Assembly (NCBI GenBank): GCA_036273515.1
Contig: DASUHM010000016.1
Location: 1 to 64,000, forward strand
Direction of reading: 5' to 3'
Origin: Gaiellales bacterium
GTDB lineage: Bacteria > Actinomycetota > Thermoleophilia > Gaiellales > JAICJC01
DNA length: 64,000 bases
The notes under the pieces were generated by a model. That model saw only the letters and a list, made by a program, of their open reading frames with translations. It did no database searches and had not been told where the DNA came from. Shown piece after piece: positions 1 through 64,000 of the stretch (position 1 is the first letter of the stretch; every line of letters starts with the position of its first letter). The translations under genes were made by a program, and so were the position numbers.

Positions 1-456
1 CGCTTCGGCCGCTACCTGGAGGACTTCCAGGTCGGCGACGTCTACAAGCACTGGCCCGGCAAGACCATCACCGAGGCCGACGACCACCTGTTCTGCATGA
101 TCACGATGAACCACCATCCGCTGCACACCGACGCCCACTACGCCGAGACCGAGACGCAGTTCAAAAAGAACGTCGTGGTCGGCAACCTGGTGTACTCGCT
201 CGTTCTGGGGATGAGCGTGCCGGACGTCTCGGGCAAGGCGATCGCGAACCTCGAGGTGGAGTCGCTGAAGCACGCCAAGCCGACCTTCCACGGCGACACG
301 ATCTACGCGCAGACGACGGTCGTCGACGTCGTGCCGTCGCGCTCCAAGCCCGACCGCGGCGTGGTCACCGTCGACACGATCGGGACGAACCAGCGCGGCG
401 ACGTCGTGTGCGAGTTCCGCCGCAAGGTGCTCGTGCCGAAGCGCAACCCGGGCTGA
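1..456 (+). CDS. MaoC-like hotdog-fold dehydratase, 5'-truncated
   Basis: The frame is open from base 1, so the N-terminus lies outside the window; 151 residues are visible. Residues 38-44 (HHPLHTD) match the MaoC/R-hydratase motif, which hydrates the double bond of an enoyl-CoA type substrate. The following GNLVYSLVLGMSV and PTFHGDTIYA stretches fit the central helix and strands of the hotdog fold. The internal ATG at 97 is not the start because it would remove conserved fold sequence upstream. The gene ends 19 bp before an ABC ATPase on the same strand. The substrate cannot be told from sequence; relatives act in mesaconyl-CoA or acyl-CoA metabolism. Confidence 0.85.
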   Translation, partial: RFGRYLEDFQVGDVYKHWPGKTITEADDHLFCMITMNHHPLHTDAHYAETETQFKKNVVVGNLVYSLVLGMSVPDVSGKAIANLEVESLKHAKPTFHGDTIYAQTTVVDVVPSRSKPDRGVVTVDTIGTNQRGDVVCEFRRKVLVPKRNPG

Positions 457-475
457 CCGGCCGGGAGTACGCTCC

Positions 476-1351
476 GTGGCGATGGACGCTGCCATCTCGG
501 TCGCCGGGCTGACCAAGCGCTACGGCGGCCGCACCGTCGTCGACGGCGTCACGTTCGAGGTGCGGCGGGGCGAGTCGTTCGGCATCCTCGGGCCGAACGG
601 CGCGGGCAAGACGACGACGCTCGAGATGATCGAGGGTCTGCGCCAGCCCGATGACGGCGAGATCACGCTCCTGGGCGAGCCGGTGTGGCCCGACCCGCGC
701 CGGATCCAGGCCCGGATCGGCGTCCAGCTCCAGTCGACGTCGCTCTTCGACATGCTGACGGCGCGCGAGCTGCTCGAGCTCTTCGCGAAGTTCTACCTGC
801 GCCCGGACGCCGCGGAGCGCACCCGGATCGCCCTCGAGCTGGTCGGGCTCGAGGCGAAGGCCGACGACTACGCCAAGCGGCTCTCCGGCGGCCAGCAGCA
901 GCGGCTCGCGATCGCCCTCGCCCTCGTCCATGACCCGGACATCGTCTTCCTCGACGAGCCCACCACGGGCCTCGACCCGCAGGCGCGGCGAAACCTCTGG
1001 GACGTCATCCGCTCGATCAACGCCGACCAGGGCAAGACGGTGGTGCTCACGACCCACTACCTGGAGGAAGCCGAGCAGCTGTGCCAGCGGGTGGCGATCA
1101 TGGACGAGTCGCGCATCGTCGCCCTCGACACGCCCGCCGGCCTGATCGCGACGCTCGACGCCGACGCCCGCGTCTCCTACACCGATACCTCCGGCGACCA
1201 CACCGTCTACGTCCGCGACGTCCAGACCACCGTGCTCGAGATCCTCGAGCGGGCCCAAAAGAGCGGCGACACCATCGAGAACCTGGCGGTGCGCGGCGCC
1301 GACCTCGAGGACGTGTTCATGCAGCTGACCGGCCGGGAGTACCGCGAGTGA
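476..1351 (+). CDS. ABC transporter ATP-binding protein (DrrA/CcmA type)
   Basis: This 291-residue cytoplasmic ATPase energises the permease encoded next. It carries Walker A GPNGAGKTT (residues 39-47), the signature LSGGQQQR, Walker B IVFLDEPTTGLDP and the H-loop in TTHYLEEAE, in the expected order. The C-terminal 70 residues after the ATPase core resemble the regulatory tail of DrrA-like drug and lipid exporters. The GTG at 476 starts the frame; an in-frame ATG at 482 is an equal alternative and neither has a strong ribosome binding site. The stop overlaps the GTG start of the permease, so the two are translationally coupled. The exported substrate is unknown. Confidence 0.9.
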   Translation: MAMDAAISVAGLTKRYGGRTVVDGVTFEVRRGESFGILGPNGAGKTTTLEMIEGLRQPDDGEITLLGEPVWPDPRRIQARIGVQLQSTSLFDMLTARELLELFAKFYLRPDAAERTRIALELVGLEAKADDYAKRLSGGQQQRLAIALALVHDPDIVFLDEPTTGLDPQARRNLWDVIRSINADQGKTVVLTTHYLEEAEQLCQRVAIMDESRIVALDTPAGLIATLDADARVSYTDTSGDHTVYVRDVQTTVLEILERAQKSGDTIENLAVRGADLEDVFMQLTGREYRE

Positions 1352-2427
1352 ACCCGGGCCGCTTTCTCGCCACCACCGGGGCGCAGCTGCGGATGACGTT
1401 CCGGCGCCGGATCACGCTCTTCTGGGCGCTCCTCTTCCCGATGATCCTGATGACGCTGCTCGGCCTGCTCTTCGGCCGCTCGATCAACGCCGGCACGATC
1501 GCCGTCGCCCCCGTCAACTCGCCGGCCCCGCAGGCGGTCGTGCGCGTGCTCGAGCACACCAAGGGCGTGACGGTGAAGACGGCCTCGAGCCCTGCGGAGG
1601 CGATCCACCAGGTGAAGAACGGGGACCGCGACGCGGCCATCGTGTTCGAGCCGGCGGCCGGGGGGACGTTCGTGGTGCGGCTGTACACATCGAACACGTC
1701 CGCCGACCAGGCCGGCATCATCAAGGGGATCGTCTCGGGCGCCGCCGACGGGGTCGCCGTGGCGAAGACCGGGCAGGAACCGGCGCTGCGCTTCGAGCCG
1801 GCGTCCGTGGACTCGTCCTCGCTCAGCTACATCGACTTCCTGCTGCCGGGCATCCTGGCCATCTCGATCATGATCTCGGCCGTCATCGGCCTCTCGACGA
1901 TCATGGTGGACTGGCGCCAGCGCGGGATCCTGCGGCGGCTGAAGCTGACCCCGATCCCGCTCTCGGAGTTCTTCGCCGCCCGGATCACGGCCTCGCTCGT
2001 CGTCGCCATGCTGCAGCTGGTCGTGCTGCTCGCGTTCGGCCGGTTCGTGTTCGGCATCCAGATCTCCTCGACCGCGTGGGCGGCGATCCCGGTGGCGCTG
2101 GCCGGCTGCCTGTGCTTCCTGGCGATGGGCTTCGCGATCGGCTCGGTGGTGTCGAACCCCGAGACCGGCGACGCCGTCTCGAACGTGATCACGAACCCGA
2201 TGATGTTCCTCTCCGGCACGTTCTTCCCGGTCGCGGCGATGCCGACATACGTCCAGGCGATCGCCCGCGTCCTGCCGCTCTATTACATGGCGAACGGGCT
2301 CCGCGACACGACCGTGAGAGGGCTCTCGATCACGCATGTAATTCCGGACATCGCGGTACTGTTGCTCGTGACCGCAATTTTGTCGGTTGTTGCGCTGCGG
2401 TCGTTCCGGTGGGAGCCTTCGATCTAG
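1348..2427 (+). CDS. ABC-2 type transporter permease
   Basis: This 359-residue membrane protein has one N-terminal hydrophobic helix (LFWALLFPMILMTLLGLLF, about residues 24-42). A soluble extracytoplasmic segment of about 120 residues follows, then a cluster of five hydrophobic helices to the end. This is the ABC2_membrane_3 plan of drug, lipid or polysaccharide efflux systems. The GTG start at 1348 overlaps the stop of the ATPase by 4 bp. The longer frame to 1081 is a shadow of the ATPase gene. Together the two genes make a complete exporter of unknown substrate. Confidence 0.88.
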   Translation: MNPGRFLATTGAQLRMTFRRRITLFWALLFPMILMTLLGLLFGRSINAGTIAVAPVNSPAPQAVVRVLEHTKGVTVKTASSPAEAIHQVKNGDRDAAIVFEPAAGGTFVVRLYTSNTSADQAGIIKGIVSGAADGVAVAKTGQEPALRFEPASVDSSSLSYIDFLLPGILAISIMISAVIGLSTIMVDWRQRGILRRLKLTPIPLSEFFAARITASLVVAMLQLVVLLAFGRFVFGIQISSTAWAAIPVALAGCLCFLAMGFAIGSVVSNPETGDAVSNVITNPMMFLSGTFFPVAAMPTYVQAIARVLPLYYMANGLRDTTVRGLSITHVIPDIAVLLLVTAILSVVALRSFRWEPSI

Positions 2428-2446
2428 CTTGGTTAGGGGGACGCAA

Positions 2447-3553
2447 GTGCGCTACGAACACGTCATCGTCGGTGGCGGTCTGGCCGGTGGCATGGTCGCC
2501 CAGGAGTTCCGCGAGCGGGGCGGCGACGGATCCGTCCTGATCGTTGCGCGGGAGGCGCACACGCCGTATCACCGCCCGCCCCTGACGAAGGGCTACCTGC
2601 GCGGCGAGGCCGGCCCCGACGAGGTGTTCATGCACCCGGACGAGTGGTGGAAGGAGCAGTCGGTCGACGTCCGCACCGGCACCGAGGCGACGGCCCTCGA
2701 CACGTCGGCGCACACGGTGACCGTCGGCGGCGACACGGTCGAGTACGGCAAGCTCGTCCTCGCGACCGGCGCGACGCCGCGCAGGCTTCCCGACACCGTC
2801 GCGATCCGCACCGTCGACGACTCCGACTCGCTCGCGAAGAAGCTCGACGCCGGCTCGGGCCACCTGGGCGTGATCGGCGGCGGCTTCATCGGCGTCGAGG
2901 CGGCGGCCAGCGCCCGCATGAAGGGCTGGGACGTGACCATGGCCGTGCCCGAGAACGTCGTGTGGGAGCACCTCTTCGGCGCCGAGGTGGCGGCCTACTT
3001 CCAGCGCCACCTGGAGGAGCATGGGGTCAAGGTGCACACGGGGACGAGGGAGCTCCCCGACGGGAACTACGACGTGAAGCTGGCCGGGATCGGCGTGACA
3101 CCGAACACGCAGCTCGCCGAGGCCGCGGGCCTCACGGTGTCGAACGGCGTCGAGACCGACGAGCACCTGCGCGCGGACGACGACGTGTGGGCCATCGGCG
3201 ACATCGCCAACTACCAGAGCGTCATCCACGGGAAGCGGATGCGGATCGAGCACTGGGACGTCGCTCTCAATCAGGGCTCCTACGTCGGCCGCACCTGGGC
3301 GGGCAAGGAGGACGGCGCCTACGCGGTCGTGCCCTACTTCTTCTCCGACCTCGGCGACTGGACGTGGTTCGAGTACGTCGGGCCCGGCAGCGGCCGCGTC
3401 GACGTGCGCGGCTCGATGGACTCCGACGACTTCGTCGCCTACTACCTGGACGACTCCGACCAGGTGGTGGCCTGCCTGGGCGTGAACCGAAGCGACGACG
3501 TCGAGGCGGCGAAGGCGCTCATCACCGAGCACCACTCGGCGCCGGCGGCGTAA
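2447..3553 (+). CDS. FAD/NAD(P)-dependent ferredoxin reductase-like oxidoreductase
   Basis: This 368-residue flavoprotein would pass electrons between NAD(P)H and a small redox partner such as ferredoxin or rubredoxin. It shows an FAD-binding Rossmann motif near the start (VIVGGGLAGG, residues 6-15), the ATG motif LVLATGATPRRLP, a second dinucleotide motif GVIGGGFIGVEAA for NAD(P), and VWAIGDIAN, which closes the FAD site. The C-terminal third looks like the Reductase_C domain of rhodocoxin/putidaredoxin reductases. The start is the GTG at 2447, preceded by a GGGGG stretch; an earlier in-frame start at 2387 would overlap the permease. No ferredoxin or P450 gene is adjacent, so the partner is unknown. 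A 64-bp palindromic repeat begins just after the stop. Confidence 0.85.
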   Translation: MRYEHVIVGGGLAGGMVAQEFRERGGDGSVLIVAREAHTPYHRPPLTKGYLRGEAGPDEVFMHPDEWWKEQSVDVRTGTEATALDTSAHTVTVGGDTVEYGKLVLATGATPRRLPDTVAIRTVDDSDSLAKKLDAGSGHLGVIGGGFIGVEAAASARMKGWDVTMAVPENVVWEHLFGAEVAAYFQRHLEEHGVKVHTGTRELPDGNYDVKLAGIGVTPNTQLAEAAGLTVSNGVETDEHLRADDDVWAIGDIANYQSVIHGKRMRIEHWDVALNQGSYVGRTWAGKEDGAYAVVPYFFSDLGDWTWFEYVGPGSGRVDVRGSMDSDDFVAYYLDDSDQVVACLGVNRSDDVEAAKALITEHHSAPAA

Positions 3554-3555
3554 CC

Positions 3556-3619
3556 GGGGTCAGACCCCACGCAAAAAGCGTCACAGAACTGTCACGCGGT
3601 CCGTTCGGGGTCTGACCCC
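3556..3619. repeat. 64-bp palindromic repeat element, copy 1
   Basis: The element is bounded by GGGGTCAGACCCC (3556-3568) and its reverse complement GGGGTCTGACCCC (3607-3619); each arm is itself nearly palindromic. It fills the gap between the convergent reductase gene and ribB. A second copy of nearly the same size lies at 10497-10559. The internal sequence is partly conserved between the copies, including a CGTTC next to the right arm. It resembles a REP/BIME-like dispersed element; no transposase lies beside it. Confidence 0.75.
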
Positions 3620-3621
3620 GA

Positions 3622-4266
3622 TTAGACCGCTGTGACGGCCGGCGCGAGGCTGCGCACGTAGCCGGCGATGTGCTCGACCGTCACGACCGGGAGGCCGTGG
3701 CGGCGGCAGAACGCCTGCAGCTCGCGGCCGCGGGCCATCGTGCCGTCGTCGTTCATGACCTCGCACAGCACCCCGCCGGGCGTGAGCCCGGCCAGCCGGG
3801 TCAGGTCGACGGCGGCCTCGGTCTGGCCGCGCCGCTCGAGCACGCCGCGGCGGCGCGCCCGCAGCGGGAACACGTGGCCGGGCCGGACGAGGTCGGCCGG
3901 GCGCGTGGCCGGGTCGACGGCGACCCGGATCGTGCGCGCCCGGTCGGCGGCCGAGATGCCGGTGGTCACGCCGGTGGCCGCCTCGATCGAGACGGTGAAG
4001 CCGGTGGCGTCGGTGCCGTCGTTGGCGGGCACCATCAGCGGCAGCTCGAGCTCGTCGCAGCGCTCCTCGGGGAGCGAGACGCAGATCAGCCCGCGGGCGT
4101 TGCAGGCCATGAACGCGACCGCCTCCGGCGTCACGAGCTCGGCCGCCATGCAGAGGTCGCCCTCGTCCTCCCGATCGGGGTCGTCACACACGACGACCAT
4201 CCCGCCGGACTGGAGCTGTTCGAGCGCGCGAGCGAGCGAGCCGGGCATTTCGGGAGCGGCGCTCAC
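3622..4266 (-). CDS. ribB: 3,4-dihydroxy-2-butanone 4-phosphate synthase
   Basis: RibB converts ribulose 5-phosphate to the four-carbon riboflavin precursor. The 214-residue protein shows the acidic metal-binding loop DDPDREDEGDL, the ARGLICVSL strand, the TGFTVSIEAATGVTTG segment and the RPGHVFPL motif. Length fits a stand-alone RibB (about 210-220 residues); the GTP cyclohydrolase II domain found in many actinobacterial RibBA fusions is absent. The start is the GTG at 4266; an ATG at 4248 is a close alternative, and neither has a clear ribosome binding site. It lies 38 bp downstream of the mutase gene, which points the same way, and no other riboflavin gene is near. Confidence 0.9.
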   Translation of the reverse strand: MSAAPEMPGSLARALEQLQSGGMVVVCDDPDREDEGDLCMAAELVTPEAVAFMACNARGLICVSLPEERCDELELPLMVPANDGTDATGFTVSIEAATGVTTGISAADRARTIRVAVDPATRPADLVRPGHVFPLRARRRGVLERRGQTEAAVDLTRLAGLTPGGVLCEVMNDDGTMARGRELQAFCRRHGLPVVTVEHIAGYVRSLAPAVTAV

Positions 4267-4304
4267 GGGCGGCGGATGATAGCGCAGAGGCCCCGGCGAA
4301 CCGG

Positions 4305-5864
4305 TCAGATCTGGGCGGCGGAGGCGGGCCGGTAGGCGCCGAACTGCGACCGCAGCGTGGCGCAGATCTCGCCCAGCGTCGCCTCGGCGGAGACGGCGGC
4401 GATGATCGCCGGCATCAGGTTCTCGGTCCCGGCCGCGGCCCCCTGGAGCGCGGCCAGCGCAGACGCGACGGCGGCACCGTCGCGCTCGGCCCGAAGCGTC
4501 TCCAGGCGCCGTCGCTGGTCGGCGGCCAGCTGCGGCGGCACGTCGAAGCGCTCGGGCAGAACGGCCGTGTCGTCGACGAACGCGTTCACGCCCACGACGA
4601 CGTCCTCGCCGGAGGCGACCCGGCGCTCGCGCTCGTAGGCCTCGTCGGCGATCACGCGCTGGTAGAAGCCGGTCTCGATCGCCGCGACGGCGCCGCCCAT
4701 GTCGTCGATCTGGCCGATCAGCTCGCGCGCCTCCCGCTCCAGCCGGTCGGTCAGCCCCTCGACGTGCCACGAGCCGCCCATCGGGTCGGCGACGTCGGTG
4801 ATCCCGAACTCGTTCTGGAGCATCTGCTGGGTGCGCACCGCGAGCGTCTGGGCGTGTTGCGTCGGGATCGCGATCGCCTCGTCGAAGCACGAGAGCGCCA
4901 TCGACTGCACCCCGCCGAGCGCCGCGGCCAGCGCCTGCACCGCCGCCCGCACGATGTTGTTCTCGGGCTGCTGCAGCGTGAGGGCCGAGCCGGCGGTCTG
5001 TGTGTGCGTGCGCAGCATCATCGACCGCGGGTCGCGGGCGCCGAAGCGGTCGCGCATGACGTGGGCCCACAGCCGCCGCAGCGCGCGGTACTTGGCGATC
5101 TCCTCGAAGAAGTCCATCTGCGTGTTGAAGATCCACGAGAGCCGGGGCGCGAAGGCGTCGACGTCGACACCGCGCTCGGTCACCGCAGACACGTAGGCGA
5201 TCGCATTCGCGACCCCGAAGGCCATCTCCTGGGCGGCTGTGCAGCCGGCTTCGCGCATGTGGTAGCCGGACAGCGAGATCGCGTTGAAGCGCGGCGCCGC
5301 GGTCGTCGACCACTCGATCACGTCGGCCGCCAGCCGCAGCGACGGCCGTGGCGGGTACATGTAGGTGCCGCGGGCGACGTACTCCTTGAGGACGTCGTTC
5401 TGGGCCGTGCCGCGGATGCGCGACGGGTCGCGGCCCTGGCGCTCGCAGGCCACGTAGTACATGGCCACCAGCGCCGCCGCGGGCGCATTGATCGTCATCG
5501 ACGTCGACGCCTCGTCGAGCGGGATGCCGGCGAACACCTCCTCCATGTCGCGCACGGAGTCGATGGCGACGCCGACGCGGCCGACCTCACCCTCGGCCAT
5601 CGGGTCGTCGGAGTCCATCCCCATCTGGGTGGGCAGGTCGAACGCGGTCGAGAGCGCCGGCTGGCCCTGCTCGATCAGGAACCGGAAGCGGCGGTTGGTC
5701 TCGTCGGCGGTGCCGAAGCCGGCGTACTGGCGGATCGACCAGGGCCGGCCGGCGTACATGTCGCGGTGGATGCCGCGCGTGAACGGGAACTCGCCCGGGT
5801 CGCCCAGGTCGCGGGCGTAGTCGGGATGGGCGTCGTCAGGTGTGGCGAAGCGGCGCTCGCTCAC
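4305..5864 (-). CDS. acyl-CoA mutase large subunit (methylmalonyl-CoA mutase family)
   Basis: This 519-residue protein is the catalytic TIM-barrel part of a B12-dependent acyl-CoA mutase, which rearranges carbon skeletons such as methylmalonyl-CoA/succinyl-CoA. Visible motifs include WSIRQYAGFGTADETNRRF, STAFDLPTQMGMDSD, GTAQNDVLKEYVARGTYM, and LQQPENNIVR with the later DEAIAIPT. The Tyr in RQYAGF matches the methylmalonyl-CoA mutase residue that other mutases replace with Phe or Ile. The C-terminal B12-binding domain is missing, so a separate small subunit must be encoded elsewhere. Its GTG start overlaps the stop of the upstream Ccr-like gene by 4 bp. Substrate specificity (methylmalonyl-, ethylmalonyl- or isobutyryl-CoA) cannot be settled from sequence alone. 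Confidence 0.88.
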   Translation of the reverse strand: MSERRFATPDDAHPDYARDLGDPGEFPFTRGIHRDMYAGRPWSIRQYAGFGTADETNRRFRFLIEQGQPALSTAFDLPTQMGMDSDDPMAEGEVGRVGVAIDSVRDMEEVFAGIPLDEASTSMTINAPAAALVAMYYVACERQGRDPSRIRGTAQNDVLKEYVARGTYMYPPRPSLRLAADVIEWSTTAAPRFNAISLSGYHMREAGCTAAQEMAFGVANAIAYVSAVTERGVDVDAFAPRLSWIFNTQMDFFEEIAKYRALRRLWAHVMRDRFGARDPRSMMLRTHTQTAGSALTLQQPENNIVRAAVQALAAALGGVQSMALSCFDEAIAIPTQHAQTLAVRTQQMLQNEFGITDVADPMGGSWHVEGLTDRLEREARELIGQIDDMGGAVAAIETGFYQRVIADEAYERERRVASGEDVVVGVNAFVDDTAVLPERFDVPPQLAADQRRRLETLRAERDGAAVASALAALQGAAAGTENLMPAIIAAVSAEATLGEICATLRSQFGAYRPASAAQI

Positions 5865-7012
5865 TCCCGCCGGCCCTCTCCCTCGCGCTCGGCGCCCACC
5901 AGCACGACCATCTTGCCGACGTGCTCGTTGCACTTCATCATCTGGTGCGGCACCGGGCACTCCGCGAACGGGAACACCTTCGAGAGCACCGGCTGGATCT
6001 TGCCCTCCGCGATCAGGTGGTTGGCCCGCTGGCACTCGTAGGCGTTGGCGAAGTGGCTGCCGAGGATCGACTTCTGCCGCATCCACAGGTAGCGCACGTC
6101 GAAGTCGAGCTGGAAGCCGGACGTCGCCCCGCAGATCACGACCGTGCCGAACGTGCGGCAGACGAAGACGCTCGTGAAGAAGGTGGCGGCGCCGACGTGC
6201 TCGAAGACGACGTCGCAGTCCACGCCGCCGGTGAGGCCGCGGATCGCGCCGCCGAAGCGCTTGATCTCGTCGAAGTTGCGCTCGCCCGTGTCGGGGTCGG
6301 CCAGCGCGAACTCGCGCCGGTCGAGGACGGCGGCGGCGCCCAGCTCGCGCACCAGGCCGACCTTGTCGTCCGAGGAGACCACCGCGATCGCGTTCGCCCC
6401 GTGGAGGGCGCACAGCTGCACCGCGAACGTCCCCAGGCCGCCGCCGGCGCCCCAGACGAGCACGTTGTCGCCGGGCCGGATCCGGGCCCGGTCGACCAGC
6501 ATTCGGTAGGCGGTGAAGTACGTGAGCCCGTACGACGCCGCCTCCTCCCACGTCAGCCGCGGCGGCTTCGGCAAGAGCTGCTGGGCCTGAACGAGGCAGT
6601 GCTCGGCGAAGCTGCCCCAGTTCGACTCGTACGCCCAGATGCGCTGACGCGTGCAGGCCATCGGGTCGCGGCCGTTGCACTCGGCGCACTCGCCGCAGCT
6701 CTGGTTGCAGTGGATGACGACCTCGTCGCCCTCCTTCCACCGGGTCACGCCCGGGCCGACGGCGTCGACGATCCCCGACGCGTCGGAGCCGGCGATGTGG
6801 AAGTCGTAGCCCGTGTAGCGGAAGATCGAGACCGGCAGGCCGGCCGCCGCCCACACGCCGTTGTAATTCACGCCGGCGGCCATGACCCGCACGCGCACCT
6901 CGCCGGGGCCGGGCTCGGGGACGTCGATCGTCTCGAGCTGCATCGCCTGCATCGGGTCGCCCAGCCGGTCGGGCCGGATCACCCAGGCGTCCATCGTGCC
7001 GGCGGAACTCAT
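5861..7012 (-). CDS. ccrA: crotonyl-CoA carboxylase/reductase-like medium-chain dehydrogenase
   Basis: Ccr uses NADPH and CO2 to turn crotonyl-CoA into ethylmalonyl-CoA. The 383-residue protein follows Ccr closely: GVNYNGVWAAAGLPVS, YDFHIAGSDASGIV, GDEVVIHCNQ, WAYESNWGSFAEH (containing the CO2-site Glu), VLVWGAGGGLGTFAVQL for the nucleotide, MRQKSILGSHFAN and a late NEHVGKM His. It lacks the N-terminal extension of typical Ccr (about 430 residues). It also has a Cys-rich insert, CGECAECNGRDPMAC, like the zinc lobe of alcohol dehydrogenases. The gene overlaps the acyl-CoA mutase by 4 bp, which suits an ethylmalonyl-CoA type or butyrate/propionate carbon flow. A non-carboxylating enoyl reductase remains possible. 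Confidence 0.75.
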   Translation of the reverse strand: MSSAGTMDAWVIRPDRLGDPMQAMQLETIDVPEPGPGEVRVRVMAAGVNYNGVWAAAGLPVSIFRYTGYDFHIAGSDASGIVDAVGPGVTRWKEGDEVVIHCNQSCGECAECNGRDPMACTRQRIWAYESNWGSFAEHCLVQAQQLLPKPPRLTWEEAASYGLTYFTAYRMLVDRARIRPGDNVLVWGAGGGLGTFAVQLCALHGANAIAVVSSDDKVGLVRELGAAAVLDRREFALADPDTGERNFDEIKRFGGAIRGLTGGVDCDVVFEHVGAATFFTSVFVCRTFGTVVICGATSGFQLDFDVRYLWMRQKSILGSHFANAYECQRANHLIAEGKIQPVLSKVFPFAECPVPHQMMKCNEHVGKMVVLVGAEREGEGRRE

Positions 7013-7015
7013 GGC

Positions 7016-8068
7016 TTATCGTACCGCCGCGCGCCGCAGCTCCCGGCGCCGAGCCGTCGCGCCGGCCACGGCCAGCTGGCCGCAGGCCGCCTCGATGTCG
7101 CCGCCGTGGGAGCGGCGGTAGCTCGAGGCGACACCCCGCCGGCGCAGCTCGGCCGCGAACGCCTCGACCCGGTCGGGGGAGGAGCCGCGGTAGCCGGCTG
7201 CGGTGGGGTTGTAGGCGATCAGGTTCACGTGGAAGCCCTCGCCGACGCCCAGCAGGCGGGCGAGCTGGGCGGCCTCGGCGGCGGAGTCGTTGACGCCGTC
7301 GAGCAGGAGGTACTCCACGAAGATACGGCGGCCGGTGCGGGCGCGATAGTCGCGGCAGGCGCGCATCAGCCGGGCGAGCGGGAAGCGCTTGGTCACCGGC
7401 ATCAGCGTCGTCCGCAGCTCGTCGGTCGGCGCGTGCAAGGAGAGCGCGAGCCGCAGCTGCAGCGGCTCGGAGGCCAGGCGCTCGATCCCCGGCACCCAGC
7501 CGGCCGTCGAGATGGCGACGTGGCGGGCGCCCAGGCCGTACCCGTCGGGGTCGGTGATCGTGCGGCAGGCGGCGAGCACCGCGTCGTAGTTCAGAAACGG
7601 CTCGCCCATCCCCATCATCACGACGTTCCCGATCCGGCCGGCGCCCGAGTCACGCACGAGCCGGGCCAGGACGAGCAGCTGCTCGACGATCTCCCCGGAG
7701 GTCAGGTTGCGGCCGAGGCCCATCGCGCCGGTGGCGCAGAACGTGCACTGGAGCGGGCAGCCGGACTGCGACGAGAGGCAGGCGGTGCGGCGGTTTCGGT
7801 GCCGCATCACCACGGCCTCGAGCGGGAAGCCGTCGGCGGTGGCGAGCCCGAGCTTGATCGTCCCGTCGCGCGACTCGCGCGTGTCGGTGACGGTGAGCTC
7901 GTGCAGCGGCGCCACCTCGGAGAGCCGCTCGCGCAGCGCCGCGGGCAGCGCGGTCAGCTCGCCGTAGCCGCCGGCGAGGCCGCGGGTGGCGCCCTCGTAG
8001 ACCTGCCGGAATCGGTACGCGGGCTCGCCTCGATCGGCCAGGATCGTGCGGATCTTTTCGAAATCCAT
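7016..8068 (-). CDS. rlmN: dual-specificity 23S rRNA/tRNA (adenine-C2) methyltransferase
   Basis: RlmN is a radical-SAM enzyme that methylates A2503 of 23S rRNA and A37 of some tRNAs. The 350-residue protein has the CxxxCxxC iron-sulfur motif in GCPLQCTFCATG and the SAM-binding stretch MGMGEPFLNYDAV. It also has the late catalytic Cys region (HGGDIEAACGQL, third residue from the end of this stretch). Length is standard. It starts at the ATG at 8068 and ends 3 bp before the Ccr-like gene, with which it may be cotranscribed. Confidence 0.95.
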   Translation of the reverse strand: MDFEKIRTILADRGEPAYRFRQVYEGATRGLAGGYGELTALPAALRERLSEVAPLHELTVTDTRESRDGTIKLGLATADGFPLEAVVMRHRNRRTACLSSQSGCPLQCTFCATGAMGLGRNLTSGEIVEQLLVLARLVRDSGAGRIGNVVMMGMGEPFLNYDAVLAACRTITDPDGYGLGARHVAISTAGWVPGIERLASEPLQLRLALSLHAPTDELRTTLMPVTKRFPLARLMRACRDYRARTGRRIFVEYLLLDGVNDSAAEAAQLARLLGVGEGFHVNLIAYNPTAAGYRGSSPDRVEAFAAELRRRGVASSYRRSHGGDIEAACGQLAVAGATARRRELRRAAVR

Positions 8069-8107
8069 CGTGGTAGTGTGGCCGCAAACCCCCGTATGGA
8101 GGTGCAG

Positions 8108-8470
8108 ATGCCTACCAAAATTCGCACTGACAAGGTCGCCGAGCAGCTCACGCCCATCGTCAACCGCGTCAAGGACGACGACGAGCTGCGCGCACACGCG
8201 AAGACCGCGCTCGACTCGGCGAAGACCATCTACAGCAAGGTCCAGTCCGACGGCGCCCGCAAGGCGGCGACGAACAAGCAGGTCACCGACGAGGTCGTGA
8301 AGGCCGCGACGGAGCTGCGGCTCACCGCCGAGCGCCTGACCGGCAAGACGAAGCGCAAGAGCCACAAGCTGCGCAAGCTCGTGATCGGCGCGGTCGTCGC
8401 CGGTGCCGCTGCGGTCGGCCTGAAGAAGATCCTGAGCCGGGACGAGGACGAGTTCGAGTACGAGGCGTAG
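8108..8470 (+). CDS. small basic protein with one C-terminal membrane-like segment, unknown
   Basis: I do not recognise a family. The 120-residue product is rich in Lys, Asp and Ala through residues 1-85 and probably helical. A short hydrophobic run (LVIGAVVAGAAAVGL, about residues 93-107) and an acidic tail (DEDEFEYEA) follow. It may be a small membrane-anchored helical protein similar in layout to YtxH-like proteins; this is a guess. The ATG at 8108 sits 5 nt after a GGAGG (8098-8102), which argues against the in-frame ATG at 8096. A TAGTGT -10 element at 8074-8079 gives a short leader. It is divergent from rlmN. Confidence 0.75.
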   Translation: MPTKIRTDKVAEQLTPIVNRVKDDDELRAHAKTALDSAKTIYSKVQSDGARKAATNKQVTDEVVKAATELRLTAERLTGKTKRKSHKLRKLVIGAVVAGAAAVGLKKILSRDEDEFEYEA

Positions 8471-8503
8471 CGGCGGCCCTGCCGGCCTCGGAAGGAGGCC
8501 ACG

Positions 8504-10492
8504 ATGACTGAGGCGACCCGCGAGGCGGCCGAGGCCGCCATCGATGTCCTGCTGCAGGAGCGGCGTGAGTTCCCGCCCTCCGCGGAGTTCGCATCCGGCG
8601 CGGTCGCCACGGATCCCGGCGTCTACGACGAGGCGGACGCCGACCTCGACGGCTTCTGGCTGAAGCGCACCAGCGAGTCCCTGACGTGGGCGACGCCGCC
8701 CACGAAGGGGCTCGACTGGAATCCGCCCCACTGCACCTGGTTCGCCGACGGCGCCCTGAACGTCAGCGCCAACTGCCTCGACCGCCACGTCGAGGCCGGC
8801 CGCGGCGCAAAGGTCGCCTACCACTTCGTCCCCGAGCCCGAGGGCGAGGACGACCGCGCGATCACCTACGCCGACCTGCTGGCCGACGTCTGCCGCTTCG
8901 CGAACGCCCTGCGCGGGCTCGGGATCGGGAAGGGCGACGTCGTCGGCCTCTACATGGGCATGGTGCCCGAGCTGGCGGTGGCGATGCTGGCCTGCGCCCG
9001 GATCGGTGCGCCGCACGTCGTCGTCTTCGGCGGGTTCTCGGCCGAGGCGCTCGGCGAACGGCTCGAGTCGACCGGCGCGAAGCTGCTCGTCACGCAGGAC
9101 GAGGCCTGGCGCAAGGGCGGGCGCGTGCCGCTCAAGGTCACCGCGGACGCCGCGGTCGAACTCGCGCCCACCGTCGAGCACATGGTGGTGCTGCGGCGCA
9201 CGGGCGCCGACGTGCCGATGAAGGACGGCCGCGACCTCGACTGGGCCGCGTTCGTCGACGGCCAGGCCGACACGTGCCCGGCGGAGCCGATGGAGGCCGA
9301 GCACATGCTCTTCGCGCTCCACACGTCGGGGACGACGGCGAAGCCGAAGGCGGTCGTGCACACGTCCGGCGGCTACCTCACCTACGTGTCCCTCACCCAC
9401 CGCTGGATCTTCGACGTCAAGGACGACGACGTCTACTGGTGCGCGGCCGACATCGGCTGGGTGACCGGCCACAGCTACATCGTCTACGGCCCGCTCGCGA
9501 ACTGCACCACCGGCGTGCTCTACGAGGGCGACCCGATGCATCCCGCCCCCGACCGCCACTGGGACATCGTCGAGCGCTACGGCGTCACTCAGTACTACAC
9601 GGCGCCGACGCTGATCCGCGCCTTCATCAAGGCCGGCCCCGACCATCCCGCGCGGCACGACCTGAGCTCGCTGCGGCTGCTGGGCTCGGTCGGCGAGCCG
9701 ATCAACCCCGAGGCGTGGGTGTGGTACTGGAAGTACATCGGCGGCGAGCGCTGCCCGATCGTCGACACGTGGTGGCAGACCGAGACGGGCGGCATCCTGA
9801 TCTCGTCGCTTCCCGGCCTCGTGACCGCCAAGCCGGGCTCGGCCACGCGGCCGTTCCCCGGCATCCGGGCGGCGGTCGTCGACGAGGGCGGCAACGAGGT
9901 CGCGAAGGGCAGCGGCGGCTACCTGGTGATCACGCGGCCGTGGCCGGGGATGTTCCGCACGCTCTACCAGGACGACGAACGCTACGTCTCGAACTACTTC
10001 TCCAAGTACGGCGCCCGCACGTACTTCCCCGGCGACGGCGCCCGCCAGGACGCGGACGGCGACTTCTGGCTGCTGGGCCGGGTCGACGACGTCATGAACG
10101 TCTCCGGGCACCGGCTCTCGACGATCGAGCTCGAGTCGACGCTGGTCGAGCACCCGGCGGTGGCCGAGGCGGCGGCGACGGCCGCGCCCGACCCGCTGAC
10201 CGGCCAGACGCCCCTGTGCTTCGTGCTGCTGCGGGCCGGCCGCGAGCCGAGCGACGAGCTGGCGGCCGAGCTGCGCGAATGGATCGGCCGGAAGATCGGC
10301 AAGATCGCCCGGCCCAAGGCCGTGATCATCGTCGACGACCTGCCGAAGACGCGCTCCGGCAAGATCATGCGCCGGCTGCTGAAGGACGTCGCCGAGGGCC
10401 ACGAGCTGGGCGACACGACGACGCTGCGCGACCCGGCGGTGGTGGAGGACCTCAAGCGCCAGACCGACGCGGTCTTGCGCCCCTCCGCTTAA
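8504..10492 (+). CDS. acs: AMP-forming acetyl-CoA synthetase
   Basis: Acs activates acetate to acetyl-AMP and then acetyl-CoA in the cytoplasm. The 662-residue length is standard. Motifs in order: WFADGALNVSANCLDRH, the ATP loop HTSGTTAKPKAVVHTSGGYL, DIGWVTGHSYIVYGPL, VDTWWQTETGG, GRVDDVMNVSGHRLS and the C-terminal SGKIMRRLLK. The Lys of the last motif is the usual acetylation site that silences the enzyme. The last Gly of the ATP loop (usually KPKG) is Ala here. The ATG at 8504 follows an ideal GGAAGGAGG. A 63-bp repeat element begins 4 bp after the stop. Confidence 0.95.
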   Translation: MTEATREAAEAAIDVLLQERREFPPSAEFASGAVATDPGVYDEADADLDGFWLKRTSESLTWATPPTKGLDWNPPHCTWFADGALNVSANCLDRHVEAGRGAKVAYHFVPEPEGEDDRAITYADLLADVCRFANALRGLGIGKGDVVGLYMGMVPELAVAMLACARIGAPHVVVFGGFSAEALGERLESTGAKLLVTQDEAWRKGGRVPLKVTADAAVELAPTVEHMVVLRRTGADVPMKDGRDLDWAAFVDGQADTCPAEPMEAEHMLFALHTSGTTAKPKAVVHTSGGYLTYVSLTHRWIFDVKDDDVYWCAADIGWVTGHSYIVYGPLANCTTGVLYEGDPMHPAPDRHWDIVERYGVTQYYTAPTLIRAFIKAGPDHPARHDLSSLRLLGSVGEPINPEAWVWYWKYIGGERCPIVDTWWQTETGGILISSLPGLVTAKPGSATRPFPGIRAAVVDEGGNEVAKGSGGYLVITRPWPGMFRTLYQDDERYVSNYFSKYGARTYFPGDGARQDADGDFWLLGRVDDVMNVSGHRLSTIELESTLVEHPAVAEAAATAAPDPLTGQTPLCFVLLRAGREPSDELAAELREWIGRKIGKIARPKAVIIVDDLPKTRSGKIMRRLLKDVAEGHELGDTTTLRDPAVVEDLKRQTDAVLRPSA

Positions 10493-10496
10493 CAGC

Positions 10497-10559
10497 GGGG
10501 TCAGACCCCGAACGGAAGCGCAACAAATCTGCAACGGCCGACGTTCGGGGTCTGACCCC
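10497..10559. repeat. 63-bp palindromic repeat element, copy 2
   Basis: The ends form a perfect 19-bp inverted repeat: CGGGGTCAGACCCCGAACG at 10496-10514 and its reverse complement at 10542-10560. It shares its 13-bp end boxes and some internal sequence with the copy at 3556-3619. It fills the gap between the convergent acs and TauE/SafE genes, the same kind of site as copy 1. Such a hairpin could also act on RNA ends, but no T-tract follows. Confidence 0.8.
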
Positions 10560-10579
10560 GCGCTCCATGTGAACCACGG

Positions 10580-10954
10580 TCAGGATGGCGATTCGCGGAG
10601 CGCACGCACCGCGAGCTGTACGGCCGTCACGACCAGCACGACCGCGAACAGGCGCTGGAGGGTGTCGTTCGGCAGGGAGTCGGCCACGATCTCGCCGAGC
10701 TTGGCCGTCGGCACCGAGGCGACGCCGATGATCACCGCGTCGCGCCATGTGACGGAGCCGTACCTCGTCTGCCGCCACGAGCCCATCAGCACCACCGGCA
10801 CCATCGCGGCCAGCGACGTGGCGACGGCGACGCGGGCGGACGCGCCCAGGAAGATAAGCGTCGGCACGAACACGACCCCGCCGCCCACGCCGAAGAGCGC
10901 CGAGAGCGTCCCCGCCAGGAGGCCGAGCACCGCCGCGAGGACGTCGTGGCTCAC
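10580..10954 (-). CDS. half-size TauE/SafE family membrane protein, second of a pair
   Basis: This 124-residue protein has the family repeat once, GTLSALFGVGGGVVFVPTL (residues 15-33), then an ATSLAAMVP helix and two more hydrophobic stretches, about four helices. Full TauE/SafE (sulfite or organosulfonate) permeases have two such halves in about 250 residues. The GTG start at 10954 overlaps the TGA of the preceding half gene by 4 bp, so the two halves are made together and could form one transporter as a heterodimer. The C-terminal RESPS is soluble. Substrate is unknown. Confidence 0.82.
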   Translation of the reverse strand: MSHDVLAAVLGLLAGTLSALFGVGGGVVFVPTLIFLGASARVAVATSLAAMVPVVLMGSWRQTRYGSVTWRDAVIIGVASVPTAKLGEIVADSLPNDTLQRLFAVVLVVTAVQLAVRALRESPS

Positions 10955-11307
10955 AGGGCCAGCTTCCCGGCGCTCAGGACGAGCAGGACGGAGAAGGCCA
11001 GCACCGCGCCGCGCGGGGCGATCCGCTGGTGCACCCAGGCGCCGAGCACGGCCCCGGCCGTCGCCGGCAGGCCGATCAGCGCCGCGTCGGACCAGTCGAC
11101 GTTCCCGGCCTGCGCGTGCGACCCCGCCGCGGCCACCGCCGTGAAGAGGATCGCCGCGAGCGAGGTCGCCATCGCTCGTTTGGGCGCGTAGGCGACCAGG
11201 GCAACGAGGAGGGGCACGATCACGATGCCACCGCCGATGCCCAGCACCCCGGAGAGGAACCCCGCGGCCAATCCGATGCCCACCAGGGCCAGGGTTCGCC
11301 GCGACAC
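10951..11307 (-). CDS. half-size TauE/SafE family membrane protein, first of a pair
   Basis: This 118-residue protein carries GFLSGVLGIGGGIVIVPLL followed by RAMATSLAAILFTAVAA and a GNVDW loop, the layout of one TauE/SafE half. The same pattern repeats in the overlapping downstream gene. The start is the GTG at 11307, 7 nt after a TACAAT -10 element that overlaps the otsB promoter on the other strand. An upstream frame reaching 11409 would run antisense into otsB and is not favoured. Confidence 0.8.
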   Translation of the reverse strand: MSRRTLALVGIGLAAGFLSGVLGIGGGIVIVPLLVALVAYAPKRAMATSLAAILFTAVAAAGSHAQAGNVDWSDAALIGLPATAGAVLGAWVHQRIAPRGAVLAFSVLLVLSAGKLAL

Positions 11308-11326
11308 GACGGGTATTGTAAGCCCC
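11308..11326. promoter_or_regulatory. overlapping divergent -10 elements of TauE/SafE pair and otsB
   Basis: The 19 bp between the two GTG starts contain TATTGTA at 11314-11320. Read rightward it gives TATTGT (11314-11319), 7 nt before the otsB start. Read leftward it gives TACAAT (11320-11315), 7 nt before the TauE/SafE start. Both transcripts would be leaderless or nearly so. Confidence 0.6.
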
Positions 11327-12097
11327 GTGGACGGCAGCCTCGCCCGCCTCGTGGCGCCGCTTCGTGCGCAGCCGCGGCGCGGGGCCGTGCTCTGTGACAT
11401 CGACGGCACGCTCGCGCCGATCGTGCCCGTGCCCGAGGACGCGCGCGTGCTCCCGGAGGCGCTGGCCGCCCTCGAGCTCCTTGCGTCGCGCTACGCCCTC
11501 GTCGGCTGCGTGACCGGCCGCCCGGCCGCCGAGGCGCGCACGCTCATCCCGGTCGAGGCGGTCGCGATCTCGGGCAACCACGGCCTCGAGGTGTGGCGCG
11601 ACGGTGCGGTGCATCTCGCCCCGCAGGCCGAGAAGTACCTGCCCGCGATCCACGAGGCGCTCCAGGTCGTCCGCAACGACGGCCTCCTGCCCGAGCTCGG
11701 CTGCCACGTCGAGGACAAGGGCATCACGTTCACGATCCACTACCGCAACTCGCCCCGCGCCGACCACGCCCGCCGCTACCTCGAGACGCAGATCGTGCCC
11801 AAGCTCGAGCGGGCCGGCCTGGCGTACAACTTCGGCCGCATGGTGCTCGAGGTGCGGCCGCCCGTCGCCGTGGACAAGGGGGCGGCGGTCGTGCGCCTGA
11901 AGGGCCGAAAGCGGATCGACCACCTGCTCTTCGTCGGTGACGACCGCAGCGACCTGGACGCGTTCCGCGAGGCCACGATCCGCATCGCCGTCAACTCGGC
12001 GGAGGCGCCGCGGCAGCTGATCCAGGCCGCCGACGCCGTCGTCTCGGGGCCGCGCGAAGTGATCGCGATGCTGACACACCTCGCAGAGGTGGGGTGA
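11327..12097 (+). CDS. otsB: trehalose-6-phosphate phosphatase
   Basis: OtsB removes the phosphate from trehalose 6-phosphate, the last step of trehalose synthesis for osmotic or desiccation protection. The 256-residue HAD-type enzyme shows motif I in LCDIDGTLAPI (residues 24-34), the cap-domain stretch SGNHGLEVW, the VLEVRPP strand, and motif IV in FVGDDRSDLDAF. The start is the GTG at 11327. No otsA lies in the window, so the partner synthase is elsewhere or another trehalose route is used. Confidence 0.88.
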   Translation: MDGSLARLVAPLRAQPRRGAVLCDIDGTLAPIVPVPEDARVLPEALAALELLASRYALVGCVTGRPAAEARTLIPVEAVAISGNHGLEVWRDGAVHLAPQAEKYLPAIHEALQVVRNDGLLPELGCHVEDKGITFTIHYRNSPRADHARRYLETQIVPKLERAGLAYNFGRMVLEVRPPVAVDKGAAVVRLKGRKRIDHLLFVGDDRSDLDAFREATIRIAVNSAEAPRQLIQAADAVVSGPREVIAMLTHLAEVG

Positions 12098-12156
12098 GAA
12101 ACACCACCCAGCCGCCGCGTAGCCGGGCGGCCGCGGGAGGCGTAGGCTCGAAAGAG

Positions 12157-12342
12157 ATGCGCGGCGACACCATCATGGTCGAGGTCGAGCCGGAGGAGCT
12201 CCGCGAGACGGAGCCCGGGATCGTCGACGTCTTCGACGCCCTCGGCCGCCAGTTCTTCTGGGCCGACGTCGTGATGGTGGCGGCGCGCGACTCGGATGCG
12301 GACATCCTCGTGGGCGAGGTCGTCTTCACGCCTCCGCGCTAG
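12157..12342 (+). CDS. small conserved-looking protein of unknown function
   Basis: I do not recognise this 61-residue acidic product. It has no signal peptide, membrane segment or Cys/His motif. The ATG at 12157 is taken as start; ATG 12175 and an earlier start at 12094 are possible. It follows otsB by 59 bp on the same strand and ends in a CTAG (12339-12342) that also provides the stop codon of the convergent polX gene. Confidence 0.6.
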   Translation: MRGDTIMVEVEPEELRETEPGIVDVFDALGRQFFWADVVMVAARDSDADILVGEVVFTPPR

Positions 12343-14090
12343 CGCGATCCGGCCTTCAGCACCTTCCTGAGCTCCGGCCACGAGCGCGTGTTCACGACGC
12401 GGTCAGGCCCGGTCCAGCCGCGGCGCGCGTTCATGACGCCGTAGGGCATGTAGTCGATCGCGGCCACCGAGTGGGCATCGGTGTCGATCGCGAGCAGCGC
12501 CCCGGCCTCGACGGCCATGCGCACGTTCGCGTCGCTCAGGTCGAGCCGGTGCGGCTGCGAGCTGACCTCGAGCGCCGTCCCGGTCTCCACCGCCTTCGCC
12601 ACCACGGCCTCCATGTCCATCGGGTTCGGCCGGCGACGCCCGATCAGCCGTCCGGTGGGGTGGCCGAGCACGTCGACGTACGGGTTCTCGAGCGCCGCGC
12701 ACACCCGCTTCGTCTGATCGCCGGCCGAGAGCCGGTGGGACGCGTGGACGCTCGCGACGACCACGTCGAGCTGGGCCAGCAGCTCGTCGGAGTAGTCGAG
12801 CGAGCCGTCGCGCAGGATGTCCACCTCGGCGCCGACCAGCAGGGTGAAGTCGGGCGCGAGCGTCTCCGCCAGCGCGCGCACCCGCTCGACCTGGGCGTGC
12901 AGGCGGCCGGCGTCGAGCCCCATCCCGAAGCCGACCGACGGCGAGTGGTCGGTGACGTTCAGGTACTCGTAGCCGCGCGCCCGGGCCGCCTCGACCATCG
13001 TCTCGAGCGTGGCCTTGCCGTCGCTCCAGTCGGTGTGCGTGTGCAGGTCGCCGCGGATATCGGAGATCTCGACGAGCTCCGGCATCCGGCCCGTGCGGGC
13101 GGCCTCGAGCTCGCCCCGGCCCTCGCGCAGCTCGGGCGGGATCCACGGCAGACCCAGGTGCTCGTACACCTCGGCCTCGTCGTCGGAGCTCCACACCTCG
13201 CCCGACTCGACGTGCTCGATGCCGTACTCGCTCACCGAGAGCCCCTTGCGCACGGCCGCCTCGCGCAGGGCGACGTTGTGGGCCTTCGAGCCGGTCAGGT
13301 GCTGGAGCAGGTTGCCGTAGCAGCCTCCCGGCACCATCCGCAGCTCGACCACCGTGCCGTCGTGGGCGCTCGCGGTGATGCGGCTGTCGCCGCCGGAGAC
13401 GATCTCGGCCACCCACTCGCCGGCCGTGAACGCGTCGGCCGCGGCGATGCGGTCGGAGACGGCCGCCACCACATCCACGTCCTTGCTCGTCTCCTTGTAG
13501 CGGCGCACGCTCCCGGCCAGCTCGCAGCGGATGACCCCCTCGCAGGCCCGCAGGTCTTCGAGCACCTTCTCGCCCAGCGTCCGCGCCCGGGCGATCGAGC
13601 GCCGCGGCGCCGGGGCCGTCCCGTCGCCGCCGTCGGCCAGCCCCGCCAGGATGATCGCCTCGGTCTTCTCGCCCATGCCGGAGAGCGCCCGGATGCGGCC
13701 GCCGGTGGCTGCCTCGCGGACGTCCTCGACGGTCTTCAGACCGAGCTCGGAGAAGATGCGCCTGGCCGTCTTCGGCCCGACGCCCTGGAGCCGCATGACG
13801 GCGACCGCGCCGGGCGGGTTTCGGTCGACCAGCCGCGTGAGGGCGCCGATCTCGCCGGTCGCGAGCAGCTCGGCCACCTTGTCGGCGATGGTCTGGCCGA
13901 CGCCCGGCAGGCTGGTCAGGCGGCCCTCGGCCGAGAGCCGCGCCACCGACTCGGGCGTCTCCCGCAGCGTCGCGGCCGCCCGGCGGTAGGCGAGGATCCG
14001 GTAGACCACCGCCCCCTCGAGCTCGAGCAGGTCTCCCAGGAGCTCGAACCGCTCTGCTATAGCCACATTGGAGAGCGGCGGAGATTCCAC
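12339..14090 (-). CDS. polX: family X DNA polymerase/3'-5' exonuclease with PHP domain
   Basis: Bacterial PolX fills short gaps in base-excision and end-joining repair. The 583-residue length is standard. The N-terminal 8-kDa domain carries helix-hairpin-helix motifs (LPGVGQTIADKV, LQGVGPKTARRI). The nucleotidyltransferase core has GSVRRYKETSKDVDVV with the DxD pair. The C-terminal PHP phosphoesterase has HTHTDWSDG, ASVHASH and IDTDAHS metal-binding motifs. The third catalytic carboxylate, usually Asp in a VDLR-type strand, appears as Glu in VELRMV. The start is the GTG at 14090, 7 nt after a TAGCAT -10 shared with the divergent glycosyltransferase. The stop shares a CTAG with the small gene at 12157. 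Confidence 0.92.
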   Translation of the reverse strand: MESPPLSNVAIAERFELLGDLLELEGAVVYRILAYRRAAATLRETPESVARLSAEGRLTSLPGVGQTIADKVAELLATGEIGALTRLVDRNPPGAVAVMRLQGVGPKTARRIFSELGLKTVEDVREAATGGRIRALSGMGEKTEAIILAGLADGGDGTAPAPRRSIARARTLGEKVLEDLRACEGVIRCELAGSVRRYKETSKDVDVVAAVSDRIAAADAFTAGEWVAEIVSGGDSRITASAHDGTVVELRMVPGGCYGNLLQHLTGSKAHNVALREAAVRKGLSVSEYGIEHVESGEVWSSDDEAEVYEHLGLPWIPPELREGRGELEAARTGRMPELVEISDIRGDLHTHTDWSDGKATLETMVEAARARGYEYLNVTDHSPSVGFGMGLDAGRLHAQVERVRALAETLAPDFTLLVGAEVDILRDGSLDYSDELLAQLDVVVASVHASHRLSAGDQTKRVCAALENPYVDVLGHPTGRLIGRRRPNPMDMEAVVAKAVETGTALEVSSQPHRLDLSDANVRMAVEAGALLAIDTDAHSVAAIDYMPYGVMNARRGWTGPDRVVNTRSWPELRKVLKAGSR

Positions 14091-14113
14091 GAGGCCAATG
14101 CTAGTGTGGCCGG
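14091..14113. promoter_or_regulatory. overlapping divergent -10 elements of polX and glycosyltransferase
   Basis: The 23-bp gap contains ATGCTAGTGT (14098-14107). TAGTGT (14102-14107) lies 6 nt before the rightward GTG. On the other strand TAGCAT (14103-14098) lies 7 nt before the polX GTG. The two hexamers share a TA step. No ribosome binding site fits between, so leaderless mRNAs are likely. Confidence 0.55.
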
Positions 14114-14902
14114 GTGCCCAACAGGTTCGTGATCGTCCTGCCCACGTACAACGAGCGCGACAACCTGGAGCGGGTGGTCGAGGCGATCAGGGCCGAGCGC
14201 GCCCGCACCCCGTTCCCGGGCGACATGCTGGTGGTCGACGACGCCTCCCCCGACGGCACCGGCGACCTGGCCGACGAGCTGGCCGCCCGGCACGACTGGG
14301 TGCACGTCCTGCACCGGCCGGGCAAGCGCGGGCTCGGCCTGGCGTACGTCCACGGCTTCCGCTGGGCGCTCGAGCGCGACTACACCCACATCCTCGAGAT
14401 GGACGCCGACCTCAGCCACCCGCCCGACGCGATCCCGCGCCTCCTCGAGGCGGCCGCCGACGCCGACCTCGTGCTGGGATCGCGCTACGTCCCCGGCGGC
14501 GGCGTGGAGGGCTGGCCGCTTCACCGGCGGCTGATCTCGCGCGGCGGCTCGCTCTACGCCCGCACCCTGCTGGGCGTCTCGGTGCGCGACCTAACCGGCG
14601 GCTTCAAGTGCTTCCACCGGCGCGTGCTCGAGAACGCCGACCTCGACTCGGTGCACGGCCAGGGCTACGTCTTCCAGATCGAGCTCACCTACCGCACGCT
14701 GCGCATGGGCGGCCGGGTGCGCGAGGTGCCGATCACCTTCTGCGACCGGACGGCAGGCACGAGCAAGATGACGACTGCCATCGTGGCGGAGGCGGTGTGG
14801 AAGGTGCCGTCGCTGCGCCTGCGCCGCTCCCACGCGCCGAACGACCGCGAGCTCCAGCCGGGCGGCGTCACGTCGCTGGTCGCGTCACGCCCGCCGCTAT
14901 AG
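14114..14902 (+). CDS. polyprenol-phosphate mannosyltransferase-like family 2 glycosyltransferase
   Basis: Such enzymes move mannose (or a related sugar) from a nucleotide sugar to polyprenyl phosphate at the inner membrane face, feeding cell-envelope glycans or protein mannosylation. The 262-residue protein has VLPTYNERDNLERVVEAI, the DDASPDGT loop, GKRGLGLAYVHGF, the metal-binding DAD in EMDADLSHPPD, and GSRYVPGG, all typical of DPM1/Ppm1. There is no C-terminal membrane domain, as in stand-alone DPM1-type enzymes. The start is the GTG at 14114. Confidence 0.88.
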   Translation: MPNRFVIVLPTYNERDNLERVVEAIRAERARTPFPGDMLVVDDASPDGTGDLADELAARHDWVHVLHRPGKRGLGLAYVHGFRWALERDYTHILEMDADLSHPPDAIPRLLEAAADADLVLGSRYVPGGGVEGWPLHRRLISRGGSLYARTLLGVSVRDLTGGFKCFHRRVLENADLDSVHGQGYVFQIELTYRTLRMGGRVREVPITFCDRTAGTSKMTTAIVAEAVWKVPSLRLRRSHAPNDRELQPGGVTSLVASRPPL

Positions 14903-14937
14903 TCAAAAGCTCCGGTTTCGAGACAGGAGCAGCGGGC

Positions 14938-15276
14938 GTGAGCGAACGGCTGATCGAGGTTTCAGACTCCACCTGGGAGTCCGAGGTGATCGGGGCCGAC
15001 GGGCCCGTCGTGGTCGATTTCTGGGCGCCCTGGTGCGGCCCGTGCCGGGTGATGGATCCCATCCTGGACGAGCTCGCCGAGACCCACGCAGGCCGGGTGA
15101 AGTTCACCAAGCTGAACGTCGACGACAACCTGCAGACGGCCACCCGCTACGACATCCTGTCGATCCCGACGCTGATGGTGTTCGCCGGCGGCGAGATCCA
15201 GAAGAAGCTGATTGGGGCGATCCCGCGCCGGCGGCTCGAGGACGAGCTGTCCGCCTGGACGGGCACCGCCGCGTAG
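14938..15276 (+). CDS. trxA: thioredoxin
   Basis: Thioredoxin reduces protein disulfides in the cytoplasm. The 112-residue protein carries WCGPC at residues 32-36, preceded by VVVDFWAP, and the cis-Pro loop SIPTLMVF. Length is standard. The GTG at 14938 follows ACAGGAG as ribosome binding site; a TATAGT at 14898-14903 could be its -10. An IS481-family element is inserted with its target duplication starting 3 bp after the stop, so the gene itself is intact. Confidence 0.95.
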   Translation: MSERLIEVSDSTWESEVIGADGPVVVDFWAPWCGPCRVMDPILDELAETHAGRVKFTKLNVDDNLQTATRYDILSIPTLMVFAGGEIQKKLIGAIPRRRLEDELSAWTGTAA

Positions 15277-15278
15277 CG

Positions 15279-15284
15279 CCTAGG
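15279..15284. repeat. left target-site duplication of IS481 element
   Basis: CCTAGG at 15279-15284 is repeated at 16340-16345, directly flanking the element. It fits the NCTAGN target known for the Bordetella IS481. Confidence 0.8.
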
Positions 15285-15310
15285 TGTCCCGCCTACGGAC
15301 GTTGTGAACG
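15285..15310 (+). repeat. left terminal inverted repeat of IS481 element
   Basis: The left end pairs with the reverse complement of 16314-16339. The outer TGTCC and the inner GTTGTGAACG blocks match exactly; the middle has scattered mismatches. The inner block is probably the transposase binding site. Confidence 0.75.
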
Positions 15311-15321
15311 GTTGGGGGTTC

Positions 15322-15378
15322 CATCCGAGCCTCCCGTGAGGCTGTTTCTGCCACGAGACAGCCTGGGAGGCTCGGATG
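15322..15378 (+). promoter_or_regulatory. hairpin sequestering the transposase ribosome binding site and start codon
   Basis: CATCCGAGCCTCCC (15322-15335) is the exact reverse complement of GGGAGGCTCGGATG (15365-15378). The right arm holds both the Shine-Dalgarno GGGAGG (15365-15370) and the ATG at 15376. An inner stem AGGCTGT (15339-15345) / ACAGCCT (15358-15364) extends it. An mRNA that enters from outside, for example from trxA, would fold this whole stem and hide the start. A transcript begun inside the left arm would not. Confidence 0.75.
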
Positions 15379-16344
15379 AATGTGCACGGTAACGCCAAGC
15401 TCGGACCTGCTGGTCGGCGCGCACTGGTGGCGGCGGTTGAACGGGGCGCGTCGTTGCGGGAAGCGGCGGCGGTGTTCGGGGTGTCGCCGGCGACGGCGCA
15501 TCGGTGGTGGGTGCGGTGGCGGCAGGCGAGCGAGCCCCAGCGCTGCTCGCTCGCCTGTTTGGCTGACCGGTCGAGTCGACCGCATCGCAGTCCCCGCGTG
15601 CTGTCGCCCGACGTGCAGGCTCAGATATGCGCGGCCAGGCGGCGCAGCGGGTGGGGGCCGCGGTTGATCGCGGGTGAGGTCGGTCACCCACATCAGACGG
15701 TGTGGAAGGTACTTCACCGGCACGGCCTTTCCCGAGCTCCGCGGGCGGCGCGTGACCCGGCGCGCCGGTACGAGTGGCCGTGCCCGGGAGACCTCCTGCA
15801 TATGGACACCAAGCGCTACGCCCGATTCCTGCGCCCGGGCCACGCCGTCACCGGAGTCCGCGACAAGACTTTCGCCGAAAAACAGGCCCGGTGGGGCTAT
15901 GAGTATGCCCATACCATTGTCGATGACCACTCCCGCCTGGCCTACAGCGAGCTGCACCCCGATCAGCGCGCCGACACCGTCACCGCGTTCGTCGGGCGGG
16001 CGCTGGACTGGTTTGCCGCCCTGGGCGTACAGCCGCGGCGGATCATGTCCGACAACGCCTGGACCTACACCCACAACCGGTCGCTCGCTCGACTGCTCGC
16101 CCAGCACGGGATCCGCCACCTCCGGATCCGGCCCCACACGCCCCGCACCAACGGCAAGGTCGAGCGTTTCCACCAGACCATGAGCCGTGAATGGGCCTAC
16201 GGCGTCACCTACCGCGACCACCACGCCCGAGACCGCGCACTGCCATACTGGCTCGACTACTACAACCGGCAGAGACCACACAGCTCACTCGACGGCCGGC
16301 CACCCATCAGCCGCGTTCACAACCTGTGTGGGCAGGACACCTAG
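15376..16344 (+). CDS. IS481-family DDE transposase
   Basis: This 322-residue transposase has an N-terminal helix-turn-helix (GASLREAAAVFGVSPATAHRWW, about residues 19-40) and an rve integrase core. The catalytic acids are seen as Asp in LLHMDTKRYARF, Asp in IMSDNAWTY and Glu in TNGKVERFHQT. The GYEYAHTIVDDHSRLAY stretch is typical of IS481. The frame is intact. The TAG stop (16342-16344) is not inside the element but is provided by the CTAG of the right target duplication. Confidence 0.93.
   Translation: MNVHGNAKLGPAGRRALVAAVERGASLREAAAVFGVSPATAHRWWVRWRQASEPQRCSLACLADRSSRPHRSPRVLSPDVQAQICAARRRSGWGPRLIAGEVGHPHQTVWKVLHRHGLSRAPRAARDPARRYEWPCPGDLLHMDTKRYARFLRPGHAVTGVRDKTFAEKQARWGYEYAHTIVDDHSRLAYSELHPDQRADTVTAFVGRALDWFAALGVQPRRIMSDNAWTYTHNRSLARLLAQHGIRHLRIRPHTPRTNGKVERFHQTMSREWAYGVTYRDHHARDRALPYWLDYYNRQRPHSSLDGRPPISRVHNLCGQDT
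16314..16339 (-). repeat. right terminal inverted repeat of IS481 element
   Basis: This is the complement of the left end, with CGTTCACAAC as the inner conserved block and GGACA as the terminus. It overlaps the last codons of the transposase. Confidence 0.75.
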
Positions 16345-16345
16345 G
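16340..16345. repeat. right target-site duplication of IS481 element
   Basis: This is the second CCTAGG. It holds the stop codon of the transposase on the plus strand and that of the EamA gene on the minus strand, both within CTAG at 16341-16344. Confidence 0.8.
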
Positions 16346-17177
16346 CGCGCAGCACCGCAAGCACGCTGACGCCGGCCACGATCACGACCGCTCCGGCCAT
16401 CTGGCGTGGTCCGATGCGCTCGCCGAACATCGCGAACGAGGCGATGGTCGCAACGGCGGCGAACTGCGACCCGAGCACGGCCGGGATGGCCACGCCGTGG
16501 TGCGCCCCGGTGACATAGCAGACGTAGCCGACCACCTCGGCGGTCGCCGAGAAGCACACCAGCCACCAGGCCGCGCCGGGCAGCCGCAGCCGCCCTCGCA
16601 GGAGCAGCGGCAGCGCGATCATGGACACGCCGACGATGCGCGCGACGAAGATCGTCCAGAGCGCCCCGAGCGCGTCGCCGGCGCGGGCGCTCGCGACCAG
16701 GTTCACGCCGAAGAGGCAGGCGGCGCCGAGCGCGTAGAGCGACGGGCGCAGGTGGACGTCGGCGGCGTGGCCGCGCATCGTGACGACGACCACCCCGCAG
16801 GCGATCACGATCAGGCACACGGCGACGCCGGCGGTCAGCGTCTCCCCGAGCGCGATCGCGAACACCGCCGCCAGCGCTCCCTCGGTCGACGCGATCGGCG
16901 CGACGACGCCGACCTTGCCGAGGTGCACGGCCCGGTACATCATCGAGAGCCCGGCCGCCGAGCCGGCGCCGGCGAGCACCGCCCACGCCCAGGCATGGCC
17001 GGTAGCGTGCTGCGGAAGGCCGGAGGCCGGGGCGAGCACCGCCAGCGCGCCCAGGCCGAGCAGCATCACGTAGGCGAGCGCCTGCTGCGAGCCGATCATG
17101 CGCGTGGAGCGCGACGCGACCACCGTCGAGAGCCCCCACGAGACCGCGGCGCCGAGGCCGCCCAGGATCGCGATCAC
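16341..17177 (-). CDS. EamA/DMT-family transporter
   Basis: This 278-residue membrane protein has about ten hydrophobic helices in two similar halves, the EamA (drug/metabolite) layout; substrates of such exporters range from amino acids to nucleotide sugars. The first half begins GGLGAAVSWGLSTVVASRS and the second LGAACLFGVNLVASARA. The GTG start at 17177 overlaps the thiL stop by 4 bp, so the two are coupled. The IS481 insertion at its end kept its natural stop because the CTAG target was duplicated. Confidence 0.85.
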   Translation of the reverse strand: MIAILGGLGAAVSWGLSTVVASRSTRMIGSQQALAYVMLLGLGALAVLAPASGLPQHATGHAWAWAVLAGAGSAAGLSMMYRAVHLGKVGVVAPIASTEGALAAVFAIALGETLTAGVAVCLIVIACGVVVVTMRGHAADVHLRPSLYALGAACLFGVNLVASARAGDALGALWTIFVARIVGVSMIALPLLLRGRLRLPGAAWWLVCFSATAEVVGYVCYVTGAHHGVAIPAVLGSQFAAVATIASFAMFGERIGPRQMAGAVVIVAGVSVLAVLRA

Positions 17178-17998
17178 GCGAAGTGGTCCCAGCCCCGCAG
17201 CGACCGCTCGCGCCCCTCGGCGTCGAGCAGCCGCACCGCAGCGTCGCCGGTCAGCCTCCCCACCACCGTGACCGGCACGGGCAGCTCCACCCCGTCCGGC
17301 ACGGCCGCCAGCAGCTCGTAGTCCTCGCCGCCCGCCGCCGCCTGCTCGACCGTCGCCCCCGGCGCGCGCGGGAGCCGCTCGAGCTCGACCACCGCGCCGG
17401 TGCCGGACGCGGCGGCCAGCCGGCCGGCGTCGGTGGCGATCCCGTCCGAGAGATCGAGCATCGCCGTGGCCACCGCCGCGAGCGCCCGCCCCTCGGCGAT
17501 CCGCGGCGTCACCCGGGCCGTGTAGCCGCCGGCGGCCTGGCCGCCCAGCGTCCCGGTGACGACGAGCAGGTCGCCCGGGCGCCCGCCGGAGCGCAGCACG
17601 GGCCGCTCTGCGCGGCCGATGGCCGTCACCGAGACGAGCAGCCGGTCGCTGCGTGAGAGGTCGCCGCCCGAGAGCGGGACGCCGTGCTCGGCCAACCCCG
17701 CCGCCAGCGCGCGGACGTCCTCGAAGCCTTCCGGCAGGCCGAAGGCAGCGAGCAGGCAGAGCGGCTCCGCGCCCATCGCGGCCATGTCGGAGAGGCTCGC
17801 CGCGGCGGCCCGGTGGCCGATGTCCCGCACGCTGTGGCGGCCAGAGTCGAAGTGGACGCCGTCGACGAGGATGTCGGTCGAGGCCACGATGCCACCGGCG
17901 AGGACGGCCGCGTCGTCGCCGATCCCAACGTCGACGCACGAGCCCCCGGCCCCGGCGACCGCGGCGATCACGGCCACCAGGTCGTCCTCTGATAGCAT
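17174..17998 (-). CDS. thiL: thiamine-monophosphate kinase
   Basis: ThiL makes the cofactor thiamine diphosphate from thiamine phosphate and ATP. The 274-residue protein has the glycine-rich GIGDDAAVL loop near the start, STDILVDGVHF, LSGGDLSRSD, LDLSDGIATD and GGEDYELL motifs in the correct order. The ATG at 17998 is the start; a TTG at 18007 is less likely. A TACATT -10 element (18011-18006) lies 7 nt upstream and overlaps the ATG of the divergent Phe leader peptide. Confidence 0.92.
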   Translation of the reverse strand: MLSEDDLVAVIAAVAGAGGSCVDVGIGDDAAVLAGGIVASTDILVDGVHFDSGRHSVRDIGHRAAAASLSDMAAMGAEPLCLLAAFGLPEGFEDVRALAAGLAEHGVPLSGGDLSRSDRLLVSVTAIGRAERPVLRSGGRPGDLLVVTGTLGGQAAGGYTARVTPRIAEGRALAAVATAMLDLSDGIATDAGRLAAASGTGAVVELERLPRAPGATVEQAAAGGEDYELLAAVPDGVELPVPVTVVGRLTGDAAVRLLDAEGRERSLRGWDHFA

Positions 17999-18011
17999 GG
18001 CGCGCAATGTA
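17993..18011. promoter_or_regulatory. facing divergent -10 elements of thiL and the pheA leader
   Basis: TAGCAT (17993-17998) lies 8 nt before the leader-peptide ATG at 18007, and its last three bases are the complement of the thiL ATG. TACATT on the minus strand (18011-18006) lies 7 nt before thiL, and it overlaps the leader ATG. Each -10 thus contains the other gene's start codon. No clear -35 elements are seen. Confidence 0.5.
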
Positions 18012-18060
18012 CCGCGCCCGGTTCACCTTCCCCTTTACCACCCCGCCGGGAGGCGTCTGA
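18007..18060 (+). CDS. pheL: phenylalanine attenuator leader peptide
   Basis: The 17-residue peptide MYRARFTFPFTTPPGGV has three Phe codons at 18022, 18028 and 18034, alternating with Thr and Pro. It ends 76 bp before pheA. Ribosome stalling at these codons when charged tRNA-Phe is scarce would control the downstream terminator. The likely mRNA starts at or next to its ATG, so it may be translated leaderless. It resembles in logic, and slightly in sequence, the enterobacterial pheL peptide. The family itself is not established here; the call rests on position, Phe codons and RNA folding. Confidence 0.7.
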   Translation: MYRARFTFPFTTPPGGV

Positions 18061-18099
18061 GCGCGTACGCGAAGCAGGTCGTGCCGTTTGGAAGCCTCC
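18026..18099 (+). promoter_or_regulatory. antiterminator and pause-type pairings of the pheA attenuator
   Basis: Region 1, CCTTCCC (18026-18032, over the Phe codons), can pair with region 2, GGGAGG (18048-18053, over the last leader codons). Region 2, GGAGGC (18049-18054), can instead pair with region 3, GCCTCC (18094-18099), which is the left arm of the terminator. A ribosome stalled on the Phe codons would cover region 1 and favour the 2:3 antiterminator. Confidence 0.65.
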
Positions 18100-18121
18100 G
18101 CGAGATCGCGGGGGCTTTTTT
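18093..18121 (+). terminator. intrinsic terminator of the pheA attenuator
   Basis: A 10-bp stem, AGCCTCCGCG (18093-18102) with CGCGGGGGCT (18107-18116), closes a 4-nt loop and includes one G-U pair. Six T residues (18116-18121) follow. It lies only 15 bp before the pheA start, so its role must be regulated read-through. Confidence 0.8.
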
Positions 18122-18136
18122 CGTGATGGAGGAGCA

Positions 18137-18970
18137 ATGTCGATGACGGTTGCCTACCCGGGCGAGGAGGGCGCATACGCCGCCGAGGCCGGCGCGCGGC
18201 TCTACCCCGACGCCGAGCTCGTGTCGCTCAAGTCGTGGGCGGACGTCGTGCGGGCCGTCGGCAGGGGCGACGCCGGATACGGCGTGCTCCCGATCGAGAA
18301 CTCTCTCGCCGGGCCGATCCCGGAGACCTACGACCTGCTCGCCCACGCCCCGCTCGCGATCGTGGCCGAGACCGTCATCCCGGTGCCGCACTGCCTGGTC
18401 GGCCTGGCCGGGACGAACATCGACGCGCTGACGCGGGTGCACTCCCATCCCGCTGCGCTGGCCCAGTGCCGCCGCTTCCTCTCCTCGCTCCCCGACACGC
18501 TGCCGGAGGTGGCGCCGTCGACGGCCACCGCCGCCCGCCGGGTCGCGGAGTCGGGCGACCAACGCCAGGCCGCGCTCTCGTCGCGCCGGGCGGCCGAGCG
18601 GTTCGGCCTCGTCGTGCTCCTGAACGACGTCTCCGACCACGCCGAGAACTACACCCGCTTCGTCAGCGTCGCCAACCACACCCGGATCGACCGCGACGGC
18701 GTCCGCGTCTGGCACACCGCGGTGCGCTTCGTCACGCACCACCATCCCGGGGCGCTCCTCTCGGCCATCGAGCCGCTGGCCCGGTACGGAGTGAACATGG
18801 TCTCGCTGCAGTCGCGGCCGATCCCGGGCCGGCCGTGGAACTACCAGTTCTACGCCGACCTCGAGGGCCACCCCCTGGACGCCGCCGTCGCCACCGCCCT
18901 GCGCGCCCTCGAGGAGAACGTCGCCGAGATGGGCTACCTGGGCTGCTACCCGGCGTTCGAGCGCGGCTGA
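18137..18970 (+). CDS. pheA: prephenate dehydratase
   Basis: This enzyme turns prephenate into phenylpyruvate, the committed step to phenylalanine. The 277-residue protein joins a catalytic domain (YPGEEGAYAAEA near the start, GVLPIENSLAGPIPETYDLL, and the TRF catalytic motif in ENYTRFVSV) to a C-terminal ACT domain. The ACT domain carries GALLSAIEPLARYGVNM and a QSRP variant of the Phe-binding ESRP motif. It is monofunctional, with no chorismate mutase domain, as in other Gram-positives. The ATG at 18137 follows GGAGGAG. It is controlled by the attenuator directly upstream and probably by Phe feedback. Confidence 0.95.
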   Translation: MSMTVAYPGEEGAYAAEAGARLYPDAELVSLKSWADVVRAVGRGDAGYGVLPIENSLAGPIPETYDLLAHAPLAIVAETVIPVPHCLVGLAGTNIDALTRVHSHPAALAQCRRFLSSLPDTLPEVAPSTATAARRVAESGDQRQAALSSRRAAERFGLVVLLNDVSDHAENYTRFVSVANHTRIDRDGVRVWHTAVRFVTHHHPGALLSAIEPLARYGVNMVSLQSRPIPGRPWNYQFYADLEGHPLDAAVATALRALEENVAEMGYLGCYPAFERG

Positions 18971-18976
18971 CCCGGC

Positions 18977-19004
18977 TGGACGCGGGGCCCGCAACTGGTA
19001 TGCT
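18977..19004 (+). promoter_or_regulatory. probable promoter of the cobalamin operon
   Basis: TATGCT at 18999-19004 fits a -10 element, with TGGACG at 18977-18982 as a possible -35 at 16-bp spacing. The transcript would start close to the 5' side of the riboswitch P1 stem. Confidence 0.5.
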
Positions 19005-19013
19005 CGCGACCCC

Positions 19014-19179
19014 GCGAGCGGTGAAGGGAAGCCGGTGCGAATCCGGCGCGGTCCCGCCGCTGTGAGGGCGTCCATCCGGCGCACCATGTGGTGGCCACTG
19101 GCCGAGAGGCCGGGAAGGTCAGCCGGACGGCCCGGGAACCCCGGGAAGCCGCGCCCGAGCCAGAAGACCTGCCGCTCGC
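19014..19179 (+). ncRNA. adenosylcobalamin-type riboswitch
   Basis: The closing stem is GCGAGCGG (19014-19021) with CCGCTCGC (19172-19179). Between them are the class hallmarks in order: GAAGGGAAGCCGGTGCGAA, the CGCGGTCCCGCCGCTGTGA block, GCCACTG (19094-19100) with CGGGAAGG shortly after, and GAGCCAGAAGACCTGCC near the 3' end. This matches the cobalamin (B12) riboswitch consensus. The expression platform between 19180 and 19214 contains CCTC segments able to pair with the GGAAGGAGG ribosome binding site, so translational control is likely. It precedes an operon of exported DUF4430 proteins and an ECF transporter. Confidence 0.93.
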
Positions 19180-19214
19180 CGAAACGACGACGCCTCTCGA
19201 GGAAGGAGGACACG

Positions 19215-19925
19215 TTGGCGAGAACTCGCCTCCACCGCCTGGCCATCCTGGTGGCCGTCTGGGCCGCCGGCCTGGCCGCCGCCCAGACCGCGGCCGCAGC
19301 CACACCCGTCCACGTCAAGGTGCGGGTGGAAGGGCCCGCGCACACCGTCACGCAGTCCCGGCAGGTCCCGATCACCGGGACGTTCGCCGGCCACAAGCTC
19401 TCCGGGCCGACCGCGCTCGGCGCGCTCCTGGCGGCCGGCAGGCACCGGCACTTCCCCGTCGGCCTCGAGTGGTTCGACTGCTGCGGGTTCTTCGTCGACT
19501 CGGTCGCGGGCGTGCCCGGCGACGCGACCCACTTCTGGGCGTTCAAGGTCGGGCACACGCTGTCGCAGATCGGCGCCGGCGCGGTGAAGGCGACGCCCGG
19601 GATGAGCGCGCTCTTCTACTACACGACCTTCGACCCCGACACGGGCGCGACCGAGCCGACGCTCGGCCTCGACCCGGCCAACCGGACGATCGCCCGCGGC
19701 GCCACCGTGACGTTCACGGTCTCTGAGTGGGACGACGCCGGCCACGGCTCGGCAGCGGGCGGCGCCTGGGTGAACGTGAGCGGCATCGCGACGCGGGCCG
19801 ACTCGGCCGGCCACCTGACGGTGCAGTTCACCCACACCGGCACGTTCCCGGTGAAGGCGACGCTCGCGGGCGCGATCCGCTCGCGCACGATATGGGTGCA
19901 CGTCACGCGTTCGGGCTCGTCCTGA
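19215..19925 (+). CDS. secreted DUF4430 (transcobalamin beta-domain-like) protein with Ig-like domain
   Basis: The 236-residue product starts at TTG 19215 behind a strong GGAAGGAGG. A signal peptide (about residues 1-29, RLAILVAVWAAGLAAAQTAAA) points to export. Residues 30-140 fit DUF4430: TALGALLAAG helix, WFDCCGFFVDSVAG strand, THFWAFKVGH and GMSALFYYTTF. This is the fold of the C-terminal domain of intrinsic factor and transcobalamin. Residues 150-236 form a beta-rich, Ig-like segment (GATVTFTVSEW, GHLTVQFTHTGTFPVKA). There is no anchor. As the first gene after a B12 riboswitch it is likely a corrinoid-binding exported protein. The family call is from motif pattern; binding is inferred. 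Confidence 0.75.
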   Translation: MARTRLHRLAILVAVWAAGLAAAQTAAAATPVHVKVRVEGPAHTVTQSRQVPITGTFAGHKLSGPTALGALLAAGRHRHFPVGLEWFDCCGFFVDSVAGVPGDATHFWAFKVGHTLSQIGAGAVKATPGMSALFYYTTFDPDTGATEPTLGLDPANRTIARGATVTFTVSEWDDAGHGSAAGGAWVNVSGIATRADSAGHLTVQFTHTGTFPVKATLAGAIRSRTIWVHVTRSGSS

Positions 19926-20770
19926 CGGCCGCGGCGGTCGCGGCCTGCGGGACGTCTCTGGCGAAGGCGCCGAGCGGGCCCCGGGCCGCGACCGTCACGA
20001 TCACCCGCGGGTTCGGGCAGCGGACGCTCTCCGCTGCCCGAGCCGCCCCCGGGCAGTCGGCGCTCATGGCCCTGCGCCGGGTCTCGCACGTGTCGACGAG
20101 CTACGGCGGCCGCTTCGTTCGGGCCATCGACGGGCTCGCCGGCGACCAGTCCCAGGGCATGGCCTGGCTCTACTTCGTGAACGGCATCCAGGCGAACGTG
20201 GGCTCGGCCGACTACCTGCTGCATCCGGGCGACCGGGAGTGGTGGGACTATCGCTACTGGAACGACCTGATCCAGGTGCCCGTGGCAATTGGCGCCTGGC
20301 CGGAGCCGTTCGTGCACGGCTACGGCGGCACCCGACCGGCGGTGAGCGTGACCGGGCCGGCGTGCGCCGGGCAGATTCGCGGCGCCCTGCACGCGGCGGG
20401 CGCGCATGTCGTGCGCACGAGCTCGGCCTGGTCGGTGCGGGTGGAGACGTTCGCCCAGGCCGCGTCGTCGCTCTCGGCGGGCGTCTGGCAGGGCCGCGGC
20501 CTGACCGTCTCGCTCGACGGCGGCCGCGTCATGGTCTACCGCGGCCGCCCCGGGCTGCGACCCGACCCGGCCGCGCATGCGGTGATCGCCGGCTGGCAAC
20601 CGGGCCCCGCGACGGGCAAGTCGGCCCAGGTCGTCGTCGCCGGCGACACCCGAGGCGCCGCCTGCGCCGCCGCGCACACCCTGGCGGCCGATCCGCGGGC
20701 GGTGCGCAGCGCCTACGCCGTCGCGCTGGACGCGTCCGGCCACGTGATCGCCTACGGTGGGAGACCGTGA
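19892..20770 (+). CDS. DUF4430 lipoprotein, likely corrinoid-binding
   Basis: The 292-residue product begins with a lipoprotein signal whose lipobox is VAAC (Cys19), so it should sit on the outer membrane-facing surface. Residues 35-125 are a clear DUF4430 domain, with GGRFVRAIDGLAG, MAWLYFVNGIQANVGSADY and PGDREWWDYRYW. The remaining 165 residues form a second domain (PAVSVTGPACAGQIRGALHAAGAHV onward) that I do not recognise. The ATG at 19892 lies inside the upstream gene, giving a 34-bp overlap. It would capture B12 and hand it to the ECF transporter encoded next. Confidence 0.78.
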   Translation: MGARHAFGLVLTAAAVAACGTSLAKAPSGPRAATVTITRGFGQRTLSAARAAPGQSALMALRRVSHVSTSYGGRFVRAIDGLAGDQSQGMAWLYFVNGIQANVGSADYLLHPGDREWWDYRYWNDLIQVPVAIGAWPEPFVHGYGGTRPAVSVTGPACAGQIRGALHAAGAHVVRTSSAWSVRVETFAQAASSLSAGVWQGRGLTVSLDGGRVMVYRGRPGLRPDPAAHAVIAGWQPGPATGKSAQVVVAGDTRGAACAAAHTLAADPRAVRSAYAVALDASGHVIAYGGRP

Positions 20771-21591
20771 AGCCGCTGCCCGCAGCGCTCGTCACCGGGC
20801 CGCCGCTGCTCGCCGCGATCGCGGCGTGGAGCCCGCTCTGGCTCGCCGCGGCCACGATCGGCGCGGCGCTCCTCCTGGCCGCCGCGCCCCCGCCCCGGCG
20901 GCTGTACGCGCTCACGGCGATCGGTTCGGGCGTGGTCGTGTTCGCGATCAACCCGTTCGTCTCGGTGCAGGGGCTGACGGTGCTCTGGCAGGGGCCGCAC
21001 ATCCCGATCCTCGACACCCAGGTGACGGTGGAGGAGGTGGCCTACGGCGCCGGCGCCGGCATGCGCGTGGCCGCCTCGGCCCTGGCCGTCGCGGCGTTCG
21101 TGCGGCTGGCCGACCCCGACCTCCTGCTGCGCGCGTTCTCGCGGGTCGCGCCGCGCTCGGCCATGGTCGCCGCGCTCGCCACCCGCATGCTGCCCGCGCT
21201 CGAGCGCGACGCGGGCGGGATCGTCACGGCCGCCCGCACCCGCGCCGCCCGGATGAGCAAGCCGCGCACCGCCGCCGGCCTGCTCGGCCCGCTGCTCGCG
21301 AGCTCGCTCGAGCGCTCGCTCTCGGTGGCCGAGGCGATGGAGGCGCGCGGATACGGCTCGTCGGTGCGGACGCGGGCCCCGGAGCGGGCGACGACGGGAC
21401 GCGAGCGGGCGCTCGCCGGAATCGGCGGGTGCGCGCTCGTGCTGGTCGCCGGAGCGCTGATCGGCGGCGCGACCGACTTCCGCTACTACGACACGCTGGG
21501 CGACCCGTGGCAGCCGGCCGCGATCGCCGGCGCCTGCCTGCTCCTGGCCCTCCTGGGCGCGGCCGCGGCGGTGGTGCGATGGCCGCGCTGA
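20767..21591 (+). CDS. ecfT: ECF transporter transmembrane component (EcfT/CbiQ family)
   Basis: EcfT is the membrane scaffold that links the substrate-binding S component to the two ATPases. The 274-residue protein has hydrophobic segments around residues 5-35 and 45-65, a long cytoplasmic helical part with the coupling motif EAMEARGYGSS, and two C-terminal helices. GTG 20767 overlaps the preceding stop by 4 bp. The neighbouring A and S genes and the riboswitch mark it as a dedicated B12-type ECF system rather than a shared group II module. Confidence 0.88.
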   Translation: MKPLPAALVTGPPLLAAIAAWSPLWLAAATIGAALLLAAAPPPRRLYALTAIGSGVVVFAINPFVSVQGLTVLWQGPHIPILDTQVTVEEVAYGAGAGMRVAASALAVAAFVRLADPDLLLRAFSRVAPRSAMVAALATRMLPALERDAGGIVTAARTRAARMSKPRTAAGLLGPLLASSLERSLSVAEAMEARGYGSSVRTRAPERATTGRERALAGIGGCALVLVAGALIGGATDFRYYDTLGDPWQPAAIAGACLLLALLGAAAAVVRWPR

Positions 21592-23171
21592 GCTTCGAGC
21601 GCGTCTCCTACGCCTACCCGGGCGCAGACCGGCCGGCGCTCGACGGCATCGACCTCGAGATCGAGGCGGGGCAGCTCGTGCTCCTGGTCGGCGGGTCGGG
21701 ATCGGGTAAGTCGACGCTCCTGCGGGCGGCGCTCGGCCTCGTGCCCCACTTCCACGGCGGCGAGCTGCGGGGGCGCGTGCGCGTCGCGGGCCTCGACACG
21801 CGCGAGCACCGGCCGGGCGCGCTGGCCCGCCACGTCGGGCTGGTGTTCCAGGACCCGGAGTCGCAGCTCGTGATGGGCCGGCCCGACCGCGAGGCCGCGT
21901 TCGGCCTCGAGAACCTGGGCTACCCCGCGGGCGAGATCGCCGTCCGCGCCCGCGAGGCGCTGGCCGCGGTGGGCGCCGCCGGGCTGGCCGGGCGGCCGGC
22001 GGCCGCCCTCTCGGGTGGCGAGGCCCAGCGGGTTGCCATCGCGTCGGTGCTCGCGATGGGGCAGCCGCTCCTGCTCCTGGACGAGCCGACGAGCCAGCTC
22101 GACCCGGTCGCAGCCGAAGAGCTGCTCGGCCTGGTCGTGCGGATCAACCGCGACCGCGGCGTCACCGTCGTCCTGGCCGAGCACCGCACCGGCCGCCTGT
22201 TCGCCGAGGCCGACCGCGTGATCGCGATGGAGGACGGTCGCCTCACGGTCGACGCGGCGCCGCCGGTTGCGGCCCGGGCGCTCGCGACGAGCGCGCCGTG
22301 GATGCTCCCGCCGGTGACGCAGGCCTTCGCCCGCGCGGGCCGCGCCGAGCTGCCGCTGACCGTGCGCGCGGCCCGCGCGCTGGTCACCGCGGCGCCGGCT
22401 GCCGCAGCCGCGCCACTGCCGGCGGCGGAGGCGGCGGCCGGCGCCGTCAAGGCGCACAAGCGGCTCGGCGACGTCGACGCGCTGGCCGGCACGTCCACGG
22501 CCTTCGAGCGCGGTCGCGTCACCGCTCTGATCGGCGAGAACGGGGCCGGCAAGACGACGCTCGCGCGCGCCGTGTGCGGCCTCCTCGACCTCGACCGCGG
22601 CCGGATCGAGCCCGCCCCTGACCGGGCCGGATACGTCGGCCAGGATCCGTCCCACTACCTGCTCCACGACACCGCCCGCGACGAGGTCGCCTACGCGCTT
22701 CGCAACCTGGGCGTGCCCGGGCCGGAGCGCGACCGCCGAGTGACCGCCGCGCTCGCCCGCCTCGGCCTCGACGGCTTCGGCGTCCGTCACCCCCGCGACC
22801 TCTCGAGCGGCGAACGCCAGCGGCTGGCGATCGCGACCGTGACGGTGATGGAGCCCGAGCTGCTCGTGCTCGACGAGCCGACCCGCGGCGTCGACGGCCT
22901 GCGCAAGCTCGCCCTCGTCGAGCTGGTCCGGTCGCTCGCGGCCGACGGGACCGCGGTCGTCGTCGTCACCCACGACATGGACTTCGCCGCCGAGGCCGCC
23001 GACACCGTGACGAGCATGGCGGCCGGCCGCGTCCTGTCCGACCGGGCGCCGCGGACGCTGCTCGCGTCGGGCATCTTCTTCGTCTCCCAGCTCGGCCTCG
23101 CGCTGGGCCGGGCCTCGCAGGCGGACGCCGTCGCATTCCTGACCGAACCCCTGGAGGCAGCCCATGTTTAA
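21579..23171 (+). CDS. ECF transporter ATPase with two fused ABC domains
   Basis: This 530-residue protein combines the EcfA and EcfA' ATPases in one chain. Domain 1 has Walker A GGSGSGKST (about residues 40-48), Q-loop FQDPESQLVMG, LSGGEAQR and LLLLDEPTSQLDP. Domain 2 (from about residue 295) has IGENGAGKTT, GQDPSHYLL, LSSGERQR, LVLDEPTRGVD and the H-loop VTHDMD. An Ala-rich linker joins them. The start overlaps ecfT by 13 bp. The last codons precede a 182-bp gap before the S component. Confidence 0.9.
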   Translation: MAALSFERVSYAYPGADRPALDGIDLEIEAGQLVLLVGGSGSGKSTLLRAALGLVPHFHGGELRGRVRVAGLDTREHRPGALARHVGLVFQDPESQLVMGRPDREAAFGLENLGYPAGEIAVRAREALAAVGAAGLAGRPAAALSGGEAQRVAIASVLAMGQPLLLLDEPTSQLDPVAAEELLGLVVRINRDRGVTVVLAEHRTGRLFAEADRVIAMEDGRLTVDAAPPVAARALATSAPWMLPPVTQAFARAGRAELPLTVRAARALVTAAPAAAAAPLPAAEAAAGAVKAHKRLGDVDALAGTSTAFERGRVTALIGENGAGKTTLARAVCGLLDLDRGRIEPAPDRAGYVGQDPSHYLLHDTARDEVAYALRNLGVPGPERDRRVTAALARLGLDGFGVRHPRDLSSGERQRLAIATVTVMEPELLVLDEPTRGVDGLRKLALVELVRSLAADGTAVVVVTHDMDFAAEAADTVTSMAAGRVLSDRAPRTLLASGIFFVSQLGLALGRASQADAVAFLTEPLEAAHV

Positions 23172-23353
23172 ACCCATGGTTCCCCCACGAGCCCCCTCCT
23201 TGGGGGGCGTGGCGGACCGCCGGTGGCGCTCCGACGAGAACGCGGTCACGCCTCCGCCACGCAGGCCTCGTCCTCGATCAGGGATCGAATCCTGGGCCAG
23301 GCCGGCCTCAGCCGAGGATTTGCTCACAAGGTCGCAGGTGGAAGGAACTGCGA
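23172..23353 (+). other. 182-bp gap with a strong GC hairpin inside the ECF operon
   Basis: The main feature is an inverted repeat near 23189-23216, with CCACG and GCCCCC on the left and GGGGGGC and GTGG on the right of a TCCTT loop. No T-tract follows, and no B12-riboswitch boxes are present. A possible 65-codon frame (23164-23361) looks non-coding. The hairpin might set expression of the S component apart from the T and A genes, or stabilise mRNA ends. A GGAAGGA just before 23354 serves the next gene. Confidence 0.45.
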
Positions 23354-23959
23354 ATGGCTAGCGACACCGTCGCGCTGGCGCTGCTGGCCGCGATCGCGCT
23401 CGGCCTCGTCGCCATCGAGACCGGCCCCAGCCGCACCCGTGAGCTCGCGCTGGTCGCCGCGTTGGCTGCCGCCGCGGCGGGAGGACGGGTGCTCTTCGCT
23501 GCCGTCCCCAACGTCCAGCCGGTGACGATGATCGTGGCGGTGACCGGCATCAGCCTCGGCGCGCGGGCCGGCCTCGCCACCGGCGCGGCGGCGGCGCTCG
23601 CATCGAACGCGTTCCTCGGCCAGGGGCCGTGGACGCCCTGGCAGATGGCCGGCTGGGCGCTCGTCGGCGTGACCGCGGCGGGGCTCGGCCCGGCCCTGCG
23701 CAACCGGCCCGCGCTGGCCCTCTACGGCATCGCCGCGGGATTCCTCTTCGACTGGCTGATGGACGTCTGGGCGTGGTCGTCGCTCGGCGGCGGCTCGACG
23801 TCCTTCATCGCCCTCGTCTCGACCGGGATCTGGTTCGACGTGGCCCACGCCGCCGGCAACGTGATTCTGGCCGTCGTGGCCGGCCCGACCCTGATCCGCA
23901 TGCTCGACCGCTACGCCCGCAAGCTGCACGGCACCTTCGTCCCACTGGAGCAGACATGA
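23354..23959 (+). CDS. ECF transporter S component, probably cobalamin-specific
   Basis: The 201-residue protein has about six hydrophobic helices (residues 5-20, 30-50, 55-75, 90-115, 120-140, 155-180), the size and layout of ECF S components. NVQPVTMIVAVTGISLGARAGLATGAAAAL and LFDWLMDVWAW fit the S-component family used for B12 or precursors. Specificity is inferred from the B12 riboswitch and DUF4430 neighbours. ATG 23354 follows GGAAGGA; the stop overlaps the next ATG (ATGA). Confidence 0.82.
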   Translation: MASDTVALALLAAIALGLVAIETGPSRTRELALVAALAAAAAGGRVLFAAVPNVQPVTMIVAVTGISLGARAGLATGAAAALASNAFLGQGPWTPWQMAGWALVGVTAAGLGPALRNRPALALYGIAAGFLFDWLMDVWAWSSLGGGSTSFIALVSTGIWFDVAHAAGNVILAVVAGPTLIRMLDRYARKLHGTFVPLEQT

Positions 23960-24834
23960 AGACCACAACGACCCTCGTCGCCGCACTCGCCCTCCTCCTC
24001 GCCACCGCCACGGCCGCGAACGCCGCCACGGCCACCCACTACCTGCTCTCCCGCCAGACCGCCTCGGGCGGGTTCGCGGAGTCCGGCAGCGGCACGCCGA
24101 GCGCCACCGTGACCGAGTGGGCCATGATGGGGCTGCGCGCCGCCGGCATCGCGCCGGCCGGCGTCCACCGCAGCGGCGGCAGGACCGCCATCGCCTACCT
24201 CGCGTCGCAGGCGGGCTCGTGGTCGAACGCATACGACCTCGAGAAGGGCATCCTGGCCATCGTCGCCGCCCGCCGGAACCCGGCGGCGTTCGCGGGCCGC
24301 AACCTGGTCGCCGCGCTGCGCGGCAAGATCGGCAGCCACGGCGGCATCGGCTCCGCGGCCAACTCGACCTACTGGGGCGTGCTCGCCCTGCGCGCGGCCG
24401 GCTCGCCGGTGCCTGCCCGGACGCTCTCCTACATCCGCTCGCGGCGGCACCGGAACGGCGGCTACGCCTGGTCGATCTCGGCCGCGCCGGACTCGAACGA
24501 CACCGCTGCGGCCGTGCTCGCCCTGCACGCCGCCGGCGTCGGGTGCGGGAACGTCGCCATCTCGCGCGGCATCGCCTACCTGGGCAGCGCGCAGGGCTCC
24601 TCGCACGGGTACGCGCTCCTGCCCGGCAGCGCGGCCGACAGCCAGTCGACGTCGTGGGCGATCCAGGCCCGGCATGCCTGCGGCCTGCGCAACGCCCGCG
24701 CCCGCCGCTGGCTGCTCGCCCGCCGGCTGCCGAGCGGCGCCTACAACTACCAGCCCGGCACGACGATCACGCCGGCGTTCGTGACCGCCCAGGTGCTCCC
24801 GGCCGTGCACGGCCGCTGGTATCCGATCCGCTGA
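23956..24834 (+). CDS. secreted alpha/alpha-barrel protein, prenyltransferase/transcobalamin alpha-domain-like
   Basis: The 292-residue product has a signal peptide (LVAALALLLATATAANA, cleavage near residue 23). It then shows repeated helix pairs with the prenyltransferase/squalene-cyclase repeat pattern: HYLLSRQTASGGFAE, AIAYLASQAGSW, YIRSRRHRNGGYAW, DTAAAVLALHAAG, GIAYLGSAQGSSHGYAL, STSWAIQARHACG and WLLARRLPSGAYNY. The alpha6/alpha6 barrel of this type is also the N-terminal domain of intrinsic factor and transcobalamin. Being coupled by ATGA to a B12-type S component, it is a candidate extracellular corrinoid-binding partner of the DUF4430 proteins. No catalytic DXDD or Cys/His zinc site is evident, which argues against an enzyme. 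Confidence 0.7.
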   Translation: MKTTTTLVAALALLLATATAANAATATHYLLSRQTASGGFAESGSGTPSATVTEWAMMGLRAAGIAPAGVHRSGGRTAIAYLASQAGSWSNAYDLEKGILAIVAARRNPAAFAGRNLVAALRGKIGSHGGIGSAANSTYWGVLALRAAGSPVPARTLSYIRSRRHRNGGYAWSISAAPDSNDTAAAVLALHAAGVGCGNVAISRGIAYLGSAQGSSHGYALLPGSAADSQSTSWAIQARHACGLRNARARRWLLARRLPSGAYNYQPGTTITPAFVTAQVLPAVHGRWYPIR

Positions 24835-24837
24835 GGT

Positions 24838-25881
24838 TCAGCGCAGCCAGACGGCAACCGCCACGACCAGGTAGATCGTGAGCAGCTGGAGCCCCTCCAG
24901 CCAGTTCGTCTCGCCGCCGCGCGCGATCATCGTCGACCCGAGCGCGGCGGCGGCGAGCGCCGCCAGCTGGAGCGGGTCGAAGACGAGCGTCAGGTCGTTG
25001 CCGACGAGCGCGCCGGCCAGCACGGCGACGGCCGACGCGACGAGGACGATCTGGATGCCGCTGCCGTAGGCGATCCCCATCGAGAAGTCGAGCCGGTTGC
25101 GGTAGGCCAGGCGGACGGCCGAGAAGTGCTCGGCGACGTTGCCGACGAAGGGGATCACGACGAGCCCCACGAACGGTCGGGGGATGCCGAGCGCCTCGAC
25201 CGCCGGCTTGATCGAGTCGACCAGCACCTCGGAGACGACCCCCGTGCCGATCGCCGCCACGGCCAGCAGGCCGACCGCCTGCAGGGGCGACCAGCGCAGC
25301 CCGCCGGGGTCGCCGGAGTCGCGCAGGGGCGGCTGCTGGAAGCTGTAGTAGAGGTAGGCGATGTAGACGACGACGAGCGCCCCGCCGGTCCACAGGGACA
25401 GGGTCTCGGAGGCCTGCGGGTCGTGCTCGAGCGCGGCGAAGAGGGTGGGCAGGCCCAGCCCGGCGACGCCCAGGATCAGCATCGACGCGTTCGTCGCCGC
25501 CACCTTCTCGCTGAACGTCTGGGCGCCGTTGCGCCAGCCGCCGACGACGAGCGAGAGGCCCAGCACCAGCAGGATGTTGCCGATCACCGAGCCGATGATC
25601 GAGGCCCGGGCGATGTCGTCGAGGCCGGCCCGGATGGCGAGGACGACGATCACGACCTCGGGCAGGTTCCCGAACGTCGCGTTCAGGAGCGCCGACGCGC
25701 GCGGCCCGGCGCTCTCGCCGGCCTGGTCGGTCCCCTCCGCCAGCGCCCATGCCAGGGCGGCCAGGGCGACGGAGGCGACGACGAACACGATCTGGCCGCG
25801 CGTCCCCGCCAGGTGGAGGGCGATTGCCAGGACGGACACGGCGAGCACCGCGCCGAAGCGCTGCAGCTCGGCCCGGCTCAC
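24838..25881 (-). CDS. calcium/proton exchanger (CaCA/Cax family), second of a tandem pair
   Basis: This 347-residue membrane antiporter has two homologous halves, each with the acidic signature of the cation exchanger family: NATFGNLPEVVIVVLAIRAG (about residues 67-86) and PFVGNVAEHFSAVRLAYRN. About eleven helices are evident. It would expel Ca2+ or another cation in exchange for protons. GTG 25881 overlaps the stop of the upstream exchanger by 4 bp. It is the last gene of the sigma-fab-acc operon. In the first signature NLPEV replaces the usual NAAEL, so its ion preference may differ from its neighbour. Confidence 0.88.
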   Translation of the reverse strand: MSRAELQRFGAVLAVSVLAIALHLAGTRGQIVFVVASVALAALAWALAEGTDQAGESAGPRASALLNATFGNLPEVVIVVLAIRAGLDDIARASIIGSVIGNILLVLGLSLVVGGWRNGAQTFSEKVAATNASMLILGVAGLGLPTLFAALEHDPQASETLSLWTGGALVVVYIAYLYYSFQQPPLRDSGDPGGLRWSPLQAVGLLAVAAIGTGVVSEVLVDSIKPAVEALGIPRPFVGLVVIPFVGNVAEHFSAVRLAYRNRLDFSMGIAYGSGIQIVLVASAVAVLAGALVGNDLTLVFDPLQLAALAAAALGSTMIARGGETNWLEGLQLLTIYLVVAVAVWLR

Positions 25882-26945
25882 AGATACCAGAACGCGGTCG
25901 CGACGATCACGTAGACCGCCATGAGCTGGGCGCCCTCGAGCCAGTTGGACTCGCCGTCGGAGGCGATGAGCGCCGTGATGGTGACGGCGGCGGCGAGGGC
26001 GATGACCTGGATGGTCGGGAAGACGAGGTCGAACTCGTGGGCCGTGAAGAGCGAGGCGAAGACGAGCAGGGGCGCGACCCCGAGCGCCACCTGCAGCGAC
26101 GAGCCCAGGGAGACGAGCATCGAGAAGTCCATCCGGTCCTGGTAGGCGATCTTGATGGCGACGATGTTCTCGGCGATGTTGCCGACGATCGGCACGATCA
26201 CGAGCCCGAGGAAGGCGGCCGAGATGCCGACGTCGGCGATCACCCCCTCGAGCGTGCCCACGAAGACGTCCGAGATCACCGCGACGGCCGTCGTGGCTAC
26301 GAGCAGGAGGGCGATCGCGCTGCGCGCCGTCCAGTGCAGGCCGCCCGACGGCGGGTGGGCGCCCGAGCCGCTGCGAAACAGGTAGACCAGGCTGAGCACG
26401 TAGAGGACGATCAGCACCGCCGCGGTCACGTCGGAGATGGTCTGCACCTCGGGGCCGGTCCCGCGCGCCGCCGCGAAGGCCGTCGGCACGCCCAACCCGA
26501 TCACCGCCAGGGCCAGCATGGACGAGTTCATCCCGGCCACCCGCCGGTCGAAGGTCTGGGTGCCGTGGCGGACGCCGCCGACGACGAATGACGCACCGAG
26601 GACGAGCAGGGTGTTCCCGAGGATCGAGCCGGTGATGGCCGCCGTCGCGACCTCGAGCTGGCCGGCCCGGATGGCGAAGATGGTGATGATCAGCTCCGCG
26701 GCGTTGCCGAACGTCGCGTTCAGGACGCCGCCGATCTTCGGGCCGCTGCTCTCGCCCAGCTGCTCCGTGGCCATCCCGACGATCCAGGCGAGCGTCAAGA
26801 GCGCCAGGCCGGACGCCAGGAACACGACGGTGTTCGGCGCCGCGCCGAGGTCGAGCCCGGCCGCGACCGCGGCACACGCGGCCGCCGCCGCCATGGACGC
26901 CGTCTCGAACCGGTTGGGGCGTCGCGTCGCCGAGGCGCCGGTCAC
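25878..26945 (-). CDS. calcium/proton exchanger (CaCA/Cax family), first of a tandem pair
   Basis: This 355-residue antiporter carries the canonical signatures NATFGNAAELIITIFAIRAG and PIVGNIAENIVAIKIAYQD. It closely parallels the downstream exchanger in length and helix pattern, so the pair probably arose by duplication, or forms a heteromer. The GTG at 26945 is taken as start; an ATG at 26894 is an alternative. It lies 7 bp after accA. Confidence 0.88.
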   Translation of the reverse strand: MTGASATRRPNRFETASMAAAAACAAVAAGLDLGAAPNTVVFLASGLALLTLAWIVGMATEQLGESSGPKIGGVLNATFGNAAELIITIFAIRAGQLEVATAAITGSILGNTLLVLGASFVVGGVRHGTQTFDRRVAGMNSSMLALAVIGLGVPTAFAAARGTGPEVQTISDVTAAVLIVLYVLSLVYLFRSGSGAHPPSGGLHWTARSAIALLLVATTAVAVISDVFVGTLEGVIADVGISAAFLGLVIVPIVGNIAENIVAIKIAYQDRMDFSMLVSLGSSLQVALGVAPLLVFASLFTAHEFDLVFPTIQVIALAAAVTITALIASDGESNWLEGAQLMAVYVIVATAFWYL

Positions 26946-26952
26946 CGGCCAG

Positions 26953-27798
26953 CTACTCCTCGTACGCGCCCATGCTGCGGAACTTGGCCCGCCGCCCGGC
27001 GCGGCGCTGCGTCGGCGGCACGGCCGCAACCACCTCGAGCTCCAGCTGGATCGCGTCGGCGAGCAGCTCCGCCGCCCGGGCGGGGTCGCGGTGGGCGCCG
27101 CCCGACGGCTCGGGCACGATCAGGTCGACGACGCCCAGGGCGAGGCAGGCCTCGGCCGTCGGCCGCAGCGCCGCCGCGGCCCGCTTGGCCTCGCCGGCGT
27201 CCTTCCACAGGATGGCGGCGCAGCCCTCCGGGGAGATGACCGTGTAGACCGAGTTCTGCTGCATGAGCACCCGGTCGGCGACGCCGATCGCAAGCGCGCC
27301 GCCCGACGAGCCCTCGCCGATCACGCAGGCGATCACCGGCACCGGGACGCGCATGAGCGTCAGCTGCGCGCGGGCGATCGCTCCGGACTGGCCGCGCTGC
27401 TCGGCGCCGACGCCCGGCGCCGCGCCCGGCGTGTCGATCAGCGTGACGATCGGGAACCCGAGCCGGCCCGCCAGGCCGAAGACCCGCATCGCCTTGCGGT
27501 ACCCCTCGGGGCTCGGCATGCCGAAGTTGCGGTACGTGCGCTGCTTGAGGTCGCGGCCCTTCTGGTGGCCGACGAACGCCACGGACTGGCCGCGGAACGA
27601 ACCGATCCCGGCCACGATGGCGGGATCGTCGCCCTCGGCGCGGTCGCCGTGGAGCTCGATGAAGTCGTCGCAGATCCGGTCCAGGTAGTCCAGCGTGTAC
27701 GGCCGGTCCTGGTGGCGGGCGAGCTGCACCGCATGCCAGGCGTCGCGCTCGCCGCGGCGGCGGAAGAACCCGAACCGCTCGCGCTCAGTCGTCGACAT
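26953..27798 (-). CDS. accA: acetyl-CoA carboxylase carboxyltransferase alpha subunit
   Basis: AccA and AccD transfer CO2 from biotin to acetyl-CoA, giving malonyl-CoA for fatty acid synthesis. The 281-residue protein has RPYTLDYLDRICDDFIELHGDR, the FGMPSPEGYRKA segment and the oxyanion-hole regions TLIDTPGAAPGVGAE and GEGSSGGALAIG. The ATG at 27798 overlaps accD by 14 bp, so the two subunits are coupled. The biotin carrier and carboxylase (accB, accC) are not in the window. Separate AccA and AccD subunits are unlike the fused beta subunits usual in mycolic-acid actinobacteria. Confidence 0.94.
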   Translation of the reverse strand: MSTTERERFGFFRRRGERDAWHAVQLARHQDRPYTLDYLDRICDDFIELHGDRAEGDDPAIVAGIGSFRGQSVAFVGHQKGRDLKQRTYRNFGMPSPEGYRKAMRVFGLAGRLGFPIVTLIDTPGAAPGVGAEQRGQSGAIARAQLTLMRVPVPVIACVIGEGSSGGALAIGVADRVLMQQNSVYTVISPEGCAAILWKDAGEAKRAAAALRPTAEACLALGVVDLIVPEPSGGAHRDPARAAELLADAIQLELEVVAAVPPTQRRAGRRAKFRSMGAYEE

Positions 27799-28765
27799 CC
27801 GGCCCCCCGTTCCGGAACGGCTTCACGCCCGTCACCCGGCGGCGCACGCCGGCGAGCGCGCGCCCGATCGCGCCGACGGGGTGGATCTCGCCAACGAGCG
27901 AGGGCGGCCGGTACGGCGTGCCGCCGGCCAGGATGGCGGCGACCCGGGCGACCATGTCGCGCAGCTCCGGCCGCGGCACGATCAGGTCGACGTGGCCGTG
28001 GCGGTAGTTCGACTCGGACATGCCGAAGTCGTCGGGCAGGCTCTCCCGGGTCGTCTGCTTGACGACGCGCGGCCCCGAGAACGAGAGCAGCGCCCCCGGC
28101 TCGGCGATGACGACGTCGCCGAGCGCGGCGAAGCTGGCGGCGACGCCGCCGGTGGTCGGGTGCACGAGGACCGAGATGAAGGGCCGGCCCACCTCCTGGA
28201 GCTCATCGACCGACGCGACCGTCTTCGCCATCTGCATCAGGGCGAGCACGCCCTCCTGCATGCGGGCACCGCCCGACGCCGCCACCGACACCAGCGGCAG
28301 CCGCCGGTCGAGGGCGAGGTCGGCGGCCCGGGCGAACTTCTCGCCCACCACCGAGCCCATCGACCCGCCCAGGAAGGAGAAGTCCATCACGGCGAGGGCC
28401 ACGGGCGTCCCGCCGATGGCGGCGGCGCCCACGACGGCCGCATCGCGCAGGCCGGTCGTGCGCGTGGCCGCTTCGATCCGCTCGGGATAGGGCTTGCTGT
28501 CGGTGAAGGCCAGCGGATCGGACGAGTGCAGGCCGGCGGCGATCTCGGCGAACGAGCCCTCGTCGACGAGCTGGACGATCCGCTCCCGCGCCGTCACCGG
28601 GAAGTGGTGGCCGCAGTTCGTGCACACGCGCAGGTTGCGCACCATCTCGTCCTCGCGGTAGTGCGACGCGCACGTCGGGCACGTGTTGCGGGTGCGATGC
28701 GCCGGCTCGCCCTTGCCGTTCGGCTCGTCGGAGCGGCTGATGTCGACGTTGATGTTCTGGGCCAC
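27785..28765 (-). CDS. accD: acetyl-CoA carboxylase carboxyltransferase beta subunit
   Basis: This 326-residue partner of AccA has the N-terminal zinc ribbon CPTC...CTNC (residues 29-32 and 48-51) typical of AccD. The crotonase-fold core follows with FSFLGGSMGSVVGEKF, SVAASGGARMQEG and VLVHPTTGGVAASFA. The start is the GTG at 28765, 24 bp after fabF. The usual length is 280-330 residues. Confidence 0.94.
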   Translation of the reverse strand: MAQNINVDISRSDEPNGKGEPAHRTRNTCPTCASHYREDEMVRNLRVCTNCGHHFPVTARERIVQLVDEGSFAEIAAGLHSSDPLAFTDSKPYPERIEAATRTTGLRDAAVVGAAAIGGTPVALAVMDFSFLGGSMGSVVGEKFARAADLALDRRLPLVSVAASGGARMQEGVLALMQMAKTVASVDELQEVGRPFISVLVHPTTGGVAASFAALGDVVIAEPGALLSFSGPRVVKQTTRESLPDDFGMSESNYRHGHVDLIVPRPELRDMVARVAAILAGGTPYRPPSLVGEIHPVGAIGRALAGVRRRVTGVKPFRNGGPDVDD

Positions 28766-28789
28766 GGCCGTTTCCCCCAGGTGCCGCCG

Positions 28790-30049
28790 TCAGTCTCCGT
28801 CGTCCCAGCGGCGCAGCACCAGCACAGCATTGTGCCCGCCGAAGCCGAACGAGTTCGACACTGCCACCTTCACGTCGGCCTCCCGGCCCACGTTGGGGAT
28901 GTAGTCGAGATCGCACTCGGGATCCGGATCGGTGAGGTTGATCGTCGGCGGCAGGAAGCCGTCGCGCATCGCGAGCGCCGTCACCGCCACCTCGACCGCG
29001 CCGGTGGCGCCGAGCAGGTGGCCGGTCTCGCTCTTCGTCGAGGAGACCGGCACCCGGGCGGCCACCTCGTCGCCGAGGGCCAGCTTGAGCGCCCGCGTCT
29101 CGGCCGAGTCCCCCGCGGGAGTGGACGTGCCGTGCGCGTTCACATAGCCGATGTCGGCCGGCGCGACGCCTGCGTCCTCCATCGCCATCGTCATCGCCCG
29201 GGCCGGGTTCATCCCCACCGGGTCGGGCTCGGTGACGTGGTGCGCGTCGCTGGACATGCCGTATCCGAGCACCTCGGCGTAGATGCGGGCGCCGCGGCTC
29301 CGCGCCCGCTCGAGCTCCTCGAGCACCAGCACGGCGGAGCCCTCGGAGAGGATGAAGCCGTCGCGGCCGGAGTCGAAGGGGCGGCTCGCGCCCTCGGGAT
29401 CGTCGAGCCGCCGCGAGAGCGCCCGCATGGTGCCGAACCCGCCCAGCGCGAGCGGCACGATCGGCGCCTCGACGCCGCCGGCCAGCATCGCATCGGCCAT
29501 GCCGGCGCGGATGTACATGGTGGCGTTCCCGAGCGACATGCCGGAGGCGGCGCAGGCGGTGCACTCGGTGGTGAGCGGGCCGCGCGTGCCGAGCGCCATC
29601 GACACCTCGGCGGCGCCCATGTTCGCGATCAGCGCGGTCACCCAGAACGGGTTCAGCCGGTCGGGGCCCGCGTCGAAGAGCTTCGCGTGGGCCACCTCCT
29701 GCGTCTTCAGCCCGCCGATGCCGGTACCGATCGAGCAGCCGATCCGGGCGGCGTCGGCGGCGATGTCGAGATCGGCGTCGGCGACTGCCTGGCTCGCCGC
29801 TGCGACGGACAGATGGGCGAAGCGGTCGGTCTTGCGCACCGTCCGCTTGTCCATGTACTCGGCGGGATCGAAGTTCTTCACCTGGCCGCCGATGTTCACC
29901 GTTCCCTCGGGCATGTCGAAGCCCTCGACGCGACCGACGCCGGACTTGCCGGCCCGGATGCTCGCCCAGGTGTCGGCCATCGTGAGGCCGTTCGGCGTGA
30001 CCGCGCCCATGCCGGTGATCACGACCCGTCGCCTGCCGTTGGTGCTCAT
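28790..30049 (-). CDS. fabF: beta-ketoacyl-ACP synthase II
   Basis: FabF elongates acyl-ACP by Claisen condensation with malonyl-ACP. The 419-residue thiolase-fold enzyme has the nucleophile Cys in TECTACAASGM, a catalytic His in NAHGTSTP, the Lys-Glu pair in STKSETGHLLG (with the second His), and the C-terminal NSFGFGGHNAVL. The ATG at 30049 overlaps the fabG stop by 4 bp. In most FASII clusters acpP lies between fabG and fabF; here there is no room for it. Confidence 0.95.
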   Translation of the reverse strand: MSTNGRRRVVITGMGAVTPNGLTMADTWASIRAGKSGVGRVEGFDMPEGTVNIGGQVKNFDPAEYMDKRTVRKTDRFAHLSVAAASQAVADADLDIAADAARIGCSIGTGIGGLKTQEVAHAKLFDAGPDRLNPFWVTALIANMGAAEVSMALGTRGPLTTECTACAASGMSLGNATMYIRAGMADAMLAGGVEAPIVPLALGGFGTMRALSRRLDDPEGASRPFDSGRDGFILSEGSAVLVLEELERARSRGARIYAEVLGYGMSSDAHHVTEPDPVGMNPARAMTMAMEDAGVAPADIGYVNAHGTSTPAGDSAETRALKLALGDEVAARVPVSSTKSETGHLLGATGAVEVAVTALAMRDGFLPPTINLTDPDPECDLDYIPNVGREADVKVAVSNSFGFGGHNAVLVLRRWDDGD

Positions 30050-30798
30050 ATCCCCAACCCCCCGTCCACTGCCAACACGTCACCCGTCACGAAGGCCGCC
30101 GCGTCCGAGACGAGGAACCGGACCGCGCGGGCGACATCCGCCGGGTCACCGAGCCGGCCGAGCGGCGTCTGCCCCAGGATCGCGTCGCGGGCGGCCTCGG
30201 GCAGCGCGTCGGTCAGCTCCGTCGAGATGTACCCAGGCGCGATCGCGTTGACACGGATTCCGCGCCCGCCCAGCTCCTTCGCAAGCGCCTTGGTGAGGCC
30301 GATCAGCCCGGCCTTCGACGCGGCGTAGTTCGTCTGCCCGGCATTCCCGTGCACGCCGACCACCGAGCTCATCGTCACGATCGCGCCGGCCCGCCGCTTC
30401 AGCATCGGCCGGGCGACCGCCCGGCAGGTGAAGAAGGCGCCGCCAAGGTTCGTGTCGACGACCGCGCGCCAGTCGTCGTCCGAGAGCTTCATGATCAGGT
30501 TGTCGCGCGTGATCCCGGCATTGCAGACGAGGATGGCGATCGGCCCGACCTCGGACTCGACCTGGCTCACGAGCGCCGCCGCGCCCTCGGGCGTCGAGAT
30601 GTCGCCGGCGACCGCCGTCGCGGTCCCGCCGGCGGCGCCGATGCCCGCGCAGACCGCCTCGGCGGCGTCCGCCGAGGTCGCGTAGTTCACGACCACCTCG
30701 GCCCCGGCCGCGCCCAGCTCGGCGCACACGGCCGCGCCGATGCCGCGCGAGCCGCCCGTCACCAGGGCGACCCGCCCCCGAAGCTCACGGTCCGGCAA
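30046..30798 (-). CDS. fabG: 3-oxoacyl-ACP reductase
   Basis: FabG reduces the 3-keto group with NADPH in each elongation round. The 250-residue short-chain dehydrogenase has TGGSRGIG for the cofactor, NNAG-type CNAGITRDN, catalytic Ser in MSSVVG, the YAASK motif with Tyr and Lys, and APGYISTE. It starts with TTG at 30798, which overlaps the fabD stop by 14 bp; no better start fits. Confidence 0.94.
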   Translation of the reverse strand: MPDRELRGRVALVTGGSRGIGAAVCAELGAAGAEVVVNYATSADAAEAVCAGIGAAGGTATAVAGDISTPEGAAALVSQVESEVGPIAILVCNAGITRDNLIMKLSDDDWRAVVDTNLGGAFFTCRAVARPMLKRRAGAIVTMSSVVGVHGNAGQTNYAASKAGLIGLTKALAKELGGRGIRVNAIAPGYISTELTDALPEAARDAILGQTPLGRLGDPADVARAVRFLVSDAAAFVTGDVLAVDGGLGI

Positions 30799-31705
30799 GG
30801 CTCGCCTCCGCCGCCTTCATGTCCTCCGGGGATCCCACCGAGACGGCGGTCACCGAGCGGTCGATCCGCTTCACGAGCCCCGAGAGCACCCCGCCCGGCC
30901 CGACCTCGACGAACGTGCGCACGCCGTCGGACACGAGTCCCTGCACGGACTGGGTGAAGCGCACCGGCGCCGTCATCTGCTCGACCAGGAGGCCGGGCAC
31001 GCGGTCGACCGTCTCGAGCTTGCTGGACACCGTCGACATGAACCGGGTGCGCAACTCGCCGAAGTTCGCCGACCGAAGCGCCGGCTCGAGCCGGTGGGCG
31101 GCGTCCTCGACCAGGGGGCTGTGGAACGCGCCGGAGACGCGCAGGCGCACGACCTTCGCGCCCAGGTCGCGGGCCTTCTCGCCCACGCCGGCGACGCCGT
31201 GCTCGCGTCCGGAGATGACGAGCTGGCCAGGGCAGTTGTAGTTGGCAGGCCACACGTCGCCCGTTTCGCGGCAGAGCCGCTCGACCTCGGCGTCCTCGAG
31301 GCCGAGGATCGCCGCCATGGCGCCGCGCGCCTTCGAGGCGGCCATCGCCAGGCCGCGCTCGCGCACGAGCCGCGTGACGACGCCGACCCCGACGCTGTCG
31401 GCAGCGGCGATGGCCGCGTACTCGCCGACGCTGTGCCCGACCACGACGTCCGGCTTGACGCCGAGCCGCTCCTGGATCGCCCGGAACGCGGCGAGCGAGC
31501 TCGCGACCAGCGCGGGCTGGGTCACCTCGGTCTGGGAGAGCTCCTCGATCGGCCCCTCGAAGCACACCTTGCGCAGGTCGAAGTCGAGCTCCTCGGACGC
31601 CTCGTCGAACACCGCCGCGGCCTCGGGGAACTGGGCCACGAAGTCCCGCCCCATACCCACGCGCTGGCTCCCCTGCCCCGGGAAACAAAACGCCACCTTG
31701 CTCAT
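30785..31705 (-). CDS. fabD: malonyl-CoA:ACP transacylase
   Basis: FabD loads malonyl groups on ACP. The 306-residue protein has FPGQGSQRVGMG at the N-terminus, the nucleophile Ser in VVGHSVGEYAA, the Arg of the carboxylate clamp in RLVRERGLAM, and the catalytic His in SGAFHSPLV. The ATG at 31705 has AAGGAG 6 nt upstream and overlaps the fabH stop (ATGA). Confidence 0.95.
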   Translation of the reverse strand: MSKVAFCFPGQGSQRVGMGRDFVAQFPEAAAVFDEASEELDFDLRKVCFEGPIEELSQTEVTQPALVASSLAAFRAIQERLGVKPDVVVGHSVGEYAAIAAADSVGVGVVTRLVRERGLAMAASKARGAMAAILGLEDAEVERLCRETGDVWPANYNCPGQLVISGREHGVAGVGEKARDLGAKVVRLRVSGAFHSPLVEDAAHRLEPALRSANFGELRTRFMSTVSSKLETVDRVPGLLVEQMTAPVRFTQSVQGLVSDGVRTFVEVGPGGVLSGLVKRIDRSVTAVSVGSPEDMKAAEASLAGP

Positions 31706-32703
31706 CCTCGCTCCTTGAGAGGGATTGTCCATTCCATCACGCACGAGCCCCACGAGAGGCCGCCGCCGAACCCGACCATCAGCACGACGTCGCCGGGCCG
31801 GATGCGCCCGGAACGGTACGCCTCGTCGAGGCAGATCGGGATGGATGCCGCCGACGTGTTGCCGTAGCGGTCGACGTTCGCCACGACCTTCTCGGCCGGT
31901 ATGCCCAACCGCCGGGCGGCGTGCTCGATGATCCGCAGGTTGGCCTGGTGGGGCACGAACACATCGACGTCGTCCACGGTCATGCCGATCGCGTCGAGCA
32001 CGCGTTCGGCCGACTCCACGCTGACGGTCGTCGCGAACTTGTAGACCTGGGGGCCGTCCATGGTCACGTACGGGCCGGCGGCGGGCGCCCGCGAGTGCCC
32101 GGCGGCGGCCACCTTCAGCAGGTCGCCGCCCTCGCCGTTCGACCCCAGCTCGAAGCCGAGCAGGCCGCTGTTCGAGCCGTTCGCGCGTAAGACCACCGCG
32201 CCGGCGCCGTCGCCGAAGAGCACGCAGGTCGAGCGGTCGTCCCAGTCGAGCAGCCGCGAGAACACCTCCGCACCGACGACAAGCGCCGTGTCGGTCAGCC
32301 CGGAGGCGACCTGGCCGTAGGCCTGGGCGAGCGCGAACACGAAGCCGGTGCAGGCGGCCGAGAGGTCGTAGCCGGGCACCCCGGCCGCGCCCAGGCGCTC
32401 GCCGATCAGCGTCGCGGTGGCCGGGAAGTAGTAGTCGGGGCTGGCCGTCGCCACGACGATCAGGCCGACGTCGGAGGCCTCCATGCCGGCCACCTCGAGC
32501 GCCCGCCGCGCCGCGGCGGTGCCGAGGTCGGCCGCCGACTCCGTGTCGGAGGCGATGCGGCGCTCGCGGATGCCGGTGCGGCTCGCGATCCACTCGTCGC
32601 TCGTCTCGATGCGGGTCGCGAGCTCGTCGTTCGTCACCACCCGCTCGGGCGCGAACGAGCCGATGCCGAGCATCTCGACGCCGCGGCGGCAGGCGGTGAT
32701 CAC
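31702..32703 (-). CDS. fabH: beta-ketoacyl-ACP synthase III
   Basis: FabH starts fatty acid synthesis by condensing a primer acyl-CoA with malonyl-ACP, so its pocket decides straight or branched chains. The 333-residue protein has the Cys-His-Asn triad in [23 protein letters not shown] and [11 protein letters not shown], and GFGGGLSWG near the end. The GTG at 32703 overlaps the fabZ stop by 4 bp; an ATG at 32673 would still keep the whole fold. Confidence 0.94.
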
Positions 32704-33149
32704 GCGTCCACCTCCATCGCCGTGAGCGCGAAGGTGAGCGCCGCCCGGCAGGCCAGCTCGCCGCCGACGTGCGCGCTCGCGTCGGCCTTGCCGATCGGAC
32801 CGCGGAGGCGGGTGATCCGGCACTCGAGGTCGAGCACGTCGCCGGGCCGCACGATGCGCTTGAAGCGCACGTCGTCGATCCCCGCGAAGAGCGCCAGCTT
32901 GCCGGCGAAGCCGGGATGGGCGAGGCCGCAGACGGCGCCGAGCTGGGCCAGCGCCTCGACCTGGAGCACGCCCGGCATGATCGGGTTGCCGGGGAAGTGG
33001 CCGGCCAGATACCAGTCGTCGGGCTTCACCAGGTAGCGCCCGGCGGCGCGCACCCCCGGATCGAGCTCGGTCACCTCGTCCACGAGCAGGAACGGCTCGC
33101 GGTGGGGAATGATCGCGCGGATGCCGTCGCGATCGATCGGGGCCGTCAC
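32700..33149 (-). CDS. fabZ: 3-hydroxyacyl-ACP dehydratase
   Basis: FabZ removes water from 3-hydroxyacyl-ACP. The 149-residue hotdog protein has [13 protein letters not shown] and the catalytic His/Glu helix in [24 protein letters not shown] 33149 overlaps the stop of the sigma factor gene by 4 bp, which ties it tightly to that regulator. Confidence 0.94.
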
Positions 33150-33772
33150 AGACCGGCCGCCGCGAGCCCGGGCGCCATGGCGTCGCGCATGCGCAGGCGG
33201 CCGCGGTGGGCGTGGCACTTCACCGTGCCGACGGGCATGTCCATCGCCTCGGCGATCTGCTCGTAGGAGAGCGAGAGCACGTCCTTCATCACGAGCACGC
33301 GGCGCTGGACTTCCGAGAGGCTCGCCATGCAGGCCCGCAGCTCGGCGCGCTGCTCGCGCTGCACCGCCACGTCCTCCGGCACCTCGGCCGCCGGCGACTC
33401 CGGCACGGCGTCGAGGGGCTGGTGGCGGCGGCGGCGCTGGCGCACGGCCAGGTCGCGGCAGGTGTTCGCCACCAGGCTGTGCAGCCAGGTCTGGAACCGG
33501 GCCTCCCCCCTGAACTGTCCGATCCGCGTGCACAGCTTGGCCAGCGCCTCCTGGGCGGCGTCCTCCGCATCCTGGGTGTCCGCGAGCAGGTAGGCGGTCA
33601 GCCGGCGAACGCCCGGCGCATGCCGCTCGACGAGCGCCTCGAGCGCGCGCTCGTCGCCGTCCTTGGCGCGTATCGCGAGCACCAGGTCGGAGAGGGATTC
33701 ATACGCCGGCCGGTCACGTACCCGATCACGGAACGTCAGACGCGCCTCGGCGCGTTTGGGTTGCGGGAACAT
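33146..33772 (-). CDS. ECF-type RNA polymerase sigma factor heading the fab operon
   Basis: This 208-residue sigma factor has region 2 ([35 protein letters not shown], then [15 protein letters not shown]) and region 4 ([41 protein letters not shown]), joined by a charged linker. No anti-sigma gene is adjacent; the next gene, overlapping by 4 bp, is fabZ. It may therefore drive or tune fatty acid synthesis, perhaps its own operon. The ATG at 33772 lies 9 nt after a TAGAAT -10 that is shared with birA on the other strand. Confidence 0.88.
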
Positions 33773-33795
33773 GGGCGCAGTATTCTAGTGATGAC
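33773..33795. promoter_or_regulatory. symmetric divergent -10 elements of birA and the sigma-fab operon
   Basis: TATTCTA at 33781-33787 gives TATTCT rightward (33781-33786) and TAGAAT leftward (33787-33782). Each lies exactly 9 nt from its start codon (birA GTG 33796, sigma ATG 33772). Transcription of biotin ligase and of the fatty-acid operon would compete for one opened region. Confidence 0.6.
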
Positions 33796-34569
33796 GTGGA
33801 GGACTCGCTCCGGCCCGAAGCCGTCTCGCCGCTGTTTCGGGGCCGGTTTGGCCATCCCTACATCTATCGCCCCAGCTGCCCCAGCACCCAGGAGCTCGTG
33901 CGCGGGCTCGCAGAGGGGGCCGTGGCGTCGTGCGAGCAGCAGACCGCGGGCCGCGGCCGGCTGGGGCGGCAGTGGATCAGCCCGTGGGGCGCGGGCGTGC
34001 TCTTCTCGCTCGCGCTCGAGCCGCGGACGCCGGCGGAGCGGCTGCCGCCGTTCGGCCTGGTGGTCGCCGAGGCCGTGTGCGAGGCCTGCTGGCCGGAGGC
34101 GCAGGTGCGCTGGCCGAACGACGTCGTCGTGGGCGGGCAGAAGCTGGCCGGGGTGCTCGCCGAGCTGCGCGAGGGCCGGCTGGTGGTCGGCGTCGGCGTG
34201 AACGCGAACCACGCCGCCGCCGAGCTCCCACCCGGCGCCCGGGTGCGGGCGACGTCGCTGCGGATCCTGCGCGGCGCGCCGGTCGACCGGGCCCAGCTCC
34301 TGGCCGACCTCGTGGCCTCGATCGAGGCCCGCTACACGCGCTTCGAGCAGGAGGGGTTCACCGGCCTCGAGCGGGACGAGCTGCGCGGCCGCCGGGTCGA
34401 GCTGGCCGGTGGCGCAAGCGGCGAGAGCACGGGCGTCGACGAGCACGGCCGGCTCGTGGTCGCCGGCCGCGCGCACACGTCGGCCGAGGTGACCGCCGTT
34501 CTCGTGGGCGAAGACGGCGGTGACTACACTTCCCTTGACACGGAGGCCGAGTGCCAAGACGGATCCTGA
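33796..34569 (+). CDS. birA: biotin-[acetyl-CoA carboxylase] ligase
   Basis: BirA attaches biotin to the carrier domain of biotin-dependent carboxylases such as the AccA/AccD complex encoded divergently. The 257-residue protein has the ATP/biotin loop [23 protein letters not shown] and [10 protein letters not shown] motifs, and an SH3-like C-terminal domain. The N-terminal HTH of the regulatory class is absent, so it is a plain ligase. GTG 33796 is the start. It overlaps the NfeD gene by 19 bp. Confidence 0.92.
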
Positions 34570-35885
34570 TCGCGGCGGTGGCGGCCCTGGCGCTCGTCGC
34601 CGGAGCGACGACGGCCGGGCCGGCGAGGGCGGCGGGCGACCAGCCGCTGGTGCTGGCGATGCGCCTCGACACCGAGATCAACCCCGTCTCGGCGAACTTC
34701 GTCAAGGACTCGATCTCGAAGGCCGAGAGCGACCACGCCGCGGCGCTTGTGATCCTCATGGACACGCCCGGCGGCGACTCGGACTCGATGAACCAGATCA
34801 TCCATGCCGAGCTCGCATCCAAGGTGGCGGTGATCGTCTACGTCTCGCCCGAGGGCGCCCGGGCGGCGTCCGCCGGCGCCTTCATCACGATGGGCTCCGA
34901 CCTGGCCGCGATGGCCCCGACGACGCACATCGGCGCGGCCACGCCGATCGACGCGTCCGGCCAGAACCTGGGCTCCGATCTGCGCCGCAAGGTGATCCAC
35001 GACGCCGTCGCCCAGATCACCAGCCTGGCCAACTCGCACGGGCGCAACGCCCATGCGGCCCGGCTGATGGTGACGAACGCCAGCGAGTTCACGGCCTCCC
35101 AGGCCCTGCACAAGAACCTGATCGAGAACGTCGCCCGCAGCCTTCCCGTGCTGCTCGGCCAGATCGACGGGACGACCACGTACTACAAGCAGAAGCCGAT
35201 CGTTCTGCACACCGGCGACGCGCGCATCGAGACGATCGACATGCCCTGGACGCTGCGGCTGCTCGACATCCTGATCAACCCGAACCTGCTCTACCTGCTC
35301 TTCCTGGCGGGGATCATGGGCATCGCCTACGAGGTCTTCCACCCGGGCGTGATCCTGCCGGGGACGCTCGGCGCCGTCTCGCTGATCCTGGCGCTCTTCG
35401 GCTTCTCGGTCGTCTCGATCAACCTGGCCGGCGTCGTCCTCATGATCTTCGGGGTGGTGCTGCTCGGCATGGAGGCATGGGTGTCCGCGCACGGCCTGAT
35501 GGGCATCTCCGGCGTGATCGCGATCGCGGCCGGAGGCCTCATGCTCTTCCGCACGCCGGGCGAGGGCGTGAGCCCGTTCCTGGTGATCGGGATGAGCGTC
35601 GTCGCCGGCGTGCTGCTGGCCTTCGTCGCCACCAAGGTCGTCGCAGCCCGCCACTCGCCGGTCACCTCCGGCGGCGGCGCGGTCGCGCTGATCGGCCGCA
35701 CCGCCGTCGTCCGCACCCGGCTGCAGCCGCACGGGCAGGTGTACCTGCACGGCGAGCTGTGGCAGGCCGAGACGGCCGGCGACGACGTCGAAGCCGGACG
35801 CGAGGTCGTCGTCGAATCCGTCGACGGGCTTACGCTGCGGGTCACCCCGGCGCCCGCACCCACCACCGAAGGAGTCACCACGTGA
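34551..35885 (+). CDS. NfeD-family membrane serine protease (NfeD1b type)
   Basis: The 444-residue protein has a signal peptide (about residues 1-27). A ClpP/crotonase-like protease domain follows, with [11 protein letters not shown] and the catalytic Ser in [15 protein letters not shown]. Next come several helices ([21 protein letters not shown] onward, about residues 245-370) and a C-terminal OB-fold NfeD domain ([25 protein letters not shown]). Such proteases act with stomatin-like proteins at lipid-raft-like membrane patches, and the next gene, overlapping by 4 bp, is a slipin. Start GTG 34551. Confidence 0.9.
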
Positions 35886-36661
35886 TCCTGCTCACCTCGC
35901 TCGCCCCGATCATCGTCGTGGCGGTGCTCGCCGCCTTCGCCATCGGGCTCCTGGCGAGCTCGGTGCGGGTGCTGCGCGAGTACCAGCGCGGCGTCGTCTT
36001 CCGCCTCGGCCGGCTGCTCGGCGCGCCCAAGGGCCCGGGCCTCTTCCTGCTCATCCCGATCATCGACCGGATGGTGCAGGTCGAGCTGCGGACGATCACG
36101 CTCGTCGTGCCGCCGCAGGAGGTCATCACGCGCGACAACGTGCCGGTGCGCGTGAACGCCGTCGCCTACTTCCGCGTCGTCGATCCGACCGCGGCGATCG
36201 TCGAGGTGGCCGACTTCGGCCTCGCGACGTCGCAGATCTCGCAGACGACCCTGCGCAGCGTGCTCGGCCAGCACACGCTGGACGAGCTCCTGTCCGAGCG
36301 GGACAAGATCAACCAGATCCTGCAGCAGATCATCGACGAGCAGACCGCGCCGTGGGGCATCAAGGTGAGCGTGGTCGAGGTGAAGGACGTCGAGATCCCG
36401 ACCGGCATGCAGCGGGCGATGGCGCGCCAGGCCGAGGCCGAGCGCGAGCGGCGGGCGAAGGTGATCGCCGCCGAGGGCGAGTTCCAGGCCTCATCCAAGC
36501 TGGCCGACGCCGCCGCCGTGATCGCCGAGCACCCGATCGCGCTGCAGCTGCGCTACCTGCAGACGCTGCTCGAGATCTCGGGCACCAACAACACGTCCAC
36601 GATCCTGCCCGTGCCGCTCGACCTGCTGCGCGCGCTGCGGCCCGGAGGGGACGCCGAATAG
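35882..36661 (+). CDS. slipin, SPFH/stomatin-family membrane protein
   Basis: This 259-residue protein has one N-terminal membrane helix (residues 5-27) and a band-7/SPFH domain: [50 protein letters not shown], and the coiled-coil part [20 protein letters not shown]. It oligomerises at the membrane and is the usual partner and substrate of the NfeD protease encoded just upstream. GTG 35882 overlaps that gene's stop. Confidence 0.93.
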
Positions 36662-37550
36662 CGCTCGACCTGCGCCGCAGCCCCCTCACGGGGGTGCCGG
36701 TGGTCGTCGCTCCGGGCAGGTCGTCCCGGCCGGGGGCGCTCGGCCGCACGACCCGCATCGCCGATGCGGCCACCTGCCCGTTCTGCGAGGGCCACGAGAC
36801 GATGACCCCGCCCGAGGTGCTCGCACTCGGCCGCGCGTCGGCGCAGGCCGACACGCCCGGATGGACGGTGCGCGTCGTCCCGAACAAGTTCCCGGCCATC
36901 CCCGGCCAGGAGGTCGTGATCCACGGCCCCGACCACGTGACGGCGTTCGCCGACCTGCCCGACCACGTCGTCCGCGAGGCGCTCGCCGCCTGGAAGCTGC
37001 GCCGGGCGCATCACCGCGCGGCCGGCGCCGCCTACCTGCTGGCGGCGATCAACGAGGGCCCGGCGGCCGGCGCCTCCCTCGACCACTCCCACTCCCAGCT
37101 CGTGCCGTTCGACCATGTCCCCCCGGCGGTTGCCGACGAGCTGCCGGCGTTCGCCGGCGCGTGCGCCCTGTGCACCGCGCTGCGTGCCGAGGACGACCGC
37201 ACCATCCGCCGCGCCGACGGGCTGCGCACGTTCGCGCCGCGCTGGAGCCGGTTCGCCTACGAGCTCTGGATCGCGCCCGACGTCCACGCCGGCGAGCCGG
37301 CCGAACCGGCGGCCCTGGCCGACGCGCTCCTCCACGCCGCCCGCGGCCTGCGCGCCGTCCTCGGCGAGGGGCTGGCGTGGAACGCCGTCCTGCACGCGCA
37401 GCCCCTGCGCGGCGACGACCCGTTCCACTGGCACGTCGAGATCTGGCCGCGGCTGGCCGTGGCGGCGTCGGTCGAGCTCGGCGCCGGGATCTGGGTCAAC
37501 ATCGTCGACCCCGACGTCGCCGCCCGCGAGCTGCGAACCGCCGGCCAGGG

Positions 37551-40106
<2,556 letters not shown>

Positions 40107-40123
40107 CGATCGGGCCTCTCACC

Positions 40124-44111
<3,988 letters not shown>

Positions 44112-44114
44112 CGC

Positions 44115-45218
44115 TCAGGTGGAGAGCCTGATCGGCATGATCAGGTAGGAGAAGCTGCCGTCCTCGCCCTGCACCAGGCCGGGCCGCAGAGGGCTGATGA
44201 GCTTCAGCCGCACCGTGTCGCCCTCGACGCTCTCGATCCCGTCGCGCAGGAACTCGGCGTTGAAGCCGATCTCGAGCGGCTCGCCGTGGAAGTCGACCGG
44301 GATCGACTCGTGCGCCTCGCCGACGTCCTGCGTCTGCGCGCTGATCGTCAGCTTGCCCGGCTCGAAGGCGAGCCGCAGCGGCAGCGTCCGCTGCGCCATG
44401 AGCGCGGTGCGGCGGACGACGTCGAGCAGCTCGGAGCGGGCGGCGGGAATCTCGTGCTCGAACGCCTGAGGCAGGAGCTGGCGGTAGTTGGGGAACTGAC
44501 CGTCGATGCGGCGGGCCGAGAGCCACACGCCCTCGACGCCGAAGAGGATCTGGTTCTCGCCGATCGACACGTGGATGCTGTCCGCGTCGACCGCGGCGGC
44601 AATCCGGCCGAGCTCGACGAGCGCGCGGGCCGGGACGATCGCCTGGGCATCGCCGCCAGAGCCCGGGACGACGGCCTCCTTCACGCTCAGCCGGTAGCTG
44701 TCGGTCGCGGCCATGGTGACCCGGCCGTCGCCGAACTCGACCAGGATGCCGGTCAGCACGGGGCGGGACTCGTCGCGCGAGGCCGCCCGCGCGACGTAGT
44801 TGATCGTCGAGACGAACGAGTCGCGCTCGAGCGTGAACGACGGGCCGGAGGCCTCGGGCAGGTGCGGGAAGTCCTCGGCGCCCTGGGCGTGCAGCGAGTA
44901 CTCGCTCGAGCCGCAGGCGATACGCACGGCACCCGTGCCCGGCGTCTGCTCGATCGTCACCTCGGACTGCGGCAGCGCGCGGACGATCTCGAGCAGGAGC
45001 CGGCCGGGGAGCACCGTCGATCCCGGCTCGTGCACCTGCGCCGGCACCGTGACGCGCACGGAGAGCTCCATGTCGGTGGCGGCCAGCTCCACCGGGCCCT
45101 GCGCCTCGGCGCGCACGAGCACGCCGGAGAGGATCTGGACGGTGGAGCGCTGGGACACGCCCCGGGCCGCGATCTGCAGCCGGCCGAGCAGGTCATCCTG
45201 GGAACAGACGATTTTCAT
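44115..45218 (-). CDS. dnaN: DNA polymerase III sliding clamp (beta subunit)
   Basis: The clamp tethers DNA polymerase to DNA as a dimeric ring. The 367-residue protein shows three similar domains, beginning MKIVCSQDDLLGRLQIAARGVSQRSTVQILSGVLV and ending with FSYLIMPIRL, which is the peptide-pocket tail. Length is standard. ATG 45218 starts it; a GGGAGG about 14 nt upstream is a possible ribosome binding site. Confidence 0.97.
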   Translation of the reverse strand: MKIVCSQDDLLGRLQIAARGVSQRSTVQILSGVLVRAEAQGPVELAATDMELSVRVTVPAQVHEPGSTVLPGRLLLEIVRALPQSEVTIEQTPGTGAVRIACGSSEYSLHAQGAEDFPHLPEASGPSFTLERDSFVSTINYVARAASRDESRPVLTGILVEFGDGRVTMAATDSYRLSVKEAVVPGSGGDAQAIVPARALVELGRIAAAVDADSIHVSIGENQILFGVEGVWLSARRIDGQFPNYRQLLPQAFEHEIPAARSELLDVVRRTALMAQRTLPLRLAFEPGKLTISAQTQDVGEAHESIPVDFHGEPLEIGFNAEFLRDGIESVEGDTVRLKLISPLRPGLVQGEDGSFSYLIMPIRLST

Positions 45219-45481
45219 GCGCGGACAGTGACCTCCCGCTTCAACGGGTTCTTCGAGAATTCAATTCAGAGGTTATAGGAGTAGGGGCTGGGGACGGTGG
45301 GGAAAAGGCCGGGGCGCGAGTCGGGGAGCGGCATCCCAGTGTGGACGAGGCTGCGGACGGCATGGGTCTCGTTCTCCCCCGGTCCCCCAGGCCGGGCCGG
45401 CGGAGCGCCCCTTCGCGAGGTGAGCCTGGGGGTCCACGCCCAGGACCGCACAGGCTGTCCACACAGAAGCGCGCGCGGTTT
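45219..45481. other. candidate origin half between dnaN and dnaA
   Basis: This 263-bp gap holds the most AT-rich stretch of the area, at 45254-45281, including GAATTCAATTCAGAGGTTATA. It also contains two sequences one mismatch from the actinobacterial DnaA box TTGTCCACA: TGTGGACGA at 45340-45348 (reverse) and CTGTCCACA at 45455-45463. A weaker GGGTCCACG lies at 45430-45438. In Streptomyces and Mycobacterium oriC lies in this same gap. Confidence 0.55.
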
Positions 45482-46837
45482 TCACCGGCCGCGCTTGATC
45501 CGGGCGGTGAGCTCCTGCACGACGTTGAACACGTCGCGGTCCTCCCGGATCAGGTCGCCGATGCGGCGCACGCCGTGCATCACCGTCGAGTGATCGCGGC
45601 CGCCGAACTTGGCCCCGATCTTGGGGAGCGACTGGTCGGTCAGCTCGCGGCACAGGTACATGGCGATGTGGCGCGGGTAGGCGATCGATTGGGGCCGCTT
45701 GTCGCCGCGTAGGTCGGCCTGGCTCACGCCGAACCACTCGCAGACGGCCGCCTGCACCTGCTCCACCGTGATGGCGCGGGTGCTGCCGCCGGGGAAGAGA
45801 TCCTTCAGCACCTCGTCGGCGACGCTCACGGTGATCGGGCGGCCCGTCAGCGACGCGTATGCGATGACGCGCGTGAGCGCGCCCTCGAGCTCGCGAATGT
45901 TCGACGTCACCCGGTCGGCGATGAACGTGAGCACGTCCTTGTCGGCGACGTCCAGGCGATCGGTCGCGACCTTCTTGCGCAGGATGGCGATCCGCGTCTC
46001 GAGGTCGGGCGGCTGGATGTCGGTGATGAGCCCCCATTCGAAGCGCGATTTCAGCCGCGCCTCGAGCGTTGCGAGCTCGCGTGGCTGCCGGTCGGAGGAG
46101 ATGATGATCTGCTTGCCGGCCTCGTACAGGCTGTTGAAGGTGTGGAAAAACTCCTCCTGAAGCGTGTCCTTGCCTTCAATGAACTGGATGTCGTCGACTA
46201 GGAGAACATCGTACGTCCTATACCGAATTTTGAATCCGGCAGTGTTTTTGTCCCGCAAAGCGTCGACAAACTCGTTCAGAACGGTCTCCGTCGTCACATA
46301 CCGGACGCTGAGGTCGCGATGTTGCTGCGCCACGTACTGGCCGACGGCCTGCAGGAGATGCGTTTTCCCCAGCCCGGTCGACCCGTAGATGAAGAGCGGG
46401 TTGTAGGCCTGTGCGGGGGATTCGGCCACCGCAAGCGCCGCGGCGTGGGCGAAGCGGTTGCTCGGGCCGATGACGAAGAGGTCGAACGTGTAGCGCGGGT
46501 TCAGCCCGCGGACGCTCGTGACGGGCCCTTCCTCGGTGCCGGTGTCCTCGGCCGCTGCGTCGGCCTTCGCGGCCGCCACGGCCTCGGACACGGCGACGCG
46601 CAGCTCGAGCGTCAGGTCGTGCTCGGCCGCGGCGGCGTTCAGGAGGCTGCCGAAGTGGCCCTCGATCCAGGTCTTCGTGAACTCGTTCGGGACGGCCACG
46701 ACGAGCGTGTCGGCGTCCTGCTCCACCGGGGTGGCCGCGCCGAACCAGTTTGCGAAGGTGCTGGCGTTGAGGGATTCGCGCAGGCGCTGAGAGATCGTGT
46801 CCCAGGTCTGGGACGCGGCGGCCGGCTCCGAGGTCAT
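45482..46837 (-). CDS. dnaA: chromosomal replication initiator DnaA
   Basis: DnaA binds the origin and opens it. The 451-residue protein has domain I (residues 1-80), a short acidic linker, and the AAA+ domain with [14 protein letters not shown] and [13 protein letters not shown]. Its C-terminal domain IV binds the DnaA box, with [19 protein letters not shown] 46837 lies 9 nt after a TAGACT -10 (46852-46847), so the mRNA is probably near leaderless. Both flanking gaps carry DnaA-box-like sites. Confidence 0.98.
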
Positions 46838-47124
46838 AGAGCGGCGAGTCTACGCCGTGGCCGTGCGGGCGGCAAGGCGGTACGGCGGTCTGCGAAATCC
46901 CGGAAACCCCGCATTTTGCAGGGATTTCGAGGATGCCCACAGAACGCTCCACAGCTGTGGACAGATCCCTGGAAGCTCGCTCGCGGGTCCGGAAACCGCC
47001 CGTTTGCGCGTGGTTTGCCATTCGCGGCGGTCACGGCCAGTCGACACGCTTTCCACAGCGTCACTTTCGCTGTCTGAGAGGTTGGAGGCCGATCCGGGGC
47101 GCTGCCCTATACTCTCGGGCACCC
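46838..47124. other. candidate oriC between dnaA and rpmH with clustered DnaA boxes
   Basis: The 287-bp gap holds at least four DnaA-box-like sites: ATGCCCACA (46933-46941), CGCTCCACA (46945-46953), TGTGGACAG (46956-46964, reverse of CTGTCCACA) and CTTTCCACA (47049-47057). The second and third face each other in a 14-bp palindrome, TCCACAGCTGTGGA (46948-46961). The gap also carries the divergent dnaA and rpmH promoters. It is not AT-rich overall. Confidence 0.6.
47108..47113 (+). promoter_or_regulatory. -10 element of the rpmH operon
   Basis: TATACT lies 11 nt before the rpmH ATG. A TTGGAG at 47082-47087 is too far (20 bp) for a normal -35, so the upstream element is unclear. Confidence 0.5.
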
Positions 47125-47259
47125 ATGAAGCGCACCTATCAGCCGAACACCCGCAAGCGCGCGAAGACGCACGGTTTCCGGAAGCGCATGAGCACCCGCG
47201 CCGGGCGGGCCGTGCTCAAGCGGCGGCGGGCACGCGGCCGGAAGCGCCTGTCCGCATAG
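47125..47259 (+). CDS. rpmH: 50S ribosomal protein L34
   Basis: This 44-residue basic protein, starting [18 protein letters not shown], is unmistakably L34, a late-assembling part of the large ribosomal subunit. It begins the conserved rpmH-rnpA-yidD-yidC run next to the origin. Confidence 0.98.
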
Positions 47260-47266
47260 ACAGCCA

Positions 47267-47641
47267 GTGACCTCCGATGCCCCGTTCCCGCCGAACCGGC
47301 GTGGCCGCCTGTCCCGCGCGGGAGAGTTCGACGCGGTCGCCCAGCTGGGACGCGCCGTCGGCGGCCGCTACCTGACGCTCCGCTACCGCGCCCGTGACGA
47401 CGGCGGCGAGGCCCGTGTCGGCTACGCCGTGCCCCGCCGGGTCGGTGGCGCGGTCGACCGCAACGGCGTGAAGCGCCGGCTGCGCGAGGCGATCGCCCGC
47501 GAGGAAGGCCTCCTGCACGACGCCACCGACTACGTGCTGATCGCCCGTCCGGGGATCGCTGCGACCGTCGAGGCGCAGGGGTTCGACTGGCTGTGCGACC
47601 AGGTGGCCGACCTGCTCCGGTCTGCCGAGGTCGCGCGGTGA
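47267..47641 (+). CDS. rnpA: ribonuclease P protein component
   Basis: RnpA helps the RNase P RNA cut tRNA 5' leaders. The 124-residue basic protein has [42 protein letters not shown] (the RNR-type motif) and [11 protein letters not shown] 47267 starts 7 bp after rpmH. Confidence 0.95.
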
Positions 47642-47874
47642 TCTCCCGCGCCCTGATCCTCGTCCTTCGGGTCGTGCGGCTCGCGCTCATGCCCTTCGTC
47701 TCGATGACGTCGATCACGCCGCGCGTGTGCAAGTACGAGCCGACCTGCTCGCACTACGCCGAGCAGGCGATCCGCGCCCACGGCCCCGTGAAGGGCCTCG
47801 GCCTGGCGGTCTGGCGGGTGCTGCGCTGCAATCCGTGGTCGCGGGGCGGCTTCGATCCGGTGGTGCGGCGGTGA
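47638..47874 (+). CDS. yidD: membrane protein insertion efficiency factor YidD
   Basis: The 78-residue protein has the family block [17 protein letters not shown] and [14 protein letters not shown], and an amphipathic N-terminus. It helps YidC insert membrane proteins. GTG 47638 overlaps rnpA, and its stop overlaps the yidC start, each by 4 bp. Confidence 0.95.
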
Positions 47875-48764
47875 TCTTCGCCAACATCGTCATCTGGGAC
47901 CAGATCCTGAGCGCCCTCGAGTGGCTGCTCAACCACTACCACGAATGGCTCGGGAACTGGGGCTGGTCGATCGTGCTGCTCACCTTCACGATCCGCCTGG
48001 CGATGCTGCCGCTCACGATCCGCCAGTTCCGTTCGATGGCGGCGATGCAGGTCGTGCAGCCCAAGGTGAAGCAGCTGCAGAACCGGTACAAGGGCAAGAC
48101 CTCCCGCGAAGACAAGCAGAAGATGCAGCAGGAGCTCATGCAGCTCTATAAGGAGCACAACGTCAACCCGTTCGGCTCCTGTCTTCCGCTGCTCGTGCAG
48201 GCCCCCGTCTTCATCGCCCTGAACGCCGTCCTGCGCTACCACATCCACCCGACTGGCGACGTGAGCTTCCTCGGGATCCAGAACATCTTCGTGAAGCTGA
48301 ACGAGCTCCCGACGGCCCAGGAGTACATCCTGATCGCCCTCTACGTCGGCTCGATGCTCGGCTCGACCCTGCTGTTCTCGTTCGTCACCGACAAGCAGCA
48401 GAAGTACATGCTGGCGGCGATGCCGATCATCTTCGTCCCGTTCGTCCTCAACTTCTCGACCGGCGTGATGATCTACTGGATCACGTCGAACTTCTGGACG
48501 ATCGGGCAGCAGGGCATGATCAAGCGCACGATGGGCCACCGCTTCCCGCAGCCGGCCGCCAAGGGCTCGAGCGGCAAGGGTGGCTCCTCGGGGAAGGGCG
48601 CTGCGGCGAGCAAGGGCGGCGGTAAGCCCAAGCCGGGCGCCGGCAACGGCAAGCAGGCGGACGAGCCCGCGAGCACCGCCCCGGCGAGGCGCGGCAGCGG
48701 CCGTCGCTCGCAGCAGCAGTCCGGCCGCCGCTCCGGCCAGCGCCGGGGCGGGCGCAAGCGGTGA
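47871..48764 (+). CDS. yidC: membrane protein insertase YidC
   Basis: YidC (Oxa1 type) inserts and folds inner-membrane proteins. The 297-residue protein has five helices, with the [26 protein letters not shown] core, the cytoplasmic loop [25 protein letters not shown], and [20 protein letters not shown]. The 70-residue tail is rich in Gly, Ser, Lys and Arg and may contact ribosomes. It is the short form with no large periplasmic domain, as in Gram-positives. Confidence 0.95.
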
Positions 48765-49492
48765 GCGAGCCGGCCGTCCGGGTCGAGGCCACCGGCGAGA
48801 CGGTGGGCGAGGCGCGCTGGGCGGCGCTGCACGAGCTCGAGCGGCGCTATCCGGCGCTCGACCGCGACCTGGTCGAGTTCGCCGTCGTCTCCGAGGGCCA
48901 GCGCGGCCTGCTCGGCGTCGGCTACGAGCCGGCGCGGGTCGTGGCGGTGCTCGCCGACGAGCCCCAGGCCGCGGCGGAGGCGCCGGCGGCGCCGGCCCGC
49001 GAGCCGATCGGCCCCGAGCCGGACGACTCCGAGGCGGCCGGCCTCGTGCGGGAGCTGCTCGGCCGGGTCGTCCACGGTCTCGGGATCGACGCGGACGTCG
49101 AGATCGAGGAGGTGTCCGGGCGCGTCACCGGGACGGTCTCCGGCGGCGACCTGGGCCTGCTCATCGGCCGCCACGGGCAGACGATCGACGCGATCCAGTA
49201 CCTCGCGAACGCGGTCGTCCACCGCCGCCAGGCCGAATCGGTCGAGGTGGTCGTCGATGCCGAGGGCTACCGGGAGCGGCGCGAGCGCGCCCTCTGCGGC
49301 GTCGCCGACCGGGCCGCCGCCGAGGCGATGCGCAGCGGCCGGCCGGTGGCGCTCGAGCCGATGACGTCGGTCGAGCGCAAGATCGTGCACCTGCACCTGC
49401 AGGAGATGGACGGCGTCGGCACCTCGAGCGAGGGCGTGGAGCCCAACCGGCACGTCATCGTCCTCCCCGAGGGCGATTCCGCCGAGGTGTAA
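48761..49492 (+). CDS. jag: RNA-binding protein Jag/KhpB
   Basis: The 243-residue protein has an N-terminal Jag domain (VEATGETVGEARWAALHEL), a KH domain with LIGRHGQTIDAIQYLAN, and an R3H domain with EPMTSVERKIVHLHLQEMDGV. It binds RNA and affects cell division and envelope genes in Gram-positives. GTG 48761 overlaps yidC by 4 bp. Its stop lies inside a parS-like palindrome. Confidence 0.93.
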   Translation: MSEPAVRVEATGETVGEARWAALHELERRYPALDRDLVEFAVVSEGQRGLLGVGYEPARVVAVLADEPQAAAEAPAAPAREPIGPEPDDSEAAGLVRELLGRVVHGLGIDADVEIEEVSGRVTGTVSGGDLGLLIGRHGQTIDAIQYLANAVVHRRQAESVEVVVDAEGYRERRERALCGVADRAAAEAMRSGRPVALEPMTSVERKIVHLHLQEMDGVGTSSEGVEPNRHVIVLPEGDSAEV

Positions 49493-49503
49493 AACGTGAA
49501 ACA
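49488..49503. other. parS-like ParB binding site
   Basis: TGTAAAACGTGAAACA matches the parS consensus TGTTTCACGTGAAACA at 13 of 16 positions, with a full right half. It spans the jag stop and the rsmG start, 1.4 kb from parB. Whether ParB still binds the altered left half is not known. Confidence 0.55.
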
Positions 49504-50140
49504 CCCCGATCCGCGGCTGGCGGCGTACCGCGACCTGCTGCTCGCCGCGCCGGTCTCGGTGACCTCGATCCGCGACCGGGAGCGGGCATGGGCCGTGCAC
49601 GTCGAGGACGCGTTGGCGGCCCTGCCGGTGGTGGAGAGGCTGGCGCCGGTGCGCATCGCCGACGTCGGCTCGGGCGGCGGCAGCCCCGGCCTGCCGATCG
49701 CGCTCGCCACGGGGATCCGGGTGGATCTGGTCGAGGCGACGGGCATCAAGTGCGAGTTCCTGCGCCGGTGCGTGGCGGCTCTGGATGCGCCGTGCGAGGT
49801 CGTCAACGAACGGTCCGAGCAGCTCGCCCGCGCCGGCGGCCGCGACGCGTACGACCTGGTGCTGGCGCGGGCCCTGGCACCGCCGCCGGTCGCGGCCGAG
49901 CTGTGCCTGCCCCTGGCCCGTGTGGACGGCCACGTGCTTCTGTGGACGGCCGAGACCGAGCCCGGTGCGCTGGCCGACGCGGCGGCGGCCGTCGGCGGCG
50001 AGCATGCCGGGACCATCCCGGTCGGCCCGAACCGGCGCCTGGAGCTCCTGCGCAAGGCCTCGGCGACCCCGGAGCGGTTTCCGCGCCGCCCGGGAATGGC
50101 CGCCAAGCATCCGCTTGCGCGGGTACGATCCCGCCCATGA
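49496..50140 (+). CDS. rsmG: 16S rRNA (guanine-N7) methyltransferase RsmG
   Basis: RsmG methylates G527 of 16S rRNA; its loss gives low-level streptomycin resistance in many bacteria. The 214-residue Rossmann methyltransferase has VRIADVGSGGGSPGLPIAL for SAM binding, VEATGIKCEFLRR and the LVLARALAP motif. GTG 49496 follows jag by 3 bp. The end overlaps parA by 4 bp. Confidence 0.93.
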   Translation: MKHPDPRLAAYRDLLLAAPVSVTSIRDRERAWAVHVEDALAALPVVERLAPVRIADVGSGGGSPGLPIALATGIRVDLVEATGIKCEFLRRCVAALDAPCEVVNERSEQLARAGGRDAYDLVLARALAPPPVAAELCLPLARVDGHVLLWTAETEPGALADAAAAVGGEHAGTIPVGPNRRLELLRKASATPERFPRRPGMAAKHPLARVRSRP

Positions 50141-50898
50141 GCGCGCGCGTCTACGCCCTTGCGAACCAGAAGGGCGGTGTCGGGAAGACGACGACGGCGA
50201 TCAACATGGCGGCGTGCGTGGCGGAGGCCGGCACGCCGGTGCTCCTGATCGATCTCGACCCTCAGGCGAACGCCACGACGGGCCTGGGATTCCGGCCGGA
50301 GCAGCTCACCGCGAGCACGTATGACCTCCTCCACGGAAAGCCGTTGGACGAGGTCGTGCTCGAAACCGCAGTCGCGAACCTCTATCTCGTCCCGTCGCAT
50401 CCCGACCTGGCTGCGGCGCAGGTCGAGATGCCGAGCGGCTCCGAGCAGGGCACGCTCCTGCGCGACCTGCTCGCCGGCACCGAGGAGCAGTACCCGTACG
50501 TGTTCGTCGACTGCCCGCCGTCGCTCGGCCTGCTGACCGTGAACGCGCTCGCCGCCGCCAACCGCCTCATCGTGCCCGTCCAGTGCGAGTACTACGCACT
50601 CGAGGGCCTGGCCCAGCTGCTCCAGAGCGTCGAGCTCGTGCGCACCCGGATCAACCCGCGCCTCGGCGTCACCGGCGTGCTCCTGACGATGTACGACGCC
50701 CGCACGCGGCTCGCAAGCGACGTCGCCAGCGAGGTGCGAAGCCATTTCGGGCCGCTCGTCTTCGACACCGTCGTGCCGCGCAGCATCCGCCTCGCCGAGG
50801 CGCCCAGCCACGGCGTCCCGATCACCGCCTACGACTCGTCCTCCGCCGGCGCGGACGCCTACTACCGCGCGGCGCTCGAGGTGGTCGAGCGTGGCTGA
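50137..50898 (+). CDS. parA: chromosome partitioning ATPase ParA
   Basis: ParA forms ATP-dependent gradients on the nucleoid that move ParB-parS. The 253-residue protein has the deviant Walker A QKGGVGKTTTAIN (residues 11-23), LIDLDPQANATTGLG and FVDCPPSLGLLTVNAL. The short N-terminus without HTH marks the chromosomal Soj type. ATG 50137 overlaps rsmG. Confidence 0.96.
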   Translation: MSARVYALANQKGGVGKTTTAINMAACVAEAGTPVLLIDLDPQANATTGLGFRPEQLTASTYDLLHGKPLDEVVLETAVANLYLVPSHPDLAAAQVEMPSGSEQGTLLRDLLAGTEEQYPYVFVDCPPSLGLLTVNALAAANRLIVPVQCEYYALEGLAQLLQSVELVRTRINPRLGVTGVLLTMYDARTRLASDVASEVRSHFGPLVFDTVVPRSIRLAEAPSHGVPITAYDSSSAGADAYYRAALEVVERG

Positions 50899-51769
50899 GT
50901 CCAGCCGTCCCCGCGGCCTCGGCCGCGGCCTGGCCGCCCTCGTCGCCGAGTTCCCGACCGGCGCGACGTCGATGGTGGAGCTCGAGATCGGCCAGGTGCG
51001 GCCGAACCCGCGTCAGCCGCGGCGGGTGTTCGACGACGAGGCCATCCAGCGCCTGTCCGAGTCGGTCAAGGCCGACGGCGTCGTCCAGCCGATCATCGTG
51101 CGCGACGTCGGCGACGGCTACGAGATCGTGGCCGGCGAACGGCGCTGGCGGGCTGCCCGGCTGGCCGGCCTGCGCACCGTCCCGGCGATCGTGCGCAGCG
51201 CCGACGACCGCGAGCTGCTCATCCTGGCGCTGGCCGAGAACGTCGCCCGCGAAGACCTGAACCCGATCGACCAGGCCCGCGCGTACGCCGTCCTCGCAGA
51301 CGAGCTCGATCTGACCCAGACCGAGATCGCCCGCCGCGTCGGCAAGAGCCGGCCGGCGGTGGCGAACACCATGCGGCTGCTCGAGCTGCCCGACGACGTC
51401 CTCGAGCTCGTTTCAGCCGGCGATCTGACCGAGGGCCACGGCCGCGCGCTCCTGCTCGCGTCCGGGCAGGACGAGCGCTCGAGCCTGGCCCGCACCGCCG
51501 TCAGCCGCGGGTGGTCGGTGCGCGAGTGCGAGGCCGCCGCGAAGCGCGCCGCCAAGCCGGCCAAGCGTGAGCCGAAGCGGGCCGCGGGCGTGATGGACGA
51601 CGAGCTCGCCCACCTGGCCGTCGACGCCGCCTGGCAGTCGCTCGGCCTGCGCGCATCGGTGCGGCAGGGGTCGCGCGGCGGCCGGGTGGAGCTGCACTTC
51701 TCGTCCGCCGCCGAGCTCGGTCGCATCGTCGACCAGCTCCGCGCGGACCGGGTGTCCTGGGCCGACTGA
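50891..51769 (+). CDS. parB: chromosome partitioning protein ParB
   Basis: ParB is a CTP-dependent clamp that loads at parS. The 292-residue protein has the N-terminal RGLGRGLAALV ParA-activating stretch, the CTPase/ParB box GDGYEIVAGERRWRAARLAG, the HTH LTQTEIARRVGKSRPAVANTMRLLELPDDV, and a C-terminal dimer domain. GTG 50891 overlaps parA by 8 bp. Confidence 0.96.
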   Translation: MAESSRPRGLGRGLAALVAEFPTGATSMVELEIGQVRPNPRQPRRVFDDEAIQRLSESVKADGVVQPIIVRDVGDGYEIVAGERRWRAARLAGLRTVPAIVRSADDRELLILALAENVAREDLNPIDQARAYAVLADELDLTQTEIARRVGKSRPAVANTMRLLELPDDVLELVSAGDLTEGHGRALLLASGQDERSSLARTAVSRGWSVRECEAAAKRAAKPAKREPKRAAGVMDDELAHLAVDAAWQSLGLRASVRQGSRGGRVELHFSSAAELGRIVDQLRADRVSWAD

Positions 51770-51853
51770 CCGCGCACCGGCCGTCGCGTACAGAGCACGC
51801 GTCGCACGGGGCGTCCTGGCGCTGTTCGGCCCTGCACGGTCGGTGAACCGCGG

Positions 51854-51859
51854 TAGTAT
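51854..51859 (+). promoter_or_regulatory. -10 element upstream of tRNA-Ile
   Basis: TAGTAT lies 15 bp before the mature tRNA 5' end, leaving a short leader for RNase P. No convincing -35 is seen. Confidence 0.45.
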
Positions 51860-51874
51860 GCGGGCTCCCTGCGG

Positions 51875-51948
<74 letters not shown>

Positions 51949-52518
51949 TTGGCTGCTGCGGACGACACCCGACCCAGGTGCAGCTGGGTGCCCGCCGGCG
52001 ATCCGCTCTACGCCGCGTATCACGACGAGGAGTGGGGCACGCCCTCCCACGACGACCGCCACCTCTACGAGATGATCGTGCTCGAGGGCGCGCAGGCGGG
52101 GCTCTCGTGGTCGACCATCCTGCGCAAGCGCGAGGGCTACCGCAGCGCGTTCGCCGGCTTCGACGCCGAGGCCGTGGCCCGGTTCGGGCCCGCCGACGTC
52201 GAGCGGCTGATGGCCGACCCGGGCATCGTCCGAAACCGGCTCAAGGTCGAGTCGGCGATCGCGAACGCCCACGCGGTCCTCGCCGTCCGCGAGGAGCACG
52301 GCAGCCTCGACGCGTTCCTCTGGGGGCTCGTCCCCGGAGCGCCGCTGCGCCGCGGTCCCGGAGACGTCCCGGCCGAGACCGCCGAGTCGCGGAACATGTC
52401 GAAGGCGCTCAAGCGAGCAGGCTTCCGGTTCGTCGGACCGACCGTCTGCTACGCCTTCATGCAGGCCGTCGGGATCGCCGACGACCACTCTCCGGAGTGC
52501 TTCCGCTACGCCGGATGA
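51949..52518 (+). CDS. tag: DNA-3-methyladenine glycosylase I
   Basis: Tag removes 3-methyladenine from alkylated DNA. The 189-residue protein has RCSWVPAGDPLYAAYHDEEWG (zinc Cys and His), the LEGAQAGLSWSTILRKREGYR helix-hairpin region with the catalytic Glu, and DDHSPECFRY with the other zinc ligands. The conserved Cys-Ser-Trp is at residues 11-13, so the only usable start is TTG 51949, the first base after the tRNA. Translation must use a tRNA-processed or read-through mRNA. Confidence 0.9.
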   Translation: MAAADDTRPRCSWVPAGDPLYAAYHDEEWGTPSHDDRHLYEMIVLEGAQAGLSWSTILRKREGYRSAFAGFDAEAVARFGPADVERLMADPGIVRNRLKVESAIANAHAVLAVREEHGSLDAFLWGLVPGAPLRRGPGDVPAETAESRNMSKALKRAGFRFVGPTVCYAFMQAVGIADDHSPECFRYAG

Positions 52519-52536
52519 GGCTCCCCGGAGCCTGGC

Positions 52537-52542
52537 TATACT
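52537..52542 (+). promoter_or_regulatory. -10 element of the bifunctional nuclease gene
   Basis: TATACT lies 9 nt before the ATG at 52552, the spacing seen repeatedly in this window for leaderless genes. Confidence 0.5.
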
Positions 52543-52551
52543 GAAATTCGG

Positions 52552-53034
52552 ATGCAGGAGATGAGCATCTACGGGGTGTCCTTCGACATGGTCGGCAAGC
52601 AGCCGATCGTGCTGCTCAGAACCCTCGACGGAAGCAAGTTCCTGCCCATCTGGATCGGCCACCCCGAGGCCGCGGCCATCCTGATGAAGCTGCAGGGCAC
52701 GCCCACGCCGCGGCCGATGACGCACGACCTGGTCACCTCGATGCTGGGCGAGCTGAACGCGAAGGTCGAGAAGATCGCGGTCACCGAGCTGCGCGACAAC
52801 ACCTTCTACGCCTGCATCACCCTGCGCATCGACGGCTCCGAGGTCGAGATCGACTCGCGGCCGTCCGACGCGCTCGCGCTGGCCGTCCGCGCCGACGCCA
52901 AGATCTTCGTCGCCGACCAAGTGATCGACGACTCCGCGATCGAGTTCGGCCAGGAGCCCGAGGAGCCCGCCGAGGTCGTCGAGGAGTTCAAGAAGTTCCT
53001 CGAGAACGTCAGCCCCGAGGACTTCGGGAACTAG
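52552..53034 (+). CDS. bifunctional nuclease family protein (DUF151)
   Basis: The 160-residue protein matches the BFN/DUF151 family with VLLRTLDGSKFLPIWIGHPEAAAI, RPMTHDLVTSMLGELN and IDSRPSDALALAVRADAKIFVAD, and it ends with the usual acidic helix. The family is widespread in actinobacteria; plant members have been reported to cut RNA and DNA, but bacterial function is unclear. ATG 52552 is chosen for its -10 spacing; ATG 52561 is possible. It ends in a CTAG shared with the convergent acyl-CoA dehydrogenase. Confidence 0.9.
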   Translation: MQEMSIYGVSFDMVGKQPIVLLRTLDGSKFLPIWIGHPEAAAILMKLQGTPTPRPMTHDLVTSMLGELNAKVEKIAVTELRDNTFYACITLRIDGSEVEIDSRPSDALALAVRADAKIFVADQVIDDSAIEFGQEPEEPAEVVEEFKKFLENVSPEDFGN

Positions 53035-54131
53035 CTCTCCGAGGCGGCCATCCGGTCGAGCTCGCGCCCGATCACGAGGCGCTGGATCTCGGCCGTCCCG
53101 TCGACGACCTGGAGCATCTTGGCCAGGCTGATGAAGCGCGGGAGCGGCGTGTCCTCGAGCCAGCCGTAGGCGCCGAGCGCCTCGCTGCACGCGATCGCCG
53201 CCCGGAGCGCCGCGTCCGGGCAGAAGCGCTTGGCGTGGGCGACCGCAACCGCCCCCGCCGGCGTCCCCAGCAGGCTCGCCGCCCGGGCGTAGAGCAGGCG
53301 GCCGGCCTCGAGATCGGTGAGCACGTCGGCGAGCATGAAGCGCATCGTGTCGAGGGCCAGCAGCGGCGCCCCGAACGCCTCCCGCTGGCGGGTGTAGCGA
53401 AGGGCGATGTCGAGCGCCTCGGCGTGCAGGCCGCAGGCGATCGCGGCGATGTCGCAGCGGGCGACGTCGATCGCTCCGAGCGCCGCGCGCATCCCGGTCC
53501 CCGGCGGCACGAGCATGGTCGCCGGCGCGTCCGCGAGCGCCATCTCGCCGATCGGCAGGAACGCGGACGCCGCCTTGCGGTAGATGCGGGGGAAGCTCAC
53601 GCCCTCGGCGCGGCGGTCGACCGCCAGCACCGCGACGTCCGCGTGGCCCGGGCCGTCGGCCGTCTTGCACACCACCAGGAAGAGGTCGGCCTCGCCGGCC
53701 AGCGACACCCACGCCTTGCGCCCGGTCACCCGCCAGCCGCCCCCCTCCTCGCGGGCCCGGGTCGTGATCGCCGTCGCGTCTGATCCGGCGTGCGGCTCGG
53801 TCAGCGAGAACCCGCCCAGGGCGCGGCCGGCGACGAGATCGGCCGCCCAGCCCGCCCGCAGCTCCTCGTCGTCGCAGCCCGCCACGACGGCCGCCACGGC
53901 GTTGTGCATCGAGAGCGAGAAGGCAAACGCGGCATCGCCTCGGCCGAGCTCCTCGAACACCTCCATCCCGGCCGGATAGGCCAGTCCGGCGCCGCCGAGC
54001 GCGGGCGGGCAGAAGAGCCCGGTGAGACCCGACGCGGCTGCCGCCTCGCGCGGGTACGAGCCCGCCTCGTCCCAGCCCGCGACCGCCGGCCGGACGGCGT
54101 CGCGGACGAATGCGGCTGCCGCCTCTCGCAT
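53031..54131 (-). CDS. acyl-CoA dehydrogenase family protein
   Basis: The 366-residue flavoprotein oxidises an acyl-CoA to the enoyl-CoA. It has GGFSLTEPHAGSDATAITTRA for FAD and substrate, the DVARCDIAAIACGLHAEALDIALRYTRQREAFG middle helices, and the C-terminal QVVDGTAEIQRLVIGREL. The catalytic base usually lies about 12 residues before this C-terminal block, but the AYGWLEDTPLPR segment makes its identity unclear. ATG 54131 has a TATGAT -10 at 9 nt (54146-54141); GTG 54164 is a longer alternative. It stands alone. Confidence 0.9.
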   Translation of the reverse strand: MREAAAAFVRDAVRPAVAGWDEAGSYPREAAAASGLTGLFCPPALGGAGLAYPAGMEVFEELGRGDAAFAFSLSMHNAVAAVVAGCDDEELRAGWAADLVAGRALGGFSLTEPHAGSDATAITTRAREEGGGWRVTGRKAWVSLAGEADLFLVVCKTADGPGHADVAVLAVDRRAEGVSFPRIYRKAASAFLPIGEMALADAPATMLVPPGTGMRAALGAIDVARCDIAAIACGLHAEALDIALRYTRQREAFGAPLLALDTMRFMLADVLTDLEAGRLLYARAASLLGTPAGAVAVAHAKRFCPDAALRAAIACSEALGAYGWLEDTPLPRFISLAKMLQVVDGTAEIQRLVIGRELDRMAASES

Positions 54132-54215
54132 CGAGCCGCGATCATATCCGCGCGCCTTGCCCACCCGGCTCCGTCCCGCCTAGACTGTGAGTCCGCGACG
54201 ACTTGGAGGCCCGGG

Positions 54216-54590
54216 ATGCAGGCAAACGGCAATGGCGCCCAGTGGTTCGCCGAGCGATCGATCCGTGGTGTGGGCGACGACGGTGCGGCGGAGGTCGTCA
54301 CGATCTGGATCGAGCGCAAACCCGGCGCGCTGTGGGCGGTGGGCAGGGCGGTCGGACTGGCCGAGCGGCACGATGGGCTCGTGCGGCCGGACGACTACGT
54401 CTTCGAGGGCTACGAGATGGGCGATGCGCTCGAGGCGGCCAACGCCGCCGTCGACGCCGACCTGGACGTGTCGGCCGAGGAGGGCAAGCCGCAGGAGATC
54501 GAGCCGTTCAGCGAAGGCGAGCTGCTGATCCCGCTGGAGCGGTGGTTCTTCGGCCGCTCTCCGCGGGCCGAGCGGCAGCAGGCCCGCTAG
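54216..54590 (+). CDS. hypothetical acidic protein
   Basis: I do not recognise this 124-residue product. It is soluble and acidic in its second half, with no signal peptide, and shows alternating strands and helices (VVTIWIERKPGALWAVGRAV, YEMGDALEAANAAVDADLDV). The ATG at 54216 has GGAGG at 54205-54209, and a TAGACT -10 lies at 54181-54186. Its last 83 bp overlap the 3' end of mqnD on the other strand. Confidence 0.65.
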   Translation: MQANGNGAQWFAERSIRGVGDDGAAEVVTIWIERKPGALWAVGRAVGLAERHDGLVRPDDYVFEGYEMGDALEAANAAVDADLDVSAEEGKPQEIEPFSEGELLIPLERWFFGRSPRAERQQAR

Positions 54591-55422
54591 CGGGGCCGAA
54601 CACGCGCAGCGGCGCCGTCCCGGCCGGCAGTGCACCGGCGGCTGCGGCCGTGCGCTCGAGCGTCTCGAGGGCGCGGATGCCGTCGTCACCGAGGTCGACG
54701 GTGTGGTCGTTGACGTAGAGCGCGACGTAGGGCCAGATCACGTCCTCGCCCAGCTCCTGGGCGTGGCGGCGGATGGTGCCGAGGACGTCCTCACGGTTGG
54801 CCCAGCCGTAGGCGATCGAGTCGCGCAGGACGGCCGTGAACCGCTCGACGACATCGTCGGGGAGCGCGAGGCTCGCCAGGATGCCTCCCAGCGGGATCGG
54901 CGCCTGCGCGAGCCGCTCGAACGATGCCCCGAGGTCCTCGATCAGCATGAGGCCGTCGCGCTCGTAGGTGAGCCGGCCCTCGTGGATGAGCACGCCGAGG
55001 TCGGCGTCCCCCCGGCGCAGGACGGCGCCGATGTCGGAGAACACCGTGTGGTCGACCGCGCCGCCGTCCGGGTGCAGGCAGCGGTAGAGGAGCGTCGCGG
55101 TGGTCGTCGGGCCGGGGCAGAGCACCCGCGCGTCCGGCCCAGGGTGGACCTCCGGCCGAGCGGCAACGAGCAACGGCCCGACGCCGAAGCCGAGGGCCGA
55201 GCCGGCCCGGACGACGCCGTAGTCGTTCGCGAGCAGAAGCGCCGCGTGGAAGCTCGCCTTGGAGATGTCGTAGCGGCCGGCGAAGAGGCCGTCGTTCAGC
55301 TGCTGGACGTCGAGCAGCTCCGGCTCGAACTCGAGCCCGCGCAGGTCGATCCGCCGCTCCAGGATGGCGTGGAACGCGAAGGTGTCGTTCGGGCAGGTGG
55401 AGAGGCCGAGTCGCAGCTTCAT
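54508..55422 (-). CDS. mqnD: 1,4-dihydroxy-6-naphthoate synthase
   Basis: MqnD makes 1,4-dihydroxy-6-naphthoate from the cyclic futalosine product in the alternative menaquinone pathway. The 304-residue protein begins MKLRLGLSTCPNDTFAFHAI, the family hallmark. It continues with DVQQLNDGLFAGRYDISKASFHA, GFGVGPLLVA and VLCPGPTTTATLL, a periplasmic-binding-protein-like fold. The last 30 residues (Ala/Pro/Arg-rich) exceed the normal family end and lie over the convergent gene at 54216. ATG 55422 overlaps the mqnB stop by 4 bp. Confidence 0.92.
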   Translation of the reverse strand: MKLRLGLSTCPNDTFAFHAILERRIDLRGLEFEPELLDVQQLNDGLFAGRYDISKASFHAALLLANDYGVVRAGSALGFGVGPLLVAARPEVHPGPDARVLCPGPTTTATLLYRCLHPDGGAVDHTVFSDIGAVLRRGDADLGVLIHEGRLTYERDGLMLIEDLGASFERLAQAPIPLGGILASLALPDDVVERFTAVLRDSIAYGWANREDVLGTIRRHAQELGEDVIWPYVALYVNDHTVDLGDDGIRALETLERTAAAAGALPAGTAPLRVFGPASGPAAARPAESGRRTTAPAGSAARLR

Positions 55423-55997
55423 CCGGCCAGCCCGCGCACGATGTCCGCGGCCGCGGCGAGCGCCTCCTGCATCCGCCATCCGGCCCGGTCGCGATCGCCC
55501 GCGACGTTCGAGAAGCCGCGGACGATGGTCAGCTCGACGTCGAAGAGCCCGGTGGCCACTGCGACAGCGTAGCCCTCCATCTCCTCCCCGGCTGCGGCCG
55601 GATATCGCTCCCGGCGCCCGGACGCCTCGCCGGCCGAGCCGGCCGCGGTCGCCACCGACAGGATCTGCGGGCCCTGCCCGAGGGCGATCGAATCCGCCGC
55701 CGCGAAGCCCAGGTCGCGGGCGGTGCGGTGGTCTCGTCCCGAGCCCGCGCCGATCCCGTCGCAGCGCACCGAGCCCGCGACCACGGCGGAGCCGATCGGG
55801 TGTCGCGACGTGTCGTACGTCCCCGCTGCGCCGACCAGGATGACCCCGCCCTCGGCGGCCGCGCGGTGCTCCGCGATCGCGTGGGCCGCCCCCGCGCCGG
55901 CCGCCGCGAGGCCGAACCCGCACACCGCGAGCGGCGCCGGCGGGCCGTCGGGGAAGAGCAGGCCCGACTCGAGCTGGGTCGGCACGAGGATCAGCAC
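55419..55997 (-). CDS. mqnB: futalosine hydrolase
   Basis: MqnB releases hypoxanthine (or adenine) from futalosine. The 192-residue nucleoside phosphorylase-fold protein has VCGFGLAAAGAGAAHAI, GVILVGAAGTYD and the substrate motif EEMEGYAVAVAT with Glu. The GTG at 55997 is the start; an ATG at 56057 would overlap nadA by 35 bp. It sits between nadA and mqnD, and the other futalosine genes are outside the window. Confidence 0.85.
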   Translation of the reverse strand: MLILVPTQLESGLLFPDGPPAPLAVCGFGLAAAGAGAAHAIAEHRAAAEGGVILVGAAGTYDTSRHPIGSAVVAGSVRCDGIGAGSGRDHRTARDLGFAAADSIALGQGPQILSVATAAGSAGEASGRRERYPAAAGEEMEGYAVAVATGLFDVELTIVRGFSNVAGDRDRAGWRMQEALAAAADIVRGLAG

Positions 55998-56022
55998 GCC
56001 GGCCCTTGCGCCACCAGACCCG

Positions 56023-56985
56023 TCAAACGATCTCGACCATGCGTGTGATCGCTCCACGGGCGCGGGCGGCGACGTCGGCGTCGACCGTGACGACGTGGCG
56101 CATGTCGCGCAGGGAATCGCGCAGCTTCTCGAGCGTGATCATCTTCATGTAGCGGCACACGGCCCGCTCGGACATCGCGTAGAACCGCTTGTCCGGGGAC
56201 TCCCGGGTGAGCCGGTGCAGGATGCCGGTCTCGGTGGCGACGACGAAGTCGCGCTTGGGCGAGCGGGCGACGTGGTTCACCATGCCCTCGGTCGAGAACA
56301 CGTGCGTCCGCTTCGCCAGCGCGGCGTCCTGGGCGGCCGCGTACATGCACTGGCTGGCGCAGCCGCACTCCGGGTGGATCAGCAGGTCGGCGCCGGGCCG
56401 CTCGTCCAGCATCCGGGACACGTCGTCGGTGCGGATGCCGGCGTGCACGTGGCACTCGCCCGGCCAGATCTTCATCTTGCGGCCGGTGACCCGCTCCAGG
56501 TAGGCGCCGAGGAACATGTCCGGCAGGAAGAGGATGTCGCGGTCGGCGGGGACGGACTCGATCACCGCCCGGGCGTTGCCCGAGGTGCAGCAGTAGTCGG
56601 AGAGCGCCTTCACCTCGGCCGTCGTGTTCACGTAGCTGACGACCACTGCGCCGGGGTTCTCGGCCTTCCAGGCCGCAAGGGCGGCCGCGTCGATGCTGGC
56701 GGCGAGCGAGCAGCCGGCGTCGAGGTCGGGGATCAGCACCGTCTTGTCGGGTGAGAGGATCGCCGCCGTCTCGGCCATGAAGTGGACGCCGCAGAAGGCG
56801 ATCACGTCCGACTCGGTGTGGGCCGCGGCCTGGGACAGGCCGAGCGAGTCGCCCACCAGGTCGGCGACGTCCTGGACCTCGGGCAGCTGGTAGTTGTGGG
56901 CGAGGATGACGGCGTTTCGCTCTGCGGCCAGCGCGCGCACCTGCTCCTGCAGGGCGCCGACGGCGTCAATGGTCAGCGTGGGCAT
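56023..56985 (-). CDS. nadA: quinolinate synthase
   Basis: NadA is a 4Fe-4S enzyme that condenses iminoaspartate with dihydroxyacetone phosphate to quinolinate. The 320-residue protein has NAVILAHNYQLPEVQDVADLVGDSLGLSQ, the cluster Cys in DYCCTSGN and HPECGCASQC, WPGECHVHAG and FSTEGM. Length fits the short, three-domain form. ATG 56985 overlaps nadC by 13 bp. Confidence 0.95.
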   Translation of the reverse strand: MPTLTIDAVGALQEQVRALAAERNAVILAHNYQLPEVQDVADLVGDSLGLSQAAAHTESDVIAFCGVHFMAETAAILSPDKTVLIPDLDAGCSLAASIDAAALAAWKAENPGAVVVSYVNTTAEVKALSDYCCTSGNARAVIESVPADRDILFLPDMFLGAYLERVTGRKMKIWPGECHVHAGIRTDDVSRMLDERPGADLLIHPECGCASQCMYAAAQDAALAKRTHVFSTEGMVNHVARSPKRDFVVATETGILHRLTRESPDKRFYAMSERAVCRYMKMITLEKLRDSLRDMRHVVTVDADVAARARGAITRMVEIV

Positions 56986-57815
56986 GGGTGCACCTCCAGC
57001 GAGATGTCGAGCGCCCGCACCGAGTGGGTGAGCGCTCCGATCGAGATCGCGTCGACGCCGGTCTCGGCGACCGCGCGGACGGTCTCAAGGGTGATGCCGC
57101 CGGATGCCTCCAGCCTGACCCGGCCGGCGGCGATCGCAACGGCCTCGCGCAGCCGGCCGGGCGGCATGTTGTCGAGCAGGACGCTGTCGGCCCCGGCGGC
57201 GATGGCCTCGCGCACCTGCTCGAGCGTGTCGGCCTCGGCCTGGACGTGCAGGTCGGGCCGGGACGCCCGCGCGGCGCGCACCGACTCGCCGACGCCGCCG
57301 GCGAGGGCGACGTGGTTGTCCTTGATGAGGATGGCGGCTCCCAGGTCGGGGCGGTGGTTCGTCCCGCCGCCGCAGGCGACGGCCTGCTTGTCGAGCTCGC
57401 GCAGGCCCGGGACGGTCTTGCGCGTGTCGAGGATCTCGACGCCGGTGCCGCCGACCGCGTCCACGTAGCGCCCGGTCGCGGTTGCGATCCCCGACATCCG
57501 CTGCAGGAGGTTCAGGGCGGTGCGCTCGGCCGTGAGCACGGCCCGGGCGGCCGCCCGGATCGTGGCGACGGTGCATGGCGCGCCCTCGACTCTTGTGCCT
57601 TCCGGCACGAGGATCTCGAGCTCGGCGTCCGGGTCGAGGCGGCGGACGACCTCGAGGGCGACCTCCAGGCCGGAAACGATCCCGGGTTCGCGCAGCACCA
57701 CGCTGGCAATCGTTTCCAGGCCCTCGGGGATCGTCGCCTCGGTGGTGGGGTCGCCGCGACCGGCGTCCTCCGCCAGCGCGCGGTCGATCAGACTCTCGAG
57801 TGCAGCGGCGGACAC
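56973..57815 (-). CDS. nadC: nicotinate-nucleotide pyrophosphorylase (quinolinate phosphoribosyltransferase)
   Basis: NadC converts quinolinate and PRPP to nicotinate mononucleotide. The 280-residue protein has EDAGRGDPTTEATIP, ERTALNLLQRMSGIAT, EILDTRKTVPGLRELDKQAVACGGGTNHR, LIKDNHVAL and LEASGGITL. GTG 57815 overlaps nadB by 28 bp. Confidence 0.95.
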   Translation of the reverse strand: MSAAALESLIDRALAEDAGRGDPTTEATIPEGLETIASVVLREPGIVSGLEVALEVVRRLDPDAELEILVPEGTRVEGAPCTVATIRAAARAVLTAERTALNLLQRMSGIATATGRYVDAVGGTGVEILDTRKTVPGLRELDKQAVACGGGTNHRPDLGAAILIKDNHVALAGGVGESVRAARASRPDLHVQAEADTLEQVREAIAAGADSVLLDNMPPGRLREAVAIAAGRVRLEASGGITLETVRAVAETGVDAISIGALTHSVRALDISLEVHPCPR

Positions 57816-59278
57816 GTCGTGCTCCTGGCCTGGTCGGGGTCGGGATCGGGGAAGTCGCTGCGCAGGTGGCCCCCGCGGCTCTCGGTGCGGCGCAGGGCGG
57901 CGCCCGCGATCAGCACGGCGACGAGCGCAGGGTTCGAGTCGGGCCGCTCGGCCAGCCACGCCAGCAGCGCCGTCAGCCGCTCCTCGTCGCGCACCGGGCC
58001 GGCCATGTCCCACATGCGCCGGCGCAGCTCCGGGAGCGGCGCGCGGGCCAGCGGACGGGCCGGGGGCGGGCCCGGATCGGCGCTTGCCGCCGCCGCATCG
58101 AGGCCGTGGCCGATCGCGCGGTGGGAGAAGACGAAGCACTCGAGCAGCGAGTTGGAGGCCAGCCGGTTGGCGCCGTGGACGCCGGTCGCGGCGCACTCGC
58201 CGACCGCGTAGAGGCCCGCGAGCGACGTGAGGCCTTCGAGATCGGTGGCGATCCCGCCCATCAGGTAGTGGGCGGCGGGAGCGACCGGGATCAGGTCGGC
58301 GGCGAGGTCGAGCCCGGCCCGGCGGCAGCCGGCGGCCAGGTTCGCGAACCGGCCGAGGACGTGGTCGCGGTCGAGGTGGCGGAGGTCGAGGTAGGCCTGG
58401 CCGTCGTCGGCGAGGAGCGCCTCGATCGTTCGCGTGACGACGTCGCGCGGCGCCAGCTCGCCATCGGGGTGCACGCCGGCCATGAAGCGCCGGCCCGAGC
58501 CGTCGACGAGGTGGGCGCCCTCGCCCCGCACCGCCTCGGAGACGAGGAACGCCCGGCCCCCGCCGGCGAGCGCCGTCGGGTGGAACTGCACGAACTCCAT
58601 GTCGCGCACCGCCGCGCCGGCCCGGTGGGCCAGGGCAATCCCGTCGCCGGTGGCGCCCGGCGGGTTCGTCGTGCGGTGGAAAAGGGCGCATGCGCCGCCG
58701 GTGGCGAGCAGCGTCATCCGTGCCCGGGCGAGCCGCAGCTCGTCGTGGCCCAGCAGCCATGCCCCGGCGCAGGCTTCGCCGTCGCATGCGAGCGCGAGCG
58801 CCGCAGTGTGCTCCAGGACATGGATTCGCGGCTCGGCGGCCACCCGGGCGATCAGCGCGCCGGCGATTGCGGCGCCGGTGGCCGCGCCGTCGGCGTGGAG
58901 GATGCGGCGGCGGCCGTGGCCTCCCTCGCGGCCGAGCAGGTAGGCGCCGGCCGGATCGAGGTCGAAGCGCACGCCCAGCCGCTCGAGGTCGGCGATCCGG
59001 CCGGGGCCGTTCTCGACCAGCACGGCGACGGCCTCCGGGTCGCAGAGGCCGCGGCCGGCGACGATCGTGTCGGCGGCGTGGTCGGCGAATGAGTCGTCGC
59101 CGGCGACGACGGCGGCCACCCCGCCCTGGGCCATGTAGGAGTTCGACGCGTGCAGCGAGCCCTTCGTCGCGAGGACGACGTTCGCCCCGCGGCCGGCGGC
59201 TGCGAGCGCCGCGTAGAGGCCCGCAAGGCCGGCACCCAGTACGAGCACGTCGGTGCGGACGGCGTCGGCGGAAGCCAT
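57788..59278 (-). CDS. nadB: L-aspartate oxidase
   Basis: NadB oxidises aspartate to iminoaspartate for NadA. The 496-residue flavoprotein has the FAD motif LVLGAGLAGLYAALAAA (residues 12-28), SNSYMAQGGVAAVV, LATGGACALFHRTTNPPGATGDGIALA, EFVQFHPTAL, HYLMGGIATD and GECAATGVHGANRLASNSLLE. ATG 59278 lies 6 nt after a strong TATTAT -10 (59290-59285). It heads the nadB-nadC-nadA-mqnB-mqnD operon. Confidence 0.95.
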   Translation of the reverse strand: MASADAVRTDVLVLGAGLAGLYAALAAAGRGANVVLATKGSLHASNSYMAQGGVAAVVAGDDSFADHAADTIVAGRGLCDPEAVAVLVENGPGRIADLERLGVRFDLDPAGAYLLGREGGHGRRRILHADGAATGAAIAGALIARVAAEPRIHVLEHTAALALACDGEACAGAWLLGHDELRLARARMTLLATGGACALFHRTTNPPGATGDGIALAHRAGAAVRDMEFVQFHPTALAGGGRAFLVSEAVRGEGAHLVDGSGRRFMAGVHPDGELAPRDVVTRTIEALLADDGQAYLDLRHLDRDHVLGRFANLAAGCRRAGLDLAADLIPVAPAAHYLMGGIATDLEGLTSLAGLYAVGECAATGVHGANRLASNSLLECFVFSHRAIGHGLDAAAASADPGPPPARPLARAPLPELRRRMWDMAGPVRDEERLTALLAWLAERPDSNPALVAVLIAGAALRRTESRGGHLRSDFPDPDPDQARSTTCPPLHSRV

Positions 59279-59352
59279 GGCGTGATAATAGCCCAAGTGA
59301 CTAAAACTCGCCCGGGAATGGCGGGAGGGGTCCCGTCGTTACCCTTGAGGCG

Positions 59353-59967
59353 ATGCTTCTGTTGACTGATACGCTCGCGGAGATGGCTTCCTCCGACCCG
59401 CCCCCCGGCACCCTGGCGGCCGCCGCGGGCCGCGACCGCGGCGAGTTCGAGGAGGAGGCGCTGGTCCACGCCGAGCAGCTCTACCGGATCGCGCTCCGCC
59501 TGACGGGCAGCCCGCAGGCCGCCGAGGATCTCGTGCAGGACACCTACCTGCGCGCGTTCCGGAGCTGGCAGAGCTACAAGCCGGGCACGAACCTGGCCGC
59601 GTGGCTGGCCACGATCATGCGCAACGCCAACCTCGACGAGCTGCGCCGCCAGAGCCGCCGGCCGGTGCAGGAGCCGCTCGACGACGACGGCGACTACTAC
59701 CTGTACAACCGCCTGGCCGAATCCGGCCCGCAGCCGCAGGACGAGGTGCTCGCCCGCCTGTCCGGCAACGCGATCGTGTCTGCGGTGGGCGAGCTCCCGC
59801 CGAACTTCCGCGAGGTGGTGGTGCTCGTCGACGTCGGCGACTTCTCCTACGCCGACGCCGCCGACATCCTCGGCATCCCGATCGGCACCGTCATGTCGCG
59901 CCTCTACCGCGGCCGGCGGCTGCTGAAGCGGGCGCTGGCCGACCATGCGGGCGGGGAGGCGGCATGA
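59353..59967 (+). CDS. SigR/SigH-like ECF sigma factor
   Basis: The 204-residue sigma factor resembles the thiol-stress ECF12 group (SigR, SigH), with region 2 EDLVQDTYLRAFRSWQSYKPGTNLAAWLATIMRNANLDELRR and region 4 ELPPNFREVVVLVDVGDFSYADAADILGIPIGTVMSRLYRGRRLLKRAL. ATG 59353 and ATG 59383 are both 7 nt after TANNNT-like elements (59340, 59370), so the true start is uncertain. Its stop overlaps the anti-sigma gene (ATGA), the usual SigR-RsrA arrangement. Confidence 0.88.
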   Translation: MLLLTDTLAEMASSDPPPGTLAAAAGRDRGEFEEEALVHAEQLYRIALRLTGSPQAAEDLVQDTYLRAFRSWQSYKPGTNLAAWLATIMRNANLDELRRQSRRPVQEPLDDDGDYYLYNRLAESGPQPQDEVLARLSGNAIVSAVGELPPNFREVVVLVDVGDFSYADAADILGIPIGTVMSRLYRGRRLLKRALADHAGGEAA

Positions 59968-60200
59968 GCGCCGATCCCTGCCGCGGCGCCGAGAGCCTGA
60001 TGCAGCCCTACCTCGACCGCGTCCTCACCGAGGCCGAGGTGTCCCGCATCGACGTCCACCTGCGGGAGTGCACCTACTGCAGCGACCGCTACGTCTTCGA
60101 GCGCAGCCTCCGCACCGCCGTCAAGAGCTGCTGCTGCGACGAGCCGGTGCCGGACGGGTTCGTCGAGCGCCTCCGCCGGCGCTGCACGGATCAGGCGTAG
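59964..60200 (+). CDS. RsrA-like zinc-binding anti-sigma factor
   Basis: The 78-residue protein has the zinc motif HLRECTYC (HxxxCxxC), an early Cys6 and a CCC triplet followed by DEPVPDGFVERLRRR, closely parallel to RsrA (KRCCGQDDVPGDLR). In RsrA the thiols form a disulfide on oxidative stress, releasing the zinc and the sigma factor. The ATG at 59964 overlaps the sigma gene by 4 bp. The end overlaps the convergent nucleotidyltransferase gene by 10 bp. Confidence 0.85.
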   Translation: MSADPCRGAESLMQPYLDRVLTEAEVSRIDVHLRECTYCSDRYVFERSLRTAVKSCCCDEPVPDGFVERLRRRCTDQA

Positions 60201-60724
60201 TCGACGTCGCCCGGCGCGTCGAGGTCGCGGCAGTCCACGGCCTCCGCCTCCAGGCCGCGCACGGGCCGCTCGCCGCTTGAGGGGATCTCGGCGAAGCGCG
60301 AGCGCGGGATCAGCACCGGGTGCGACCGGCCCCGGCCGTAGTCGGCCGCGCGGATCGCGTCGTTGCCCGGCTGCGCCGCGGCCAGCACCCGCTCGACGGC
60401 GCGGGGGTCGAGCCCCGGCCCGTCGCCGAGCACGACCAGCGCCCAGTCGGCCGCGCCGGGCAGCGCCGCGAGGCCCGCGTGCAGCGAGGCCGCCTGGCCC
60501 GCGTCCCAGCGGTCGCACACCACCGGATACGCGCCGTGCAGGTCGACCCGTTCCAGGATCGTGCCCGCCCGCGACCCCAGCACGACCATCCGGTGCTCCG
60601 GCCCGGTCGCCTCCAGGATGCGGAGCACGCGCTCGAGCATCGGCCGGCCGTCGATCTCGTGCAGCTGCTTCAGCCCTCCGTAGCGCCGGCCCTCGCCGGC
60701 GGCCAGGACGACCGCAGCGATCAC
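60191..60724 (-). CDS. MobA/MocA-like nucleotidyltransferase
   Basis: The 177-residue protein starts VIAAVVLAAGEGRRYGGLKQL, the nucleotide-binding motif of the MobA-like NTP transferase family (MobA, MocA, CofC and others). LGDGPGLDP follows as the metal-binding Asp region (usually GDMP/GDQP), then RSHPVLIPRSRF. Members attach GMP, CMP or other nucleotides to molybdopterin or cofactor precursors. The target is not clear. GTG 60724 overlaps the amidohydrolase stop. Confidence 0.82.
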   Translation of the reverse strand: MIAAVVLAAGEGRRYGGLKQLHEIDGRPMLERVLRILEATGPEHRMVVLGSRAGTILERVDLHGAYPVVCDRWDAGQAASLHAGLAALPGAADWALVVLGDGPGLDPRAVERVLAAAQPGNDAIRAADYGRGRSHPVLIPRSRFAEIPSSGERPVRGLEAEAVDCRDLDAPGDVDYA

Positions 60725-61854
60725 ACGTCCTGGACGAGGGCGTCCGCGATCTGCAGCAGGCGCATCGCGGAGCGGGTGTAGGTGCGTCCCGTCGTCTCGT
60801 CCTCGGCGGCGAGGCCTTCCGTCCACAGCTCCCGCACGGCCTCGAGCAGCTCGGCGACCTCGCCCAGCTCGTCGCTCCCGTCCGTGTCGCAGGCGCGCAG
60901 CGCGAGCCCGAGCGCGCCCGGCTGGTCGCCCAGCCGCGACCACATCAGCGTCTGCGTCATCACCAGGTAGTCGTGGATGCGCAGCCGCTGCAGCGGCACC
61001 ACCCGCTCGCGCGACATCAGCGGCGGGGTGAGCGACGGCGCCTGCTCTCCCCGGCAGGCCCGGTCGGCGTTGCCCCAGAACATCGCCCGGATCTGCTCCT
61101 CGGTGGCGCCGGCCCGGCGCAGCACGAGCAGCAGCGCGAAGCGGGCCGTGGCCGGCATCCCGTAGGGGGCGTCGCTTGCAAACAGGATCTGCTCGGGCGA
61201 GGCCGACGCGAACAGGGTGCGCAGGTCGGTCGTGCTCCAGACCGACGTGTCGTAGAGGACGTTCGGGTGGTTCACCAGCGTGCGGGCGATCTGCTCGAGA
61301 TCGGCGATGGCGGCGTGGGCCAGGATCAGCTGGGCGCCGTCGTGGCGCTCGACGAGGATGCGCAGGTCGTCGGCGATGGCCGGCAGGCCGCGGCCGGCGT
61401 GGATCAGGATCGGCACGCGCCGTTCCGACGCGAGCTCGAAGACCGGGTTCAGGCCGTCGGCGCCGAAGTCGAAGAACTGCGCCCGCGGGTGCAGCTTGAT
61501 CCCGCACGCGCCGGCGTCGAGGCAGCGCTCGGCCTCGGCGATCGGATCCTCGGTCAGGTCGAGCCGGCAGAACGGGACGAGCATCCCCTCGGACGCCTCC
61601 GCCCAGCTCATCACCCGGTCGTTGGGGACGCGGTAGGCGGGATGCCGCTCCGGGTCGTTCAGCGGGAACGTGAACGCCCGCTCGACGCCCTGCGCCCGCA
61701 TCATCGAGAGGAGCTCCTCGGGCGACTGCGTGAAGCCGTCCTCGTCCACGCCGAGATGCGTGTGGGCGTCCCACACCTGGAGGGCGGACGGGGCGATGCT
61801 GCCGTTGAGGTCGAGGTGCCGGTGCAGCAGCTCGTCGAAGCGGGCGGTGGGCAC
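60721..61854 (-). CDS. amidohydrolase family protein (Amidohydro_2)
   Basis: This 377-residue protein has the metal motif DAHTHLG (residues 29-35), a TIM barrel with GIKLHPRAQFFDF, VPILIHAGRG, LILAHAAI and ILFASDAPYGMP, matching metal-dependent hydrolases and decarboxylases. The C-terminal 120 residues (from about 255) are helical and not familiar. GTG 61854 lies 6 nt after TAGCGT (61866-61861). Substrate is unknown. Confidence 0.85.
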   Translation of the reverse strand: MPTARFDELLHRHLDLNGSIAPSALQVWDAHTHLGVDEDGFTQSPEELLSMMRAQGVERAFTFPLNDPERHPAYRVPNDRVMSWAEASEGMLVPFCRLDLTEDPIAEAERCLDAGACGIKLHPRAQFFDFGADGLNPVFELASERRVPILIHAGRGLPAIADDLRILVERHDGAQLILAHAAIADLEQIARTLVNHPNVLYDTSVWSTTDLRTLFASASPEQILFASDAPYGMPATARFALLLVLRRAGATEEQIRAMFWGNADRACRGEQAPSLTPPLMSRERVVPLQRLRIHDYLVMTQTLMWSRLGDQPGALGLALRACDTDGSDELGEVAELLEAVRELWTEGLAAEDETTGRTYTRSAMRLLQIADALVQDV

Positions 61855-61902
61855 GGCCGAACGCTACCAGCGGAAATCGGCCGAAGTGGTACCTTCTGCG
61901 CC

Positions 61903-63048
61903 ATGCCTGACTCCCGCCTGATCTACGCAGATTCCATCCGCGATCCCGACCTCTTCGTCGCCACCGGGATCTCGGTCGTCGACCCGTTCGCCTACGTCGA
62001 GACGAACGGCCGGCGCGTCATCGTCACCTCCGAGCTCGAGGCCGACGCGGCCCGCCGCCACTCGAGCGCCACCGACGTCTGGACCGGGTCCGAGTTCGGC
62101 GCCCGCGAGCTCGTCAAGGGCGGCATGAGCTACGAGATGGCCTCGCTCGAGGTCGTGCGGCGCGCGCTCGAGAAGCTCGGGGTGAGCGCCGTGACGGTGC
62201 CGCCGTCGTTCCCGCTCGAGCTGGCCGACTACCTGCGCGAGCGCGGCGTGACGGTGGAGGCCGACCGCACCCCGTTCGAGATGCGCCGCCGGGTCAAGGA
62301 CGAGCGCCAGCTGGCCGGCATCAACGCCGCCCAGCGCGCGACCGAGGCCGCGTTCGCCCGCGCCGTCGAGGTGCTGGGCGCCTCGTCGCCCGGGAGCGAC
62401 GGGCTCGTGTTCGAGGGCGAGCCGCTGACGGCCGAGCGGCTGACGGGCGAGCTCGAGGACGTCCTGCGCGCGCACGGCTGCGAGGGCGAGCCGCCGCTCG
62501 TCGGCAACGGTCCGACGGGCGCGAACGTGCACGAGCACGGCAAGGGCCCGATCCGGCCCCACGAGTCGGTGATCATCGACATCTTCCCGCGCCACATCGC
62601 CAGCCGCTATCACGCGGACATGACCCGTACTTTCTGCTACGGCGAGGCGCCCGAGCAGCTGCGGCACATGCACGCGACGGTGTACGAGGCGCTGCGGGCG
62701 AGCGAGGAGGCGATCGCCGCCGGCGTGAACGGCAAGGTCGTCTGGGAGGCGGCCTGCGACGCGATCGAGGCCGGTGGCTACCGCACCACCCGCGGCCTGG
62801 CCGACGGCGAGACCCTCGACGAGGACTTCTTCCACGGGCTCGGCCACGGCGTCGGCGTCGAGGTGCACGAGGCCCCGAACATGGGCCTCGCCGGCGACGA
62901 CCTGATGGTCGGCGACGTCGTCACGATCGAGCCGGGCGTCTACCGCAAGGGCTTCGGCGGCATCCGCCTCGAGGATCTCGGGGTCGTCACGGAGGGTGGC
63001 TGCGACATCCTCACGAACTTTCCCTACGACCTGGAGATCAGGCCCTAG
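61903..63048 (+). CDS. M24 family metallopeptidase (Xaa-Pro aminopeptidase-like)
   Basis: The 381-residue protein has an N-terminal creatinase-like domain and a C-terminal pita-bread domain. The metal ligands appear in order: VIIDIFP (Asp), YHADMTRTF (Asp), FFHGLGHGVGVEVHEAP (His), VTIEPGVY (Glu) and GGIRLEDLG (Glu). It probably trims peptides with proline at position two. ATG 61903 follows TACCTT (61890-61895) at 7 nt. The TAG stop shares CTAG (63045-63048) with the convergent GST gene. Confidence 0.9.
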   Translation: MPDSRLIYADSIRDPDLFVATGISVVDPFAYVETNGRRVIVTSELEADAARRHSSATDVWTGSEFGARELVKGGMSYEMASLEVVRRALEKLGVSAVTVPPSFPLELADYLRERGVTVEADRTPFEMRRRVKDERQLAGINAAQRATEAAFARAVEVLGASSPGSDGLVFEGEPLTAERLTGELEDVLRAHGCEGEPPLVGNGPTGANVHEHGKGPIRPHESVIIDIFPRHIASRYHADMTRTFCYGEAPEQLRHMHATVYEALRASEEAIAAGVNGKVVWEAACDAIEAGGYRTTRGLADGETLDEDFFHGLGHGVGVEVHEAPNMGLAGDDLMVGDVVTIEPGVYRKGFGGIRLEDLGVVTEGGCDILTNFPYDLEIRP

Positions 63049-63698
63049 CCCTGGCCGTCGTGGACGACGATCCCGTCGACGCGCGGGTGGGTGGCGACGC
63101 GCCGCACCCACTCCTCGATGCGGGGATGGCCGCCGTCGAGCGCGAGGTTGTCCGCCAGGATGCGGTGGAAGCGCTCGTCGTCTGTGTCCTTGATCCAGAG
63201 GCCGTACTTCAGGAACGGGAACGCGGCGCAGTCGGCGGCCGTGATCGTGTCCGACATCAGGTAGTCGCGGCCGGCCAGGAGCGCCTCGAAGACGTCCAGG
63301 CTCGAGCGCATCTCCTGCTCGAGGGCCGCGATCCGGATGTGGTCGGGCGCGCCCCCGCCAAGCTCGGCCTCGATCGCGTTCGGCGGCACCTTCCAGACCC
63401 GGTTGAACCAGTCGACGAAGACCTCCACTTCGGCCCGCCGGGCCGGGTCGGCCGGATACAGGGGTGGGTCGGGGAAGCGCCGCTCCAGGTGCTCCATGAT
63501 CCGGGTCGAGTCGGCGACGCAGAAGCCGTCGTCGTCGAGCACGGGCACGAGGTCCTGGCCGCTCGCGTCGCGGATCGGGGAGCGGTCGGCCGGGTCGCAC
63601 ATGACGACCTCGGCCGTGAGGCCCTTGTGGCCGAGCGCGAGGCCCACCCGCTCGACGTTCGTCGAGTACGGGATGGCGTAGAGCCGCAGGCCGCTCAC
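63045..63698 (-). CDS. glutathione S-transferase-like protein
   Basis: The 217-residue protein has a thioredoxin-like N-terminal domain (LRLYAIPYSTNVERVGLALGHKGL, then LVPVLDDDGFCVADSTRIMEHLERRFP) and an all-helical C-terminal domain with SDTITAADCAAFPFLKYGL. Actinobacteria usually lack glutathione, so the natural thiol or role may differ. GTG 63698 overlaps the stop of the upstream protease gene by 4 bp. Confidence 0.88.
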   Translation of the reverse strand: MSGLRLYAIPYSTNVERVGLALGHKGLTAEVVMCDPADRSPIRDASGQDLVPVLDDDGFCVADSTRIMEHLERRFPDPPLYPADPARRAEVEVFVDWFNRVWKVPPNAIEAELGGGAPDHIRIAALEQEMRSSLDVFEALLAGRDYLMSDTITAADCAAFPFLKYGLWIKDTDDERFHRILADNLALDGGHPRIEEWVRRVATHPRVDGIVVHDGQG

Positions 63699-64000
63699 AC
63701 CGTCATGAGCTCGAGGAAGCGGGCGTCGTCGTCGAACGGGCCCACGACGCCGAAGTTCAGCCCGTCGTCGCGGATCACCTCGCCCGCGAGCCGCTGGATG
63801 TCGGCGGCCGTCACGGCCTCGACTCCCTCCAGCACCTCCTCGGGCTCGGCCAGCCGGTCCTCGAGCACCTCGCGGCGAAGGCCGAAGCTGAGCAACCCGC
63901 GCGGGTCCTCCAGCTGGAGCACCATGCGGCCCTTCAGGTAGTTCTTCGTCCGCCGCAGCTCCACCTCGTCCACCGGCTCGCGCCCGAGCTTCCCGAACTC
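63695..64000 (-). CDS. M16 (insulinase-type) peptidase, C-terminal fragment
   Basis: The frame is open to the window edge, so only the last 101 residues are seen. EPVDEVELRRTKNYLKGRMVLQLEDPRGLLSFGLRREVLEDRL and VTAADIQRLAGEVI match the C-terminal domain of processing-peptidase-like M16 proteins. The HxxEH zinc motif must lie outside the window. The GTG at 63973 is internal. Confidence 0.82.
   Translation of the reverse strand, partial: EFGKLGREPVDEVELRRTKNYLKGRMVLQLEDPRGLLSFGLRREVLEDRLAEPEEVLEGVEAVTAADIQRLAGEVIRDDGLNFGVVGPFDDDARFLELMTV

Follow-up and report, generated by a model that had tools for sequence, protein, structure and literature searches.

ECF transporters are generally regarded as needing no extracytoplasmic binding protein. 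A characterised importer of this type is ECF-CbrT of Lactobacillus delbrueckii (PDB 6FNP), whose S component CbrT imports cobalamin and cobinamide and is functional in E. coli together with its ECF module and without accessory proteins of the kind described below (PMC5997447). In Lacticaseibacillus an "additional lipoprotein component of putative cobalamin ECF transporter" has already been annotated, and the same paper reports a DUF4430 protein encoded next to rtpR, the gene of a B12-dependent reductase (PMC9963975); we infer that both annotations refer to one gene. Capture of corrinoids at the cell surface on behalf of a transporter has been described for BtuG and BtuH of Bacteroides, of which BtuG serves the outer-membrane BtuB transporters of Gram-negative bacteria, and in Eubacterium siraeum a homologue of btuH is located close to an ECF-like cobamide transporter (PMC6143338, PMC8941943). 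For many gut genomes the identification of B12 transport systems has been termed an open problem (PMC6593275).

Our analysis of a stretch of 64,000 nucleotides from a Gaiellales bacterium (hereafter the window) revealed six genes, all on the plus strand, downstream of a cobalamin riboswitch, encoding two exported DUF4430 proteins (DUFa and DUFb), EcfT, a fused EcfA-A', an S component and an exported alpha/alpha-barrel protein. The riboswitch (RF00174, 18996-19174, plus strand) reached 69.6 bits, above its gathering score of 31.5 bits (E 4e-15, model positions 18-173 of 189) and is the only copy in the whole genome, located ahead of the first gene of the operon. After gene starts had been corrected by inspection of the sequence, all six genes showed an open frame with a third-position GC of 0.92-0.97, and neighbouring genes overlapped at four of the five junctions. 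The exception is a spacer of 182 nt between EcfA-A' and the S component, which can be aligned with that of the nearest relative but is less conserved than its neighbours and was treated as plain spacer; a second structured RNA in this region was considered and rejected, as the signal against shuffled sequences was modest (z -2.16) and no Rfam match was obtained. The arrangement as first described was confirmed. It is also far beyond chance, since it is conserved in relatives: RF00174 precedes the operon in 25 of 26 relatives of the order with an intact 5' end, gene order is kept as well, and among 129 genomes the S component co-occurs with DUF4430 (p 1e-22) and with the barrel (p 4e-25), both values being uncorrected for phylogeny. 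Across Thermoleophilia DUFa and the barrel are either both present or both absent, and reduced operons that lack the two retain the riboswitch, DUFb, the ECF genes and CbrT. In one genus (g14) the barrel gene lies away from the operon and divergent to the gene of a FUR regulator and to the CbiM, CbiQ and EcfA-type genes that belong to a cobalt/nickel ECF transporter, while DUFa, DUFb, CbrT and the riboswitch remain together.

The transporter part of the operon consists of the transmembrane component EcfT (20767-21591, plus strand; CbiQ PF02361, 57.2 bits), the fused ATPases EcfA-A' (21579-23171, plus strand), with two ABC_tran stretches and a TIGR04520 score above cut-off (318.3 bits), and the S component (23354-23959, plus strand), so that the S component is adjoined by EcfT and two ATPases as is characteristic of an ECF transporter. 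The S component had no Pfam match and no meaningful NCBIfam match. Its family profile matched the CbrT chain 6FNP_A along 168 positions (98.5 bits, E 3.2e-27), aligning profile positions 25-192 of 201 with residues 7-176 of 182 of the chain, and the next match scored 16.8 bits. By this comparison it is homologous to CbrT, which has been characterised as an S component specific for B12. Putative binding of cobalamin and cobinamide by the S component of the window is supported indirectly by the riboswitch and by the markers of B12 auxotrophy. A dedicated ECF transporter for cobalamin, as originally proposed, is supported by riboswitch and CbrT homology. The genome encodes the B12-dependent enzymes NrdJ and MetH, and CbiC, a marker of de novo corrin synthesis, is absent from it. 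Of 43 near-complete genomes from the order, only 2 encode CbiC, as opposed to 40 with NrdJ-type matches. Judged by these markers, the best explanation is that the host is a cobamide auxotroph. Repression is the usual mode of a cobalamin riboswitch, and by analogy the operon is probably repressed by B12.

Both DUF4430 proteins carry export signals. DUFa (19215-19925, plus strand) begins with a TTG start and a signal peptide, followed by DUF4430 at about residues 63-140 and a beta domain; DUFb (19892-20770, plus strand) is a lipoprotein with the lipobox VAAC, the cysteine of which is invariant in 21 homologues. DUFb scored above the Pfam cut-off of 23.8 bits for PF14478 (47.9 bits) and DUFa by itself stayed below it (19.3 bits), but the domain is common to both proteins in a profile comparison (hhalign, 97.9%, E 3e-13). 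The predicted model of DUFb (pLDDT 88) matched R. gnavus RUMGNA_00854 (PDB 3u7z) best in Foldseek, which at a probability of 1.00 also returned intrinsic factor, haptocorrin and transcobalamin along with it; this supports the predicted beta-domain fold of these carriers. They were matched by fold comparison only, as the sequence profile of DUFb retrieved no carrier from the PDB. DUFa gave no match in a single-sequence search of the PDB; the best PDB matches of its family profile were to transcobalamin-2, and weak (best E 0.068).

The exported barrel protein (23956-24834, plus strand) has Prenyltrans/SQHop folds and had been taken for the counterpart of the alpha domain of the animal carriers. 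It is homologous to the barrel of natural barrel-DUF4430 fusions (hhalign 99.4%, E 5.5e-22), which at CbrT loci of Firmicutes show the alpha/alpha barrel followed by DUF4430 as ubiquitin-like beta domain, the domain order of intrinsic factor, and this part of the claim is supported; the Pfam family of the carrier alpha domain (PF01122, Cobalamin_bind) missed the barrel, giving no match in its own genome at E 1 and nothing above cut-off in seven other genomes. Barrel and DUF4430 are fused in 48 of 80 CbrT loci elsewhere, and six related loci encode S component and barrel as one protein, with a hydrophobic linker helix that is predicted to put the barrel outside. The proposed separation of the two halves holds for the window but is only one of several arrangements. 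A natural barrel-DUF4430 fusion was modelled as a single chain without ligand. Its 15 best PDB matches were all transcobalamin, haptocorrin or intrinsic factor (E 5e-11 to 3e-8), spanning about 420 columns with the domains in the same order as in the carriers, and cyclases and prenyltransferases followed from E 2e-5. Compared with transcobalamin, the domains aligned singly, domain by domain, but not as one rigid arrangement (TM about 0.4, rmsd 21 A), and the closed inter-domain arrangement of the carriers was not reproduced in this ligand-free, single-chain model. The interface asked for by the original check was accordingly not recovered. The alpha and beta domains of the animal carriers can each bind cobalamin in isolation, and their association is cobalamin-dependent (PMC11107200), so that a split carrier is physically plausible and the ligand-free model does not decisively speak against an interface.

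Taken together, we consider it likely that the locus is a B12-repressed operon with which a cobamide auxotroph scavenges corrinoids by transcobalamin-type capture and ECF-CbrT. When B12 is scarce, the riboswitch would permit expression of the operon. The lipoprotein DUFb would be anchored to the outside of the membrane as a partner of ECF-CbrT, and secreted DUFa and the barrel might make up another pair with the architecture of transcobalamin, DUFa corresponding to its beta domain and the barrel to its alpha domain. As in the animal carriers, the exported proteins would bind corrinoids, each half contacting one face and the two clamping down on the ligand. The captured corrinoid would then be handed over to CbrT, which would topple, powered by EcfT and EcfA-A'.

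Other readings share part of this evidence. The operon might import B12 while its exported proteins, with their generic folds, act as scaffolds or in attachment to the wall and bind no corrinoid, as some Firmicutes fusions of barrel and DUF4430 bear SLH or LPXTG anchors and the membrane S component alone suffices for ECF-CbrT (PMC5997447). We regard this as unlikely, given that the window proteins have no wall anchor, that an independent lipoprotein is present and that chance would hardly bring the two folds of a cobalamin carrier, in the same order, repeatedly to cobalamin-transporter loci. A barrel acting as an enzyme of the squalene/terpene cyclase or prenyltransferase type on a lipid or corrinoid would agree with its closest sequence relatives, squalene-hopene cyclases (family profile E 1.7e-31) and prenyltransferases (Pfam Prenyltrans, 26.2 bits, just below the threshold of 26.5), and with a recognisable remnant of DxDDTA, a motif of the cyclases. 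Of 23 homologues, however, only 4 have Asp where DxDD places the catalytic acid, 17 having Asn and 2 having Gly; the window protein has Asn, and a terpene cyclase was rejected on this motif. Squalene-hopene-type cyclases are moreover two-domain enzymes whereas a single exported barrel is found here, and the fusions join the barrel to DUF4430 and to CbrT, making an enzymatic role very unlikely.

Capture of another cobalt-related ligand (free cobalt, nickel or a precursor) or of a non-corrinoid would fit the position of the barrel gene in genus g14 and the name of 3u7z, the solved bacterial DUF4430-like protein, which is called only a putative metal-binding protein. Yet the operon combines a cobalamin riboswitch with CbrT, g14 keeps both together with DUFa and DUFb, and no riboswitch for a different ligand was found beside the operon at 27 distant loci scanned; we hold this reading to be highly improbable. 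As a whole, the original interpretation of a split B12 carrier feeding an ECF transporter is partly supported.

Compared with ECF-CbrT of L. delbrueckii, the Gaiellales system shares the S family, the type of ECF module and presumptive cobalamin/cobinamide uptake. It differs in having an EcfT and a fused EcfA-A' of its own, in its cobalamin riboswitch and in its three exported partners, none of which is discussed in the passages of PMC5997447 consulted. The lipoprotein of Lacticaseibacillus likewise adjoins a cobalamin ECF transporter, and PMC9963975 gives no structure, ligand or barrel partner for it. BtuG and BtuH do the job proposed here, but the B12-binding domain of BtuH is without known structural homologues (PMC6143338, PMC8941943). 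The vertebrate carriers intrinsic factor, transcobalamin and haptocorrin are alike in both domain folds and, regarding the bacterial fusions, in domain order; their halves are not separate polypeptides beside a bacterial importer, their alpha domain falls within PF01122, and they deliver to receptors whereas the window proteins are linked to a transporter. In the library searched, no description of the system turned up for DUF4430, for accessory proteins of CbrT or for relatives of transcobalamin in bacteria. The claim that no such Gram-positive system had been described needs qualifying: the transcobalamin-like capture layer appears undescribed in that library, but ECF-CbrT has been characterised (PMC5997447) and a lipoprotein partner had already been annotated (PMC9963975).

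The findings suggest that bacteria, too, hold B12 in the manner of the animal carriers, a manner that may have begun with them. We consider it about as likely as not that ECF-CbrT importers of Gram-positives and some archaea are served by extracellular capture proteins of transcobalamin type, whose halves still occur on their own, joined to one another or joined to the transporter, and that the two-domain architecture of the animal carriers descends from these proteins or shares an ancestor with them. If corrinoid capture holds true, the exported proteins would be a Gram-positive counterpart of the surface B12 binders of Bacteroides, DUF4430, a widespread domain of unknown function, would gain a role, and intrinsic factor and transcobalamin would have a bacterial relative whose halves, in their split form, can be tested separately.

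The original prediction had named a cobalamin riboswitch, two DUF4430 proteins, EcfT, a fused EcfA-A', an S component and an exported alpha/alpha-barrel protein, and this parts list proved correct in every item. RF00174 matches positions 18996-19174 of the plus strand with 69.6 bits, and this is the only cobalamin riboswitch found in a scan of the whole 4.07-Mb genome. It is followed by six genes on the same strand, encoding the secreted DUF4430 protein DUFa (19215-19925), the DUF4430 lipoprotein DUFb (19892-20770), EcfT (20767-21591), EcfA-A' (21579-23171), the S component (23354-23959) and the barrel protein (23956-24834), which overlap at each junction except EcfA/S, where the spacing is 182 nt. 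The lipobox cysteine of DUFb is invariant among 21 homologues, and the N-termini of DUFa and the barrel protein read as signal peptide-like. Exactly two DUF4430 domains were detected in the genome by PF14478, both encoded in the operon. About 2.6 kb upstream lies an IS481-type transposase gene (rve, rve_3, LZ_Tnp_IS481; 15376-16344, plus strand), and two neighbouring, overlapping sodium/calcium exchanger genes (PF01699; 24838-27029, minus strand) are convergent with the operon.

The S protein had no Pfam match and nothing meaningful in NCBIfam, and its closest named relatives are encoded in Thermoleophilia metagenome genomes. A profile built from 24 homologues matched chain A of 6FNP in the PDB with 98.5 bits (E 3.2e-27; runner-up 16.8 bits). 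This structure is ECF-CbrT of Lactobacillus delbrueckii, for which import of cobalamin and cobinamide has been demonstrated (PMC5997447). Because S matches this characterised importer, the main doubt about the ligand is removed, and the transporter is, judged by sequence, a CbrT-type B12 importer.

Within the order Gaiellales, 69 of 129 genomes encode S and 63 encode the barrel, and S co-occurs with DUF4430 (Fisher p 1e-22) and with the barrel (4e-25), shared ancestry being ignored in these p values. Gene order is retained among relatives, and a cobalamin riboswitch is present at 25 of 26 operon loci with the 5' region at hand. The exception, L058 of family f4, lacks both DUFa and the barrel. 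Three further loci (L050, L179, L180) have the layout riboswitch-DUFb-EcfT-EcfA-S without DUFa and without the barrel, as apparently does L181, whose contig stops early. No complete Thermoleophilia locus was seen with one of DUFa and the barrel alone, except in genus g14, whose barrel gene lies outside the operon. From these patterns we infer that ECF-CbrT has DUFb as its basic partner, with DUFa and the barrel acting as a pair; few evolutionary events may lie behind these losses. In g14 (L053, 3325-7739; L055 and L062 likewise) the barrel gene has moved out of the operon and is divergent to a FUR gene and to the CbiM, CbiQ and EcfA-type components of a cobalt/nickel ECF transporter.

Screening genome contigs by means of the S profile yielded 80 named loci, a sample biased by its selection on similarity, from Thermoleophilia, Clostridia, Bacilli, one Armatimonadetes and archaeal MAGs. 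Local profiles detected DUF4430 in 73 of these, the barrel in 69 and both in a single open frame in 48. Several of the loci that lack DUF4430 lie on short contigs. Fusions were confirmed independently by Pfam: L123 has a barrel-DUF4430-SLH protein, as has L147 with its barrel below threshold; in L071 DUF4430 is joined to SLH, and L083 combines two DUF4430 domains, a barrel below threshold and an LPXTG anchor. Coordinate comparison in 26 of these genomes placed DUF4430 matches mostly within the CbrT locus; one outside it (L149) stands immediately ahead of a second CbrT-like gene. Such a second gene with its own adjoining DUF4430 protein occurs in some Firmicutes (L100, L149). A scan of 27 distant loci detected a cobalamin riboswitch in 15, and no riboswitch for another ligand adjoins the operon; of the remaining loci, most are without the operon 5' end, archaeal or lactobacillar. 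Two contigs with archaeal labels (L085, L132; Aciduliprofundum, Euryarchaeota) encode CbrT, an ECF module and DUF4430 without the barrel. In six loci (L098, L115, L121, L125, L128, L137) S and barrel form one open frame, joined by a hydrophobic stretch with a mean hydropathy of 1.4-2.5 in a 19-residue span; the barrel signal peptide would seem to have turned into a seventh membrane helix. With topology so inferred, the fusion would physically tie the barrel to the outer face of S.

Foldseek matched the DUFb model (pLDDT 88.3) at probability 1.00 to 3u7z, a solved bacterial protein, and next to intrinsic factor, haptocorrin and transcobalamin. Weaker matches were to BcsB, and residues about 150-290 form a C-terminal alpha/beta domain past DUF4430 that is found in the family of the window's organism and is shorter or different in family f3. 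The DUFa family profile leans weakly to transcobalamin-2 (E 0.068). The window's barrel is not recognised by PF01122 and is homologous to that of the barrel-DUF4430 fusions (99.4%, E 5.5e-22). A model was made of the natural L123 fusion segment (pLDDT 86.2, pTM 0.66). Its top 15 PDB matches belonged without exception to transcobalamin, haptocorrin and intrinsic factor, at E values of 5e-11 to 3e-8 and over about 420 columns, with cyclases and prenyltransferases ranking after them (E 2e-5 and worse). A cyclase function of the barrel is unlikely, since the catalytic Asp is replaced by Asn in 17 of 23 sequences and by Gly in 2. TM-scores of the fusion model to the carriers were about 0.4 at 21 A rmsd, the domains matching singly with a different relative placement. 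This open, ligand-free model is not decisive, because domain association in rat transcobalamin is reported to be cobalamin-dependent, and its isolated domains to be able to bind (PMC11107200).

CbrT is already known, as are the Bacteroides surface B12 binders BtuG and BtuH. Annotations in a Lacticaseibacillus proteome include a lipoprotein component of a putative cobalamin ECF transporter, as well as a DUF4430 protein encoded next to rtpR (PMC9963975), and a Firmicute btuH homologue lies near an ECF-like cobamide transporter (PMC8941943). In the literature searched, mainly open-access, nothing was found on a transcobalamin-like capture layer, on its fusions or on the link to CbrT. The sequence shows which element regulates the operon, what type of importer it encodes, which proteins carry export signals, the classes of fold and the association of the parts. 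DUFb would gather the corrinoid at the membrane, DUFa as beta half and the barrel as alpha half would close on it, the barrel's proximity to the outer mouth of CbrT would favour delivery, and CbrT with the ECF module would carry it into the cell.

CbiC, used as a marker for de novo corrin synthesis, was found in 3 of 129 genomes of the order (2 of 43 near-complete ones) and not in the window's genome. Matches to NrdJ-type reductase occur in 102 of 129 genomes (40 of 43 near-complete) and the MetH B12 domain in 78 of 129, the window's genome included in both. In relatives such as G062:C1, G122:C119 and G058:C17 the NrdJ match is interrupted near profile positions 282 and 459 within single long open frames, which suggests inteins. 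Judged by its gene content, the organism requires B12 yet should not synthesise it.
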